A DNA stretch of 64,000 nt from Pseudomonadota bacterium. Its GTDB lineage: Bacteria; Pseudomonadota; Gammaproteobacteria; Burkholderiales; Gallionellaceae. Below the pieces are notes generated by a model, which had not been told where the DNA came from, ran no database searches, and was given only the letters and a program-made list of their open reading frames with translations. Location of the stretch: NCBI GenBank assembly GCA_021782365.1, contig JAJXVB010000001.1:186001-250000 (forward strand), in the 5' to 3' direction. The translations under genes and the position numbers were made by a program. Of this stretch, positions 1 to 64,000 are shown piece after piece (the stretch's first letter is position 1; the number at the start of each line of letters is the position of its first letter).

Positions 1-1021
1 CGATGTAGTCCGAATCCAGTATCTCGCCGAACACCCGGCGGGTCAGCTTGTCGCCCCGGTATGCGCCTTTGCTTCCATAACCGCTGCAGGGCTTGAAGAA
101 CAATTCCTTGCGGTGCTCCCACAAGTATTCCTCCGCCTCCTTTTTCACGACGAAGGAATGGGGTATACCCTTTTTCAATATGCCGATATCGGAATCCAGA
201 AAATTCATGCGCTTGAGCTCCTCCGCATCGGTCAGGCGCACGAGATTGCGCTTGTCCGCATAGCGCGCATAGTGCGATGGATCCGGGGTCAGCACGAGAT
301 CGTCTTCCTTCCAGGCCTGAAGAATGGCGGGATATCTCTCGAGAGAAAAATCGGTCAGACGATTGTAGACCATGTCGACCTTCTGCTTTCCCACATAAAG
401 CCCGTCGTCTCGTTTTTGAAGCAGGGAGGGATCGAGGATCAGCGTCCTGATGCCCGCCCTCTCGAAGAGCCGCAGCGCGTAAAGAAATTCCGGATAGAGG
501 TACTGGCCCTCCGGCTGCTCGTCGACGATGGCGATGCAGGAAAGCGGCTGATAGCCGCGCTTCAGGCGCCATTCGTTTTTGAACATGTCGATGAACACGC
601 GCTCCAGGTTGGGTTCGGACACCGCGATTCCCGGCAGTTCGCGCTGCTCGGTCTTCACCAGCGCATTCAGGAATGCCCCTCCCGCATTGGTGTTGATCTC
701 GATCAGATGCGCGCCTTCGCTGTTCAGATGAAAGTCGTAGCCGTAGAAGACGCCGCTGGCATTCCTGAAGCCGGGCCTGATGTCGATCTCTGGAGGCCCT
801 CCCCATGCTTCGCTTGCCATCACCCGGTTCGCCGCGGCGATCACCTCGGTCATCTGCTGCAAGCCTTCATGGCTCACGTAGACCGGCACCCTCGCGAAAA
901 GATGCGGGCAGCGCTCCGTGACCAGCGCATACCAGGCATCCCCCTGCGTTCTCAAGTTCGCCTCTATGCCCTGCAGCCTGCCCGAGCGGCAATCCGCATT
1001 GAGCCTTTCCGCCTCTTTCAT
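1..1021 (-). CDS. ATP-grasp-like protein, C-terminal part cut by window edge
   Basis: Last gene of the minus-strand fad run; it enters from base 1021 and is still open at base 1, so at least 340 codons are visible. The ATG at 1021 has a weak AGGCGGG upstream and lies 22 bases past the thiolase stop. Visible motifs are GVFYGYDFHLNSEG then HLIEINTNAGGAFLNAL (about residues 95-130), an acidic metal/ATP-type strand, and near the visible end FFKPCSGYGSKGAYRG, which resembles the glycine-rich nucleotide loop of ATP-grasp ligases. The order (acidic strand before the glycine-rich loop) suggests a circularly permuted ATP-grasp fold. Substrate unknown; a glutathione/peptide-ligase type reaction is only a guess. 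Antisense frames here are judged to be shadows. Confidence 0.6.
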   Translation of the reverse strand, partial: MKEAERLNADCRSGRLQGIEANLRTQGDAWYALVTERCPHLFARVPVYVSHEGLQQMTEVIAAANRVMASEAWGGPPEIDIRPGFRNASGVFYGYDFHLNSEGAHLIEINTNAGGAFLNALVKTEQRELPGIAVSEPNLERVFIDMFKNEWRLKRGYQPLSCIAIVDEQPEGQYLYPEFLYALRLFERAGIRTLILDPSLLQKRDDGLYVGKQKVDMVYNRLTDFSLERYPAILQAWKEDDLVLTPDPSHYARYADKRNLVRLTDAEELKRMNFLDSDIGILKKGIPHSFVVKKEAEEYLWEHRKELFFKPCSGYGSKGAYRGDKLTRRVFGEILDSDYI

Positions 1022-1043
1022 TATTCCCGCCTCGCAAACCGCA

Positions 1044-2225
1044 TCACAATGCCTCGAATATTCCCGCAGCGCCCATGCCCGTGCCTATGCACATCGTCAC
1101 CATGCCGTATCTCTGCTTACGCCTCCTGAGCCCGTGCAGCAATGTTGCTGTGCGTATCGCGCCTGTCGCACCCAAGGGATGGCCAAGCGCGATCGCGCCT
1201 CCCAGCGGGTTCACTATTTCAGGGTCGAGATGCATCTCGCGCATCACCGCAAGCGTCTGCGCCGCGAAGGCTTCGTTGAGTTCTATCCAGCTCATGTCGT
1301 CTAGCCTCAAGCCGGTTTTTTCAAGCGCGCGCTGGATCGCCTCTACAGGCCCTATGCCCATGATCTCGGGAGGAACTCCGACTACGGAATAGCCTAAAAA
1401 TTTTCCGATGGGCTCGAGATTGTAGCGCTTCAACGCATCTTCGGAACAAAGAAGAACCGCGCCCGCGCCGTCCGACATCTGCGAGCTGTTTCCCGCGGTC
1501 ACCGAACCGTTCTGCGCGAACACGGCCTTGAGTTTTCCCAGCGCCTCCATCGAAGTGTCGGAACGCGGTCCTTCGTCCTGGGCTGCGATGCGCTCGCTTG
1601 AAAATATGCCTCTGCCATCCAGGTCTGCGGTCCGCTCGACGATCGCATAGGGCGAGATCTCCTTTTCGAACTCGCCGTTGTTGATGGCTGAAAGCGCGCG
1701 CAGATGGCTTTTGAGCGCATAGGCGTCCTGATCCTCGCGCGACACATTCCATCTCTCGGCAACCCTCTCCGCGGTCAACCCCATGCCATAGGCGATCGCG
1801 CATTCTCGCTCGAATATCTCGGGATTGAATGCGACCTTGTTGCCCATCATCGGCACCATGCTCATGCTCTCGACTCCCGCCGCGAGCACCACATCCGCTT
1901 CGCCCAGACGCACCCTGTCCGCGGCCAGCGCTACCGCCTGGAGGCCGGATGCGCAGAAGCGGTTCACCGTGAAGCCCGGCACGCTTTCCGGAAGCCCGGC
2001 GAGGAGCAGCGCGATGCGCGCGACATTCATGCCCTGCTCGGCCTCCGGCATCGCGCAGCCTGCTATCACATCCGAAATCGCGGATGGATCGAGGCCTGGG
2101 ACGTCGGCTATCGCGCTCTTGATCGCATGCACGAGCAAATCGTCTGGGCGCGTGTTGCGGAACATGCCGCGCGGCGCCTTGCCGACCGGCGTTCTCCTGG
2201 CTGCGACGATATAGGCTTCCTTCAT
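1044..2225 (-). CDS. fadA: acetyl-CoA acyltransferase (3-ketoacyl-CoA thiolase)
   Basis: Thiolase of 393 residues that splits 3-ketoacyl-CoA with CoA to acetyl-CoA and a shortened acyl-CoA, the last step of beta-oxidation. The nucleophilic cysteine is in VNRFCASGLQA (about Cys91), the histidine in GGAIALGHPLGATGA, and the second cysteine in MCIGTGMGAAGIF close to the C-terminus, so all three catalytic elements are present. Length is normal for the family. It follows cnoX by 7 bases and sits in the same run as fadB, an acyl-CoA synthetase and fadE, which favours the degradative role over biosynthetic acetoacetyl-CoA formation. Confidence 0.92.
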   Translation of the reverse strand: MKEAYIVAARRTPVGKAPRGMFRNTRPDDLLVHAIKSAIADVPGLDPSAISDVIAGCAMPEAEQGMNVARIALLLAGLPESVPGFTVNRFCASGLQAVALAADRVRLGEADVVLAAGVESMSMVPMMGNKVAFNPEIFERECAIAYGMGLTAERVAERWNVSREDQDAYALKSHLRALSAINNGEFEKEISPYAIVERTADLDGRGIFSSERIAAQDEGPRSDTSMEALGKLKAVFAQNGSVTAGNSSQMSDGAGAVLLCSEDALKRYNLEPIGKFLGYSVVGVPPEIMGIGPVEAIQRALEKTGLRLDDMSWIELNEAFAAQTLAVMREMHLDPEIVNPLGGAIALGHPLGATGAIRTATLLHGLRRRKQRYGMVTMCIGTGMGAAGIFEAL

Positions 2226-2232
2226 GCCAAAC

Positions 2233-3096
2233 TCAGTAGAGGGCGCTCGAGAGCTTGCGCCGGTATTCGGCGACCAGTTCGTTCTGGCTGCCCAGAAGGT
2301 TGAACACGTCGAGCAGCGTCTTTCTCGCGATCTCGTCCTTGAATCCGCGGTTTTTCCTCACGATCTCGATCAGCTGGTCCATGCCTTCCGCATGCCGGCT
2401 TTCCGAGATCAACAGATTGGCAAACTTGAGTCTGGATTCGAGGTCGTCGCCGTTCGCCGCGATCGCCTCCTTGAGCGAGGCTTCGCTGTCACCCATCGAG
2501 CCCGCTTGCACGAATTTCAATCGCGCGCGCAGCTTAAGCACGCGATCTTCCTTCAGCACATCCGGATCGCGCAGGCTGTCCAGAAGCCTCTGCGCCTCCG
2601 CCGCCTCTCCCTGGTCGAGGAGGATTTGCGCGCTGTCCACCCTCACCCATTCGTTTCTGGGATCAAGCCCGTGCGCCTGGGCGAGCAGGCCCAGCGCTCC
2701 TGCGGGATTTCCTTTCTCTAGCATCTCGACGGCAGCCATGCGCAGCTCCTCGGACGGGCTGGGGATAATGTTCTCGAGCCATGCCCTGACCTCGTTCTCG
2801 GGCAGCGCTCCCGTGAATTCGTCGACTATCTTGCCTCCCGCCATCGCCTTCACCGCGGGGATGCCGCGCACCCCGTATTTCGCGGAGAGCTCCTGGTTCT
2901 CGTCCGCGTTGACCTTGACCAGAAGAAACTTGCCCGCATACTCTTCCGCAAGCTTCTCGAGTATGGGCTTGAGCGATTTGCACGGCGCGCACCAGGGCGC
3001 CCAGAAGTCGATCACCACCGGCTGCTTGTGCGATGCGGCGATTACCTTTTCGTCGAAGTCGGCAAGACTCACATCCATCGAATACATCTTCTGCAT
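2233..3096 (-). CDS. cnoX: thioredoxin-TPR co-chaperone CnoX/YbbN
   Basis: An N-terminal thioredoxin fold carries an intact WCAPC redox motif and the cis-proline GIPAV segment, followed by a C-terminal helical region of TPR-like repeats (from about residue 110: EMLEKGN, AQILLDQGEAAEAQRLLDS, FANLLISESRHAEGM). This is the YbbN/CnoX family, holdases that pass oxidatively damaged clients to GroEL/DnaK. E. coli YbbN lacks the full CxxC; here both cysteines are present, so redox activity is likely. The ATG at 3096 is chosen because AAGGAAAGGAA precedes it; an upstream GTG (3123) would add nine residues. It lies between fadB and fadA, an uncommon place. Confidence 0.87.
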   Translation of the reverse strand: MQKMYSMDVSLADFDEKVIAASHKQPVVIDFWAPWCAPCKSLKPILEKLAEEYAGKFLLVKVNADENQELSAKYGVRGIPAVKAMAGGKIVDEFTGALPENEVRAWLENIIPSPSEELRMAAVEMLEKGNPAGALGLLAQAHGLDPRNEWVRVDSAQILLDQGEAAEAQRLLDSLRDPDVLKEDRVLKLRARLKFVQAGSMGDSEASLKEAIAANGDDLESRLKFANLLISESRHAEGMDQLIEIVRKNRGFKDEIARKTLLDVFNLLGSQNELVAEYRRKLSSALY

Positions 3097-3164
3097 TTCC
3101 TTTCCTTGTCCGAAGTTCTCCACATCTTTAATCTAGCACCCTGGAAAAATCTCCGCAACGCGGG

Positions 3165-5642
3165 CTAGTTTCTGAGCGGCTTGCTGTTTTTCAGCATGTA
3201 TTCTATGCGGTCGCGGGTCTTGAAGTTCGCAAGGAGCTCCATGAAGTTATTGCGCTCCAGATCCAGCAGCCACTGCTCGTCCACCATCGTTCCGGAATCG
3301 ACATCTCCGCCGCAGAGGGTTTCGGCGATTCGAGAGCCGATCTCGTAATCGTGATCGGAGATGAATCCGCCTTCCTTCAGGTTGATCATCGCGGCCTTCA
3401 AGGTCGCGATTCCGGTGCGTCCCGCGACCGCGATCCTTCGCTCATGCAGCGGCGGCCTGTAATCGGTCGCATTCAGCGCGCGCGCCTCCTGATGCGCCAC
3501 ATGCAAAAGCTCGAAGCGGTTCATCACGATGCGGTCGGCATCCCTGATGTAGCCCATTTCGCGCGCCATTTCCGCGCTCTTCGAGACCTCCCCCATCGCG
3601 ATGTTCTGGAAATAGCGGCGAAGATACGGGAACACTTCTATGCGGCCGTCCCTCGCGAAGCGCTCGGCCTCCCTGAATGCGCGAAGCGCCATTTCCTTGC
3701 AGCCCCCGCCTGAGGGCAGCAGACCCACTCCAACCTCGACCAGACCGACATAGCTCTCGAGTGTGGCCACGATGCGCGCGCAGTGCAGCGGGAATTCGCA
3801 TCCGCCGCCCAGCGCAAGCCCGTCCACCGCCGCGATGACAGGAACCTGAGAATATTTAAGGCGCTGGGATACCGCCTGGAACTTCGCGACCACGGCCTCA
3901 ACATGGGGCACATTGCCTGTCGCCGCATCGATCAGGTCGCCGAGCCCTGCCCCGCCCGCAATCGCATATTTCACACGGCTGGCCGCCTGTTTCATTCTTC
4001 CGAAGATTCCATCCTCCGAAGGCTGCACGCCCTGCATCAGCTGCAGGAGATTCGCCCCATAGGAAAAAGGCGGCTCGGTCTGCCAGATGATCAGCGCGCT
4101 GTAGTCTTTCTCCGCTTCATGAACCGCGCGCAGCATGCCGTCCAGCACCCCGATGCCCACCGTATGCATCTTGCTCTTGAAGCTCAGGATCGCGATGTCT
4201 TCCTCCATGCGCCACATGCGCACTTCATCGGTCTCGAATATCGTGTCTCCATATCTGCAAGGTTCTCCATAAAGCCTTTCCGGAAACATCTGGCGATCAT
4301 AGACGGGAAGAGCTGACCTGGGTGTCCGGGATTTCTTAGCGGGAGAATAGGAACCCTCTTCGTCATGCACGCCTCTCCTCTGCGGATCAGAAGCCCAGCC
4401 AGGAAGCGGCGCATCCGACATCGCAAGCCCTCCTGAGATGTCCGAGGCTATCCATTCGGCCACATCATGCCATCCTGCTTCCTGCCATATCTCGAAGGGC
4501 CCCTTTTCCCAGCCGAATCCCCAGCGCACCGCGAAATCGACATCCCGCGCATTGTCGGCGATGTGCTCGAGATGAAGCGCGCAGTAATGGAACACATCGC
4601 GAAAGACCGCCCAGAGGAACTGAGATTGCTTGTGAGGATTGGCTCGCAGGCCTGCGAGCTTCTTCGCCCAGTCACGCTCATTCAGGATGCTCCTGACTCC
4701 CTCGTCGACCTTCGCATCCGACAGGCGGTATTCGTTCGTGTGCAGGTCGAGCACATGGATCTCTCCGCCTATCTTCTGATAGATGCCGCGCTTCGTCTTC
4801 TGGCCGAGCGCGCCCTGTTCCAGAAGATGGGAAAACCAGCCAGGGAGCTCGAAGTGCCTGTGCCAAGGATCGTCAGTCAGGTTCTCGCGCATGTTGTTGA
4901 CCACATGGGAAAACACATCCAGCCCCACGATGTCCAGCGTTCGGAAGGTAGCGCTCTTGGGGCGGCCGAGATAGCGGCCTGTCAGTGCATCGACGAGATC
5001 GAAGCCCATATGGCGAAGCTGCGCATGGTGCCTCGTCGCGAGCATGGAGAAAACGCCGATGCGGTTTGCAATGAAGCCAGGCGTATCCTTCGCTATCACC
5101 ACGCCTTTTCCGAGCGTCGAGACCAGAAAGGTCTCGAGCATGTCGAGAATGGCGGCATCGGTCTCGCGGCAGGAGATCAGTTCGACCAGATACATGTAGC
5201 GAGGCGGATTGAAGAAATGCATGCCGCAGAAGCGGCTTCTTAAAGACTCCGGCAGGGTTTGCGCAAGCTGGTTGATGGATAGCCCCGAGGTGTTGCTCGC
5301 CAGTATCGCGCGGCTTCCGAGATGGGGAGATATCCTGAAGTAAAGATCCGCCTTCAGGTCCATGCGCTCCGCGATCGCCTCGATTATGAGATCGCATTCA
5401 CTCAAGAGTTCGAGATGCTCCAGGTAATTCGCAGCCTTTATGAATCGGAGCCTTGCAGGACTGGAAACCGGGGATGGGTCGAGTTTCAAAAGGCTTTCGA
5501 TCGCGAATTCGACATTGCCGTTGGGATTGCCATCCCTGGGCAGATCGAAGAGCAAGGTCTCCACATTCGCGTTGACGAGATGGGCCGCGATCTGCGCGCC
5601 CATCACGCCTGCGCCCAGCACGGCAACTTTCCGGATATGCAT
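3165..5642 (-). CDS. fadB: 3-hydroxyacyl-CoA dehydrogenase / enoyl-CoA hydratase fusion
   Basis: Bifunctional beta-oxidation enzyme of about 825 residues with the dehydrogenase first. The NAD site is VLGAGVMGAQIAAHLV at the N-terminus, followed by the conserved NTSGLSINQLA and GMHFFNPPRYM segments. The crotonase domain is in the second half: oxyanion loop GGGCEFPLHCARI, with catalytic glutamates in GGGCE and LVEVGVGLLPSGGG. This domain order is opposite to E. coli FadB (hydratase first). The ATG at 5642 is preceded by GAGGGG and lies one base after the synthetase stop; longer starts overlap that gene. It catalyses hydration and then oxidation of 2-enoyl-CoA. Confidence 0.92.
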   Translation of the reverse strand: MHIRKVAVLGAGVMGAQIAAHLVNANVETLLFDLPRDGNPNGNVEFAIESLLKLDPSPVSSPARLRFIKAANYLEHLELLSECDLIIEAIAERMDLKADLYFRISPHLGSRAILASNTSGLSINQLAQTLPESLRSRFCGMHFFNPPRYMYLVELISCRETDAAILDMLETFLVSTLGKGVVIAKDTPGFIANRIGVFSMLATRHHAQLRHMGFDLVDALTGRYLGRPKSATFRTLDIVGLDVFSHVVNNMRENLTDDPWHRHFELPGWFSHLLEQGALGQKTKRGIYQKIGGEIHVLDLHTNEYRLSDAKVDEGVRSILNERDWAKKLAGLRANPHKQSQFLWAVFRDVFHYCALHLEHIADNARDVDFAVRWGFGWEKGPFEIWQEAGWHDVAEWIASDISGGLAMSDAPLPGWASDPQRRGVHDEEGSYSPAKKSRTPRSALPVYDRQMFPERLYGEPCRYGDTIFETDEVRMWRMEEDIAILSFKSKMHTVGIGVLDGMLRAVHEAEKDYSALIIWQTEPPFSYGANLLQLMQGVQPSEDGIFGRMKQAASRVKYAIAGGAGLGDLIDAATGNVPHVEAVVAKFQAVSQRLKYSQVPVIAAVDGLALGGGCEFPLHCARIVATLESYVGLVEVGVGLLPSGGGCKEMALRAFREAERFARDGRIEVFPYLRRYFQNIAMGEVSKSAEMAREMGYIRDADRIVMNRFELLHVAHQEARALNATDYRPPLHERRIAVAGRTGIATLKAAMINLKEGGFISDHDYEIGSRIAETLCGGDVDSGTMVDEQWLLDLERNNFMELLANFKTRDRIEYMLKNSKPLRN

Positions 5643-5643
5643 C

Positions 5644-7425
5644 TCAATGCCCCTCATAGAGCCGCCTGATCTGCATGGCATAGCGGCGTGAGACTTCATC
5701 GCGCTTGATCTTGAGCGTGGGCGTCACGAGGCCGCTTTTCACGTTCCAGGGTTCGTCCAGCAGCAGCACGCGGTTCACCCTCGCATATCCGGGAAACCCT
5801 CTCAGGTTGAGCGAGATGCGCTTCAGGACCTTGGCCTCGACGCGGCTGTCGGTCAGGGTTTCAGGCATGTCCGGTCGTATGCCGATCTCCTCGGCAAAAC
5901 CGGGCCAGGCTTCGGGATTCAGAACCGCTACCGCGACGAGATAGGGGCGAGCCTCGCCATATATCATCACCTGGTCGAAAAGCGGATCGTTCAGTATCGC
6001 AAGCTCCATGTCGTTTGGCGGTATCTTCTCGCCGTTGGACATCACGATGATCTCCTTGATGCGCCCGGTGATGTAGATATGCCCAGACTCCAGGATATGC
6101 GCCACGTCCCCTGTGTTGAGCCAGCCGTCGTGATCTATCGTCGCGCTCGTGGCCTCCGGATTGTTCCAGTATCCCATCATCACGTTGGGTCCCCTGGCGA
6201 ACAGCACATCCTGTTCGCCAAGTTTCACCTCCACCCCCCTTACCGGGCAACCCACGCTCTCGGGCCGGTTGTCTGCCAGGCGGTTCCCGCTGATCACGGG
6301 GCTCGTCTCCGTGAGCCCGTAACCCTGAAGTATGGGCAGCCCCAGGCTCACGAACATGCGGGAAATTTCCGAAGAAAGCGCGGCCCCTCCGCTGAAGGCG
6401 GCGCGCAAACGGCCTCCCAGCCTCTCCAGTATCTTTTGCGCCACGAGCCTGTCCAAAAGAGGCCAGAGCAGGAAGGAAGGCTTCCATGGGCCGCGCCCCT
6501 GCTGATGTTCGAAACGCGCCCACCCCGTGTCCACCGCAAGTCCGAAGAGCCAGCGGTTCAAGGGTGCGCCCTCATCCAGCCTCGCCCTGACCGCCGCATG
6601 CATGCGTTCAAAGATGCGCGGCACCGAGATCAGAAGCGTCGGGCGTATGCTTTGCAGGTCTTCGGAAAGCTGGGGTATGGAACGCGCGAACGCAACGGTC
6701 GCTCCCGCCATCACGGTCAGGTAATAACCCAGGGTGCGCTCGAAGGTATGCGAGAGCGGAAGGAAGGACAGGAATACGTCATCGCTTTTCACGTGGAAGG
6801 TGTCGAGGCACGCGTGCGCATTGCTCAGCATGTTCGCGTGCGAGAGCATCACGCCCTTGGGCTTCCCCGTGGTGCCCGATGTGTAGATGATGCTCGCCAG
6901 ATCGTCCTTCGATGCAGGAACTGGAGGCAAAGGATCGGCATTCTTGGGAAGGAATGCCTCCATGGACACGAGATGCGGATCGCCCCGCAGCCTGTCTATG
7001 CTGATGAAGCGCTGCACAGATCCCAGCTTTTCCCTCACCGTGAGCAGCGCCTGCCACTGTTCGGCATTCTCGAAGAGCAGCACCTTCGCGCCAGAATCGT
7101 TCACGATGTAGGCGACATTGTCCGGTCTGTCCACGGTATAAAGCGGGACGGTCACGAGCCCCAGGGACAAAGCCGCCTGGTCGAACATGATCCACACGGG
7201 ACAGTTTTTAAGCATGATCGCAACCCGATCGCCTGGCTTTAGGCCGAGCCCCGAGAGCGCATGCTGCCAGCGCGCGATTTGCCCCTGCATCTCGATCCAG
7301 GTGAATTCCCTCCAGGCGTTGTGCCTGAAATAACGATAGGCAGCCTTGCCCGGCGTGCGCTTCACGCGCTCAAGAAACAGCCCGTGCAGGCTGCCCGCCT
7401 CATCGGGAGAAATCACATCATCCAT
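5644..7425 (-). CDS. long-chain acyl-CoA synthetase (AMP-forming)
   Basis: AMP-binding enzyme of 593 residues that activates fatty acids to acyl-CoA via an acyl-adenylate. Signature YTSGTTGKPKGVMLSH forms the ATP loop; GYGLTETSP and the C-terminal LITPTLKIKR-like segment (visible as SGLVTPTLKIKRDEV) with its catalytic lysine complete the fold. It resembles the eukaryote-like Faa1/FadD15 class more than E. coli FadD in length and in the extended C-terminal part. The start at 7425 lies 5 bases after the fadE stop with AAGG upstream; an in-frame ATG at 7440 that overlaps fadE is an alternative. It supplies acyl-CoA to the dehydrogenase encoded just upstream. Confidence 0.9.
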   Translation of the reverse strand: MDDVISPDEAGSLHGLFLERVKRTPGKAAYRYFRHNAWREFTWIEMQGQIARWQHALSGLGLKPGDRVAIMLKNCPVWIMFDQAALSLGLVTVPLYTVDRPDNVAYIVNDSGAKVLLFENAEQWQALLTVREKLGSVQRFISIDRLRGDPHLVSMEAFLPKNADPLPPVPASKDDLASIIYTSGTTGKPKGVMLSHANMLSNAHACLDTFHVKSDDVFLSFLPLSHTFERTLGYYLTVMAGATVAFARSIPQLSEDLQSIRPTLLISVPRIFERMHAAVRARLDEGAPLNRWLFGLAVDTGWARFEHQQGRGPWKPSFLLWPLLDRLVAQKILERLGGRLRAAFSGGAALSSEISRMFVSLGLPILQGYGLTETSPVISGNRLADNRPESVGCPVRGVEVKLGEQDVLFARGPNVMMGYWNNPEATSATIDHDGWLNTGDVAHILESGHIYITGRIKEIIVMSNGEKIPPNDMELAILNDPLFDQVMIYGEARPYLVAVAVLNPEAWPGFAEEIGIRPDMPETLTDSRVEAKVLKRISLNLRGFPGYARVNRVLLLDEPWNVKSGLVTPTLKIKRDEVSRRYAMQIRRLYEGH

Positions 7426-7429
7426 TGCC

Positions 7430-9865
7430 TTATGCTCCATGCCGCCTCTGCAACTCGCCAGGATCGAAGTCGTCGACCATGATGACCTTTCGGGAAAGTT
7501 CATGGTCTCTCTCGAGCATCCTGACCTCTTCTTCATTAATCAGCCCCGCATCGCGCGCTTCCCGGATGCGCCCTCTTGCATCCGCCGCCTTGAGTTTCCC
7601 TTCGCGGCGGGCTTCATTAAGCTTCGCATTGAGCGGCTCGCATTCGACAGCGCTCAAGAGCGCAGCCTCGAGAGCGCCGATCGCGTCATTTTCATCCTTT
7701 GGTACATATATGCCGCGGGTCAGACGGTCTCGCGCATCGCCTGGCTGCATCAGCAATCCGGCCACTTCATGCCCCAGCCTGTCGGACGGAGGCTGCAACC
7801 TCATTCCCAGCGGGAAGATGAGCGCGCGCAGCATGCAGCGCACCAGCGCATTGGGGAAATTCCGGATCAGGCCTCCCAATGCCTGTTGCACATCGTGGAG
7901 CGCATCCTGAATCGCCCAGTGCAGAAGCGGCAGGTCTGAAGAAGGATGACCGTCGTCCGCAAAGCGCTTCATCGTCGCGGAACAAAGGTATAGCAGGCCC
8001 AGCACATCGCCCAGGCGTGCTGAGATATTCTCGCGGCGTTTGAGAGATCCTCCCAGCACGGCCATCGCGACATCCGCGCTCAACGCGAAGGCGCAGGAAA
8101 ATCGCGTGATCTGCTGGTAATAGCGCGTCCCCTCTTTGGGAACCGGCATGCCTCGTCCGCCGGTCAACCCGAACACGAGGCTGCGCGCCGCATTGCTCAG
8201 CGCAAAACCGACATGGCCGAAGAGCGCATCGTCGAACATGTGAAGCGCCTTGTCAAAGTCAGGCTCCTTTGCTGCGGCGATCTCCTTCAGCACATAGGGA
8301 TGGCTGCGCACCGCGCCCTGGCCGAATATCATCAGGGAGCGCGTCAGAATGTTCGCGCCTTCCACCGTGATCCCTATCGGGATCTGCTGGTAGCTGCTGC
8401 CGAGATAATTGGAAGGCCCGAGGCAGATGCCCTTTCCCCCGTGCAGGTCCATCGCGTTGTTGATGACGATGCGTCCCCTTTCGGTCGACTGATACTTGAT
8501 GATCGCCGAGATCACGGAAGGCTTCTCCCCCATGTCCAGCGCCAGGGCGGTCAGACTGCGCGCCGAATCCGTCATGTAGGTTTGCGCGCCTATCCTGGCG
8601 AGCGCTTCACCGACCCCCTCGAATCTGCCTATGGGCTGGTTGAACTGATGGCGGACGCGGCAATAGGCGCCGCTAGTTCGCGCCGCCATCTTCATCCCGC
8701 CCACGCTGCTGGCGGGAAGTGAAATCGCCCGCCCGGAAGAGAGGCATTCCATCAGCATGCGCCATCCCTGGCCTATGTGTTCCTCTCCACCTATCAGGCA
8801 GTCCATCGGTATGAAAACATCCCTGCCTGATGTCGGTCCGTTCAGGAATGCGGTGTGCATCGGAAAATGGCGGCGGCCTATCGAGACGCCCTCGATATCC
8901 GTCGGGATCAGCGCCAGCGTGATGCCGCGATCCGCATCGCCACCCAGGATCCCATCCGGATCATGCAGCCTGAAGGCGAGGCCAAGAAGCGTCGCCTTTG
9001 GCGCCAACGTGATATACCGTTTTTCCCAGTTCAGGAGCACGCCCAGGACTTCCTTCTTCCCTGAAAAATCACGCCTGCAGACGATGCCGGTATCGGGAAT
9101 GGAGCCCGCATCCGAGCCCGCATATGGCCCCGTCAACGCAAAGCAGGGAATCTCCTGACCGCGCGCGAGCCTTTTCAAGTAACTTTCCTTCTGCTCTTCC
9201 GTCCCGTAGCGCAGCAGAAGTTCGGAAGGCCCAAGGGAATTTGGCACCATCACCGTCACCGCCGCGGTGCTGCAGCGCGAGGCGATCTTTGCGATCACCG
9301 CGGAATGCGCCTGGGCGGAAAACCCGAGCCCCCCGTATTCCTTCGGAATGATCATGCCGAAAAAGCCGTTACCCCTGATGTATTGCCAGACGCTTTCAGG
9401 AAGGTCAGCGCGATTGTGCGTGATGTCCCAGTCGTCGAGCATCGAACAGAGTTCTTCGACCTCGTTGTCGAGAAACGCCTCTTCCTCGGCGTTCAAACCG
9501 CATTTGGGATAGGCGAGAAGCTTTTCCCAGCCGGGATGACCGCTGAAGAGTTCGCCGTCCCACCAAACGGTCCCCGCATCTATCGCCTCCTGCTCGGTCG
9601 AAGAAATGATTGGCAGCGTCTTGCGAAACAGTCTCAGCAAAATTCCGCTCACCAGCTTGCGGCGCAGGTAAGGAATGCCGAAAATCGCGATGCCCAAAAT
9701 GAGCAGGATATAGATGATCTTGAGGACCTCGTCCGAAAGCCTCGCCTGCATCGCAACGACGGGCACGATCACCATCACAGCCAGCAGCCAGCTCGTCACC
9801 GTGACGCGAAAAAACGCCAGCAGTATGAATACCGCCGCTGCGAGCAGCATGGTCAACCACATCAT
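7430..9865 (-). CDS. fadE: acyl-CoA dehydrogenase, membrane-linked FadE type
   Basis: 811 residues, close to the 814 of E. coli FadE and far longer than soluble acyl-CoA dehydrogenases. The N-terminus has two or three hydrophobic helices (about residues 1-40 and 49-66), then the acyl-CoA dehydrogenase core (CFALTGPYAGSDAGS is the flavin/substrate loop) and a C-terminal extension ending in VMVDDFDPGELQ. It carries out the first oxidation of acyl-CoA to 2-enoyl-CoA, handing electrons to the respiratory chain. First gene of the run; GAGGAG stands 8 bases before the ATG. Promoter and inverted repeat just upstream are listed separately. Confidence 0.93.
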   Translation of the reverse strand: MMWLTMLLAAAVFILLAFFRVTVTSWLLAVMVIVPVVAMQARLSDEVLKIIYILLILGIAIFGIPYLRRKLVSGILLRLFRKTLPIISSTEQEAIDAGTVWWDGELFSGHPGWEKLLAYPKCGLNAEEEAFLDNEVEELCSMLDDWDITHNRADLPESVWQYIRGNGFFGMIIPKEYGGLGFSAQAHSAVIAKIASRCSTAAVTVMVPNSLGPSELLLRYGTEEQKESYLKRLARGQEIPCFALTGPYAGSDAGSIPDTGIVCRRDFSGKKEVLGVLLNWEKRYITLAPKATLLGLAFRLHDPDGILGGDADRGITLALIPTDIEGVSIGRRHFPMHTAFLNGPTSGRDVFIPMDCLIGGEEHIGQGWRMLMECLSSGRAISLPASSVGGMKMAARTSGAYCRVRHQFNQPIGRFEGVGEALARIGAQTYMTDSARSLTALALDMGEKPSVISAIIKYQSTERGRIVINNAMDLHGGKGICLGPSNYLGSSYQQIPIGITVEGANILTRSLMIFGQGAVRSHPYVLKEIAAAKEPDFDKALHMFDDALFGHVGFALSNAARSLVFGLTGGRGMPVPKEGTRYYQQITRFSCAFALSADVAMAVLGGSLKRRENISARLGDVLGLLYLCSATMKRFADDGHPSSDLPLLHWAIQDALHDVQQALGGLIRNFPNALVRCMLRALIFPLGMRLQPPSDRLGHEVAGLLMQPGDARDRLTRGIYVPKDENDAIGALEAALLSAVECEPLNAKLNEARREGKLKAADARGRIREARDAGLINEEEVRMLERDHELSRKVIMVDDFDPGELQRRHGA

Positions 9866-9879
9866 CGTGCATCTCCTCT

Positions 9880-9936
9880 GTTTCCCCGACTCTCAAGCGG
9901 GGGTGAAACTCTAGCGCGAGTCCGCGAACAGCACAA
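9880..9936 (-). promoter_or_regulatory. putative fad operon promoter with overlapping inverted repeat
   Basis: On the minus strand TTGTGC (9936-9931), 17 bases, TAGAGT (9913-9908) form a moderate sigma-70 promoter about 40 bases before the fadE start. GTTTCACCCCCG (9909-9898) and CGGGGAAAC (9888-9880) form an imperfect inverted repeat covering the expected start point and ending next to the GAGGAG ribosome site. It could be an operator for a fatty-acid-responsive repressor or a leader hairpin. The sequence does not match a motif I can name. Confidence 0.4.
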
Positions 9937-9937
9937 T

Positions 9938-11284
9938 CTAGCGCATCCTGTCTACCGCTTCCTCGACGCGATCCACCGCGATGACCGTCATGCCCTCTAT
10001 CGGATGGCGCGGCGCGTTGGCCTTCGGGATGATCGCGTGGGTGAATCCGAGCTTCGCGGCCTCGCGCAGCCTCTCCTGGCCGCGCTGGACCGGGCGGACT
10101 TCTCCTGCCAGCCCCACCTCGCCGAACACGACGAGCTTCTCGGGAAGGGGCTTGTTCCTCAACGAAGACACCATCGCCAGTATCACCGCGAGGTCGGCTC
10201 CGGGTTCCGTGATCTTGACGCCTCCCACCGCATTGATGAACACATCCTGATCGAAGCACGCGATGCCCGCATGGCGATGCAATACCGCAAGCAGCATCGC
10301 AAGCCTGTTCTGCTCGAGACCCAGGGAGAGCCGCTTTGCATTCGGGCTGTGCGCCTCGTCGAGCAGCGCCTGTATCTCGACAAGCAGAGGGCGCGTGCCT
10401 TCCTGGGTCACCATCACGCATGTGCCTGAGACCTGGGACCCGTGCTGGGACAGAAACATCGCAGAAGGATTGCTGACCTCCCTCAGGCCGCGCTCGGTCA
10501 TCGCGAATACGCCCAGTTCGTTGACGGCGCCGAACCGGTTCTTGAAAGCGCGTATCAACCGGAAACTCGAATGGGTGTCTCCTTCGAAATAAAGCACCGT
10601 GTCCACGATATGCTCGAGCACCCTGGGCCCCGCGAGCGCGCCCTCCTTGGTCACGTGGCCTACGAGTATCATCGTGATGTCCTGGCTCTTCGCGATGCGC
10701 GTCAGTTGCGCGGCGCATTCCCTCACCTGGGCAACGGATCCCGGCGCGGAAGTCAGCTGTTCGGAATAAAGCGTCTGGATCGAATCGATCACGACAACCG
10801 AAGGCCTGTCGTGGGAAATGGTCGCCTGTATCTTTTCAAGATTGATTTCCGGAAGCAATCGAAGGTTGCTCGCATCGAGCGAAAGCCGCCTCGCTCGCAG
10901 CGCGATCTGCTGGGCGGATTCCTCACCGCTCACATACAAGGGCGTGCCCGGGAGTTGCGCCAGCACCTGCAACAGCAGCGTCGACTTGCCTATCCCGGGA
11001 TCGCCTCCTATCAGGACGACCGCGCCAGAAACCAGCCCGCCTCCGAGCACCCTGTCGAATTCCGCAATCCCGGTCGGCGTTCTCGGCATCTCCTCCGCCG
11101 CGACCTCCGAGAGCTTCTGCACGCGCCCCGAGGCCGCAAGAGAGGAAAACCTGTTTGCCCCCTTTGCTTGAGGCTCGACGACAGACTCGATCAGCGTGTT
11201 CCAGGCCATGCAGTGCGGGCACTGCCCCTGCCACTTCGCCGTCTGTCCGCCGCATTGCGTGCAGGAATAAATCGTTTTAGCCAT
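9938..11284 (-). CDS. radA: DNA repair protein RadA (Sms)
   Basis: RecA-like branch-migration ATPase that acts with RecA in recombinational repair, 448 residues. In order: N-terminal four-cysteine zinc finger (CTQCGGQTAKWQGQCPHC), Walker A GGDPGIGKST, the RadA-specific FKNRFGAVNELG motif, and a C-terminal Lon-protease-like domain. The ATG at 11284 has GGAG seven bases upstream; a longer reading frame lacks a ribosome site. It is divergent from the yoaA-type helicase gene, with about 110 bases between them. Confidence 0.96.
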   Translation of the reverse strand: MAKTIYSCTQCGGQTAKWQGQCPHCMAWNTLIESVVEPQAKGANRFSSLAASGRVQKLSEVAAEEMPRTPTGIAEFDRVLGGGLVSGAVVLIGGDPGIGKSTLLLQVLAQLPGTPLYVSGEESAQQIALRARRLSLDASNLRLLPEINLEKIQATISHDRPSVVVIDSIQTLYSEQLTSAPGSVAQVRECAAQLTRIAKSQDITMILVGHVTKEGALAGPRVLEHIVDTVLYFEGDTHSSFRLIRAFKNRFGAVNELGVFAMTERGLREVSNPSAMFLSQHGSQVSGTCVMVTQEGTRPLLVEIQALLDEAHSPNAKRLSLGLEQNRLAMLLAVLHRHAGIACFDQDVFINAVGGVKITEPGADLAVILAMVSSLRNKPLPEKLVVFGEVGLAGEVRPVQRGQERLREAAKLGFTHAIIPKANAPRHPIEGMTVIAVDRVEEAVDRMR

Positions 11285-11397
11285 GCTTTCTCCATCAAGA
11301 CCCCGTACGATATCGCACTGCATGCTCTCATCGCAACGATAATCAGCCGCCGCCCCGCGCTTTGCGATACCATATTAGAAAACATGCCAGGCTCGCC

Positions 11398-13323
11398 ATG
11401 CCCACAGACGTATCCCGCTTCTTCGAAGAACAAAGCCCGCTCACCGCCGCCGTCTCCTCCTTCCGCCCGCGCGCTCAGCAGCGCGAAATGGCGATCGCGG
11501 TCGCCGATGCGATAGAGAAGGATGCAATCCTGATCGCCGAGGCGGGAACCGGAACCGGAAAGACCTTCGCCTATCTCGTGCCCGCGCTCTTGAACGGCGG
11601 AAAGGTGATCATCTCCACAGGAACCAAGAACCTGCAGGACCAGCTCTTCCTGAAGGACCTGCCCATGGTGAGAGATGCGCTGAAGGCTCCCGTCACCATT
11701 TCGCTGCTCAAAGGCCGCGCCAATTACATATGTCACTATCATCTTGAGCGTGCGCTCACCGACGGCCGCTTCGCATCCCGCGAAGACATCAGACACCTGG
11801 ACAGGATAAGGCGGTATGCGAAGATCAGCGACAGCGGCGACAAGAGCTTCCTGCCGGACGTTCCCGAGAGCGCGCCCATCTGGCATCAGGTCACCTCAAC
11901 CCGCGACAACTGTCTGGGCCAGGAATGCCCGAACCACAAGGATTGCTTCGTGCTGCGCGCGCGTTCCGATGCGATGAAGTCAGACATCGTGGTGGTCAAC
12001 CATCATCTGTTCTTTGCGGACGTGATGCTGAGGGACGAGGGAGTGGCCGAGCTTCTGCCCTCATGCAACACCGTGATCTTCGACGAGGCGCATCAGCTTC
12101 CAGAAACCGCGAGCCTTTTCTTCGGAGAGAACCTTTCCACCTCGCAGCTTCTGGACCTGGCGCTCGATGCGCGCATCGAGGCGCTTTCCTCGGCGAAGGA
12201 TTTTGCGCCGCTACCCAAGGCCTGCGATGAACTCGACAAGGCAGCGCGCGATTTGCGACTGGTTTTCAAGAAGGAAGGCCGCATGCCGGCCGATGCTGCC
12301 TATGCGTTGAAAACCTTTTCCCAGGCGCTCGGCATGCTTGTCGAAAAGCTGGCAGCACTCTCAGGCATGCTTGAAAGCCAGGCGGAACGCAGCGAGGGCC
12401 TTGAAAACTGCTGGCAGCGCGCACAGCAGTTCTCGCAGCAGCTGAAGCAATGGCAGGAGGACAAGGATGACTCCAGGGTCAGGTGGCTTGAAGTTTTCCA
12501 GCACTCGTTGCAGCTGAATTCAACCCCGCTTTCCATCGCGGAGATCTTCGAGAAGCAGATTGGAAGTTCGGCGCGCGCATGGATATTCACTTCCGCGACA
12601 CTCGCCGTTAAGCAAAATTTCTCCCATTACCAGGGCGAGATGGGACTTTTGAATGCAAAGACGGAATGCTGGGACAGCCCTTTCGACTACCAGACCCAGG
12701 CCCTGCTTTATGTGCCGCAGGACCTTCCCGACCCCAACAGCGAAAATTATACGGAGGCGGTCATCGAAGCCGCGCTGCCGATGCTGATGGCAAGCCATGG
12801 CCGGGCCTTCCTGCTTTTCACGAGCCTGCGCGCGATGCAGCGTGCATACGAAATCCTGGAACAGGAATTTTCATCCCGCAGCCTTCCCTATCCTTTGCTG
12901 CTTCAGGGATCCGCATCGAAAAACGAGCTGCTCGCGAGATTTCGCGAACACGGCAACGCGGTGCTCCTGGGCAGCCAGTCATTCTGGGAAGGGGTGGATG
13001 TCAGGGGGGAGGCGCTCTCCCTCGTCGTCATCGACAAGATTCCCTTCTCCCCACCTGACGATCCCGTACTCTCGGCCCGCATCAACCAGATCAACAAGCA
13101 GGGAAGAAACGCCTTCATGGAATACCAGCTGCCGCGCGCGATCATCGCGCTGAAACAGGGAGCGGGAAGACTGATACGGGATGAAAACGACAGGGGCGTG
13201 CTGATGATCTGCGATCCGCGCATCATCACGAAGCAGTACGGGAAACGCATCTGGCAGAGCCTGCCGCCGATGAAGAGGACGCGCCTGGCGACTGAGGCCA
13301 TCGCCTTCTTCGAATCGAATTGA
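11398..13323 (+). CDS. yoaA: ATP-dependent DNA helicase, DinG/YoaA family
   Basis: 641-residue XPD-like superfamily 2 helicase. Walker A is AEAGTGTGKTFAYLVPAL near residue 50, the DEAH box is FDEAHQLPE, and cysteines between them (NYICHYH, DNCLGQECPNHKDCF) match the iron-sulfur cluster loop of DinG/YoaA enzymes. C-terminal motifs LLGSQSFWEGVDV and the QGAGRLIR motif VI are intact. It probably unwinds forked or D-loop DNA during repair. The ATG at 11398 is chosen because the protein homology begins here; only a weak AGG precedes it. No LexA-type box was seen in the gap to radA. Confidence 0.9.
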   Translation: MPTDVSRFFEEQSPLTAAVSSFRPRAQQREMAIAVADAIEKDAILIAEAGTGTGKTFAYLVPALLNGGKVIISTGTKNLQDQLFLKDLPMVRDALKAPVTISLLKGRANYICHYHLERALTDGRFASREDIRHLDRIRRYAKISDSGDKSFLPDVPESAPIWHQVTSTRDNCLGQECPNHKDCFVLRARSDAMKSDIVVVNHHLFFADVMLRDEGVAELLPSCNTVIFDEAHQLPETASLFFGENLSTSQLLDLALDARIEALSSAKDFAPLPKACDELDKAARDLRLVFKKEGRMPADAAYALKTFSQALGMLVEKLAALSGMLESQAERSEGLENCWQRAQQFSQQLKQWQEDKDDSRVRWLEVFQHSLQLNSTPLSIAEIFEKQIGSSARAWIFTSATLAVKQNFSHYQGEMGLLNAKTECWDSPFDYQTQALLYVPQDLPDPNSENYTEAVIEAALPMLMASHGRAFLLFTSLRAMQRAYEILEQEFSSRSLPYPLLLQGSASKNELLARFREHGNAVLLGSQSFWEGVDVRGEALSLVVIDKIPFSPPDDPVLSARINQINKQGRNAFMEYQLPRAIIALKQGAGRLIRDENDRGVLMICDPRIITKQYGKRIWQSLPPMKRTRLATEAIAFFESN

Positions 13324-13326
13324 GGA

Positions 13327-14346
13327 TCAACCCTGTATCAGCCTCTCGAGGCTGGACCTTCCATCGGGTGACGTCATCAGCATCAGAACGTCGTTTCCAT
13401 GCAGCACATGGTCGGGCGAAGGATTGAGCTGCCATGCGCCCTGCCTCCTGATTCCCAGCACCACGAAATCGCGGTCTTCCCGGTACAGAAAACTCAGAGG
13501 CTTGTCGACGAGGCTGTCAGGGATGCGGACTTCTTCCATGCGCAGCTTGCTGTCGGGCTTGAACATCTCGTCGAAAAAATTCATCACGTTCGGCCTGACC
13601 ATCGCAGACACGAGGTTGAGGCCTCCGCTGTAGTCCGGGGAGATGATCTCGTCCGCTCCGGCTCTTCTGGTCTTTTCGGCATTCTTCATTTCATGGCAGC
13701 GCGCGACCACGCGCAGCCCGGGATTGAGCTGCTTCGCACTCAGGCTGATCACGAGATTGGCGCTGTCTTCGTGCGCCACGGCGAAAACGCCTGCAGCATG
13801 GGTGACGCCCGCCGAAAGCAAGACATCGTTGTCGGTCGCATCGCCCTCTATGTAGAGCTGTTCAGGGTGAATGTCGAGATAGTGCTGTATCACGCTGATG
13901 TCGTCGTCCACGATCACGAAGGGACGCCTCGTCATGAAGAGCTCGTTCGCCACGTTGCTTCCCACCCTTCCCGCTCCACATACGATGTAATGGCCCCTCA
14001 TCCCTGCAATTTTCTTCAGCATCTTCTTTCTCCGCCACAATGCATTCAGGTCGCTCTCCAGCATGAAGGCGGTGAATGTCGATAACACATAACCCAGCAA
14101 ACCGATTCCGCTGATGCCGATGAACACGGTGAACAGCCTTCCGTATTCGTAATGCCTCACGTCCACGACCTCTTCGTACCCTATGGTCGAGACCGTGACG
14201 AAGGTCATGTAGAAGCAGTCCAGCCACGAATACTTCGGTCCGCCCAGGATGCGGTAGCCTATCGTTCCGACGACGAACACCGCGACCAGCGCAGAAAGCG
14301 CGATCAGCAGGTTACGGAAGGCTCTCGATCTTGGCCGCTTATTCAT
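13327..14346 (-). CDS. two-helix potassium channel with RCK/TrkA-N domain
   Basis: 339 residues. A basic N-terminus leads into a first membrane helix ([19 protein letters not shown]), a pore loop with the K+ selectivity filter [10 protein letters not shown], and a second helix ([22 protein letters not shown]). The cytosolic part has a nucleotide-binding [16 protein letters not shown] Rossmann motif (RCK/TrkA-N) and a TrkA-C-like domain at the end. This is the layout of MthK/Kch-like channels. The start at 14346 overlaps the end of def by 8 bases, so the two are likely translationally coupled. It converges with the helicase gene, leaving only 3 bases between stops. Confidence 0.88.
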
Positions 14347-14872
14347 CCTGCACGGGCGAATTCGGGAAAAGCACATCCCTGAAGCCGAAATTTCCAAGAT
14401 CGCGTATGCGCATCGGATAGAGCATGCCATCCAGATGATCGCATTCGTGCTGCACCACGCGGGCGTGGAAGCCGCTCGCCACGCGGTCTATCAGCGACCC
14501 GTATTCGTCATATCCCTGATAGCGTATCGCGCTGTAGCGCGGAACCAGCCCGCACATCCCCGGCACGCTCAGGCACCCCTCCCAGTCCTCGTTCATCTCG
14601 GAATTCATCGGCGTGATCACCGGATTGACGAGCACCGTTTCAGGAACAGGCTCCGCATCGGGGTAGCGCGGATTTCTCATCTCGGGGACGCCAAATATCA
14701 CCACGCGAAGATTGACCCCGATCTGCGGCGCAGCAAGCCCTGCGCCGTTCAAGGCCTTCATCGTATCCTTCATGTCGACCAGCAATTCCTGAAGGCCTGA
14801 AAAGTCAGCAACGGGTTCAGAGACCTGCAGCAGACGCGCATCTCCCATGCGCAGAACCTGTCTGATCGCCAT
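14339..14872 (-). CDS. def: peptide deformylase
   Basis: 177-residue metalloenzyme removing the formyl group from nascent N-terminal methionine. All three motifs are intact: [10 protein letters not shown] (motif 1), EGCLSVPG (motif 2, metal cysteine) and QHECDHLDG (motif 3, HExxH). It directly abuts the upstream phosphorylase gene (stop at 14873) and overlaps the channel gene downstream. It is not next to fmt, its most common partner. Confidence 0.96.
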
Positions 14873-15619
14873 TCAATCCTCCTCGCAGTTGACCACGCAT
14901 TCGAGCACCCCGCGCACCTTGTCCATCGCATTCATCGCGACCGCATTCACGCTCTCCACATTGATGCCCAGAAGGCTGTCGCCGCGGCCTGCGGCATAGT
15001 TCGCAACCACCGCGATCATCGCATAGTCCATGTCGAGCTCTCGCGCCAGCGCTGCTTCAGGCATGCCTGTCATGCCGACCATGTCCGCTCCGTCTTTCTC
15101 GTACCGGTTGATCTCGGCGATGCTGTCTAACCTCGGCCCCTGTGTCGTCGCATAAACGCCGCCATCCAGGCAATGAATATCAGCCATCAAGGCGCCCTGC
15201 AACAGGCGCTTTCTCATCCTCTCGGAATAGGGAAGCGTGAAATCGATGTTGCGGTAGCTGGTGCTGCGGTTGCCAAAAAAAGTGTATTCGCGCCCCTGGG
15301 TGTAATCGATGATCTGATCAGGCACCACCAGTTTGCCCGGCATGAGATCGGCGCGTATCCCGCCCACGGTCGCGACCGACACCACGCTGCTTACTCCCTG
15401 TTCGCGAAGCGCCCAGATGTTGGCCCGGTAGTTCACGAGATGCGGAGGTATCGTGTAGCCGAATCCGTGGCGCGCAACGAAGATCACCTCGTGCCCGTTC
15501 AGCGTGCCGAAAAGGAATGCGCCGGAAGGCTCGCCGAAGGGCGTGCGCATCACCTGCCTGTGCGTGATCTTGAGATTCGCGAGTTCAGTCAGGCCGCGAC
15601 CGCCTATGATTGCCAGCAT
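14873..15619 (-). CDS. S-methyl-5'-thioinosine (methylthioadenosine-type) phosphorylase
   Basis: 248-residue member of the PNP/MTAP family. Phosphate/ribose motifs are visible: ARHGFGYTIPPHLVNYRANIWAL, SVATVGGIRADLMPGKLVVPDQIIDYT and GMTGMPEAALARELDMDYAMI. Length and the VATVGGI form are those of the bacterial methylthioinosine phosphorylase group described in Pseudomonas, which make hypoxanthine plus methylthioribose-1-phosphate. Its neighbour hpt, 10 bases upstream, would convert that hypoxanthine to IMP, which supports the inosine rather than adenosine substrate. Substrate choice remains an inference. Confidence 0.85.
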   Translation of the reverse strand: MLAIIGGRGLTELANLKITHRQVMRTPFGEPSGAFLFGTLNGHEVIFVARHGFGYTIPPHLVNYRANIWALREQGVSSVVSVATVGGIRADLMPGKLVVPDQIIDYTQGREYTFFGNRSTSYRNIDFTLPYSERMRKRLLQGALMADIHCLDGGVYATTQGPRLDSIAEINRYEKDGADMVGMTGMPEAALARELDMDYAMIAVVANYAAGRGDSLLGINVESVNAVAMNAMDKVRGVLECVVNCEED

Positions 15620-15629
15620 ATAAACTCCC

Positions 15630-16196
15630 TCAATCCTCGATCCTATCCTGTTCTTTCACCGCATAGATCGCCGGCAGATTCCGCCATGCGCCTTCTATGT
15701 CCATGCCATAACCGAACACGAAGCGGTCAGGCAGCTCCATGCCGATGAAATCCGCTTGCACAGGCTTGCTCCTGCCGTGCTTCTTGTCGGCGAACACGGC
15801 GCTGTAGCAGCGCTTAGCCCCCAGCTCCATTATCCTGTCCTGCAACGCCGCAAGCGTATGCCCTTCGTCCAGTATGTCGTCCAGCAGCAGCACGACCCTG
15901 TTTCTAACCGACTCATGCGGCTCCACCTTCCAGTGCATCTCGCCCCCCGTGCGCGCATTGCGATAGCGCGAGACATGAACGTAATCGAAGTCGAGCGGAA
16001 AATCGAGCAGCGGCAGAAGCTGACCCGTAAACACCACGGCCCCCCCCATTACCGAAAGCACCAGAGGATGCGCATCTTTCAGCGCCGCATTGATCTCGCC
16101 CGCGACCTTGTGAAGCGCGGCCTGCACTTCCTCTGTTTTTATCAGCAACTCGGCATGTTGGAAAATATCAAGGGTTCGTTGTGAAGAAATGCTCAT
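15630..16196 (-). CDS. hpt: hypoxanthine-guanine phosphoribosyltransferase
   Basis: 188-residue purine salvage enzyme. The PRPP-binding signature RVVLLLDDILDEGHTLAAL is intact, and LSVMGGAVVFTGQLLPLLDFPLDFDYVHVSRY matches the earlier active-site loop. It forms IMP or GMP from the base and PRPP. It is the first gene of the hpt - phosphorylase - def - channel run; its upstream 57 bases are AT-rich and border the foreign-looking ligA/SWIM island. Confidence 0.9.
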   Translation of the reverse strand: MSISSQRTLDIFQHAELLIKTEEVQAALHKVAGEINAALKDAHPLVLSVMGGAVVFTGQLLPLLDFPLDFDYVHVSRYRNARTGGEMHWKVEPHESVRNRVVLLLDDILDEGHTLAALQDRIMELGAKRCYSAVFADKKHGRSKPVQADFIGMELPDRFVFGYGMDIEGAWRNLPAIYAVKEQDRIED

Positions 16197-20084
<3,888 letters not shown>

Positions 20085-20128
20085 GTTCTCATTCCCGACG
20101 AAGATACGCTCGAATTATCTCAAAAAAG

Positions 20129-21178
20129 CTAGGCCAAGGGTAACTCAGGCTCGCTCACGCCTATTCCGGACACATCCTTTAGCGCCTTCAAAAAATTCCC
20201 GTCCTCGTGCAGTTTGGCAAGGGTGACGGGATGCGGCGCACCGCGCATGTGCGTCAAACGGGCGCGGCTCATCACCGGCATCTCCCAGTGCAGACCTGAA
20301 AGCAACTCGTCGGCCGATTCAGGCTTGTTGCAAACCAGCACCATGTCGCATCCGGCATTCAGCGCGGCTGACGCGCGCTGAACTATCCCGCCTGCGACCG
20401 TCGCTCCTTCCATGCTCAAGTCGTCGCTGAAGATGCAACCTTCGAAACCCAGCCTGCCGCGCAGGATATCCTTGAGCCAGATTGGCGAAAATCCCGCAGG
20501 GCGATCGTCCACTTCGGGATAGATCACATGCGCCGGCATGATCGCCGTGAGCCCGAATGAGATCATCTGCCTGAAAGGCACGAGATCGCAAAGCTCGATG
20601 TCCACGAATTTCCTCTCGTCGACGGGAACCGCGAGATGCGAGTCCGCGACGACAAAGCCGTGGCCCGGAAAATGCTTGCCCACCGTCTGCATGCCCGCCT
20701 GCCTGAGTCCCAGCTGAAGGTGGTGCGCAAGCTCGGACACCGCCTGAGGGTCGCTGTGAAAGGCTCGGTCCCCGATCACGCTGCTGCTTCCATGATCGAT
20801 GTCTAATACAGGCGTGAAGCTGAAATCCACGCCGCATCCGCGCAGCTCGGCACCCAGCACATAACCTGCCTGATGGGCCAGATGGCGCGCACGCTGGGGA
20901 TGGTGATCCCATATCCTGCCTAACTCCCGCATCGCAGGAATTTTCGTGAATCCTTCCTGGAAGCGCTGCACTCTCCCGCCTTCATGGTCCACCGCGATCA
21001 GCAGCGGCGTGCTGCGCAGCGCGCGTATCGCGGAAGTCAGCGAGACGAGCTGGGCTACCGATGAAAAATTCCGCTTGAAGAGGATCACTCCGCCCACAAG
21101 AGGATGCAAGAGCCTGGCCTCGTCCTCGGAGGTCAGCTCAGTCCCCTGCACATCCAGCATGACTGGCCCCAAACCCAT
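20129..21178 (-). CDS. nagZ: beta-N-acetylhexosaminidase (muropeptide recycling)
   Basis: 349-residue GH3 enzyme that removes GlcNAc from cytosolic GlcNAc-anhydroMurNAc peptides. NagZ hallmarks are [18 protein letters not shown] (catalytic-loop histidine/aspartate) and the nucleophile segment [10 protein letters not shown]. No signal peptide, consistent with cytosolic action. It follows acpS by 2 bases at the end of the conserved rnc-era-recO-pdxJ-acpS-nagZ block. Confidence 0.95.
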
Positions 21179-21180
21179 GT

Positions 21181-21564
21181 TTACCCCGCTGTCTCAAGCA
21201 CGACGAATGCGACGGCCATGCTTTTCTCGTCGCTGATGGATAGATGATGCGCGCCGATGCCGGCCTGCGCGAGATAGGTGCGAAGCTCCGGCTCGAACTG
21301 CAGCACGGGCTTTCCCAGCCCGTCGTGCACAACGCTGATCGCCGTGAGATTGACGGGATGCCTAAGGCCGCTGCCCAGCGCCTTGGCAAACGCCTCCTTT
21401 GCGGCAAACCGTTTTGCAAGAAGCCGCGCGGGATCGGCGTGGCCGCCGTATTCAGCAAGCTCCAAGCGGCTCAGCAGGCGCTCAGCGAGTCTCTCCTGAT
21501 GGCGCTGCCACATCGACTCGATGCGTGCATATTCGACGATGTCCGTGCCTATGCCGAAGATCAT
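21181..21564 (-). CDS. acpS: holo-[acyl-carrier-protein] synthase
   Basis: 127 residues. Transfers 4'-phosphopantetheine from CoA to acyl carrier protein. The N-terminal [13 protein letters not shown] (magnesium aspartate) and [13 protein letters not shown] motif are intact. It sits 2 bases after the pdxJ stop, in the standard pdxJ-acpS pair. Confidence 0.96.
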
Positions 21565-21566
21565 GC

Positions 21567-22292
21567 CTACTGACTTCCCGCCGTCAGGAGCGCTTTCATC
21601 TTGCGCACGGCCTGATCCAGCCCGATGAACAGCGATTCGGCGATGATCGCATGACCGATGTTGAGCTCGACGATGTCAGGAATCGCGACGATATCCTGAA
21701 CGTTGTGGTAATGCAGCCCGTGGCCTGCGTTCACCTGCAAACCTTGATGGTTGGCGTGCGCTGCCGCATAGCGTATGCGATCGAGCTCTTCCTTCCTTGC
21801 AGGAACGCTGTCGGCTTCCGCATATCTTCCCGTATGCAGTTCAATTACGGGAGCGCCTGTCCTGCACGCGGCGTCGATCTGCCTGACATCGGGATCGATG
21901 AACAGGGACACGCGTATGCCTGCGTCGGCACAGCGCTCGCAGGCGGATTTGATGGCGTCGAAATAGCGTATGACATCGAGCCCCCCTTCCGTCGTCAGCT
22001 CCTCGCGCCGCTCTGGCACCATGCAAAGGTCGTGCGGCTTTATGATGAGCGCATTGTCTATCATCTCGTCCGTGACCGCGCATTCCAGGTTCATGCGGGT
22101 TTGCAGCATCTCGCGCAAAACGATCACATCCTTGTCCTGGATGTGGCGGCGGTCTTCACGAAGATGCAAGGTGATCGCATCCGCTCCCGCCTCTTCACAG
22201 ATCAGCGCCGCGCGAACCAGATTGGGATAGCGCGCGCCGCGCGCCTGGCGCAGCGTGGCGATATGGTCTATGTTCAGTCCGAGTTTAATCAT
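21567..22292 (-). CDS. pdxJ: pyridoxine 5'-phosphate synthase
   Basis: 241 residues, TIM barrel joining 1-deoxy-D-xylulose 5-phosphate with 3-amino-2-oxopropyl phosphate to form pyridoxine phosphate. Conserved segments are [16 protein letters not shown] at the N-terminus, [18 protein letters not shown], and [11 protein letters not shown], with the catalytic histidine and glutamate regions visible. The start overlaps the recO stop by 4 bases. Confidence 0.97.
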
Positions 22293-23008
22293 TTTTTTTG
22301 CAGATCCTTGATCAATTCACGTGTATGCAGCACTTTGCCGCCAAGGTGGTGATTGAGCAGCATGCGCATCAGCTGCTTGCTCTGCTGCACCACCACGGGG
22401 TCTTCATAGTCATCCTCCGCCATCGCCAGCAGCGTCTTGCCCGGCACCTTCATCCCGTCTGTGCCGTCATCCGGCAAGGCGCCCTTCTCCACGACGTAAC
22501 GATAGCAAATTTCGGGCTGTATGGGTTTGCCGCTGTCCGCCTCTTTTTCGAGCTCAACCGCGTAGCCGAGTTCCTGAAGCAGATGCCTCTCGAAGCAACG
22601 CAGGCTCGCCGCATGGTCTGACTCATGCGCCAGCCGGTAGAGCGTTGCGCGATAGTAATCGAACAGGCGCTCGTGCGGGTCGTCGCGCGCCAGCATGTTG
22701 ACCAGCAGCTCGTTGAGATAGAACCCGCACATCAGCGCCGTACCCTTAAGGCAAGGCTGCCCGCCCTGCCACTGCGCGGAATGCAGCGTTTTCACCTCGC
22801 CCTTGCCAAACCAGGACAAAAGCAGCGGCTGGAAATTCATCAGCACGCCGCGCAATGCAGAACCCGGGCGCCTGGCCCCCCTCGCCACTATCGCGAGCCT
22901 GCCATGCTGGCGGCTGTACACATCGAGCAACAGGCTGGTTTCCCGGAAAGGGCGGGAATGCAGCACGAATGAGAGCTCGTCCTGTTGCCTGCTCTGCCGG
23001 TTTGTCAC
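22289..23008 (-). CDS. recO: DNA repair protein RecO
   Basis: 239 residues. N-terminal OB fold ([37 protein letters not shown]) and a helical C-terminal part; RecO loads RecA onto SSB-coated gaps together with RecR. The zinc-cysteine set seen in some RecO proteins is not obvious. It lies between era and pdxJ, its standard position in proteobacteria; recR is also in this window at 37.1 kb. Confidence 0.93.
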
Positions 23009-23036
23009 CGTTTATCTCTTCTCAATTTCCGGCCGC

Positions 23037-23942
23037 TCACTCATACCCCAGCGACTGCAGCATGCGCGCGTCATCCGCCCAGCCGCTGCGCACCTTGATG
23101 AACACCTCGAGAAACACCTTTCCATCGAAGAGCTTTTCCATGTCGAGCCTCGCCTGCGATGCGATCTCCTTGATCTTCTCGCCCTTCTTGCCCAGCAGCA
23201 TCGCCTTGTGCGCATCCTTGTCGACGAGGATGGCCGCATTGATCCGGCGCAGATTCTTTTCCGTCTTGAAAGCCTCTATCACGACGCTCACGGAATAAGG
23301 CAGCTCTTCTCCCGTCAGGCGGAAGACCTTCTCGCGCAGGATTTCCGCAGCCAGGAAGCGCTCGCTTCTGTCCGTCACATCGTCCGGATCATAGATCAGG
23401 CCGCCTTCGGGCAACAGGCTGCGCAGCGTCTCTCTTAGCTCATCCATCTGCTTTCCGAATTTCGCGCTCACCGGAACGATATGGGCAAACTTGAAATCCT
23501 TTCCGACCCTCTCTGCAAAATCGAAAAGTTTGCCCTTGTCCTCGACCGAGTCGATCTTGTTAATCACCAGAACGACGGGCCGGTTGTCCGGCAAGAGCTT
23601 CAGCACCTCCTGGTCACGCTCGTCATAGCGCAGCGCTTCCAGGACGTACAAGACCACCTGCACGTCCCTGAGACTGCTGGTCACCACGCGGTTCATGCCG
23701 CGGTTTAAAGCATTGAGATGCCTCAACTGGAACCCCGGCGTGTCGACGAACACGAACTGGGCGCGTTCATCGGTATAGATGCCGTGTATGCGGTGGCGCG
23801 TGGTCTGCGCCTTGCTCGATGTGATGCTGATCTTCTGTCCGATCAGATGATTCAGCAGCGTGGACTTGCCCACGTTGGGGCGTCCGACGATCGCGATGTA
23901 ACCGCTGCGAAAATCCCCGTCCTGCATTGACTCTTCATTCAT
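23037..23942 (-). CDS. era: GTPase Era
   Basis: 301 residues, the same length as E. coli Era, which supports the ATG at 23942 (8-base overlap with the rnc end) rather than an upstream start. G1 [12 protein letters not shown]3 DTPGFQ, G4 NKID and a C-terminal KH domain ([13 protein letters not shown]) are present. Era binds the 3' end of 16S rRNA and assists 30S assembly. Coupling to rnc is usual. Confidence 0.97.
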
Positions 23943-24618
23943 GTTTTTTTCCAATCTTTTGATAGGCTTGAGCCGCAGCCTGCTGCTCGGCATTGCGGCG
24001 GCTGCTGCCGGTTCCCTGCGTGACAATCTTGAGCGCGGGTACCGCGCATTCGACCCTGAACATCTGCTCGTGCGCGCCGCCTTCGGTGTCGATCACGCTG
24101 TAATGCGGCAGAGCAAGGCGGTGCCCCTGCAGATATTCCTGAAGCAGGGTCTTGGCATCCTTGCCCAGCGTCTTCACGTCGAGCTTTTCGAGATAAGGCA
24201 CATAGAGGTTGAGGACGGCGCGCTCAGCAGATTCGAATCCGCCATCCAGAAATATCGCGCCTATCAATGCCTCGACGGCATCCGCGAGTATCGATGGCCT
24301 GCGCGACCCGCCGCTCTTGCGCTCTCCCTCGCCCAGCCTCAAGTGACTTCCGAGTTCCAGTTGTTCAGCAAACACCACGAGGGTCGATTCCTTGACGAGG
24401 TTGGACCTCAATCTCGAAAGATCCCCCTCGCTCATTTCCGGATACTCGCCATACAGGAATTTGGAGATCACGCAGCCCAGTATGCTGTCGCCCAAAAACT
24501 CCAGCCTCTCGTAATGCGCTGGCGCATGGCTGCGATGGGTCAGCGCGCGCTCGAGCAGCCCGGCATCCCTGAACTCATGCCCCAGCCGCCGGGACAGATT
24601 TTCTTCAGCCCTTCCCAC
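23935..24618 (-). CDS. rnc: ribonuclease III
   Basis: Double-strand RNA endonuclease. The signature [12 protein letters not shown] carries catalytic acidic residues; a second acidic site is in [16 protein letters not shown]; the C-terminal dsRNA-binding domain ends in [18 protein letters not shown]. No ATG stands at the expected start: the GTG at 24618 gives 227 residues, matching the usual 226. A longer frame to 24687 would overlap the DUF4845 gene by some 80 bases. The GTG itself overlaps the DUF4845 end, so translation is probably coupled. Confidence 0.9.
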
Positions 24619-24979
24619 TGGTTGGATTGAAATCGAGATAGAAGCTGATGTTTCCGGCAAGCGGAATCTTGACGAAATAGCTCGCACTCAACACAGGCTT
24701 TCCAGAGCTCGTGTCGACATCGATGTCTTCGGCCTTGATCGCCTGGATATTGTCGATGGAGGCGCGCCTCGCATAAGAAATCCTGATGTCGTTCAAAGAT
24801 GCCTTTTGCATCGCCGGATCGTTGGAGACTTCATTGAACACCTTCTGTATATCGGCATTCTCGATGTATGCGGGAACCAGCTTCAACCCCGTGGACACAA
24901 CCAGCACGAGCACGAATGCGGTGATGATCAGCCCGGAGAGCGTGATGCCCTTCTGCATGCCAGGTCTAGAAATATTCAT
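24605..24979 (-). CDS. DUF4845 single-pass membrane protein
   Basis: 124 residues. A short basic N-terminus (MNISRPGMQKG) leads into one hydrophobic helix (ITLSGLIITAFVLVLVVSTGL), then a soluble, probably periplasmic domain. The N-terminus loosely resembles type IV pilin-like leaders, but no clear G/F(T)xxE cleavage site is present. Genes of this family commonly sit between lepB and rnc in beta/gammaproteobacteria, and this one does. The ATG at 24979 has GGGGGAA seven bases upstream. Function unknown. Confidence 0.85.
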   Translation of the reverse strand: MNISRPGMQKGITLSGLIITAFVLVLVVSTGLKLVPAYIENADIQKVFNEVSNDPAMQKASLNDIRISYARRASIDNIQAIKAEDIDVDTSSGKPVLSASYFVKIPLAGNISFYLDFNPTSGKG

Positions 24980-24996
24980 ACTGTTTCCCCCTTGCC

Positions 24997-25800
24997 TCAA
25001 TTGACAGACAAACCGATGCGCTTCAAGTCGGAAAAATTCATCCAGATGAAAAATGCCTTGCCGACGATTTCCTTGTCGGGCACGAAACCCCAGTAGCGGC
25101 TGTCGCGGCTGTTATCGCGATTGTCGCCCATCATGAAGTAGCTTCCAGCAGGCACAGTGCAGCGCACCGAGTCCTCATCATATATGCAGTTCTCCCGTCC
25201 CGGAAAGTCCGCGACCGAGCCCATATGCACGTTGGGCATGTCCGGATTGATCAGGATGTCGTGGCGCTTGTTTCCCAGCAACTCGGAGCGCCGCTCCGTA
25301 TGCACGAAATTCAACCCGCTTTCGACATAATTGTAATCCCCCTCTGGCTGCTGAGGCTGCACCTTCCCGTTGATGGTGAGCAGCTTGTTCCTGTATTCGA
25401 TCACATCGCCAGGAACGCCCACCACGCGCTTGATGTAGTCGACCGAAGGGTTTTCAGGATAGTGGAACACCATCACGTCGCCGCGCTGCGGATCGTTGAT
25501 CTTGATGATCTTCTGGTCGATGATCGGCAGCCTGATGCCGTAGGTATACTTGTTCACCAGGATGAAGTCCCCGACATGCAGCGTCGGGATCATCGAGCCT
25601 GAAGGGATCTTGAAAGGCTCGACCAGAAAAGAGCGTATGCAGAACACGACCAGGATGACCGGGAAGAAGCTCTTCGCATACTCGACCCACCATGGGTCTT
25701 CCACGCCTTTTCCTCTGTTTTCTGCCAGCCAAAACTTGTCCAGAAGCCAGATGCTGCCTGTCACCAGCAGCACCACGAACATGATCAGAGCGAAATCCAT
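24997..25800 (-). CDS. lepB: signal peptidase I
   Basis: 267 residues. Two N-terminal membrane helices (residues about 3-20 and 46-60), then box B with the nucleophile Ser69 in PSGSMIPTL, box D with general base Lys124 in DYIKRVVGVPGD, and box E GDNRDNSRDSRYWGFV. It releases secretory and membrane proteins from their signal peptides at the periplasmic face. It directly follows lepA (33-base gap), as usual. Confidence 0.97.
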   Translation of the reverse strand: MDFALIMFVVLLVTGSIWLLDKFWLAENRGKGVEDPWWVEYAKSFFPVILVVFCIRSFLVEPFKIPSGSMIPTLHVGDFILVNKYTYGIRLPIIDQKIIKINDPQRGDVMVFHYPENPSVDYIKRVVGVPGDVIEYRNKLLTINGKVQPQQPEGDYNYVESGLNFVHTERRSELLGNKRHDILINPDMPNVHMGSVADFPGRENCIYDEDSVRCTVPAGSYFMMGDNRDNSRDSRYWGFVPDKEIVGKAFFIWMNFSDLKRIGLSVN

Positions 25801-25833
25801 CTTTATTCCTTGAAATTTTGATTAAACGGGCAC

Positions 25834-27624
25834 TTACTCATCCACACGCAGGATGGCCAAAAAGGCCTCCTGCGGAATCTCGACGTTGCCCACCTGCTTC
25901 ATGCGTTTCTTGCCCGCCTTCTGCTTCTCGAGCAACTTCTTCTTGCGCGAGATGTCGCCGCCATAACACTTGGCGAGCACGTTCTTGCGCATCGCCTTGA
26001 CGTTCTCGCGCGCGATGATGTTCGAGCCTATGGTCGCCTGTATCGCGACATCGTACATCTGGCGCGGGATCAGCTCGCGCATCTTGGCCGCCACCTCGCG
26101 CCCCCTGTACTGGCTGTTTGCGCGATGCACGATCACCGCCAGCGCATCCACCTTGTCGCCGTTGATCAGCATGTCCACCTTGACCACATCCGCAGCCCTG
26201 TATTCCTTGAATTCGTAATCCATGGAGGCATAGCCGCGCGAGACCGATTTCAGCCTGTCGAAGAAATCCATCACGATTTCCGCCATCGGCATTTCGTAGA
26301 CCAGCTTCACCTGCTTGCCATGATAGCTGATGTTGATCTGCGAGCCGCGCTTTTGCGTGCAAAGCGTGATCACGGAGCCGACGTATTCGTTCGGCATGTA
26401 TAGGTTGACCGTCACGATGGGCTCGCGTATCTCGGCGATCCTGGAAGGATCCGGCATCTTTGAAGGATTGTCCACGGACACCACGGTGCCGTCCCTTAGC
26501 TCCACCTCATAGATCACCGTCGGGGCGGTGGTGATGAGGTCCATGTCGAATTCCCGCTCCAGCCTCTCCTGCACTATCTCCATGTGCAAAAGCCCGAGAA
26601 AACCGCAGCGGAAACCGAAACCCAGCGCCTGAGAAACCTCCGGCTCATATTGCAGCGCTGCGTCGTTCAGCTTGAGCTTTTCCAAAGAGTCGCGCAGCGC
26701 CTCGTACTGGTTCGACTCCACCGGGAAAAGACCCGCGAAGACCTGGGGCTGGACTTCCTTGAATCCGGGAAGCGCATGCTCAGCAGGCTTTGCCAGATGC
26801 GTTATGGTGTCGCCCACCCTCGCCGCCTTCAATTCCTTGATGCCCGCGATCACGAAGCCCACCTGTCCTGCGCTCAGCGCATCCCTGTGCTGCGACTTGG
26901 GCGTGAACACCCCGACATGCTCGGTCAGATGATGCGCGCCGGTCGCCATGAAGAGGATCTTTTCCTTGGGCCTGATCGTGCCGTTCATCACGCGCACCAG
27001 CATCACGACGCCGACATAGTTGTCGAACCACGAGTCGATGATCAGTGCCTGCAAGGGCGCATCCACATCCCCCTTGGGAGCCGGGACCTTTTGTATCAGC
27101 GTCTCCAGCACATCCTCTACGCCTTCACCGGTCTTGGCCGAACAGCGCACCGCATCGTGCGCCTCTATGCCGATCACGTCCTCGATTTCGGCGATCGCAT
27201 TGTCCGGATTGGCAGAAGGCAGATCGATCTTGTTCAGCACTGGCACGACTTCAACACCCAGGTCGAGCGCGGTATAGCAATTGGCGACCGTCTGCGCCTC
27301 AACGCCCTGGGACGCATCGACCACCAGAAGCGCTCCTTCGCACGCGGCCAGGGAACGCGAGACCTCGTAGGAGAAGTCCACATGCCCCGGCGTGTCGATC
27401 AGGTTGAGGTTGTAGGTCTGGCCATCGCGCGCCTTGTAGCTCAACGCAGCGGTCTGCGCCTTGATCGTGATGCCGCGCTCGCGCTCGATGTCCATCGAAT
27501 CGAGCACCTGGGCTTCCATTTCGCGGTCGGACAAACCTCCACACAAATGGATGATGCGATCGGCCAATGTCGACTTGCCGTGATCGATGTGGGCGATGAT
27601 AGAGAAATTACGGATCAGCTGCAT
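25834..27624 (-). CDS. lepA: elongation factor 4 (LepA), back-translocase GTPase
   Basis: 596 residues (E. coli 599). G1 [11 protein letters not shown]2 [12 protein letters not shown]3 DTPGHVDF and G4 NKIDLP are intact; the LepA-specific C-terminal domain ends [18 protein letters not shown]. It acts on stalled or mistranslocated ribosomes. Upstream, an 89-base gap separates it from mucD; a TAGAAT at about 27677-27672 on the minus strand may be an internal promoter -10, but I see no convincing -35. Confidence 0.97.
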
Positions 27625-27713
27625 GGGATTCCAGTTTAGACCGCCGTGACGGACAATTTCGCAAAGCGCGAATTCTAGCCGATTTAGGCATTACATGCAG
27701 GTGAACTCATGCA

Positions 27714-29099
27714 TCAATTGTCATCGAGCCTGATCGCCACATAAAAAACCGCATCATCCCTGCGCACCAGAAGCGCAACATTATGACCCTTGGGCAACTG
27801 CTTGACGATGTCCTTTAGCTGATCAAGCGAATTCAAGGGAACATTGCCTATCGCCACAATCACGTCGCCCGGCTGGATTCCGGAAGAAACCGCAGACTTC
27901 CCCTTCACGGCTTGGACGAGCAAGCCTCCCTTGATTCCCAGATCCGCAAGCTGCTCCGGCGTCAGCTCGCTAAGCGCAACGCCCAGCCTTGCGATGGTTT
28001 TCTCGTCCTGACCGGATGCGCCCTTGCCGGCCTTTGCAAGCTTGCCGTCATCCGGCATTTTCCCGACGAGCACCGTCACCTGCTTCGCTGCCCCCTTGTG
28101 CCACAGGTCGACCACCGCCTTGCTTCCAGGCTTTGCTGCAGCCACGATGCGCGGCAGATCGCCCGAATTTGCAACAGTCTTGCCGTCAAACTTCAGGATC
28201 ACGTCGCTCGCCTCTATGCCAGCCTTGTCGGCAGGCCCGCCCTTCTCGACGCTGCTGACCAGCGCACCATTGGGCTGCGCAAGACCGAATGACTCGGCGA
28301 GCTGCCGCGTCATCTCCTGTATCGTCACGCCTATCCTGCCGCGCGTCACCATGCCCTTGGTGCGCAGTTGGTCAGCGACCTGATTGGCGACGTCTATCGG
28401 TATCGCGAAGGACAAACCCATGAACCCTCCGGAACGCGTGTAAATCTGCGAGTTGATGCCCACCACCTCGCCGTTCATGTTGAAGAGCGGTCCGCCTGAG
28501 TTGCCGGGATTGATCGCAGCATCGGTCTGGATGAAAGGAACATAATTGTCCTGCGGCAAGGAGCGCCCCTTGGCGCTCACGATGCCTGCCGTCACGCTGT
28601 TGTCAAAGCCGAAAGGAGAACCGATCGCGACCACCCATTCGCCGACCTTGAGCTTGTTTGGGTCCCCTATCACGACCCTGGGCAGATTGGTCGCATCTAT
28701 CTTGAGCAGCGCGATGTCCGTCTTTCTGTCAACGCCGATCACGCGCGCCGAAAATTCGCGCTTGTCAGTCAGGCGCACCGTGATCTTGTCGGCATGATCG
28801 ACCACATGAGAGTTGGTCATGATGTAGCCATCGGAGCTCAGAATGAATCCGGAGCCCAGCGAATTCGTCTCCTGGTCGCGCGGCTCGATCGGCGCAAAGC
28901 GCCTGAAGAATTCGAAGAAGGGATCGTTCTCTGGAATGCCGGAAACCGTCTGCTGTGAAACATGCTGCGTGGTGCTGATGTTGACGACCGCGGGCCCCTG
29001 CTTTTCAACCAAACCGCTGAAGTCCGGCAGTTCGCCCGCCACCGCAGCAGATACCAACGCAACAGAAAAAAGTATGATGTTGATACACTTTCCAAGCAT
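27714..29099 (-). CDS. mucD: periplasmic serine protease MucD/DegQ type
   Basis: 461 residues with an N-terminal signal peptide (IILFSVALVSAAVAG). The HtrA triad is visible: His in TNSHVVDHADKI, Asp in KTDIALLKID, Ser in NPGNSGGPLFN. Two PDZ domains follow (from about residue 260 and about 375). It degrades or refolds damaged envelope proteins. Position directly behind rseC places it in the sigma-E stress operon, as mucD lies behind algU-mucABC in Pseudomonas. Confidence 0.94.
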   Translation of the reverse strand: MLGKCINIILFSVALVSAAVAGELPDFSGLVEKQGPAVVNISTTQHVSQQTVSGIPENDPFFEFFRRFAPIEPRDQETNSLGSGFILSSDGYIMTNSHVVDHADKITVRLTDKREFSARVIGVDRKTDIALLKIDATNLPRVVIGDPNKLKVGEWVVAIGSPFGFDNSVTAGIVSAKGRSLPQDNYVPFIQTDAAINPGNSGGPLFNMNGEVVGINSQIYTRSGGFMGLSFAIPIDVANQVADQLRTKGMVTRGRIGVTIQEMTRQLAESFGLAQPNGALVSSVEKGGPADKAGIEASDVILKFDGKTVANSGDLPRIVAAAKPGSKAVVDLWHKGAAKQVTVLVGKMPDDGKLAKAGKGASGQDEKTIARLGVALSELTPEQLADLGIKGGLLVQAVKGKSAVSSGIQPGDVIVAIGNVPLNSLDQLKDIVKQLPKGHNVALLVRRDDAVFYVAIRLDDN

Positions 29100-29118
29100 G
29101 CAATCACCTCATCGAAAA

Positions 29119-29532
29119 TTATTCGCGCGCCAGCCTCGCTATATAAGGTTGCTGGCGGAGGCTGCGCGCGGATAACCATTTCGCCAGCAAAAATCCGACC
29201 AGGAGTCCAGACAGTGCGCCCGCTGCAGCATGGGCATCGCTCTGCCCCGCCAACAAAGCGCCTGAAAACATGAAGACCAGAGGCAGCAGATAAACGCGGC
29301 CAACCCCGCGCAACACCGCGCCATCCGGCACGCAGACGACCACCTCGTCTCCCACGTCCGCATGGATGCGATTGTCCACCTTGAACTGGCGAGGCTTGCT
29401 GCAAAAAAGCTGGGTCAGTTTCTTCGAGCCGCAGCCCCTGCCATCGCAGGCCGAACAGCCGCTGCCGCCGCTGCCTATGACCTCGGCAGAATCGGCGTAG
29501 GATTGAATGACAATGGCACGTGTCTCCAGCAT
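29119..29532 (-). CDS. rseC: RseC/MucC family protein
   Basis: 137 residues. The N-terminal segment has a cysteine cluster (SGCSACDGRGCGS), typical of RseC; two membrane helices follow (VYLLPLVFMFSGALLAG and GALSGLLVGFLLAKWL). The family modulates sigma-E and takes part in reducing SoxR. The ATG overlaps the rseB stop by one base (TAATG). Confidence 0.9.
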   Translation of the reverse strand: MLETRAIVIQSYADSAEVIGSGGSGCSACDGRGCGSKKLTQLFCSKPRQFKVDNRIHADVGDEVVVCVPDGAVLRGVGRVYLLPLVFMFSGALLAGQSDAHAAAGALSGLLVGFLLAKWLSARSLRQQPYIARLARE

Positions 29533-30488
29533 TATTTCCCGTTATATCTTATCGAATTGATAACCTGTATCACCGTGATCGGCGGCACTTCTCCGACCAC
29601 GTGATACACGTGGCCGTCCACGATCTTGCTGTAGAGATTGACCGCACCGCGGCTGGAGAGGCCTTCCTTCTCATTTTCATTCGCGCTGACAGGCTCGACA
29701 AAAACCGATATTGCGCTAAGACCATCGGAAAACACGAGCTGAGTCACCGGCGCATGGTTGCCATGCATGGGTCTCACGAGCTCTGTCGTCTTCTTGAAAC
29801 CGCCAGGCAGCGCATCCACCACCCAGCCGCTGTTCACGGTCTGCTCGGCCTTGTCCTGGTTCATCTGCCCCACTCCCGGCAGACTCTTGACTTCATCCGA
29901 TGCAATCCATGACCTGTCGACATCCTTGCCCACCTTCAGTTCGGTGAAGGCATATTGTTCGACGATCTGGTTCTTGTCGTTCAGCACGGCGGACTTGAGC
30001 AGCAATCCGGTCCCCATATCCACCCAGACCTTGCGCGTATAGCGCAGCTTGTCCCTGGGCTGGAAAAGCAATACCCGGGTCTCATATCCTGCCACCCTGT
30101 CGGTCCCGGCTTCCTTGACCTTGTAGTTCTCGCTCAATGCGGAAAGCTGATCTGGCAACAGCATTGGAAACTTGCCTTTTCCCTTCCTGCTCTCGACCTG
30201 AACCATCTGATTCTGCCTGTAACACCAGACCTGCTCGCGATGGCGTATGATTTCGCGCTTGGGTCCATCCAGACCTTCGAGCTTCTCATACTCCCCGTTC
30301 GCATCGACGACATGGGAAATCATGGAAGTCTCGACGTGATTGCCGTACTGGTATACGAAAACGCCGCTGTAATCGGTCTGATGTCCTGCAAACGCAATCG
30401 CCTTGAGCAGATCCAGGGTAGACTGCCCCCCGGCCGCGCTGGCATTGAAGGCCAGCATCAGGCCGAAAACTCCAACCCATGCCTTCAT
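29532..30488 (-). CDS. rseB: sigma-E regulator RseB/MucB
   Basis: 318 residues with a signal peptide (VFGLMLAFNASAAGG). The two-domain periplasmic RseB fold is suggested by the LolA-like N-terminal part (YSGVFVYQYGNHVETSMISH) and the C-terminal domain (SGWVVDALPGGFKKT). RseB binds RseA and shields it from cleavage until outer-membrane signals arrive. It overlaps rseA by 4 bases. Confidence 0.94.
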   Translation of the reverse strand: MKAWVGVFGLMLAFNASAAGGQSTLDLLKAIAFAGHQTDYSGVFVYQYGNHVETSMISHVVDANGEYEKLEGLDGPKREIIRHREQVWCYRQNQMVQVESRKGKGKFPMLLPDQLSALSENYKVKEAGTDRVAGYETRVLLFQPRDKLRYTRKVWVDMGTGLLLKSAVLNDKNQIVEQYAFTELKVGKDVDRSWIASDEVKSLPGVGQMNQDKAEQTVNSGWVVDALPGGFKKTTELVRPMHGNHAPVTQLVFSDGLSAISVFVEPVSANENEKEGLSSRGAVNLYSKIVDGHVYHVVGEVPPITVIQVINSIRYNGK

Positions 30489-30985
30489 TGAAGCTTTTCC
30501 TCCGGGCTATACGTCACGGTATGTATGTAGGACGCGCCGCCATTCATGTCGTTGCTGGGGGAAAACTCCTGATGAGCCATCAGGTAGTCGTCCGCCGCAG
30601 GCTGTATCTGCAGATTGACAGGCCGCATTCCGGACTGCTGCATCGCAAGCTGCGGAGATGTTTCGGGATTGATCTGCAGCGTCATCCAGGCGACCATGCC
30701 GACCGCCATCAGGGATGCCGCAGCGGACAGCGCAAACACCCGTGCTTTCTGTTTCAGCGCCCGACTTCGCGGCGCCAGGACAGTCGCCTCGTTGCGCAAT
30801 CTTTCGCTGACACGCTCAGTCATGTCGCGATGTATGCATTCGGGTTGGCGCAGCACATCACCTATCATGTGATAAACGGCCCAATCGGCGTATATTCCGG
30901 GATCGCGTCTGATCTGGCCGAGAAGGATTTCCGCCTCATCCTCGAACAGTTCGCCATCCATCAGCGCAGAGATATCGTGTTTCAT
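30485..30985 (-). CDS. rseA: anti-sigma-E factor RseA/MucA
   Basis: 166 residues. The cytoplasmic sigma-binding part begins MKHDISALMDGELFEDEAE and is followed by one membrane helix (VFALSAAASLMAVGMVAWMTL, about residues 87-107) and a periplasmic tail. It holds the RpoE protein inactive until regulated proteolysis. The ATG at 30985 has AGGTGG five bases upstream; a GTG nine bases earlier is less likely. It overlaps the rpoE stop region. Confidence 0.93.
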   Translation of the reverse strand: MKHDISALMDGELFEDEAEILLGQIRRDPGIYADWAVYHMIGDVLRQPECIHRDMTERVSERLRNEATVLAPRSRALKQKARVFALSAAASLMAVGMVAWMTLQINPETSPQLAMQQSGMRPVNLQIQPAADDYLMAHQEFSPSNDMNGGASYIHTVTYSPEEKLQ

Positions 30986-30987
30986 TT

Positions 30988-31587
30988 TTACCACCTATTG
31001 CCTTGACTGGTTTCCAACAGCGGACGCAATTTTTCCGCGACCGCCTCGCGCGCCCTGAAAATTCTCGATCGCACCGTGCCGACAGGGCAGTTCATCACGT
31101 TTGCGATTTCTTCATAACTTAAACCTTCAATCTCCCGCAGCGTCAGGGCGCTGCGCAAATCTTCCGGCAACTGTTGCAAGGCTTGCTGCACGGTGTTGAC
31201 AACCTGTTTGCTCATGAGTTCATTTTCAGGCGTGCTGACTTCATGCAAAAAACCAGCTTCCTCGAAGGTTTCTGCTTCTTCCGTGTCAAAGGGGGTATTC
31301 GCGGCCGGCTGGCGCTTGTTGGCGAGCAGGTAGTTTTTGGCCGTATTGATGCCGATTCTGTAAAGCCAGGTATAAAAGGCGCTGTCCCCGCGGAACCCGG
31401 GCAATGCGCGGTAGGCCTTGACGAAAGCCTCCTGGGTGACGTCCTCAGCCTCGGATGCATTGCGCACGAAGCGCGAGATAAGCCGCCCCAGCTTGCGTTG
31501 ATATTTTGCAACCAGCAGGTCGAAGGCGTGCTTGTCCCCGCGCTGCACACGTTCCACCAGCTGTTGATCTACTTCTTTATCGCCCAT
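30988..31587 (-). CDS. rpoE: RNA polymerase sigma-E (AlgU-type) factor
   Basis: 199-residue ECF sigma factor. Region 2 includes EAEDVTQEAFVKAYRALPGFRG and FYTWLYRIGINTAKNYL; region 4 is LREIEGLSYEEIANVMNCPVGTVRSRI. It directs the envelope-stress regulon and heads the long operon in this window. Upstream both a housekeeping-like and a sigma-E-like promoter can be proposed (listed separately), the latter fitting autoregulation. Confidence 0.96.
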   Translation of the reverse strand: MGDKEVDQQLVERVQRGDKHAFDLLVAKYQRKLGRLISRFVRNASEAEDVTQEAFVKAYRALPGFRGDSAFYTWLYRIGINTAKNYLLANKRQPAANTPFDTEEAETFEEAGFLHEVSTPENELMSKQVVNTVQQALQQLPEDLRSALTLREIEGLSYEEIANVMNCPVGTVRSRIFRAREAVAEKLRPLLETSQGNRW

Positions 31588-31618
31588 CCCTATCCCGATA
31601 AAATCCGTCGCAACTCTA

Positions 31619-31647
31619 ATTATAACCGCTGCAGTTCACTTCGTCAG
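31619..31647 (-). promoter_or_regulatory. sigma-70-like promoter for rpoE
   Basis: On the minus strand CTGACG (31647-31642), 17 bases, then a perfect TATAAT (31624-31619), about 30 bases before the rpoE ATG at 31587. The -35 is a 4/6 match. Suggests basal expression of the stress operon. Confidence 0.5.
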
Positions 31648-31678
31648 TCTCGCGAGCCTAAGCACCAGCCAAACCGCA

Positions 31679-31707
31679 TCCGACCGCATGCAACATGCTA
31701 TAGTTCC
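31679..31707 (-). promoter_or_regulatory. possible sigma-E-type promoter upstream of rpoE
   Basis: On the minus strand GGAACTA (31707-31701) followed after 16 bases by GTCGGA (31684-31679) approximates the known GGAACTT / GTCTAA ECF pattern. It would give an rpoE leader of about 85 bases and permit autoregulation. The -10 half deviates at two positions, so this is tentative. Confidence 0.35.
31686..31704 (+). promoter_or_regulatory. nadB -10 element with adjoining GCATG-N3-CATGC palindrome
   Basis: TATAGT (31699-31704) is a plausible -10 for nadB, 30 bases before its start. A perfect 5-3-5 inverted repeat GCATG CAA CATGC (31686-31698) fills the promoter spacer right next to it, while no good -35 is visible. 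This is where an operator for an activator or repressor would sit. The same palindrome type occurs upstream of cfa. Confidence 0.4.
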
Positions 31708-31733
31708 CCCATACTCATCAAGCGAGAAAACAA

Positions 31734-33314
31734 TTGCTGGAATTCGACACCTTGATTATCGGCAGCGGCTTGGCCGGCCTCACGCTGGCGCTCAAGCTTG
31801 CCGACCAGAAGAAAATCGGCCTGATCACCAAGAAGTCCCTGCTCGACGGCGCGAGCAGCTGGGCGCAAGGCGGCATTGCGGCAGTGCTTTCAGGCGACGA
31901 CACGCCTGAAGCGCACATGCGCGACACGCTGATCGCAGGCGCCGGTCTGTGCGATGAAACCGCCACGCGCTTCGTCGTCGAACACGGCAAGCAGGCGATA
32001 GACTGGCTGGTATCCCAGGGCGTCCCCTTCACCGAGGACAGAAGCAGCGACACGGGCTATCACCTCACTCGCGAAGGCGGCCACGACAGGCGGCGCATCA
32101 TCCATGCCGCCGACGCGACAGGACTTGCCGTTCAGAAGACCTTGTCGCACAAGGTGCTGCATCATCCCAACATCACGCTTCTCGAAGGATACATGTCGGT
32201 CGACCTGATCACAGGGAAGAAGTTAGGCCTTTCAGACAACCGCTGTTATGGCGTTTATGCGCTGGATACGAAGACCGACGAGGTAGTCACGATCTCCGCA
32301 CAGCATACCATCCTGGCAACAGGCGGAAGCGGCAAGGTCTATCTCTACACGACCAATCCCGACACCTCGACGGGCGACGGCATCGCGATGGCATGGCGCG
32401 CAGGGTGTCGAGTGGCCAACATGGAATTCATACAGTTTCATCCGACCTGTCTTTATCATCCTCATGCAAAATCGTTCCTGATCAGCGAAGCCGTTCGCGG
32501 CGAAGGCGGGATACTGAAGCTGCCGGACGGGACGCGCTTCATGCCCGCTCACGACGAGCGCGCAGAACTTGCTCCACGAGATGTCGTCGCAAGGGCCATC
32601 GATTACGAGATGAAAAAGGGCGGACTGGATTGCGTCTATCTCGACATCTCTCATCAGTCCGTGGAATTCCTGCAGGAGCATTTCCCGAACATCTACGCAC
32701 GCTGCCTCACGCTCGGCATCAACATCAGCCAGGAGCCCATCCCCGTCGTGCCAGCCGCCCACTATACCTGCGGCGGCGTGGTCGCCGACCTCGACGCGCG
32801 CACCGACGTCAAGAATCTTTACGCGGTAGGAGAGACCGCATACAGCGGGCTGCACGGCGCAAACCGCCTTGCCAGCAACTCCCTGCTCGAATGCCTGGTG
32901 TTTGCAGATGCGGCAGCCCGCGACATATTGAGCCAGCCGCGAGAAGCGCCCCTCATCCTGCCAGCGTGGGACGACAGTCAGGTGACCGATGCAGACGAAG
33001 AGATCGTGATCGCCCACAACTGGGCTGAGCTGCGCCATTTCATGTGGGACTATGTCGGCATCGTGCGCACCAACAAGCGCCTGCAGCGCGCCATGCACCG
33101 CGTCCAGCTGCTGCAACACGAGATCGACGAGTACTATGCGCATTTCCATGTCAGCTCGGACCTGCTCGAGCTGCGCAACCTGGTCACCAATGCAGACCTG
33201 ATCGTGAAAAGCGCGCTATCGCGCCACGAAAGCCGCGGACTGCACTATAGCAGGGATTACCCGGAGACTCAGGAAAATCCCAAGCCCACCATCCTCATCC
33301 CGCGAAATTACTGA
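31734..33314 (+). CDS. nadB: L-aspartate oxidase
   Basis: 526 residues. FAD-dependent enzyme making iminoaspartate for NAD synthesis. The dinucleotide motif is DTLIIGSGLAGLTLALKLA; SSWAQGGIAA, FHPTCLYHP, and GLHGANRLASNSLLECLVF are the conserved flavin and substrate segments. The gene begins with a TTG (31734), since no ATG precedes the conserved N-terminus. It is divergent from rpoE, as in many proteobacteria, and overlaps ygfX by 7 bases tail to tail. Confidence 0.96.
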   Translation: MLEFDTLIIGSGLAGLTLALKLADQKKIGLITKKSLLDGASSWAQGGIAAVLSGDDTPEAHMRDTLIAGAGLCDETATRFVVEHGKQAIDWLVSQGVPFTEDRSSDTGYHLTREGGHDRRRIIHAADATGLAVQKTLSHKVLHHPNITLLEGYMSVDLITGKKLGLSDNRCYGVYALDTKTDEVVTISAQHTILATGGSGKVYLYTTNPDTSTGDGIAMAWRAGCRVANMEFIQFHPTCLYHPHAKSFLISEAVRGEGGILKLPDGTRFMPAHDERAELAPRDVVARAIDYEMKKGGLDCVYLDISHQSVEFLQEHFPNIYARCLTLGINISQEPIPVVPAAHYTCGGVVADLDARTDVKNLYAVGETAYSGLHGANRLASNSLLECLVFADAAARDILSQPREAPLILPAWDDSQVTDADEEIVIAHNWAELRHFMWDYVGIVRTNKRLQRAMHRVQLLQHEIDEYYAHFHVSSDLLELRNLVTNADLIVKSALSRHESRGLHYSRDYPETQENPKPTILIPRNY

Positions 33315-33700
33315 GCATATCTGAGACGCACGCGCAGCTTCCTGTGCGCGTCAGCGCCAAGCGCATCGCTAAAGATCAACCGGCACTGCCTTCTGCCTTT
33401 GAGTCTTGCACAAAGCGCAACGCAGAAGGGCGTCACGACAGCCCCATCCAGAAGCTCGCCCGCGACTTCAATGCCGGCCGCGGTTCTGATGCGCAACCGG
33501 CCTTGTTCCAGGAAAAAACTCTGCCATCCCTTATGCACATGAAGACGCCATTGATGAAGAAGGCTGGCTACGATCAAAAGCGCGAGACTGATGCGCGCCC
33601 ATGCATCAAGGTCCGTCAAAAGAACAGAGATGATCAGGGTCAGATGGGTGAAAACCAGAAGAAAGAGATATGTCCTCGATGGCCTAAGGACGAAAAGCAT
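33308..33700 (-). CDS. YgfX-like small membrane protein
   Basis: 130 residues: basic N-terminus, two close hydrophobic helices (YLFLLVFTHLTLIISVLL and ISLALLIVASLL), then a soluble tail with WQSFFLEQGRLRIRT. This is the layout of YgfX (also named CptA), whose gene commonly neighbours nadB and rpoE. Family roles in cell shape or with the SdhE partner are debated; sdhE is not in this window. Start 4 bases from the kinase stop without a ribosome site, so coupled translation is likely. Confidence 0.7.
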   Translation of the reverse strand: MLFVLRPSRTYLFLLVFTHLTLIISVLLTDLDAWARISLALLIVASLLHQWRLHVHKGWQSFFLEQGRLRIRTAAGIEVAGELLDGAVVTPFCVALCARLKGRRQCRLIFSDALGADAHRKLRVRLRYAQ

Positions 33701-33703
33701 GAT

Positions 33704-34852
33704 TCAATGGAGGAAGAACATGACGGCCAGAACCAGCACAGTAAGCCCCAGCACCAGCAGCTTGAATCTCCCTGCAGACTCTTCCTGTTTCTGACTATCA
33801 TCGACGACAGGGCGGGCTGCAGCCTTGCCAACCTTGAGGGTTTTTGAAAGCTCGTCGACATCCGCCGGATCTGCGGTCAAGGCGGCCAGGCGCAGAGTCG
33901 CCTCGGATGAGTCGAAGGATCTGGACAACCCCAGAGTCGAGGGAGCGAGATCCTCGGCCTGCTCCGCGATCGCAAGCCCATTGAGCCTGGTTTTTTCTGC
34001 GGGAACGAGCTGTGCCTTCCTCTCAGAACTGGGCAGCGTATCGCGGCAGGCACGCAGGTCCTTTGCCAGATCCAGCGCATTCTGATAGCGATCCTCCACT
34101 CCTTTGGCCAGCGCCTTGGCAACGATGAAGTTGAGCATGTCGGGCACTTCGGGATTCAAGGTGCTTGGCGCAGGAGGCACCAGGTTCAGCGTCTGATACA
34201 TGATCGCGTTCACGTTTTCGCCGACAAAGGGCGAAGTCCCAGTGAGCATTTCATAAAGCATCACGCCCAGCGAGAATATGTCTGAACGCCTGTCGATCTC
34301 CTTGCCCAGCACCTGTTCGGGCGACATGTATTTGGGCGAACCCAGGACCATTCCAGTTTGCGTGTGCACCGCCGATGAAGGCATGCGCGCTATGCCGAAG
34401 TCCGTGATCTTGATGCGCCCATCCCTGACCAGCATGATGTTGGAAGGTTTGATATCGCGATGCACGATCCCATGCTGGTGCGCATAGGAAAGCCCCTCCG
34501 CCACCTGGGCGACGATGTCGACGATCTGACTGACCGGCATGCCGCGTTCCTCGCGCAGCAGGTCTCGCAATTCGCTTCCCTGCAAAAACTCCATCGCGAT
34601 GAAGGCGATGTTCCCGCTCTTGCCCACATCATAGATGGTCACGATGTTCGGATGGTTGAGCCTGCCTGCAGCCCTCGCTTCCTGGTAGAAACGCCCCTCG
34701 TATTCTTCCTTCTCGTCGAGCGCGAGTCCGAGATTGATGGTCTTGATGGCGACTACCCGGTCTATCAGCGGATCGCGCGCCTTGTAGACCACGCCCATTG
34801 CGCCCTGGCCAAGTTCGCACAGCATCTCGTAGCGACCGAGCTGCTTAATCAT
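33704..34852 (-). CDS. membrane-anchored serine/threonine protein kinase
   Basis: 382 residues. Kinase domain from about residue 7 to 265: glycine loop LGQGAMGVVYKA, lysine in VVAIKTI, catalytic loop HRDIKPSNIML, DFG in ITDFGIARM, and APE-like SPEQVLG. An acidic/variable linker leads to a C-terminal membrane helix (FKLLVLGLTVLVLAVMFFL), with almost nothing beyond it, so no external sensor domain. GGGAGGGAG precedes the ATG. Adjacent upstream (40 bases) is a nucleotide cyclase gene on the same strand, suggesting a shared signalling unit. Targets unknown. Confidence 0.92.
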   Translation of the reverse strand: MIKQLGRYEMLCELGQGAMGVVYKARDPLIDRVVAIKTINLGLALDEKEEYEGRFYQEARAAGRLNHPNIVTIYDVGKSGNIAFIAMEFLQGSELRDLLREERGMPVSQIVDIVAQVAEGLSYAHQHGIVHRDIKPSNIMLVRDGRIKITDFGIARMPSSAVHTQTGMVLGSPKYMSPEQVLGKEIDRRSDIFSLGVMLYEMLTGTSPFVGENVNAIMYQTLNLVPPAPSTLNPEVPDMLNFIVAKALAKGVEDRYQNALDLAKDLRACRDTLPSSERKAQLVPAEKTRLNGLAIAEQAEDLAPSTLGLSRSFDSSEATLRLAALTADPADVDELSKTLKVGKAAARPVVDDSQKQEESAGRFKLLVLGLTVLVLAVMFFLH

Positions 34853-34892
34853 CGCTCCCTCCCATGATGCGTGTTTGCGTGACTGTCCATGG

Positions 34893-36221
34893 CTAGTTGC
34901 ACTCTTTGGGCTGCAGCCTGAGGGTTTTTCCCGGATCGACCTCTACTACCTTGCTGGCAACGCTGGAGCTTCTGTACGAAATGATCAGCATGTGCTTTCC
35001 CGGCTTGACCAAGAGCGTCGCGGCCGAAGGACCAGCCTCTCCTTTTGCAACGTCATCGAGGTACAATTTAACCTTCTCCTTGCAGCTCACGATGATGCGC
35101 GACTCCTTCAATACCTCGGCAGCCTCCACCTTCATGTCCACTTTTTTGTCTGTTTTTTTGTCCGGTTCCGCCTTGGTTATTGCGCGACTTTCAACAGGCC
35201 TGTCATGATATTCTGCGGGCTTTTTTTCGGCTCGCACGATGCGCTTCACGGGCTTCTTCTCGGCCTCCTTGGCCAGCCTGGGTTTAGCAGGCAGGACAGA
35301 AGAGGCCGGAGTGGCGGCAGAAACCGAAGAGGCTGCGGCGACTGAAGAAGCTTTCTCGACTGACGAGATTGCTGCTACTGAAGCGGCTGCTGCGACCGAT
35401 GATGCAGCCGCCACTGACGAGGCCGCCTTTGGCGCCACGACGGGCGCCACGTCAGCAATCGGTTCAACGGTGCGACGCTTGTTGAACATCAAGGGCAGCA
35501 CTCCCAAAAAAACGAGGACAACAGCGGCATAGACGATGCGCCTTGCAAGGCCTGCGTCCCTGAATTTTCCGGGCAAGGCTGCCGGCAGGCGCACAATCTT
35601 TTTTAATCCGTCCTGCATCGCCGCATACATCGACCGAAACCTGTCAGTCGATGGCGACATGTGCCTTACCGTATGGTCCCCCGGATAACCTATCGCATAG
35701 ATCTCGTGCTCCCTGACGTGTTTGTCGGTGCGCGATCCCTGGTAGTGGAACATCCCGGGATACTGGGGAGACAGGCGCGAGACCGCATCGTAATAGGAGC
35801 GCGACACCAGTATCTGGCTGGGTTCCGCAAAGCCCATGATGCGTTGCGCGACATTGATGCCATCGCCCACGATGTTGGGCTGACCGTTGATATCGCGGAC
35901 CAGACGCACAGGCCCGAGATTGATGCCGATGCGAACCAGCAGCTGCGGCTCGGCATAAGGATCTTCGGCTAACAGGCTGGCGCGCAGGCGAAGCGCCGCA
36001 TTAAGCGCCGCCTCGACATCGCCCAGGAAATTGATCGCGGCGCCATCTCCCGTATCCAGAATGATGCGCTCGGCGACTGGCACATCGGCGATCCCCTCTG
36101 CAAGATAGGCATTGAACCTGTCTTTCAGGGAGATTTGTCCTGTCACGGATTTTTTAGAATATTCGACGATATCTAAAAAAAGCACGCTGCAGACGATGGT
36201 CTTGTTGTTACGCTCTTCCAT
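34893..36221 (-). CDS. class III nucleotide cyclase with membrane helix and PEGA-like tail
   Basis: 442 residues. The N-terminal cyclase homology domain has the metal aspartates in LFLDIVEYS and LDTGDGAAINFLGD, and the transition-state Asn/Arg in GDGINVAQRIMG, so it may be active; ATP or GTP cannot be told. A membrane helix lies near residues 230-250 (IVYAAVVLVFLGVLPLMF), followed by an Ala/Ser-rich low-complexity repeat (ASSVAAASSV type, about 35300-35450), a Lys/Glu-rich stretch and a C-terminal PEGA-like beta domain (KVKLYLDDVAKGEAG). The tail would be periplasmic and might sense the envelope. Ribosome site weak. Confidence 0.85.
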   Translation of the reverse strand: MEERNNKTIVCSVLFLDIVEYSKKSVTGQISLKDRFNAYLAEGIADVPVAERIILDTGDGAAINFLGDVEAALNAALRLRASLLAEDPYAEPQLLVRIGINLGPVRLVRDINGQPNIVGDGINVAQRIMGFAEPSQILVSRSYYDAVSRLSPQYPGMFHYQGSRTDKHVREHEIYAIGYPGDHTVRHMSPSTDRFRSMYAAMQDGLKKIVRLPAALPGKFRDAGLARRIVYAAVVLVFLGVLPLMFNKRRTVEPIADVAPVVAPKAASSVAAASSVAAAASVAAISSVEKASSVAAASSVSAATPASSVLPAKPRLAKEAEKKPVKRIVRAEKKPAEYHDRPVESRAITKAEPDKKTDKKVDMKVEAAEVLKESRIIVSCKEKVKLYLDDVAKGEAGPSAATLLVKPGKHMLIISYRSSSVASKVVEVDPGKTLRLQPKECN

Positions 36222-36251
36222 TCAGGTTGCACCGAAATTATCGTTGACCGT

Positions 36252-37085
36252 TCAACGCTTGAAACGCCCTGCAGAACGGGGCCGGCCGGCAGTTTTCCCT
36301 GCGGCTTTTTCCTCAGCCTTTACAGCCTCAATCTCATTCGGAACCAGCCCTACCCAATCGAGCACCTGCGCGACTTCCCCCTCCCCCAGTTCCGCCGTCA
36401 TTCCCCTTTTCAGGCGAGGCGGCAGATTGATTATACCGAATCGCACACGTATCAACCTGCTGACAGGCAGCCCCAGCGCGTCGAATGCGCGGCGCACGAT
36501 GCGGTTCCTGCCTTCCTTCAGCATCACCCGGTACCAGTGATTGAATCCTTCGCCTCCCTGATCTTCCAGTTTCTCGAAGGTCACGGGGCCGTCTTCCAGT
36601 TCGACTCCTTCCTCCAGGACGCGATTGATCTGCTCTTCGGTCATGGTTCCCTGAACGCGCACCGCATATTCGCGCTCGACCTCGAAGCGGGGATGCATCA
36701 GCCGGTTCGCAAGCTCCCCCGATGTGGTAAAGATCAGCAAGCCACTGGTATTGAAGTCCAGCCGGCCGATGGCAATCCATTTCTGGCCTCTTAGCCTTGG
36801 CAGCTTGTCGAACACGCTCGCACGCTTTTCGGGGTCGTCGCGGCTTACGATCTCACCTTCCGGCTTGTGGTACAGCAACACGCGCGCCGCATGCGAACGC
36901 TCGCCGACACGTATCGTGCGCCGTTCGGTTTTGACCAGATCGCCGGGGAGGACGCGCATGCCAAGCGTGGCAGGCTCGCCATTGACGCTGACGCGGCCTG
37001 CCGCTATCCATTCCTCCATGGTGCGGCGAGAGCCGAATCCGGCCTGGGCCAGCACCTTCTGCAATTTTTCGCCCTGCTCGTTCAT
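36252..37085 (-). CDS. rluB: 23S rRNA pseudouridine synthase RluB
   Basis: 277 residues. S4 domain ([29 protein letters not shown]) then the RsuA/RluB catalytic domain with the active aspartate in [14 protein letters not shown]. The C-terminus is basic and low in complexity ([18 protein letters not shown]). RluB modifies U2605 of 23S rRNA; RluE/F relatives are less likely given the tail. The ATG at 37085 overlaps the recR stop (ATGA), unlike longer reading frames that run through recR. Confidence 0.92.
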
Positions 37086-37675
37086 GTGATCAGCTCGCGC
37101 CTTTCCAGCACAGCCTGTGCCAATGTGCCGCTGTCCACCTGCTCCAGTTCGCCTCCGACAGGCAGGCCACGCGCGATGCGCGACACCTTGACCCCGAGCG
37201 ATTGCAGCTGGGTTGCAAGATAATGCGCCGTGGCTTCCCCTTCCGTCGTGAAATTGGTTGCCAGTATCACTTCGCAAGGCTGCTCCTGCACGCGTTTGAT
37301 GAGCTTGTCCAGATGCAATTCCTTAGATCCTATCCCGTCAAGAGGTGAAAGCCTGCCCATCAGCACATAATACATGCCTGTATAGCACTGCGTCTGTTCC
37401 ATCATCAAGAGGTCGGCCGGCATCTCAACCACACACAGCATGCGCTCATCCCGGTTTCCCGATGCGCAAAGGCCGCAGATTTCCTGCTCGGAAAAATTGT
37501 TGCAACTCGAACAATGCCTGATATGCGTTGCCGCCTGTTGCAGGGCCGAGGCCAGATTCAATGCGCCTGCGCGATCCCTCTGCAACAGATGATAAGCCAT
37601 GCGCTGAGCCGATCTTGGCCCCACTCCAGGCAGGCAGCGCAAAGCCGCAATCAGTTCATCGAGATAGGCCATCAA
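37082..37675 (-). CDS. recR: recombination mediator RecR
   Basis: 197 residues. HhH segment ([20 protein letters not shown]), four-cysteine zinc finger ([16 protein letters not shown]) and Toprim domain with [14 protein letters not shown]. Works with RecO in RecA loading. Belongs to the classical dnaX-ybaB-recR group; overlaps ybaB by 4 bases. Confidence 0.97.
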
Positions 37676-37995
37676 AAAGGAAGCTTCATCCCGGGCGGCA
37701 GGCCCATGCCCGCGCCGAAAGCGCTCATGCGCTGCTCGGTGGTTGCAGTCACCTTCTGCACCGCATCGTTCAATGCCAGCACCATCAGGTCCTCCAGCAT
37801 TTCCTTGTCGGACAGCATGCTCTCGTCGATGGACACGCGGCGCACTTCATGAGCGCAGGTCATGCTGACCTTGACCATGCCCGAGGCTGCCTGCCCTTCC
37901 ACCTCGATGTTTGCAAGCTCGGCCTGCGCCTGCTGCATGTTTTTCTGCATCTGCTGGGCCTGTTTCATCAGGCCACCCAATCCACCCTTCATCAT
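37672..37995 (-). CDS. ybaB: YbaB/EbfC nucleoid-associated protein
   Basis: 107 residues. [28 protein letters not shown] is the family's helical start, followed by the DNA-binding beta sheet. Dimeric, nonspecific DNA-binding protein between dnaX and recR as expected. It follows the dnaX stop by 11 bases. Confidence 0.96.
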
Positions 37996-38006
37996 AACGA
38001 CTGCTC

Positions 38007-39578
38007 CTATTGAACCGGTTTAATAGAGCCAGGCACCAAGCTCGCACCCAGTTCGGCCTGTGCATCCTTCACGAAATCGTCCTCTGCGATCGAACCGTTC
38101 GCCTGATCCTGCCTCTCCTGCTGATTCTGCTGCTCGATCTTGGCAGGTGTTGCCGAACTCACCTTGCCGAGCACTATGGTAAGCCTTATCGGCCTGCCGA
38201 AGTGATCCTTAAGCGCGGCCTGCAGATTGTCCGTCGCCATCCTGGTCTGCAGATGCTTGTTCTCCTCGGCCAGACGCAAAACCAGTTGATCATTTGAAAA
38301 CGAATCGAGCACGCAATGCTTGGCAAGCTGCTGCGCCATGCCCTGCACTTTCAGCCTTCCCGTCAACGCGACCCAGTCAGGCATCGCTTCATCCATTGGA
38401 GTACTGATCGGCGGGCTAGATTCTAGAGGCGCATTCACCGGTGCGATTTTAACCGGCGGACTCACGGCCGGTACAACCGGATGAATCTCCCTGGATGGAG
38501 AAAACGCCAGCATGCGCAACAGCGTCATGGTAAATCCTGCATATTCGTCAGGCGCCAGATCGATTTCCGAACATCCGTGTATCGCGATCTGATAGAAAAG
38601 CTGAATGTCTTCCGGCGTAAAAGCGGCTGCCAGCTCGAGAAGACTCGCCCGTTCGGGTTCGTCATCGGCGATTGCCTTTGGGACGGACTGCACGAGCGCG
38701 ATGCGATGCAGGAGGGATGCCAGTTCCTGCAGCGCAGATTCGAACGAGATGCTGCGCCCCGCCATGTCGTCTGCGATCGCCAGCAGCGCAGCGCCATCTT
38801 TTTGCTGCAACGCATGCAAAAGGCCAAAAAGATATCCCTGATCGATCGCGCCCAGCATGCTGCGCATCGCAGCCTCCTCTATCTTGCCTGAAGAGAAGGC
38901 GATCGCCTGATCCATCAGGCTCAACGCATCCCGCATGCTACCCTGGGCTGCGCGCGCGACGAGATTGAGCGCACCCTGTTCGAATTCGATCTCCTCCTGT
39001 TCGAGCACGTGCTTCAGATGCGATGCGATCAGAGCAGGCGGCAGCTGCTTCAGGTTGAACTGCAGGCAGCGCGACAGAACCGTGACGGGAATCTTCTGCG
39101 GATCGGTTGTCGCCAGGATGAACTTCACATGAGGCGGAGGTTCTTCCAGCGTCTTCAGCATCGCATTGAAGGCGGACTTCGACAGCATGTGCACTTCGTC
39201 TATGATGTACACCTTGAAGCGCGCATTGGTCGGCGCATATAGCGCGCTCTCGAGCAACTCGCGCATGCTGTCCACCTGCGTGTTGGAAGCCGCGTCCAGC
39301 TCGATCAGGTCTACGAAGCGCCCGCTGTCGATCTCGACGCACGCGCTGCATTCACCGCAGGGGGTCGCCGTGATTCCGGTCAGGCAGTTGAGCGACTTTG
39401 CGAAGATGCGCGCGATCGTGGTCTTGCCGACCCCTCGTGTGCCGGTGAAAAGATAGGCGTGATGCAGGCGATTCTGCGTCAGCGCATTGGTCAGCGCCCT
39501 GACGACATGCTCCTGCCCCGCCAGCTGCGCGAAGTTCCTAGGTCGCCATTTGCGTGCAAGAACCGAAGTGTCCGACAA
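38007..39578 (-). CDS. dnaX: DNA polymerase III subunit tau/gamma
   Basis: About 523 residues. Clamp loader ATPase: [20 protein letters not shown], Walker [14 protein letters not shown], zinc cysteines in [23 protein letters not shown] Walker B, and SRC motif in LSRCLQFNL; a proline-rich linker then a C-terminal tau domain. No ATG is available: TTG at 39578 fits the family N-terminus ([11 protein letters not shown]), and another TTG at 39593 overlaps the preceding stop. It is downstream of a pagL-like gene. No clear slippery A-rich frameshift site was seen. Confidence 0.94.
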
Positions 39579-39589
39579 GTTATACCGCG

Positions 39590-40117
39590 TCAAAAATGGT
39601 AGATAAGATGAACCTCATTCAGATTGATGCCCTGATTCGGTTTCTTGATTCCACCGTTGGAGAGATGCTGAAAGCGATAACCCAGGTCATACTGCAGGCG
39701 ATCCCCCAGCCTGATGCCAGCGCCCACATGGTCGCCGAACTGAAATGAGCTGCCGAACCTGCGGTCTCCATTGATGAAGTCCGGTGAAATCAGATGCGCG
39801 CCTATCGCGCCTTCGAGATAAGGCGTGATGCTGCCCGGATTCTTCTGCACCAGACGGAAAACCGGGGTCAGCCCCAGATCCGTCACGTTTTGATTGTCGC
39901 CAAAGCTGCTGTGTCCGCGCCATCTGCCCACCATGGCTTCCCAGAATCCTGTCACCTGCCAGTTTCCGTCGGTGAACCAGTTGCGGTTGAAGTTCCAGAT
40001 CGCGCCCACCCTTTCCGTATCCGTCGCATTGCCATTTCCAGCCTCGACGGATATTCCGTCTACCGCCCACACATTGCCGCACAACATCAAGAGAAAACAG
40101 AAAACCAGCTTCTTCAC
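39590..40117 (-). CDS. pagL: PagL-type lipid A 3-O-deacylase
   Basis: 175 residues with a signal peptide (VKKLVFCFLLMLCGNVWA). The C-terminal part YRFQHLSNGGIKKPNQG followed by NLNEVHLIYHF holds the His, Ser and Glu pattern of the PagL outer-membrane esterase, which trims the 3-O acyl chain of lipid A; the protein ends in phenylalanine, as outer-membrane barrels do. The GTG at 40117 has GGAGGG seven bases upstream; a TTG just before it is also possible. It lies between the SRP RNA and dnaX, and its stop overlaps a possible dnaX TTG start. Confidence 0.85.
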   Translation of the reverse strand: MKKLVFCFLLMLCGNVWAVDGISVEAGNGNATDTERVGAIWNFNRNWFTDGNWQVTGFWEAMVGRWRGHSSFGDNQNVTDLGLTPVFRLVQKNPGSITPYLEGAIGAHLISPDFINGDRRFGSSFQFGDHVGAGIRLGDRLQYDLGYRFQHLSNGGIKKPNQGINLNEVHLIYHF

Positions 40118-40145
40118 CAAACCCTCCAGCAGCCCTACATAAGGA

Positions 40146-40240
40146 GGCGAGCCTTACCCCCGGCACTTGCAGAAATAACTATGGCTGCTTCCTTCCGGAC
40201 CTGACCAGGTTTGCTACCCTGCAATGCGGGGAGACCCGCC
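40146..40240 (-). ncRNA. ffs: 4.5S signal recognition particle RNA
   Basis: On the minus strand the core CAGGTCCGGAAGGAAGCAGC, diagnostic for bacterial SRP RNA with its GGAA tetraloop and symmetric internal loop, is near-identical to E. coli. The ends pair: GGCGGGTC at 40240-40233 with GGCTCGCC at 40153-40146, giving about 95 nucleotides, a small Alu-less type. It guides Ffh to signal sequences. It sits between fumarase and pagL-dnaX; its promoter must overlap the 3' end of fum, where I see no strong consensus. Confidence 0.95.
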
Positions 40241-40270
40241 AATTCTTGGATCGAGGTTATGAACCCCGCT

Positions 40271-41797
40271 CTATAAAATTTCGCGCAGCGGAATGATGCC
40301 GATGCGCTTCTTCCATTCACGAGGCCCGATGTCATGCACCGAACGCCCCTTGCTATCCACGGCAACCGTAACCGGCATGTCGCGGACCTCGAATTCGTAT
40401 ATCGCCTCCATGCCAAGGTCTGCAAAAGCCAGAACCTTCGCACTCCTTATCGCGCGAGAGACAAGATAAGCCGCCCCTCCTACCGCAATCAAGTAAACCG
40501 CCCCATGCTTCCTGATCGACTCTATCGCCTGGGGGCCGCGCTCGGCCTTGCCCACCATGCCGATCAAGCCGGTTTCACCCAGCATCGATTCGGTGTACTT
40601 GTCCATGCGGGTCGCAGTCGTTGGGCCTGCCGGACCGACAGCCTCGTCTCCTACCGGATCGACGGGCCCGACATAATAAATGAAGCGATCCTTAAAATCC
40701 ACGCCCTCAGGCAACTTTTCTCCGCGCGAGAGCATCTCGACGATGCGCTTGTGCGCGGCATCGCGGCCGGTCAGCAATTTCCCCGACAGCAGGATCGTCT
40801 CACCCGGCTGCCACTCGCCTATCTGTTCTTTGGTGATGCTGTCGAGATTCACTCGCCTCGCATCCTCTGCAGGCTGCCATTTCACCTCGGGATAATCCGA
40901 AAGATCGGGAGGCACAAACTCGGCCCTGCCCGAGCCGTCAAGCTCGAAATGCACATGTCTTGTCGCAGCGCAGTTGGGGATGATCGCGACCGGTTTCGAT
41001 GCCGCATGCGTCGGATAATCCAGTATCTTCACATCCAGCACGGTGGTGAGCCCGCCCAGCCCCTGCGCCCCGATGCCCAAGGCGTTGACCTTGTCATAGA
41101 GCTCCATGCGCAGCGCCTCGATTCGATTGGCGGGCCCTCTGATTTTAAGCTCATGCATGTCGATCGGCAGCATCAACGCCTCCTTGGCAAGCAAGACGGC
41201 CTTTTCCGCAGTTCCGCCTATCCCTATGCCCAGCATGCCGGGCGGACACCAGCCTGCCCCCATGCCCTCCACGCTCTTAAGCACCCATTCGACGATATCG
41301 TCCCCAGGGTTCAGCATCTTCATCACGGCCTTGTTTTCCGACCCTCCACCCTTGGCCGCGATGCTGACCTCGACCTTGTCACCCCGCACCAGTTCGACAT
41401 GCACCACGGCAGGCGTGTTGTCGCGCGTGTTCTTGCGCTCCCCGGCGGGGTCTGAAACGATCGATGCGCGAAGCACATTGTCCGGATGCAGATAGGCGCG
41501 GCGCACGCCCTCGTTGACCATTTCGACGACATCGAGATCCGCCTCCCAGCGAACATCCATTCCCACCTTGACGAATGCCACGACGATGCCCGTATCCTGA
41601 CAGACCGGGCGATGTCCCACCGCGCACATCCGGGAGTTCGCGAGTATCTGCGCCATCGCATCCTTCGCGGCAGGCGATTCTTCGATCTCATACGCCTTTG
41701 CCAGAGATTTGATGAAGTCCGCCGGGTGATAATACGAAATGAATTGCAGCGCATCCGCAACGCTGTCTATGAAATCCTGCTGGCGAATAATAGTCAT
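40271..41797 (-). CDS. fumA: fumarate hydratase, class I (iron-sulfur)
   Basis: 508 residues, iron-sulfur class I fumarase. Cluster cysteines are expected in RPVCQDTGIV, IPNCAATRHVHFELDG and near the C-terminal beta domain; MLGIGIGGTAEKAV and GPAGPTTATRMDKYTE are conserved. It hydrates fumarate to malate. Start at 41797 has AGGA eight bases upstream, and is preferred to the longer frame at 41833. Divergent from the DUF4149 gene; a perfect 10-base palindrome GCACGCGTGC lies between them at 41851-41860. Confidence 0.94.
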   Translation of the reverse strand: MTIIRQQDFIDSVADALQFISYYHPADFIKSLAKAYEIEESPAAKDAMAQILANSRMCAVGHRPVCQDTGIVVAFVKVGMDVRWEADLDVVEMVNEGVRRAYLHPDNVLRASIVSDPAGERKNTRDNTPAVVHVELVRGDKVEVSIAAKGGGSENKAVMKMLNPGDDIVEWVLKSVEGMGAGWCPPGMLGIGIGGTAEKAVLLAKEALMLPIDMHELKIRGPANRIEALRMELYDKVNALGIGAQGLGGLTTVLDVKILDYPTHAASKPVAIIPNCAATRHVHFELDGSGRAEFVPPDLSDYPEVKWQPAEDARRVNLDSITKEQIGEWQPGETILLSGKLLTGRDAAHKRIVEMLSRGEKLPEGVDFKDRFIYYVGPVDPVGDEAVGPAGPTTATRMDKYTESMLGETGLIGMVGKAERGPQAIESIRKHGAVYLIAVGGAAYLVSRAIRSAKVLAFADLGMEAIYEFEVRDMPVTVAVDSKGRSVHDIGPREWKKRIGIIPLREIL

Positions 41798-41891
41798 GGC
41801 ATTCCTGTCTGGATGGCGTGTAATCTTGGCCATCCTTGGTCATGCTACCAGCACGCGTGCAATAAAGCGATACTTGCGCTAACCTTATCGC

Positions 41892-42341
41892 ATGAAACAA
41901 ATCAGCCATCATCTTGCCACGCTCGCCATCACCGCCTGGGTGGGCAGCCTTTGGGCGATCAGCTACATTGCCGCCCCCGTGCTCTTCTATGCCCAGCCGG
42001 ACAGGCTGCTCGCAGGCAGGCTTGCAGGCCACATGTTTTCTATCATCCATGAGATCGGGCTGGTCTGTGGCGCATATCTGCTCACTTATTTTTTCTGGCG
42101 ATTCAAGGGGACGGTTCTCAGGCAGCCTATGTTCTGGGCCTCAACCCTGATGCTATCGATCACCCTGATCATGCTCTTCTATATCGAGCCCACCATGAAC
42201 GGCATGAAGGCGCAGGCAGCCGACGTGATGCACAGCGCATATGCGGGAAGATTCAGGATGATGCATGGCATCTCACAGATGCTAGCACTAGTCGAAAGCA
42301 TCGCCGGCGCATATCTCGCAATCAGAAACCGCTCCATCTAG
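41892..42341 (+). CDS. DUF4149 four-helix membrane protein
   Basis: 149 residues with four hydrophobic helices (LATLAITAWVGSLWAISYI; IIHEIGLVCGAYLLTYFFW; FWASTLMLSITLIMLFYIEP; MLALVESIAGAYLAI). The pattern and charged HxxxR-type loops match DUF4149/TMEM205-like proteins of unknown function. Alone between fum (divergent) and the downstream FNR-type promoter. No hydrophilic domain. Confidence 0.8.
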   Translation: MKQISHHLATLAITAWVGSLWAISYIAAPVLFYAQPDRLLAGRLAGHMFSIIHEIGLVCGAYLLTYFFWRFKGTVLRQPMFWASTLMLSITLIMLFYIEPTMNGMKAQAADVMHSAYAGRFRMMHGISQMLALVESIAGAYLAIRNRSI

Positions 42342-42361
42342 CACAATTCAAAAGATTTTTT

Positions 42362-42375
42362 TTGATTTTCATCAA
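42362..42375 (+). promoter_or_regulatory. perfect FNR/ANR box
   Basis: TTGAT TTTC ATCAA matches the FNR/Anr/CRP-family consensus TTGAT-N4-ATCAA at every position. Its centre is about 49 bases upstream of the start point predicted from the TATACT -10, and about 82 bases before the microprotein ATG. This is between the usual class I and class II distances, so either the start point is nearer than predicted or the site acts differently. Confidence 0.7.
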
Positions 42376-42383
42376 ACAACCTA

Positions 42384-42411
42384 TTGCATTAACGATATTA
42401 CCGTATATACT
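42384..42411 (+). promoter_or_regulatory. sigma-70 promoter for microprotein / glrK operon
   Basis: TTGCAT (42384-42389), 16 bases, TATACT (42406-42411): 4/6 and 5/6 matches. It lies in an AT-rich patch between the DUF4149 gene and the small gene at 42451, downstream of the FNR box. Confidence 0.65.
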
Positions 42412-42450
42412 GAAGCCGGTTGCACAAGCTTCAAAGCGGAGGATCAAGCA

Positions 42451-42612
42451 ATGGAACAGCCATTTTCGCACGGCCTGCTCTATTCGGTCTCCCCGGAAAA
42501 CCTCTCCGAGCTTCATCTGAAGGAAGAGGAAACGGCGGACGATCTCGAATGGGAAAGACAGGAATCACTGATCGGCAAACTGGTCAGGGCCTTGCTCGCC
42601 CGGATAAAGTAA
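42451..42612 (+). CDS. 53-residue acidic microprotein
   Basis: Short open frame MEQPFSHGLLYSVSPENL through ESLIGKLVRALLARIK. GCGGAGG lies 7 bases upstream of the ATG, one of the best ribosome sites in the window, and a promoter and FNR box precede it. The N-terminal half is polar and acidic (KEEETADDLEWERQ); the C-terminal IGKLVRALLARIK should form a basic amphipathic helix. No family recognised. It ends 65 bases before the sensor kinase start and is probably the first gene of that operon, so it may tune the kinase. Function unknown. Confidence 0.65.
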   Translation: MEQPFSHGLLYSVSPENLSELHLKEEETADDLEWERQESLIGKLVRALLARIK

Positions 42613-42677
42613 GCTCCCCATAGCCCCCATGCGGGATGGTAGAATCGCAATCCAGACAGATTGCCGTTTCCCATGAC

Positions 42678-44156
42678 ATGTTCTTCCATCGAACCCGCCC
42701 GACATCCAGACTCATAAAAAGACTGTCGGCATGGCTTCCCAAGTCCTTTTCAGGGCTGATCCTTGCGGGATTCCTGCTCGCCTCGGTGCCATTGATGCTC
42801 TCTCTCATGTACAGCGCAGCATCGATCAACAAGCTTGCACAACAAAACCGTCAGGTCGTTTACAAGGCCGAACAGATCGCTCACTTCAGCCGCCTGTTGG
42901 TCGACGATGCAACGACGATGGAGCACAACGTGAAATTGTCCTCCATCCTGGCCGACGATTCCCTGCTTAAAAATTACTTCCAAAACCGCGAAAAATTCAG
43001 GGAGACCCTGGCAGATCTTGGCGCCCTTCCGCTCACACCACAGCAAATCCAGCTGCTGCAGAAAATTGATGCAGCCGATTCCGCCATCTTCCAGAATGTC
43101 AAAAGCATCGCCCAATCGCATCAAAGCGAATGGCATGTCGACTTCTCACCGCTGATGGATGCAACGCAGAGTTTCCTGAATCGCGGCGATGCGCCCATCG
43201 AGCGCGAAGTCAGCGCGATGCAGGACATGGCCGATCAGGCAAACAGCGTGATCGTCTGGCTGCTGATCGCCCTGATACCCCTGGTGGTTCTTCTTGCCTT
43301 CGGATTTTCCATACTGATCGCAAGGCCGATGCGGCAGATCGACAGGGTGATCCGCGCGATAGGCAATGGAAATCTTTCGAATGCCGTCAGCATAGAAGGC
43401 CCCCAGGACTTGCAGCAACTGGGCGACAGGCTGGACTGGATGCGTTTGCGCCTCTTGGAAATCGAAGAACAGAAATCCACTTTCCTTCAGCATGTCTCTC
43501 ACGAACTCAAGACTCCGCTCACCTCGATCAGGGAAGGAACAAATCTGCTCTCCGAGGGCATTGCAGGCGAACTCAACGCAAATCAGACCGAGATCGTGAG
43601 GATACTCGCCACCAACAGCATGCAATTGCAAAAACGCATCGAAGACCTGTTAAACTTCAGCGCGCTGCAATCCGAAAAGGTTGTTCTGCTCAAACAGAAG
43701 GTGGCGCTGAAATCCCTGCTCGAACTCGTGGTGCGCGACCAGTACCTGGCGATCACCAATAAATCTCTGCAGATCGAGCTATCCTGCCCTGACGTAACGA
43801 TGACTTGCGACGAACAGAAATTCAGAATCATTGTGGATAACCTTCTGTCCAATGCGATCAAGTATTCCCCTCCAGGAGGAACCATCAAGATCCGCGCGAC
43901 CGAATCGGGCAGCAAGCTGAGGCTCGATGTGATCGATTTTGGCTCCGGCATAGACAGCATGGACAAGGAAAAAATCTTTGAAGCCTTCTATCAAGGCCGC
44001 AGAGCCCCCCAGTCACACATCAAGGGGACCGGGCTAGGTTTGTCCATCGCGCGCGAATACGCGCTTGTGCATGGAGGAACGTTAGAATTAGCAGAAAATG
44101 AAGAAGGCACATGCTTCGGTCTGACCTTACCCTTGAATCCCGCAGAAACCCTATGA
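42678..44156 (+). CDS. glrK: sensor histidine kinase, GlrK/QseE-like
   Basis: About 492 residues. First helix LILAGFLLASVPLMLSLMY, periplasmic domain of about 145 residues, second helix VIVWLLIALIPLVVLLAFGFSILI, HAMP, then HisKA with H box FLQHVSHELKTPLTSIREG and HATPase with N box DNLLSNAIKYSPPGG and G box GTGLGLSIA. Gene order kinase - small lipoprotein - sigma-54 activator is that of glrK-qseG-glrR. The ATG at 42678 is chosen by the start of the conserved basic region; 42636 is an alternative in the same frame. Confidence 0.88.
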   Translation: MFFHRTRPTSRLIKRLSAWLPKSFSGLILAGFLLASVPLMLSLMYSAASINKLAQQNRQVVYKAEQIAHFSRLLVDDATTMEHNVKLSSILADDSLLKNYFQNREKFRETLADLGALPLTPQQIQLLQKIDAADSAIFQNVKSIAQSHQSEWHVDFSPLMDATQSFLNRGDAPIEREVSAMQDMADQANSVIVWLLIALIPLVVLLAFGFSILIARPMRQIDRVIRAIGNGNLSNAVSIEGPQDLQQLGDRLDWMRLRLLEIEEQKSTFLQHVSHELKTPLTSIREGTNLLSEGIAGELNANQTEIVRILATNSMQLQKRIEDLLNFSALQSEKVVLLKQKVALKSLLELVVRDQYLAITNKSLQIELSCPDVTMTCDEQKFRIIVDNLLSNAIKYSPPGGTIKIRATESGSKLRLDVIDFGSGIDSMDKEKIFEAFYQGRRAPQSHIKGTGLGLSIAREYALVHGGTLELAENEEGTCFGLTLPLNPAETL

Positions 44157-44683
44157 TCAAGAAATCCCATCTTCTAGTGTTGACACTCCTCCTTGGCGCA
44201 TGCAAGGCCAACACGACGCCTGCGCCCGCACCCGTTCTTCAGCCTGTCCGGACTCACGTCATCTGCCTGCCTGCAAAGGATAATCCGGAGACAAGCGATA
44301 TCCTTCGCTACTATTCCCATCTCAGCGCGCTTTCCGCGCAGGATGCCGCAGGCGAATACAATGCCGTCAACGCGAGCTTCTCGAAGAACCCTGACAATGT
44401 CCTGCGCATCAAGCTTGCGATGCTGCTCTCCCTGCCCAACACCTCCTTTCACAACACGGCTGCGGCGCGTGACCTGCTGATGGCCTGGCCGGATCAGGAT
44501 GCAACTGAGCTTCACGATCTTGCAAGGCTTTTAGGCTCGCTCTTTTCCCAGCAACAGCAGGCGGACGATGCGATAAGCGAACTTAACAAGTCGCTTGCCA
44601 GCGAAAAGATGCATTCCAAATCCCTGCAGGGGAAGATAGACGCGATCAAGGCTTACGAAACCAATCGTAAGGATCAGCCATGA
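44153..44683 (+). CDS. QseG/YfhG-like lipoprotein
   Basis: 176 residues. Lipobox in LLVLTLLLGACK (cleavage before Cys17), a Pro/Ala-rich linker, then a helical domain with a C-terminal coiled-coil-like segment (QQQQADDAISELNKSLASEKMHSKSLQGKIDAI). In enterobacteria QseG is an outer-membrane lipoprotein that interacts with the QseE kinase. Sequence similarity cannot be judged here; the assignment rests on position and architecture. ATGA overlaps with both neighbours (44153 and 44680). Confidence 0.75.
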   Translation: MIKKSHLLVLTLLLGACKANTTPAPAPVLQPVRTHVICLPAKDNPETSDILRYYSHLSALSAQDAAGEYNAVNASFSKNPDNVLRIKLAMLLSLPNTSFHNTAAARDLLMAWPDQDATELHDLARLLGSLFSQQQQADDAISELNKSLASEKMHSKSLQGKIDAIKAYETNRKDQP

Positions 44684-46011
44684 GCAGAATACTCATCGTC
44701 GACGACGACGCGGATTTGCTGCAGCTTTTGTCGATGAGGCTCACCTCCGCCGGATACGAGGTCGTATCTGCCGACAGCGCGGAGGTCGCGATCAAATCGC
44801 TCGCGATGGCCAGGCCACAGCTCGTAATCACCGACATGCGCATGCATGGCATGGACGGCATGGCGCTTTTCGAGCACATACACAGGAGCATGCCCGCCCT
44901 ACCCGTGATCATGCTGACCGCTCACGGCACCATACCCGACGCCGTTGCCGCAACTCAGCGCGGGCTCTTTGGCTATCTGACCAAGCCTTTCGACAGTGCA
45001 ACACTCCTCGAGCATATTTCAAGAGCGCTCAAGTTCTCATCCTCCTCCCAGCCTTCCGAAGAGGAGCAATGGCGCGCAGACATCGTCACGCAAAGCAGCA
45101 TCATGGAAGATGTCCTGATGAAGGCCAGGCTCGTTGCGGGGGGAGATGCGAGCGTGCTGATCAGGGGTGCCAGCGGAACCGGGAAGGAACTGCTTGCGCA
45201 CGCGATACACAATGCGAGCCCGCGGGCAAAAAACCAGTTCGTCGCCATCAACTGCGCGGCGATACCCGAACAGCTGCTCGAGTCCGAGCTATTCGGTCAT
45301 GTCAAGGGAGCCTTCACCGGAGCGGTCCGCGACCACAAGGGATTGTTCCAGTCGGCAAACGGAGGAACGGTCTTTCTGGACGAGATAGGCGACATGCCCC
45401 TTGCGCTGCAGAGCAAACTGCTGCGCGTGCTTCAGGAGAGAAAGGTCACCCCGGTGGGCGCTTCGGTTGCAATTCCGCTGGACGTGCGCATCATCTCCGC
45501 AACCCACCGCGATCTGAAAGCCGAAATCAAGGCGGGAAATTTCCGCGAAGACATCTATTACCGCCTCAATGTCGTCGAGCTCGTGATCCCCAATCTCTCC
45601 GAACGCCGCGAGGACATTCCGCTGCTGGCCATGCATTTCTTGTCGACGCTCGCAAAGAAATACAACCGGAACATCAACGGCTTTTCACAGGAGGCGATGG
45701 AAGATCTGGTCAAGGCGCCGTGGCCTGGAAATGTCAGGCAGCTTTTGAATGTCGTCGAGCAAAGCGTAGCTCTTTCGACGGCACCTCTGATTTCATCGGT
45801 GCTTGTTCAGCAGACCATGCACCAGGAAGAGGAAATGCTGCTCTCGCTCGAGGAAGGCAAGAAGCGCTTCGAACGCGAGTATCTGATCCGCATACTCAAG
45901 ATCACCGAAGGCAATGTGACCCAGGCAGCCAAGCTTTCGAAACGGAACCGAACCGAATTCTACAAGCTGCTCCAGAAACACCAGCTCGACCCTGCATCGA
46001 TCAGGTCCTGA
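44680..46011 (+). CDS. glrR: sigma-54-dependent response regulator GlrR/QseF-like
   Basis: 443 residues: receiver domain with phospho-acceptor Asp52 (VITDMRMHGMDG) and acidic pocket VDDDAD; AAA+ domain with Walker A RGASGTGKELLAHA, the sigma-54 contact GAFTGA, and Walker B GGTVFLDEIGDM; a Fis-type helix-turn-helix at the end (NVTQAAKLSKRNRTEFYKLL). The GAFTGA loop is intact, so it should activate sigma-54 promoters. I found no convincing sigma-54 promoter nearby. Stop converges with opgD after 4 bases. Confidence 0.92.
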   Translation: MSRILIVDDDADLLQLLSMRLTSAGYEVVSADSAEVAIKSLAMARPQLVITDMRMHGMDGMALFEHIHRSMPALPVIMLTAHGTIPDAVAATQRGLFGYLTKPFDSATLLEHISRALKFSSSSQPSEEEQWRADIVTQSSIMEDVLMKARLVAGGDASVLIRGASGTGKELLAHAIHNASPRAKNQFVAINCAAIPEQLLESELFGHVKGAFTGAVRDHKGLFQSANGGTVFLDEIGDMPLALQSKLLRVLQERKVTPVGASVAIPLDVRIISATHRDLKAEIKAGNFREDIYYRLNVVELVIPNLSERREDIPLLAMHFLSTLAKKYNRNINGFSQEAMEDLVKAPWPGNVRQLLNVVEQSVALSTAPLISSVLVQQTMHQEEEMLLSLEEGKKRFEREYLIRILKITEGNVTQAAKLSKRNRTEFYKLLQKHQLDPASIRS

Positions 46012-46015
46012 ATTA

Positions 46016-47554
46016 TCAGACAGGATGAAGCTGGTATAGCCAGGTCTCGGTCAGCGTTTCACCATTCGATTTGAGATACAGGCGTATCTCTACGGTATCC
46101 TGCGCTTCCACATCGAAAAAGGCGCGCCAGTATCCCGGTTCTCCATCAGGCACCGCTTCTGTCATCACGTTCGAGATTTTTCCACCGGTGCTGGTCACCA
46201 CGGCTTCCGGATTGACGCCTGAAGCCAACCCCTTGAACTCGACCTCGAATTTGCGCACTCCTTTAGGGCGATTTGCCGACTCCCCTCCCCGCCCTATGCG
46301 AGTTGCGACGCAACGCGCAAGGCTGGTCGCGAAAGGTTCGTCAGCGCGCCAGTGCAGTCTATAGCGCAGCCGATAGCTGTCCTTTGCACGCACTTTTTTA
46401 TGAGGCACCCACATCGCAACGACGTTGTCGTAGATCTCTTCTTTCGTATGCAGCTCGACAAGCTCGACAGATCCTTCGCCCCATTCCCCCAGGGGCTCGA
46501 CCCATAGGCTAGGACGGCGCTCGTAGTGGACGCCGTCGAGATATTCCGAGAAACGGCGCTCGCGTTGCATCAGCCCGAACCCCCTGGGATTCCTGTCCTC
46601 GAAGTACGAAACATTGATCCCGGCAGGATTGATCAAAGGCCGCCAGACATGCTCATTCCTGCCGGTCCAGAGCGCGAGTCCATCCGAGTCATGCACCCCG
46701 GGCCGCCAGTCCTCCTGGAATAGCTTGTCCTTTTGGGAAAACCAGTACATGGAAGTGATCGGCGCGATGCCGAAGCGCTCGACATCCTTGCGCAGGAAAA
46801 GGTTGGCGTCCACGTCCATCAGCACGCCCTTTCCCCGCGTCATCAGGAAGCGATAGGCGCCGGTTATGCTGGGGCCGTCGAGCAATGCATAAACCGTCAT
46901 CTCATCCTTGTCCGATGGCTCGAAGTAGAACCGGGTGAAGTCCGGAAACTCTTCCGAAGCATTTTTCACCACCGTATTGATCGTTACGCCGCGGGCGGAA
47001 AGGCCGTACTGGTATTCGTCTCCGATCGCTCGAAAATATGAGGCGCCCAAAAATGCGGCCCAGTCGTTATTCCGCCAATCGAGGTGGTCGTTATTTCGGC
47101 TCTCCTGTATGCGAAATCCCGCATATCCGGTGCCTGCCCCCAGTCGCTGCGCAGGGCTGTCGGCCGGCATGTCGAAATGATTTTTGTCGTACAAGATTTC
47201 ACGCGCGAAAAATTTGTCAGCCATCGGATCCAACCGGTACATCTTCACCGGCTTTTGAAAGAATTTGCCGGGATGGAAGAATTCGATCGGGTACTGGCCA
47301 GGTCCTTCTGCAAAAAGCGCATCCTGAGGCTTGAAGCGGATTTTCCCGTGCGCCTCCCAGTCGATCTGCTCCAGCACGCTGGCATCGGGTTGAGTCGCAG
47401 GCTGATAGGGCCGCGCCGCCATCATGCGCGCCTCCTCGATCAGCTCATCCCATCTGAAGGGTGTCGCCTTCCCCATGGAAAGCCCTGCATTCGTAGCCCA
47501 TGCATCGGAACAGGCGACAGCAGCCAAAAATCCCAGAAATTGACGGCGGTCCAT
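46016..47554 (-). CDS. opgD: periplasmic glucan biosynthesis protein, OpgD type
   Basis: 512 residues of the MdoG/OpgD family. The N-terminus MDRRQFLGFLAAVACSDAWA is a Tat signal with twin arginine, which distinguishes OpgD from Sec-exported OpgG. Conserved stretches include FAEGPGQYPIEFFHPGKFF and YFEDRNPRGFGLMQRERRFSEY. It takes part in making osmoregulated periplasmic glucans. Its ATG abuts the opgH stop (TAAATG). Confidence 0.9.
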   Translation of the reverse strand: MDRRQFLGFLAAVACSDAWATNAGLSMGKATPFRWDELIEEARMMAARPYQPATQPDASVLEQIDWEAHGKIRFKPQDALFAEGPGQYPIEFFHPGKFFQKPVKMYRLDPMADKFFAREILYDKNHFDMPADSPAQRLGAGTGYAGFRIQESRNNDHLDWRNNDWAAFLGASYFRAIGDEYQYGLSARGVTINTVVKNASEEFPDFTRFYFEPSDKDEMTVYALLDGPSITGAYRFLMTRGKGVLMDVDANLFLRKDVERFGIAPITSMYWFSQKDKLFQEDWRPGVHDSDGLALWTGRNEHVWRPLINPAGINVSYFEDRNPRGFGLMQRERRFSEYLDGVHYERRPSLWVEPLGEWGEGSVELVELHTKEEIYDNVVAMWVPHKKVRAKDSYRLRYRLHWRADEPFATSLARCVATRIGRGGESANRPKGVRKFEVEFKGLASGVNPEAVVTSTGGKISNVMTEAVPDGEPGYWRAFFDVEAQDTVEIRLYLKSNGETLTETWLYQLHPV

Positions 47555-49417
47555 TTATGCCCATGCCCTGACCAGAACTGCCGGCGGGATGCGTTCCTCT
47601 GGGGTAAGCAGCCAGAGGCGATACCTCAGCATCAATCCCCAGCGCGATTCGCTGGTCAAGACAGTCAGGGGAGCTGCGAGCAGTAGGGGAAGTCCGACGG
47701 GCAAGAGCCAAAGCAGCGCATCGTGCCTAGCATAAAAAGTCGCGAGCATGGCAGATGAGGCGACAGCCATCACCGGCATGAATCTCTGCAATGCATCGCG
47801 CCACAGGATGGAAGTCGCTTCGCGCATCGGCGACTTCCATTCCAGGCCTATCCCGGTCAGCGCAGTCACCACGAACAGCGTATGCGCGACCATGCGGATG
47901 GGTGCCTGAAGCGCCGACAGAAAAGCTTCCATCAGCGCACTCTTGATCAGCGCCAGGCTTCCGCCATATGCAGCCTGCTCGCCAAGACCCATGATCGCGA
48001 TCACGGCCAAAATGCGCGGCAGGAACAGCAAAGTCAGCGTGAATGCCCACAAAATCTCCAGCATGTAGGACATGCCGAGCCAGGGAAACAGGCTTGATCC
48101 GGAAACATGCGGCTCCAGCAGGCCCAGGCTCAGGCTGACAAGCAAAAAGGCAAGCCAGAGCGGGGCGGAAACATAGGCCATCGCGCCCGTGAACAGCATC
48201 GCCCGGTGCACAGGCTGTATGCCTGGTTCCGTGATGAGGCGGAAATTCATCAGATTCCCCTGGCACCAGCGGCGATCCCTTTGCATCTCTTCCATCAGGT
48301 TGGATGGCTGCTGCTCATAGCTGCCCCCGAGATCGGAGACCAGCCAGGTGTGATAGCCTGCGCGACGCATCAGCGCGGCTTCAACGAAGTCGTGCGACAG
48401 TATCTCACCTGAAAGCCCGCCTTTGCCTGGCAGTCTGGCCAATGCGCAGTGCTTCATGAAGGGCTCTACGCGTATAATTGCATTGTGCCCCCAGTAATGC
48501 GACTCGCCGAGCTGCCAGTATTGCATGCCGGAAGTGAACAGGCGCCCCGTCACCCTGCCTGCAAATTGCTGGATGCGCGCATGCAGCGTCTGTACGCCGC
48601 AGGCGCGCGGGGCAGTCTGTATGATGCCAGCCTTGGGATGCGCTTCCATCAGGCGCACGAGCATGGTTACGCTCTCCCCTGTCATCACGCTGTCGGCATC
48701 GAGCACCACCATATAGCGGTAATCTTTTCCCCAGCGGCGGCAGAAGTCCGCGACGTTTCCAGCCTTGCGGTGGACGCGGCGCTTGCGCAGTCTGTAATAG
48801 AGACGGCAGCGATCGCCCATCTGCTGCCGCAATGCATGGAAGGCCTCAAGCTCCTGTTCCTGCATCGAAGCATTGTAAGTGTCGGAAAGAACAAAGACAT
48901 CGAAAAGCCCTGAAGCCTCGCTCGTGAGCAGCGATTCGCAGGTTGCTCGCAACCCTGAAAAGACGGGACCCACAGGTTCATTGCAGATCGGCATGACGAT
49001 CGCGGTTCTGGCTTCCTTGCTCAATATCTGGCGGCGGGCGGCGGATATCGACAGCGCATGAGGGTCTGGACGCCATTGCACCCAGAAGCCCATCAAAGCG
49101 GTCACGAAACCCGCGGCCACCCAGCCGAACAGCAGTACAAACAGCGCGACCTGGATGTAATGCAGGAGCGGATAGGCGCTATTTTCCGGCTGCGTGTAGA
49201 CAAGCAGCCTTCCCGCCATCACCGCGCTGATGATCACCAGCAGTAAAAGAAACATGCGCCGTCTCGATGCGGCCCGCATCCATGAAGGCGAAATCGAAGG
49301 CTCCTCGTTTTCGGTCAGCATCAGCACGAAGCCTTTCCAGAATCCGGTCCAGGGACGCGGCGCCATGCTGCCTCGGCGTATGCCGGGGGTCAATCCGTTC
49401 GAATCGTGGTTTTTCAT
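47555..49417 (-). CDS. opgH: glucan glucosyltransferase OpgH
   Basis: 620 residues, shorter than the 847 of E. coli OpgH because the N-terminal extension is reduced. A family 2 glycosyltransferase domain has the aspartates in MVVLDADSVM and the processive QRDRRWCQGNLM (QxxRW), flanked by about six to seven membrane helices (for example MFLLLLVIISAVMAGRLLVY). It polymerises UDP-glucose into periplasmic beta-glucan. Upstream is the 335-base gap to surE. Confidence 0.92.
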   Translation of the reverse strand: MKNHDSNGLTPGIRRGSMAPRPWTGFWKGFVLMLTENEEPSISPSWMRAASRRRMFLLLLVIISAVMAGRLLVYTQPENSAYPLLHYIQVALFVLLFGWVAAGFVTALMGFWVQWRPDPHALSISAARRQILSKEARTAIVMPICNEPVGPVFSGLRATCESLLTSEASGLFDVFVLSDTYNASMQEQELEAFHALRQQMGDRCRLYYRLRKRRVHRKAGNVADFCRRWGKDYRYMVVLDADSVMTGESVTMLVRLMEAHPKAGIIQTAPRACGVQTLHARIQQFAGRVTGRLFTSGMQYWQLGESHYWGHNAIIRVEPFMKHCALARLPGKGGLSGEILSHDFVEAALMRRAGYHTWLVSDLGGSYEQQPSNLMEEMQRDRRWCQGNLMNFRLITEPGIQPVHRAMLFTGAMAYVSAPLWLAFLLVSLSLGLLEPHVSGSSLFPWLGMSYMLEILWAFTLTLLFLPRILAVIAIMGLGEQAAYGGSLALIKSALMEAFLSALQAPIRMVAHTLFVVTALTGIGLEWKSPMREATSILWRDALQRFMPVMAVASSAMLATFYARHDALLWLLPVGLPLLLAAPLTVLTSESRWGLMLRYRLWLLTPEERIPPAVLVRAWA

Positions 49418-49635
49418 ATTCTTGAGCCTTGTGATGGACGCACAATGCCAAGCAATTACCGGGCCATCGTTGCAGAAAAACAGGATATATAGCTGATCTA
49501 CAATGCATTTTTAGCAAAATTCACCCCCTTTCCTGCCGATTCCACTCACATCATGCTGTCGTCAAATGGCGACACCGCGTTCCGGAATTCTCCCGGCGGT
49601 TTACTCTAACCAAATGAAAATAGAATGATTTATTG

Positions 49636-49694
49636 CTGTCTCCGCAAGGAGACAGTCTTGGCGGCGCAAGATCGTTGGAGGTTTCATGCTCCAT
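49636..49694 (+). ncRNA. structured leader of surE: three hairpins
   Basis: First hairpin: CTGTCTCC (49636-49643), GNRA loop GCAA, GGAGACAG (49648-49655), a perfect 8-bp stem. Second: TCTTG / CAAGA (49656-49671) with loop GCGGCG. Third: TGGAG / CTCCA (49676-49693 region), whose 5' arm contains the GGAGG ribosome site. Pairing of the third hairpin would hide the ribosome site, so a switch is possible. It matches no riboswitch class I can name. Confidence 0.45.
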
Positions 49695-49712
49695 GAGTTA
49701 TCATCCCCGTAA
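49686..49712 (+). CDS. possible eight-residue leader peptide (uORF) before surE
   Basis: ATG at 49686, four bases after GGAGG (49677-49681), reads MLHELSSP then stops TAA at 49710. A second ATG at 49693 is in frame with surE and would add 20 residues to it, served by the same ribosome site at 12 bases. Either the leader peptide is real or surE has the longer start; the canonical surE ATG at 49753 has no ribosome site of its own. Confidence 0.3.
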
Positions 49713-49752
49713 TATTTATATCCTCGCGTCCGGTCCATTCAATCTTTCAACA

Positions 49753-50499
49753 ATGCGCATCCTGATCAGCAATGACGATGGTTACTTCGCGCCAGGACTG
49801 GCGATGCTCGCCGAACATCTCTCGAGCATTGCTGAAGTCGTCGTGGTCGCGCCCGAACGGGATCGCAGCGGCGCGAGCAATTCGCTGACCCTGGACCGCC
49901 CTCTCAAGCTGAAGCGCGCAGCCAGCGGATTCCACTATGTCAATGGAACCCCCACCGACTGCGTGCACCTTGCCGTGACCGGCATGCTCGATTACCAGCC
50001 AGACATGGTTATATCCGGCATCAATACAGGGGCAAACATGGGGGACGACACGATATATTCCGGGACGGTGGCCGCGGCGACCGAAGGCTTCCTGCTTGGC
50101 ATCCCTGCCATCGCCGTCTCGTTAGTCGGCAAGGAACTGAAACATTTCGACACGGCAGCCAGGGTCGTCACAGACCTCGTCAAACGCTTCGCCAACAACA
50201 CCCACCAGTTTCCCTGGCTGCTCAACGTGAATGTTCCCGATGTCCCCTTTGACGAACTTAAAGGTTTAAGAGTGACCCGGCTTGGCAAACGGCACAAGGC
50301 GGAACCCGTGATCAAGGCGCAGAGCCCCACAGGAGAAACCGTGTATTGGGTCGGCGCTGCGGGCGCGGCTCAGGATGCAGGTGAAGGCACCGATTTTCAT
50401 GCGATTGAGAACCGATTCGTCTCGCTGACTCCGCTGCAGATCGATCTGACCCAGTATGGACAGATCGATGCGCTGAAAGGCTGGCTGGAGAAGAAATGA
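49753..50499 (+). CDS. surE: 5'/3'-nucleotidase SurE
   Basis: 248 residues from the start [15 protein letters not shown], which matches the family N-terminus and includes the metal-binding ND-D. Further metal and phosphate motifs: [45 protein letters not shown]. It dephosphorylates nucleoside monophosphates. First gene of surE-pcm-nlpD; upstream leader described separately. A 20-residue longer start at 49693 is possible. Confidence 0.95.
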
Positions 50500-51152
50500 A
50501 TTTGCGGCACAGCGGAATAGGCATGACATCGGCAAGAACCCGGCAGCGCATGATCGCCCGACTGCGCGATCAGGGCATACAGGATGAGGCTGTGCTTGCC
50601 GCGATGTATGAGGTTCCTCGCCATCTGTTCGTTGACGAAGCGCTAGCGAGCCGCGCCTATGACGACGTGTCCTTGCCGATCAATTACGAACAGACCATCT
50701 CGAGGCCTTATATCGTCGCGAGGATGGTGGAAGCGCTCAGGGGATTTTCCGACATGAGGCGCGTTTTCGAAGTGGGCACGGGCTGCGGCTACCAGGCTGC
50801 CGTGCTGGCCCACGTGTTTCCCGAAGTCTATACTGTGGAACGCATCGCGCCTCTTTATGAACGCGCAAAGAAGCTGTTGTCGGATCTCGGGATTCGCAAC
50901 GTCGAGGTGCGCCATGCGGATGGCAATACCGGCCTCGCGGAAAGGTCGCCCTTTGACGGCATCATCCTGGCTGCGGCAGCGCCGGTGATGTCCCGGACAT
51001 TGCGCGAACAACTTGCCATCGGAGGCCGCATGGTGCTGCCCATGGGAACTCAGGAGCAATGGCTTTATCTGATCGAACGCGAGGCATCGGGGTTTCGCGA
51101 ATCCAGGCTCGAGCCTGTGAAGTTTGTACCGCTGCTGATGGGGAAAGCATGA
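50496..51152 (+). CDS. pcm: protein-L-isoaspartate O-methyltransferase
   Basis: 218 residues. Repairs isoaspartyl residues in aged proteins with SAM. Motif I is [17 protein letters not shown], with the PCMT signature in [19 protein letters not shown]. The start overlaps the surE stop (ATGA) and its own stop overlaps nlpD. Confidence 0.96.
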
Positions 51153-52030
51153 AAAGAATAGTTGCAGGACTGATCGCGGCAAGTCTCATCGCAGGTTGCG
51201 CATCGGGTGGACATCGCGCGCCGGTGCAGACGACAAGCGCTGCCGCAAGACCGCAAGCCGCAAGCGAACCCACCAAGGTGCATGTCGTGCAAAAGGGCGA
51301 CACCCTATATGGCATCGCGTTCACCTATGGCGTCGACCAGCACGCGCTGGCCGAATTCAACGGCATCAAGAATCCCAACCAGATCAAGGTCGGGCAGCAG
51401 ATCAGGCTGCCTTCCGAAACGGCGCCTTCCGAAACGGCGCCTGCCGAAAAAAAGGAAACACCTCCCGCTCACGCATTCGTCAAGGATCAACCGCGCGTCG
51501 TGAAATATGCCTACAGCGAGGCTGCCGTCGCAAAGGCCGAAGCCGTTCAGGGACCGCCCTCCAAACTCGATACGAAGCCGGAGGCCAAACCTGAAGCCAA
51601 GCAGGATGTCAAAATCGCCAAGCCTGCCGCAGAATCAAAGCCCGAGGCTGACGACGCGGTCGACTGGGGCATGCCTGCACAGGGCAAGCTGATCAGCACC
51701 TTTTCGGAAGCAGAAAACCAAAAGGGCATCGATATCGCAGGAAATCTTGGGCAGCCCGTCTATGCCAGCGCGGCAGGCAAGGTGGTGTACAGCGGAAGCG
51801 GTCTGCGCGGATACGGCAAGCTTCTGATCATCAAGCACAACAAGACCTATCTCAGCGCATATGCCCACAACGACAAGCTGCTCGTGAAGGAAGGCGACAC
51901 GGTCAAAAAGGGCCAGAAGATCGCCGAAATGGGCAAGACCGACAGCGACCGGGTCGAACTGCACTTCGAAGTGCGCCGCCTCGGAAAACCCGTGGATCCC
52001 GCAAATTATCTGCCCTTAGGCAAACCCTGA
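51149..52030 (+). CDS. nlpD: lipoprotein NlpD, LysM and LytM (M23) domains
   Basis: 293 residues. Lipobox in GLIAASLIAGC; LysM domain (HVVQKGDTLYGIAFTYGVDQ ... VGQQIRLPS); a Pro/Lys/Glu linker with a tandem 15-base repeat (51411-51445, SETAPSETAPAE); C-terminal LytM domain. The first metal ligand of M23 peptidases (HxGxD) is replaced by KGIDIAG, so it is a degenerate, non-enzymatic amidase activator, as NlpD/EnvC proteins are. It activates septal AmiC-type amidases. Confidence 0.93.
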   Translation: MKRIVAGLIAASLIAGCASGGHRAPVQTTSAAARPQAASEPTKVHVVQKGDTLYGIAFTYGVDQHALAEFNGIKNPNQIKVGQQIRLPSETAPSETAPAEKKETPPAHAFVKDQPRVVKYAYSEAAVAKAEAVQGPPSKLDTKPEAKPEAKQDVKIAKPAAESKPEADDAVDWGMPAQGKLISTFSEAENQKGIDIAGNLGQPVYASAAGKVVYSGSGLRGYGKLLIIKHNKTYLSAYAHNDKLLVKEGDTVKKGQKIAEMGKTDSDRVELHFEVRRLGKPVDPANYLPLGKP

Positions 52031-52047
52031 TCGAACAAGGAGAGAAC

Positions 52048-52596
52048 ATGAAGAATCCATCCCCACTTCTATTCATCGCTCTCCTTCTTCCCAGTCCTGG
52101 TTTTGCGGACACCGTATTCAAATGCAAAAACCGGGAGGGAGCGCTGGTCTATCAGGATTCCCCCTGCGAGCAGGCGACAGTCGATCAATGGCACACGAAC
52201 GCATATGTTCCGCCGCCCGAGAAGTCCAAGGGAGACGGCTATTACGTTTCCGCAAAAAAGGGGGTGGGCGGCGTCTATCGTCTGGATGGTGAAATCAACG
52301 GCGTAGCGGTCAACATGGTGATCGATACCGGCGCCGCCTTCCTGTCCATCCCTTCCGATCTCGCTCAGAAGCTCAACCTGAAAAAGGGAAATGCGCACAA
52401 CCTGATGTCGGCCAACGGCCCCGTTCAAGGCTATGAAACAACGGTCAAGAGCCTGAAAATCGGCAGAATGGTGATCACCAACATCCCCGCCGTCGTCTCA
52501 CCCAATACCGCAGGCGTCCTGCTTGGCCAATCCGTGCTGGGATCGCTGAAAGTGGAGCAGATGAAGGACGAGCTGCGCCTTTATGCGCCGCAATAG
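52048..52596 (+). CDS. secreted retropepsin-like aspartyl protease with DUF4124 start
   Basis: 182 residues. Signal peptide (LLFIALLLPSPGFA), then a DUF4124-like segment (DTVFKCKNREGALVYQDSPC) and a clan AA aspartyl protease domain with active site VIDTGAAFLSI and second strand GVLLGQSVLGSL. One D-T-G implies function as a dimer. It follows nlpD by 17 bases, where rpoS is found in many relatives. Substrate unknown. Confidence 0.85.
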   Translation: MKNPSPLLFIALLLPSPGFADTVFKCKNREGALVYQDSPCEQATVDQWHTNAYVPPPEKSKGDGYYVSAKKGVGGVYRLDGEINGVAVNMVIDTGAAFLSIPSDLAQKLNLKKGNAHNLMSANGPVQGYETTVKSLKIGRMVITNIPAVVSPNTAGVLLGQSVLGSLKVEQMKDELRLYAPQ

Positions 52597-52678
52597 AACA
52601 AGCGCTTTCCCTGCAAAAATTCCGGCGGGCTGCTAGAATTCACCCTTTGCAACCGATATATTTCTAAGGAACAAGATC

Positions 52679-53599
52679 ATGTCCATGTCCGACCGCGACG
52701 GCTTCATCTGGTACGACGGCAAACTGGTGCCCTGGCGCGAAGCAAACACCCATGTGCTCACCCATACCCTGCACTACGGCATGGGCGTCTTCGAAGGACT
52801 GCGCGCCTACGAGGCGGCAAAAGGCACCGCGATTTTCCGCCTGCAGGAACACACGGACCGCCTTTTCAACTCGGCCCACATCTTCCAGATGAAGATGCCC
52901 TACGACAAGGAAACTCTACTCGAGGCGCACAAGGAAGTGGTGCGCGCCAACAACCTGAAATCCTGCTACATCCGCCCCATCTGTTTCTACGGTTCCGAGG
53001 CGATGGGCATCGCGGCCAAGACGCTCTCGACCCATGTGGCGATCGCAGCCTGGCCCTGGGGCGCCTATCTCGGCGATGAAGGCATGCAAAAGGGCATACG
53101 CGTAAAGACTTCCAGCTTCACCCGCCACCATGTCAACATCAACATGTGCCGCGCCAAGTCGGTGACGACCTATTCCAATTCCATCATGGCGCATCAGGAA
53201 GTTGCAAACGACAACTATGACGAGGCGCTGCTCCTGGATGTGGACGGCTATGTCGCGGAAGGCGCTGGCGAAAACATCTTCATCGTGAAGAAGGGAAAGC
53301 TTTATACGCCCGACCTGACTTCCTGCCTCGAAGGCATCACGCGGGATTCGGTGATCACGCTGGCCAAGGAAATGGGCATAGAAGTGATCGAGAAACGCAT
53401 CACAAGGGATGAGATATATTGCGCGGATGAAGCCTTCTTCACCGGCACTGCAGCCGAAGTCACGCCGATACGCGAGCTCGACCAGCGCATCATAGGCGCG
53501 GGATCCCGCGGCCCCGTCACCGCAAAACTCCAGCAGGCCTTTTTCGATTGCGTCGCTGGCAGGCATCCCGACCACGGCGACTGGCTCAGCTACGTTTAA
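52679..53599 (+). CDS. ilvE: branched-chain amino acid aminotransferase
   Basis: 306 residues, class IV PLP fold. Start [19 protein letters not shown] with AAGGAAC before the ATG. PLP lysine in [12 protein letters not shown], plus [18 protein letters not shown] and GTAAEVTPI, which are the class IV signatures. It transaminates Val, Leu and Ile with 2-oxoglutarate. Next to the CHCC zinc-finger gene. Confidence 0.96.
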
Positions 53600-53610
53600 A
53601 GGACGGGACC

Positions 53611-53802
53611 ATGAACGATCAAAACCAGCGCATCATCGAAGTGACCGCCAAGGACCTTCCGCTTACCTGCCCCATGCCTGACATGGCGTTGTGGAATGCG
53701 CACCCCAGAGTGGTGATCGGTTTCTCCCAGGGAAACGAGGCGCGCTGCCCCTATTGCGGGACACTCTACAGGTTCACCGGCGAGCAGCCCAAAGGGCACT
53801 GA
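53611..53802 (+). CDS. CHCC zinc-finger protein (zf-CHCC)
   Basis: 63 residues. Cysteine/histidine ligands are in LTCPMPDMALWNAHP and ARCPYCGTLYRF, the C-H-C-C pattern of the family that includes mitochondrial complex I NDUFS6. AAAGGACGGG precedes the ATG. The ilvE - zf-CHCC - waaF order is frequent in betaproteobacteria. Bacterial function unknown. Confidence 0.88.
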   Translation: MNDQNQRIIEVTAKDLPLTCPMPDMALWNAHPRVVIGFSQGNEARCPYCGTLYRFTGEQPKGH

Positions 53803-53814
53803 CCCCGGTTCGCC

Positions 53815-54834
53815 ATGCGGAAGATATTGATCATCGGCCCAAGCTGGGTCGGCGACTGCATGCTGATGCAGCCGATGCTCATGCGGCTGAAGGAACGCCA
53901 TCCGGAATGCCGGATCGATGTGCTGGCGCCGGACTGGACTGCGGCATTGCTCAAGGCGCTTCCCGAAGTGCATGCGGCGATCAGCAATCCTTTCCATCAT
54001 GGCGAACTGAACCTTGCAGGGCGCTATCGGCTGGGGAAACATCTTCGCAGGGAAAAATACGACCAGGCGATCGTCCTGCCCAACTCCTTCAAGTCGGCCC
54101 TGGTTCCCTTCTTCGCGCGTATTCCGCTGCGCACCGGATTCATAGGCGAGATGCGCCATGGGCTTCTCAACGATGCAAGGAGGCTGGACAAGGACAAGCT
54201 GCCTCTGATGGTGGAGCGCTTCGCAGCGCTCGCAGAGCCTTCCAACGGAATAATTCCACGCCCGCTTGCCAACCCTGTGCTCTCTGTTTCAAACGATAAG
54301 CGTGATGCGGCGCTGCAAAAGCTTGGCCTTAACCTGAACCAGCCCGTCGCGGTATTCTGCCCGGGCGCGGAATATGGCCCTGCAAAGCGCTGGCCTGTCG
54401 CGTATTTTGCGGAAACGGCCCAGCATCTTCAGAGGCTGGGTTATGCGGTCTGGCTGATAGGCTCTGCAAAGGACAGGGAGGTCGCGGAAAACATCGTTTC
54501 CTTGGGCAACCCCGGAATATACAATCTCTGCGGCGCCACCGACCTTCTTGACGCAATCGCGCTCCTCTCCTGCGCAAACCTGGTGATCAGCAACGACTCA
54601 GGCTTGATGCACCTGGCTGCAGCCTTGAACCGTCCCATGATCGCCATCTTCGGCTCGAGCAGCCCGGAATTCACGCCGCCCTTATCGGACAAGGCAATCG
54701 TGATGAAGCTGGACATCGAATGCAGCCCCTGCTTCAAGCGCGTATGCCCGCTCGGGCACTTCAACTGCATGAACCAGTTGACGCCGGATATCGTGTGGAC
54801 AAAGATCCAGCAGATCATCGCGACAGGCAGATGA
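53815..54834 (+). CDS. waaF: ADP-heptose:LPS heptosyltransferase II
   Basis: 339 residues, GT9 fold. N-terminal ILIIGPSWVGDCMLMQPM and C-terminal NDSGLMHLAAALNRPMIAIFGSSSPEFTPPL are the nucleotide-sugar motifs. CSPCFKRVCPLGHFNCM near the end is typical of WaaF. It adds the second heptose to the LPS inner core at the cytosolic face. It overlaps the next gene (ATGA). Confidence 0.95.
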   Translation: MRKILIIGPSWVGDCMLMQPMLMRLKERHPECRIDVLAPDWTAALLKALPEVHAAISNPFHHGELNLAGRYRLGKHLRREKYDQAIVLPNSFKSALVPFFARIPLRTGFIGEMRHGLLNDARRLDKDKLPLMVERFAALAEPSNGIIPRPLANPVLSVSNDKRDAALQKLGLNLNQPVAVFCPGAEYGPAKRWPVAYFAETAQHLQRLGYAVWLIGSAKDREVAENIVSLGNPGIYNLCGATDLLDAIALLSCANLVISNDSGLMHLAAALNRPMIAIFGSSSPEFTPPLSDKAIVMKLDIECSPCFKRVCPLGHFNCMNQLTPDIVWTKIQQIIATGR

Positions 54835-56192
54835 TGCTGCCCGCGGAAATCTTCAAGGCCTATGACATACGCGGAATTGCAGGCAAGACGCTGACAAAGG
54901 GCATCGTCGAAGCGATCGGCCATGCGATAGGCTCTGAGGCAATTTCACGCGGGCAGAAGAAGATCGCGATAGGCAGGGACGGCAGACTTTCCGGGCCTGA
55001 ACTGATAGAGGCGCTCGCCTCAGGCATCCAGAAAAGCGGGATGGACGCGATCGACCTCGGTTGCGTGACCACGCCGATGGCTTATTTCGCGGCCTTCCAT
55101 CTTGAGACGAATTCTGCCGTGATGCTGACAGGCAGCCACAACCCGCCAGAATACAACGGCCTGAAGATCGTGCTGAACCATGAGACGCTGCACGGCGATG
55201 CGATACAGGCACTGCGGCGGCGCATCGAACATCAGGATTTCGAGCACGGATCTGGAAGCTACAGAAAGCATGACATAGGCTCTGCCTACATCGACCGCAT
55301 CGCATCCGGAATCCGCCTTGCCCGTCCGATGAAGATCGCGATCGATTGCGGAAACGGCGCGGCTGGCGCCTATGCAGGAAGGCTCTTTCGCAAGCTTGGA
55401 TGCGAGGTGCGCGAGTTGTACTGTGAAGTGGATGGACATTTTCCGCATCATCATCCAGACCCCTCAGACCCGAAAAATCTGCAGGACCTGATTGCCGCCC
55501 TGCAAAGCAGCGACAGCGAAATCGGCCTCGCGTTCGACGGCGATGCAGACCGGCTTGGCGTCGTCTCCAAAGAAGGCCGCATCATCAACCCCGACCGGCT
55601 TCTGATGCTTTTTGCAGCCGATGTGCTGAACAAAAATCCGGATCGCAAAGTCATCTTCGACGTGAAATGCACCCGCCACCTTTTCGGCTGGATACGCGGC
55701 CATGGAGGAGAACCCCTGATGTGGAAGACAGGGCATTCCCTGATCAAGGCGAAGATGAAGGAAACAAATGCGATCCTTGCAGGCGAGATGACGGGCCATA
55801 TATTCTTCGCGGACAGCTGGTATGGCTTCGACGACGGCCTTTACAGCGGCGCCAGGCTGCTCGAGCTCTTGAGCCGCAATGCAACGTTCAACGAATTGCC
55901 AGACGCATTCAGCACGCCTGAACTGCACATCCCGACGAAGGAAGGCGAAAATCACGCGCTGCTCATAGAATTGCAAAGGACGGCCGACTTTCCCGATGCG
56001 CTTGAGATCGTCAGGCTCGACGGGCTGCGCGTGGAATATTCATACGGCTTCGGCCTTCTTCGCGCATCCAATACCACGCCCGCCATCGTGGCGCGCTTCG
56101 AGGCGGATACCAAAATCGACCTCATGCGCATACAGGAAGATTTCCGCAGGATACTGAAAGGGAGCGCGCCTCATCTGCAGCTGCCCTTTTAA
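54831..56192 (+). CDS. phosphomannomutase/phosphoglucomutase
   Basis: 453 residues, the AlgC/ManB length. Phosphoserine loop TGSHNPPEYNG, metal loop FDGDADRLGVV, sugar loop GEMTGHIFF and phosphate loop near VEYSYGFGLLRASNTTP are intact. It interconverts 1- and 6-phosphates of mannose and/or glucose for surface polysaccharide and LPS. Two adjacent ATGs (54831, 54834) can serve as start; the first overlaps the waaF stop. Confidence 0.93.
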   Translation: MMLPAEIFKAYDIRGIAGKTLTKGIVEAIGHAIGSEAISRGQKKIAIGRDGRLSGPELIEALASGIQKSGMDAIDLGCVTTPMAYFAAFHLETNSAVMLTGSHNPPEYNGLKIVLNHETLHGDAIQALRRRIEHQDFEHGSGSYRKHDIGSAYIDRIASGIRLARPMKIAIDCGNGAAGAYAGRLFRKLGCEVRELYCEVDGHFPHHHPDPSDPKNLQDLIAALQSSDSEIGLAFDGDADRLGVVSKEGRIINPDRLLMLFAADVLNKNPDRKVIFDVKCTRHLFGWIRGHGGEPLMWKTGHSLIKAKMKETNAILAGEMTGHIFFADSWYGFDDGLYSGARLLELLSRNATFNELPDAFSTPELHIPTKEGENHALLIELQRTADFPDALEIVRLDGLRVEYSYGFGLLRASNTTPAIVARFEADTKIDLMRIQEDFRRILKGSAPHLQLPF

Positions 56193-56205
56193 ATCCTGTC
56201 TTCTG

Positions 56206-56234
56206 TTGATTGTTTTCCTTCCCGATGCTATTTT
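56206..56234 (+). promoter_or_regulatory. promoter for the EAL-HDOD gene
   Basis: TTGATT (56206-56211), 17 bases, TATTTT (56229-56234), 35 bases before the ATG at 56269. Both hexamers are 4-5/6 matches. Confidence 0.5.
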
Positions 56235-56268
56235 CACGGAAAACGCAGCATTTAAACGAAAGATTTGA

Positions 56269-57504
56269 ATGACGACGCAAAACATCTCCGAATTTTTTAT
56301 CGGGCGCCAGTCCATACTCGATAGAGAACAGAACTTAGCCGGATTCGAGCTGCTGTTCCGCTCAAGCCAGAAGAATTCCGCCAGAATCCATGACGACGTT
56401 GCCGCCACCTGTACCGTGATCAACCATGCGTTCAATGAGCTCGGTTTCCAGACGGTATTGGGAAAGCACCGGGGGTTCATCAATTTCAGCGCAGAGATGC
56501 TGATGGACGACATGGTCGAATTGCTGCCCAAGGATCAGGTGATCATCGAGCTTCTGGAAACCATAGAGATCAACGATCTCGTGGTTGAACGCTGCAAATA
56601 CCTCAAATCCAGGGGCTATAAGCTGGCCTTGGACGATGTCGCAATATACTCGAAAGACCTCGATCCACTGCGAGAGTGCATAGACATCGTCAAGATAGAC
56701 CTGAAAGCCACCGACATGGGCAACCTCGCGAACACACTTCTTCAATTGAAGAAATGGCCCGCAAAGCTGCTAGCCGAAAAAGTCGACAATCCGGAGGAAG
56801 CGAAACTGTGCCTGGATGCAGGTTTCCACCTTTTCCAGGGCTATTACTTCGCGAAACCTCTGGTCATCACAGGCAAGCGCATGTCTCATTCAGAGATCGC
56901 GCTCCTGCAACTGCTGGGACTCGTGATGAGCGATGCGGGCACCGATGAAATCGAGAAAATATTCAAGCAGAACCCGGGACTGAGCTTCAATCTCTTGCGC
57001 CTGACCAATTCCGCCGCCGCCGGATCGCGTGTCAAGATCACATCTCTCTCGGATGCGATCATGATATTGGGCCGGCGACAGTTGCAGCGCTGGCTTCAGC
57101 TTCTGATGTACACGAACGACAGGAGCAGCTTTCCCGACCCCCTTCTTCAGCTCGCCGCAACGCGTGGAAAGTCGATGGAACTGCTGGTCAAGAAGATCCC
57201 CGGATGCACGAAGACGATGGAAGACCAGGCATTCATGATCGGGATCATGTCGCTGATGGACACCCTGCTCGGCATACCGCTGGCCGAAATCATCTTGCCT
57301 CTCAATCCGCCTCTGGAGATACGCGATGCGCTGCTTTCAAGAAGAGGGCCGCTGGGAGAGATGCTGGCGATGATCGAACTGCTGGAAAGCTACAACATGG
57401 ACGCGGCGAACGAACTGCTCCAGGATCTATCTCCGCTCGACATCGACCAGGTCAATCATGCACAGCTCGAAGCGCTCGCCTGGACGAGCAGCTTCGAAAA
57501 CTGA
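56269..57504 (+). CDS. EAL-HDOD (YuxH-like) signalling protein
   Basis: 411 residues. An N-terminal EAL-like domain (about 1-200) followed by an HDOD domain (about 200-400). The EAL motif reads ELL (GFELLFR); the loop-6 DDFGTG is replaced by LDDVAIYSKD; the KID strand and the AEKV glutamate remain. Catalysis on cyclic di-GMP is therefore doubtful and it may bind rather than cleave. It converges with alaS with no bases between stops. A second HDOD gene lies at 63.4 kb. Confidence 0.88.
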   Translation: MTTQNISEFFIGRQSILDREQNLAGFELLFRSSQKNSARIHDDVAATCTVINHAFNELGFQTVLGKHRGFINFSAEMLMDDMVELLPKDQVIIELLETIEINDLVVERCKYLKSRGYKLALDDVAIYSKDLDPLRECIDIVKIDLKATDMGNLANTLLQLKKWPAKLLAEKVDNPEEAKLCLDAGFHLFQGYYFAKPLVITGKRMSHSEIALLQLLGLVMSDAGTDEIEKIFKQNPGLSFNLLRLTNSAAAGSRVKITSLSDAIMILGRRQLQRWLQLLMYTNDRSSFPDPLLQLAATRGKSMELLVKKIPGCTKTMEDQAFMIGIMSLMDTLLGIPLAEIILPLNPPLEIRDALLSRRGPLGEMLAMIELLESYNMDAANELLQDLSPLDIDQVNHAQLEALAWTSSFEN

Positions 57505-60114
<2,610 letters not shown>

Positions 60115-60218
60115 ATTCTGCATCCATCTGTCGTGGCAACGGCGGTCATATAACGCCTTATAAAGATGCGAATCATACCATCGCGCGGGCGCCGCCATCC
60201 ACGCTTTCAAATCTTCTG

Positions 60219-60258
60219 TTGACACATAAAAATATTAGAGTATAATGAGATTCTAATA
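60219..60258 (+). promoter_or_regulatory. fully consensus sigma-70 promoter inside a palindrome
   Basis: TTGACA (60219-60224), 16 bases, TATAAT (60241-60246): 12 of 12 consensus positions. TATTAGA (60233-60239) and TCTAATA (60252-60258) form an inverted repeat that brackets the -10 element, as an operator would. Transcription is to the right, where no protein gene follows on this strand. Confidence 0.8.
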
Positions 60259-60305
60259 CTCAGACACCCCCTTTAAGCCTGCAATCCCCCCGCGGGCTTT
60301 TTTTT
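60253..60305 (+). ncRNA. candidate small RNA, about 53 nt
   Basis: Predicted from a perfect promoter (start point near 60253) and an intrinsic terminator ending at 60305. The first 22 nucleotides are unstructured and include ACACCCCC; the terminator loop is AATCCCCCC. Two C-rich single-stranded patches could pair with G-rich ribosome sites. There is no start codon with a frame of useful length. It lies between alaS and the FAD reductase gene, both on the other strand. I do not recognise it as a known RNA family. Confidence 0.6.
60275..60305 (+). terminator. intrinsic terminator
   Basis: AAGCCTGC (60275-60282) pairs with GCGGGCTT (60292-60299), 8 bp with one G-U, loop of 9, followed by a run of T to 60305. 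The T run exists only for rightward transcripts, so it does not serve the leftward flavoprotein gene that ends at 60315. Confidence 0.85.
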
Positions 60306-60314
60306 GTCCTGAAT

Positions 60315-61433
60315 TCAGAGGTGTGCTGGCAGCAAGGCCTTCTGGTGGGAGTGAAGAAACCATCGATCCATCACCACATGGCGCGCGAACCAGGGATTGC
60401 CAAGCAGCATACGTGCAATGGCCTGGCGCATGAAATCCGGCCCGAGATCCGCCTGCCTTCCCCTGCCAAATCGCTGGGTGAGCCGCCTTTCGTAAGGCAT
60501 GAGCCTTTCCCTGCGGTAATCCCCTTCCGCTGAAACGATCGCATCGGCCGCCATCAGGGCTGATTCGACAGCGGGCCTTATCCCCTCCCCGCTCTGCGGG
60601 AAAGCCAGGCCTGCGGCATCTCCGATGAGCATCAGGCCATCGTCTATACGCTTGCGTGCTGCATGCCCGTAAAGCAGGTAGGCATGACCGTGAAACCTTT
60701 GCGTCAGGCGGCCCGGTATCCTCCCCTGCTGCTCAAGAAAATCGCAGAAATTTTCAAGGTGCTCGGAAAGCCCGTGAGCCTCTTCACGTCCAAGCCCGAC
60801 ATTCAGGTAGTTTCCCTTGCGAAAGCACCAGCCATAGCCCTTCAGGTCCTGGCAGAAGTAAAGCTCGGGCGTGTCTGCGGAAACCCCGCAGGTATCGCTC
60901 TGCAGCGGGCTCATCTCGAACTCGACCTCCTTGGCCGCGATAGCTCGCTCATCCGCGCCCAGCTTCGCACCCATCAATCGGGCGACAGGGCAGAAATGCC
61001 CTCCTGCGCCGACTACCAGCCTTGCCGAAATGGAATCGTTGACGATCCATGATCCGCCGCTTCGTTTAAGAGATTTCAGTGGCTGTCCGGTCAATAGCCT
61101 AGCCTTCGAGCGCTTCAGAAGATAGCCGTCCAGTTCGCGACGGCGTATGCCATAGCTCACCGCTGTACGGTATCCCACCTTCACGCTTTTCCCATCGATC
61201 ATCCCGGTCCTGAATCCCGTGATCGGCTGCAGAACATGCTGACTTGCATAGTCATCGAGGTCAAGATTTAGGGAGGCGATCACGGCAGGCGTGATCCATC
61301 CCGCGCAGACCTTGTCGCGCGGAAAATCAGACTTGTCCATCACCACAACGTCCAGGCCATGCCTCAGGAGCTGCCACGCGCAGCTCGAGCCGGCCGGCCC
61401 CCCTCCCACGATCAGCACATCACAGCTGTCCAT
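60315..61433 (-). CDS. geranylgeranyl-reductase-like FAD oxidoreductase
   Basis: 372 residues. N-terminal DVLIVGGGPAGSSCAWQLL FAD motif, family segment DKVCAGWITP, and the second FAD motif GLMLIGDAAGLAFPQSGEGIRPA. This family reduces isolated C=C bonds in prenyl chains or lipids. Its 5' end overlaps the cyclopropane synthase 3' end by 14 bases, so they are one operon; a lipid substrate is therefore likely. Chlorophyll-type reductase use is not supported, since no pigment genes are seen. Confidence 0.85.
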   Translation of the reverse strand: MDSCDVLIVGGGPAGSSCAWQLLRHGLDVVVMDKSDFPRDKVCAGWITPAVIASLNLDLDDYASQHVLQPITGFRTGMIDGKSVKVGYRTAVSYGIRRRELDGYLLKRSKARLLTGQPLKSLKRSGGSWIVNDSISARLVVGAGGHFCPVARLMGAKLGADERAIAAKEVEFEMSPLQSDTCGVSADTPELYFCQDLKGYGWCFRKGNYLNVGLGREEAHGLSEHLENFCDFLEQQGRIPGRLTQRFHGHAYLLYGHAARKRIDDGLMLIGDAAGLAFPQSGEGIRPAVESALMAADAIVSAEGDYRRERLMPYERRLTQRFGRGRQADLGPDFMRQAIARMLLGNPWFARHVVMDRWFLHSHQKALLPAHL

Positions 61434-62661
61434 CGCCTTCATACAGGTACTGTCTGGTCAGCGGCGCATAATGACCCGCGCGCGCGAAGGAAACCTGGAA
61501 GAGCTGCATGCCGCCTGACTTGAAAGCAGTCAAGGACCCGGCAAGATAGAGGCGCCACATCCGCACGAATTCCTCGTCGAACATCGCCCTCACGGCATCG
61601 GCGTTGCGCTCGAACCGGCAGAGCCAATGGTCCAGCGTCATCGCGTAGTGCATGCGCAGGTTTTCCACGTCCAGCACCGAAAAATCGAAGGGCTCGAAAA
61701 TCTGCATCATCTGCGAAATGCTGGGAGGGCAGGCGCCCGGAAATATGTAGCGCGCAGTCCACGCATCCATGGGCCTCGGATAATTGAGACCTATCGTGTG
61801 TATCAGCCCTCTGCCATCGGCTTTCAGGGTGCGGTTTATCATTCCGCCCAGTTCGCGGTAATGCTCAACTCCAACATGCTCCAGCATGCCGACCGAAACG
61901 AAGGCATCGAATCCACCCTCGGCGTTGCGGTAATCGTCCTCGATGAATTCGACCCTGTCTTCCAGCCCTTCCTCTTTCGCGCGCCGCCTGGCAAAGGCGA
62001 TCTGTTCCCTAGAGATGTTATATGCCTTCACATTAACACCGTAATGTCCGGCCATGTGCATCGCCAAAGCCCCCCACCCGCATCCCGCCTCCAGCACCTT
62101 CTCGCCAGGTTTCAGCCGCAGCTTGCGGCAAACGTGATCGAGCTTCGCGATCTGGGCCTCTTCGAGACTCATGTCCTGGTTCCTGAAATACGCGCAGGTA
62201 TAAACCATGCGTTCGTCCAGCCATAGCCTGTAGAAATCATTTCCGATATCGTAGTGGTGGTGGATGTTGGACTTGGAACCCTCGAGCGTGTTGGACTTGG
62301 CGAAGGACGGGGACCGCTTCCTGCCCAGCCCCTTCATGAGCGGCCAGGCCCGGTAGACCGCCTCGACGAAATCGAGCAGACTACCCTGAACTTCTATGCG
62401 GCGGCTGGAATAAAGCTCTCCGAAATGCAGCTCTGGATCCGCGATCAGGCTGTAGAGCGCGCCTCTGTCGCGTATCAGGATGCTTGCAACCGCAGCATCC
62501 GAACTCCTGACCTCCTGCCCGTTCCAGAGCACGATTTCTATGGGCGGATCTCCGATGGCCCGGAGCATTCTGGATAAAAGCATGGATTCGGCCGCAAAGA
62601 CCTTGCGATAGGGAAAAACCGCCAGACGGTTGATCACGCTTTCCATGTCTGCTTGCTTCAT
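61420..62661 (-). CDS. cfa: cyclopropane-fatty-acyl-phospholipid synthase family methyltransferase
   Basis: 413 residues. N-terminal lipid-binding domain, then a SAM methyltransferase domain: VLEAGCGWGALAMHMAGHYGV (SAM loop), HHYDIGNDFYRLWLDERMVYTCAYF and MLEHVGVEHYRE, which hold residues that bind the bicarbonate in Cfa. It adds a methylene (or methyl) to unsaturated acyl chains of membrane phospholipids. Conditions for this family are usually stationary phase or acid stress; no RpoS gene is in this window. Inverted repeats lie just upstream. Confidence 0.93.
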   Translation of the reverse strand: MKQADMESVINRLAVFPYRKVFAAESMLLSRMLRAIGDPPIEIVLWNGQEVRSSDAAVASILIRDRGALYSLIADPELHFGELYSSRRIEVQGSLLDFVEAVYRAWPLMKGLGRKRSPSFAKSNTLEGSKSNIHHHYDIGNDFYRLWLDERMVYTCAYFRNQDMSLEEAQIAKLDHVCRKLRLKPGEKVLEAGCGWGALAMHMAGHYGVNVKAYNISREQIAFARRRAKEEGLEDRVEFIEDDYRNAEGGFDAFVSVGMLEHVGVEHYRELGGMINRTLKADGRGLIHTIGLNYPRPMDAWTARYIFPGACPPSISQMMQIFEPFDFSVLDVENLRMHYAMTLDHWLCRFERNADAVRAMFDEEFVRMWRLYLAGSLTAFKSGGMQLFQVSFARAGHYAPLTRQYLYEGDGQL

Positions 62662-62692
62662 GCGCGAACTCCCTTTGCCATCAAATCTGTCG

Positions 62693-62720
62693 GGCCGGTT
62701 TATCCGGCATGAAACATGCC
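62693..62720 (-). promoter_or_regulatory. inverted repeats in the cfa upstream region
   Basis: GGCATG AAA CATGCC (62706-62720) is a perfect 6-3-6 palindrome; GCCGG / CCGGC (62693-62707 region) forms a second, overlapping one. On the minus strand TGAATC - 17 bases - GATAAA could be the cfa promoter, with the palindrome in its spacer. The core GCATG-N3-CATGC also occurs before nadB. Confidence 0.4.
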
Positions 62721-62735
62721 CGATTCAGGCGCGTA

Positions 62736-63182
62736 TCATCGCGGAGGATAGGCTCCCTGCGGTGCGGGAGTTTGCAGGCGCATGCCGGGAACCTGGTTTC
62801 CCTTCGCATACATGCACTGCTCATAGGTCAGGTCATAGCGCATCTGCGCATCCTGCCCTGCATAGGCTCCCTGCCCTGCTCCCGCCATGCTGCCGATGAC
62901 CAGGCCTGCCGCGGCCCCGCTGCCTTCGTGTCCTCCGCTCATTGCACCGGCCGCAGCGCCTATCGCGGTGCCCACTGCGGCAGACCCGACAAAACTCTTG
63001 GCCGCATAGTCTCCCGGCTCGGCGCCTATCGATTGCGCCGCGTAATGCCGGCATAGCTGGTCTTCTGCCAAGAACACCTCGTAGGGCTTTCCTGGTGCAG
63101 GCATCACGGCCACACGGGGGCCGATGGGAGCCGATGCGCAACCTGCAAGAAGCACTGCGATGCTGAAAATGATCTTACGCAT
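62736..63182 (-). CDS. glycine-zipper lipoprotein
   Basis: 148 residues. Lipobox in IAVLLAGCAS; a central glycine/alanine-rich stretch (VGTAIGAAAGAMSGGHEGSG ... GLVIGSMAGAGQGAYAG) of the glycine-zipper type that packs helices in membranes; a C-terminal segment with YEQCMYAKGNQVPG resembling YMGG-like lipoproteins. Start at 63182 chosen by the signal peptide. Probably outer-membrane or envelope associated; function unknown. Confidence 0.8.
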   Translation of the reverse strand: MRKIIFSIAVLLAGCASAPIGPRVAVMPAPGKPYEVFLAEDQLCRHYAAQSIGAEPGDYAAKSFVGSAAVGTAIGAAAGAMSGGHEGSGAAAGLVIGSMAGAGQGAYAGQDAQMRYDLTYEQCMYAKGNQVPGMRLQTPAPQGAYPPR

Positions 63183-63249
63183 GATATTCCAAGGCTTAAC
63201 AGTCAAGGTATTATGTTCAGCGATGCGGACGGCCCGCCATAGGGAAATG

Positions 63250-63276
63250 CTGATTTTGCCTTCGGAAAAAAATCAG
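63250..63276. repeat. hairpin with TTCG loop between lipoprotein and HDOD genes
   Basis: CTGATTTT (63250-63257) pairs with AAAATCAG (63269-63276), closing on a C(TTCG)G tetraloop. No T run follows on either strand, so it is not a standard terminator. It lies between two divergently transcribed genes. Confidence 0.5.
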
Positions 63277-63316
63277 ATGCCGTGGGAATTTCTGCAGGGC
63301 TTTAGCAACAAATTCT

Positions 63317-63345
63317 TTGATCCAGTCTCCCGGCGAGTGTAGAAT
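63317..63345 (+). promoter_or_regulatory. promoter for the HDOD gene
   Basis: TTGATC (63317-63322), 17 bases, TAGAAT (63340-63345), 28 bases before the ATG at 63373. 4/6 and 5/6 consensus matches. Confidence 0.55.
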
Positions 63346-63372
63346 CCTTTTCAAATTCATCCGGATAGAGCC

Positions 63373-64000
63373 ATGGAAGACCTGCGAGCAAAGATCGGTA
63401 AGGCCGACGTACTCCCCACCATTTCCACCATCGCAAGACAGTTGCTGTCCCTGCAGCTGGACACCGAGGAAGGCGAGAATGCGCTTCTCGATCTGGTCAA
63501 ATCCGACCCCTTCATCTCGGCCAGGCTGATCGGAATGGCCAATTCCCCGATCTTCGTGATCGGAAGAAAGATCAGCACGGTGAGCGATGCCGCGCTGGTT
63601 CTCGGGCTTTCCATCGTGAAATCGGTTGCGACGGTCATCGCACTGACCGAACCGATAAAGATACGCGAAAGCAAGATATTCACGCTGAGCGACCTCTGGC
63701 TGCACAGCTTCTCGGTAGCGGCAGGCATGCGCCTACTGGCATCCAAACTTCCTGGCAGACTCAAGCCTGACGAGAACATGCTGTTTCTATCGGGGCTCCT
63801 TCACGACATGGGCTATCTGGTGATGGCCCACCTTGAGCCCGCGAAATTCGACGCCTTCATAAGCCATATCGAATCCCATCCTGAGGAGTCCACCATCGAT
63901 CTCGAAATATCCACATTCGGCATCACCCACGCCGAAATCGGCGGCATGATGGCCAGAAAATGGAATCTTCCCGAAGAAGTGATCCAGGTGATCGAAGGAC
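63373..64000 (+). CDS. HDOD domain protein, truncated by window end
   Basis: 209 codons visible, starting MEDLRAKIGKADVLPTI. The HDOD fold is recognised by LLDLVKSDPFISARLIGMANSPIF, SDAALVLGLSIVKSVATVIAL and FLSGLLHDMGYLVMAH. The HD metal pair is partly kept (LLHDMGY) but HDOD domains are normally non-catalytic and act in signalling. Whatever follows the domain is beyond the window. Promoter just upstream. Confidence 0.87.
   Translation, partial: MEDLRAKIGKADVLPTISTIARQLLSLQLDTEEGENALLDLVKSDPFISARLIGMANSPIFVIGRKISTVSDAALVLGLSIVKSVATVIALTEPIKIRESKIFTLSDLWLHSFSVAAGMRLLASKLPGRLKPDENMLFLSGLLHDMGYLVMAHLEPAKFDAFISHIESHPEESTIDLEISTFGITHAEIGGMMARKWNLPEEVIQVIEG

Follow-up and report, generated by a model that had tools for sequence, protein, structure and literature searches.

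The short unit lying between alaS and a flavoprotein gene raises the question of what a promoter that matches the consensus perfectly expresses there, and of whether such a promoter is always active. The unit was examined in the window, i.e., the whole stretch of DNA analyzed (64,000 nucleotides); G000 denotes the genome of the window, and the other G numbers denote other genomes of the same bacterial family (158 in total). A preliminary description had placed TTGACA-N16-TATAAT at 60219-60246 and an intrinsic terminator ending at 60305, and both were located at exactly these positions. The features of the region are as follows.

57505-60114, minus strand: alaS, the divergent neighbor; the start was set at the ATG of MNSSEIRQ
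60219-60224, plus strand: -35 hexamer TTGACA (sequence reading, promoter scan)
60232-60251, no strand: operator-like site A, ATATTAGAGTATAATGAGAT, over the spacer and the -10 hexamer (score of 20.2 with the arsR-linked matrix, top in the window)
60240-60259, no strand: operator-like site B, GTATAATGAGATTCTAATAC, overlapping site A and covering the -10 hexamer and the predicted start (matrix score, 14.0)
60241-60246, plus strand: -10 hexamer TATAAT after a 16-nt spacer (sequence reading, promoter scan)
60253-60305, plus strand: predicted 53-nt small RNA (sRNA), with a putative start 7 nt past the -10 box
60265-60274, plus strand: unpaired C-rich leader, CACCCCCTTT, the presumed seed for Shine-Dalgarno (SD) pairing (predicted fold)
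60275-60299, plus strand: terminator hairpin (stem, 60275-60282/60292-60299) with the C-rich 9-base loop AATCCCCCC at 60283-60291
60298-60305, plus strand: terminal T-run, the first two bases of which are paired in the stem
60315-61442, minus strand: FAD-dependent oxidoreductase (flavoprotein) gene, the convergent neighbor, with its stop at 60315

Sites A and B together form the inverted repeat ATTAG-N14-CTAAT. Among the relatives of the flavoprotein, the best-named belong to Nitrosomonadales/Gallionella metagenome-assembled genomes, which suggests a betaproteobacterial host resembling iron oxidizers. The alaS region is flanked by the genes of an EAL-HDOD protein (56269-57504) and an HDOD protein (63373-64000), both identified with Pfam, and a small bacterial SRP RNA gene is located at 40143-40240 of the window on the minus strand (Rfam RF00169, 78.2 bits).

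When spacings of 15 to 19 were allowed, this promoter was the only 12/12 match within the 64 kb window, and the runner-up reached 10/12. In 20 simulated versions of the window (first-order Markov model), no 12/12 site arose and five sites reached at least 11/12. The rarity ascribed to the perfect promoter was thus borne out. The strong transcription that it was said to imply needs qualification, since the -10 hexamer overlaps a probable ArsR-type operator that the preliminary description had missed; to judge from the sequence, a perfect promoter need not equal constitutive transcription. The terminator hairpin was the sole predicted fold of the 53-nt RNA (-11.7 kcal/mol, z -3.1); the CACCCCC leader and CUAAUACUCAGACACCCCCUUU were unpaired, and the terminator loop includes CCCCCC. 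A simple terminator scan of the window omitted this terminator, probably because its 9-base loop exceeds the limit of 8 in the scan. No ATG/GTG/TTG frame of at least 5 codons was present in the predicted RNA, in agreement with the claim that no protein frame lies between the promoter and the terminator. At the Rfam gathering score, the unit matched no family, the SRP RNA elsewhere in the window being the sole exception. Two weaker Rfam lines were judged to be chance, namely CyaR/RyeE, the best sub-threshold line at the unit (L002; 23.6 of 47 bits, E 2.1), and Xoo8, which lay beside the unit and not on it.

When the DNA of the 158 family genomes was searched, four hits spanning most of the query were obtained with E values from 1.5e-45 to 6e-19, namely in G048 (94%) and in G044, G045, and G046 (81-82%). 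In G059, part of the query was matched (E 2.5e-7). The remaining places had E values above 0.003 and were treated as chance, part of them having been read. The unit adjoins alaS in all of G048, G044, G045, and G046 (tblastn, 98% and 78% identity), so that promoter, leader, and terminator are kept beside alaS in four relatives, or five genomes with the window. Conservation between alaS and the flavoprotein gene, which had been proposed as a check, held for the unit and alaS and, in G048, not for the other neighbor: no flavoprotein gene was found in the 3 kb locus of that genome (L116), where HDOD and glycine-zipper genes come directly and the unit still accompanies alaS. The promoter hexamers were identical in all five alaS-linked copies, and TCTAATACTCARACACCCCCTT was identical save for one A/G change. 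The C-rich leader was the same in four of the five, the window having one change, and two pairs of the terminator stem were changed with compensation.

Units at other positions were sought with two covariance models, R1 (built from the five copies) and R2 (from 15 members). R1 found nine further family genomes at E ≤0.0032, plus G122 at E 0.22. R2 gave 15 strong matches (E ≤1.4e-10), all of them its own training sequences, and weaker ones besides, three of which were accepted on reading: G025 (E 0.0016; the unit is cut by the contig end), G145 (E 0.012), and G155 (E 0.14). The remaining weak matches of R2 (E 0.16-0.75) and R1 (E 0.31-0.72) were inspected and not accepted. The unit is therefore carried by at least 18 of the 158 family genomes, 15 found by the models and the three accepted on reading; since at most 26 to 28 candidates per genome were scored, the reach of the models is limited and absence elsewhere carries little weight. 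The 17 complete loci fall into eleven neighborhoods, that of alaS and ten others, as listed below.

Neighborhoods 1 to 6: alaS; LpxC and an SQR-like gene (weak match); PanC; radical-SAM; cation-efflux/RND; GST
Neighborhoods 7 to 11: DEAD-box/YchF; YchF/Pth; DUF190; a TPR protein; one without a family

The members have in common the promoter, the C-rich leader, and the T-run, G113 having a -10 element without a consensus -35. Fifteen members share the stem GGCYTGC/GCARGCC or AGCCTGC/GCRGGCT with a mostly C-rich loop. G145 and G155 have different hairpins, with CACCTCCC, CTCTCCCC, or CACCCCTCCTC segments, and the G145 relative has several predicted hairpins, two of them with C-rich loops. The blastn search of the unit region detected no similarity of G145 and G155 to other loci. 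In pattern searches, exact TTGACA-TATAAT-TCTAATA occurred only in G000 and G048 among 399 genomes sampled from the order (13 belonging to the same family), and a GTATNRT-plus-terminator pattern occurred in 42 of the 158 genomes, where 13 places were known members and the rest were unrelated by eye. In G059 (L118:1881-3086), the sRNA lies 3' of an SQR-like gene on the same strand; this gene scored 30.8 bits with the type III SQR model, the cut-off of which is 525.

Similar units with the same stem, GGCTTGC/GCAAGCC, at different positions might be remnants or copies of a small mobile element that moves a promoter and a terminator between places. Across different neighborhoods, blastn similarity was indeed confined to the unit plus at most about 16 bases, with the exception of the ychF region of G121 and G155, whose units ychF adjoins on opposite sides. 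However, there was one place per genome among the candidates scored by R1 and R2, the second R2 match of G014 being on the opposite strand of the same place, and we regard a mobile origin as extremely unlikely.

In an alignment of 15 sequences, the terminator stem was paired in 100% of cells and the covariation score was 0.226, each of which was matched by 0 of 500 shuffles. Two of the seven stem pairs were changed on both sides, a count that 122 of 500 shuffles also reached, and each of these changes may be one single event. The covariance analysis suggested in the preliminary description thus favored the stem by pairing and covariation score, and not by the number of two-sided changes. Five-base windows with at least four C residues numbered 71 in 11 RNAs (one per neighborhood) against a shuffle mean of 24.2, about threefold, and none of 5000 shuffles was as high; this count is partly selected, because the models themselves contain C-rich columns. 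The C-rich single-stranded patches reported earlier were accordingly recovered, the leader being both unpaired in the predicted fold and conserved. On predicted structure, exposed and conserved C-rich segments hold across the family; in G059, the leader is C-rich and the loop is not. Conservation beside alaS and recurrence at the ten other positions support, at the level of sequence, the existence of an unannotated sRNA that has a strong promoter and leaves C-rich patches exposed, and we are highly confident that the sRNA gene is real.

We infer, as did the preliminary description, that the patches could bind G-rich ribosome sites. A single target search with AAGGGGGTGT in five genomes found this sequence outside the sRNA gene zero to two times per genome (one each in G000, G045, and G048, two in G046, and none in G044); by eye, these sites were never at the same gene, so no conserved target emerged from this search, and only the G046 site L279 lay directly 5' of an ATG. 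Action by blocking of SD sequences is considered fairly probable. The lack of a conserved target in these five genomes, the very short RNA, and the patchy presence (at least 18 of 158 genomes, with models of limited reach) would also fit a unit that is transcribed and has no function at the RNA level, its strong promoter and own terminator insulating alaS or acting locally. This explanation is highly unlikely, because the C-rich leader is kept at eleven positions with different neighbors, in G145 and G155 even with different hairpins, and because it varies by one change, that of the window, among the five alaS-linked copies.

We then considered what might control the promoter. The sequence around the -10 box, ATATTAGAGTATAATGAGATTCTAATAC, is AT-rich and partly palindromic, and a repeat search led to genes of ArsR-type regulators, in G020 beside RND-adaptor and pyridine-nucleotide-disulfide-oxidoreductase (SQR-like) genes and in G042 beside RND-transporter genes. 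The arsR, RND adaptor, and SQR-like genes lie together in G020 (L137), as do arsR, adaptor, and RND-transporter genes in G042 (L138), with an operator between arsR and the adaptor gene. In G000 (L235), the operator is kept and the adaptor gene seems to have been lost from the arsR place. A 24-bp match in G020 was rejected as the ArsR operator, since the true operator is 20 bp with another half-site spacing, and a matrix test was used instead.

The ArsR gene was detected in 132 of the 158 family genomes at E ≤1e-15, including G000 (C24:10409-10702, 88% identical to the query), and in 17 of the 18 sRNA carriers; none was seen in G060, which is 65% complete. The best solved relative of the ArsR protein was BigR of Xylella (E 1.2e-17), with which both cysteines align, followed by HlyU, YgaV, and another ArsR protein, which we take to be SqrR. 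The two sensor cysteines were present in 50 of 50 ArsR loci (46 by pattern and 4 by eye). The protein scored 73.5 bits with the NCBIfam BigR equivalog and did not reach its cut-off of 155; it is therefore designated BigR-like, not BigR. A 20-bp site was located 3' of arsR in 29 of 49 loci, with at least 15 of 20 positions agreeing with ATATTAGNATATNCTAATAT, and 20 loci were without it; among the 29 sites, that of L249 looks spurious. With at most 2 mismatches, the operator occurred in 126 of the 158 genomes (reversed control, 1). It was present in 120 of the 132 genomes with ArsR compared with 6 of the 26 without, six of the latter 26 having been identified by elimination (Fisher p 3e-12, relatedness ignored). 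G000 has both the ArsR gene and canonical operators.

A symmetric operator matrix was derived from 21 distinct arsR-linked forms, with no sRNA sequence included, which makes the match at the sRNA promoter an independent one. Its best score in the whole 64 kb window was site A at 60232-60251 (20.2), the next site off the promoter scoring 11.0, and the promoter was also top-ranked in all 16 of the remaining sRNA loci (scores, 9.6-31.0). The alaS group scored 16.9-20.2, and G113, G145, and G155 scored 25-31. An AT-rich promoter favors such a matrix. In a control of 10000 runs, the -35 and -10 hexamers were fixed (in G113, the -10 only) and the rest was shuffled. The score of the window was reached by 46 of the 10000 shuffles, and the corresponding counts were 342 for G048, 163 for G044, 77 for G045, and 258 for G046; 164 for G059, 90 for G047, 5 for G060, 52 for G014, 30 for G049, and 4 for G050; and 0 for G113, 7 for G121, 12 for G122, 3 for G145, and 0 for G155. 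The operator-like site of G042 was not significant (990 of 10000). The least biased evidence comes from the window and its four alaS-linked orthologues, with 0.5-3.4% of shuffles reaching the score, since the distant members were found by models trained on the sRNA promoter and their operator likeness is partly selected and in part circular. The right half of the window site is weak, in part owing to its overlap with TATAAT.

A TTGA-A plus half-operator pattern was found in 16 of the 158 genomes (reversed control, 1). Nine of the 16 places were sRNA promoters, three were arsR-linked, one was 5' of an OsmC gene, and one was 5' of a rhodanese-like gene; the other two, in G031 and G084, were chance-like or without explanation. 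Upstream of arsR, the best matrix score had a median of 12.7 over 50 loci and was at least 15 in only 16 of them. The arsR upstream regions of L207, L211, and L218 carry AATATAAGCGTATAAT or a close form of it, much like the sRNA promoters. In G000, no operator-like element was seen upstream of arsR. The AATATAAGCGTATAAT-like sites suggest, by sequence, autoregulation of arsR in some genomes.

Taken together, we think it fairly likely that the sRNA promoter is under the control of the BigR-like ArsR. The main alternative is that a true C-rich trans-acting sRNA is transcribed from a promoter that is merely strong and constitutive, or under another factor, with AGMGTATWAT as an extended -10 preference and the likeness to the ArsR operator as a by-product of AT richness. 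The imperfect operator of the alaS group fits this explanation, as its scores of 16.9-20.2 (20.2 in the window) compare with 23.6-35.3 at 20 other operator places, which were picked for a close match; so do the 0.5-3.4% of shuffles that reach these scores, and the four of 18 carriers in which the operator was absent within 2 mismatches (the ArsR-bearing G044, G045, and G050, together with G060, in which no ArsR was seen). On the other hand, a matrix free of sRNA sequences ranked the promoter first in all 17 loci, and G113, G145, and G155 had high scores. Furthermore, AGNGTATNATNA occurred six times in G000 against five for its reversed control and is thus no common promoter motif there, and some arsR upstream regions bear AATATAAGCGTATAAT or a similar form. 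We therefore consider a constitutive or otherwise controlled promoter rather unlikely.

To see which other genes lie behind the operator, twenty operator places off the main arsR sites were chosen by hand among the matches listed. The nearest genes coded for rhodanese at seven places (including L310 of G000 and one in G046), a TolC-type outer-membrane protein at seven, and an RND adaptor at two; single places lay nearest to genes for an OsmC-like protein, a DEAD-box protein (256 bases off), a Rieske protein, and a membrane protein that has no family. Of the seven assignments each to rhodanese and to TolC-type proteins, Pfam backed three and two, respectively; it also backed both adaptor assignments and those of the Rieske and DEAD-box genes, and the other names are translations read by eye. 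By analogy with BigR and SqrR, as far as these are covered in the portions of the reports used here, this gene set fits a regulon for sulfide or sulfane sulfur (PMC9774250, PMC5823870). In G011 (L319), the operator is 17 bases 5' of the gene of the Rieske iron-sulfur protein (Pfam), an arrangement that would bring part of the respiratory chain under a sulfur sensor. In G017 (L312), it coincides with the start of a small gene that resembles membrane-protein genes and has no Pfam family.

With moderate confidence, we propose that the unit is a stand-alone gene of an SD-blocking sRNA, with a persulfide-sensing ArsR as its repressor and sulfide as its inducer. The BigR-like (or SqrR-like) ArsR would bind to site A and/or site B and block RNA polymerase at -10/+1, thereby silencing a very strong sigma-70 promoter. 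Sulfide or sulfane sulfur would modify the two sensor cysteines and release ArsR, and the freed promoter would then give rise to a short, terminator-ended RNA. The unpaired C-rich leader, and perhaps the terminator loop as well, would pair with G-rich SD regions and reduce the translation of a set of mRNAs. The sRNA may thus be an RNA arm of the sulfur-stress response.

In the parts of the literature drawn on here, dithiol ArsR repressors of the BigR/SqrR/YgaV type are released by sulfide or persulfide and control sulfur-detoxification genes (PMC9774250, PMC5823870, PMC7315123). The system described above resembles them in having a dithiol ArsR-type repressor and sulfur-detoxification genes, here known from sequence (PMC9774250, PMC5823870, PMC7315123). 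Searches of the open-licence literature turned up no sRNA member of such a regulon. According to the sections of one report, sX13 of Xanthomonas is highly expressed, has C-rich loops, and represses mRNAs with G-rich motifs near the translation start, as shown experimentally (PMC3771888). Its C-rich loops are like those found here, and the G145 relative is likewise multi-hairpin with two C-rich loops; however, sX13 has three stems and lies 3' of polA, whereas the RNA of the window has one hairpin and other neighbors, the two being compared by description (PMC3771888). Those sections do not mention a sulfide sensor as a regulator of sX13 (PMC3771888). The same source reports pairing with G-rich mRNA leaders, whether demonstrated or presumed, for the C-rich loops of HPnc5490 of Helicobacter and of C-rich Staphylococcus aureus RNAs (PMC3771888); these have a C-rich loop as here in other hosts, and are likened by description (PMC3771888).

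The preliminary description had also pointed to the C-rich stress RNAs of alphaproteobacteria, a kinship to which the Rfam search, with no family matching the unit, lent no support. The CcsR RNAs carry a CCUCC motif. Judging from the portions of the reports used, CcsR1-4 of Rhodobacter are similarly short and stress-linked and affect the glutathione pool, which places thiol metabolism in both pictures (PMC8307010, PMC7074977). They are, however, processed from the ccaF1 transcript and depend on alternative sigma factors, whereas the RNA of the window would be transcribed from a consensus sigma-70 promoter of its own, which bears a probable ArsR-type operator (PMC8307010, PMC7074977).

The C-rich kind of sRNA is thus already known; what would be new, as far as the searches of open-licence literature show, is that such an sRNA is tied to a repressor of the persulfide type and that its RNA body is turned over. 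We tentatively suggest, at somewhat less than even odds, that a family of anti-SD sRNAs serves, in this bacterial family, as the RNA-based regulatory arm of an ArsR regulon that senses persulfide. On this reading, the operator-promoter and the C-rich seed persist, whereas the RNA body and its position have been exchanged repeatedly (eleven neighborhoods and at least three architectures), and selection would act on a sulfide switch plus a C-rich seed and not on one RNA sequence. Sensing of sulfide and sulfane sulfur by BigR/SqrR repressors is known for protein genes, and an sRNA under such a repressor, if true, would add quick translational control to the sulfide response. An RNA body that is exchanged while switch and seed stay constant would be a clear natural example of sRNA turnover, and the system would open a way to study regulation in bacteria for which metagenome assemblies are the main source of knowledge.
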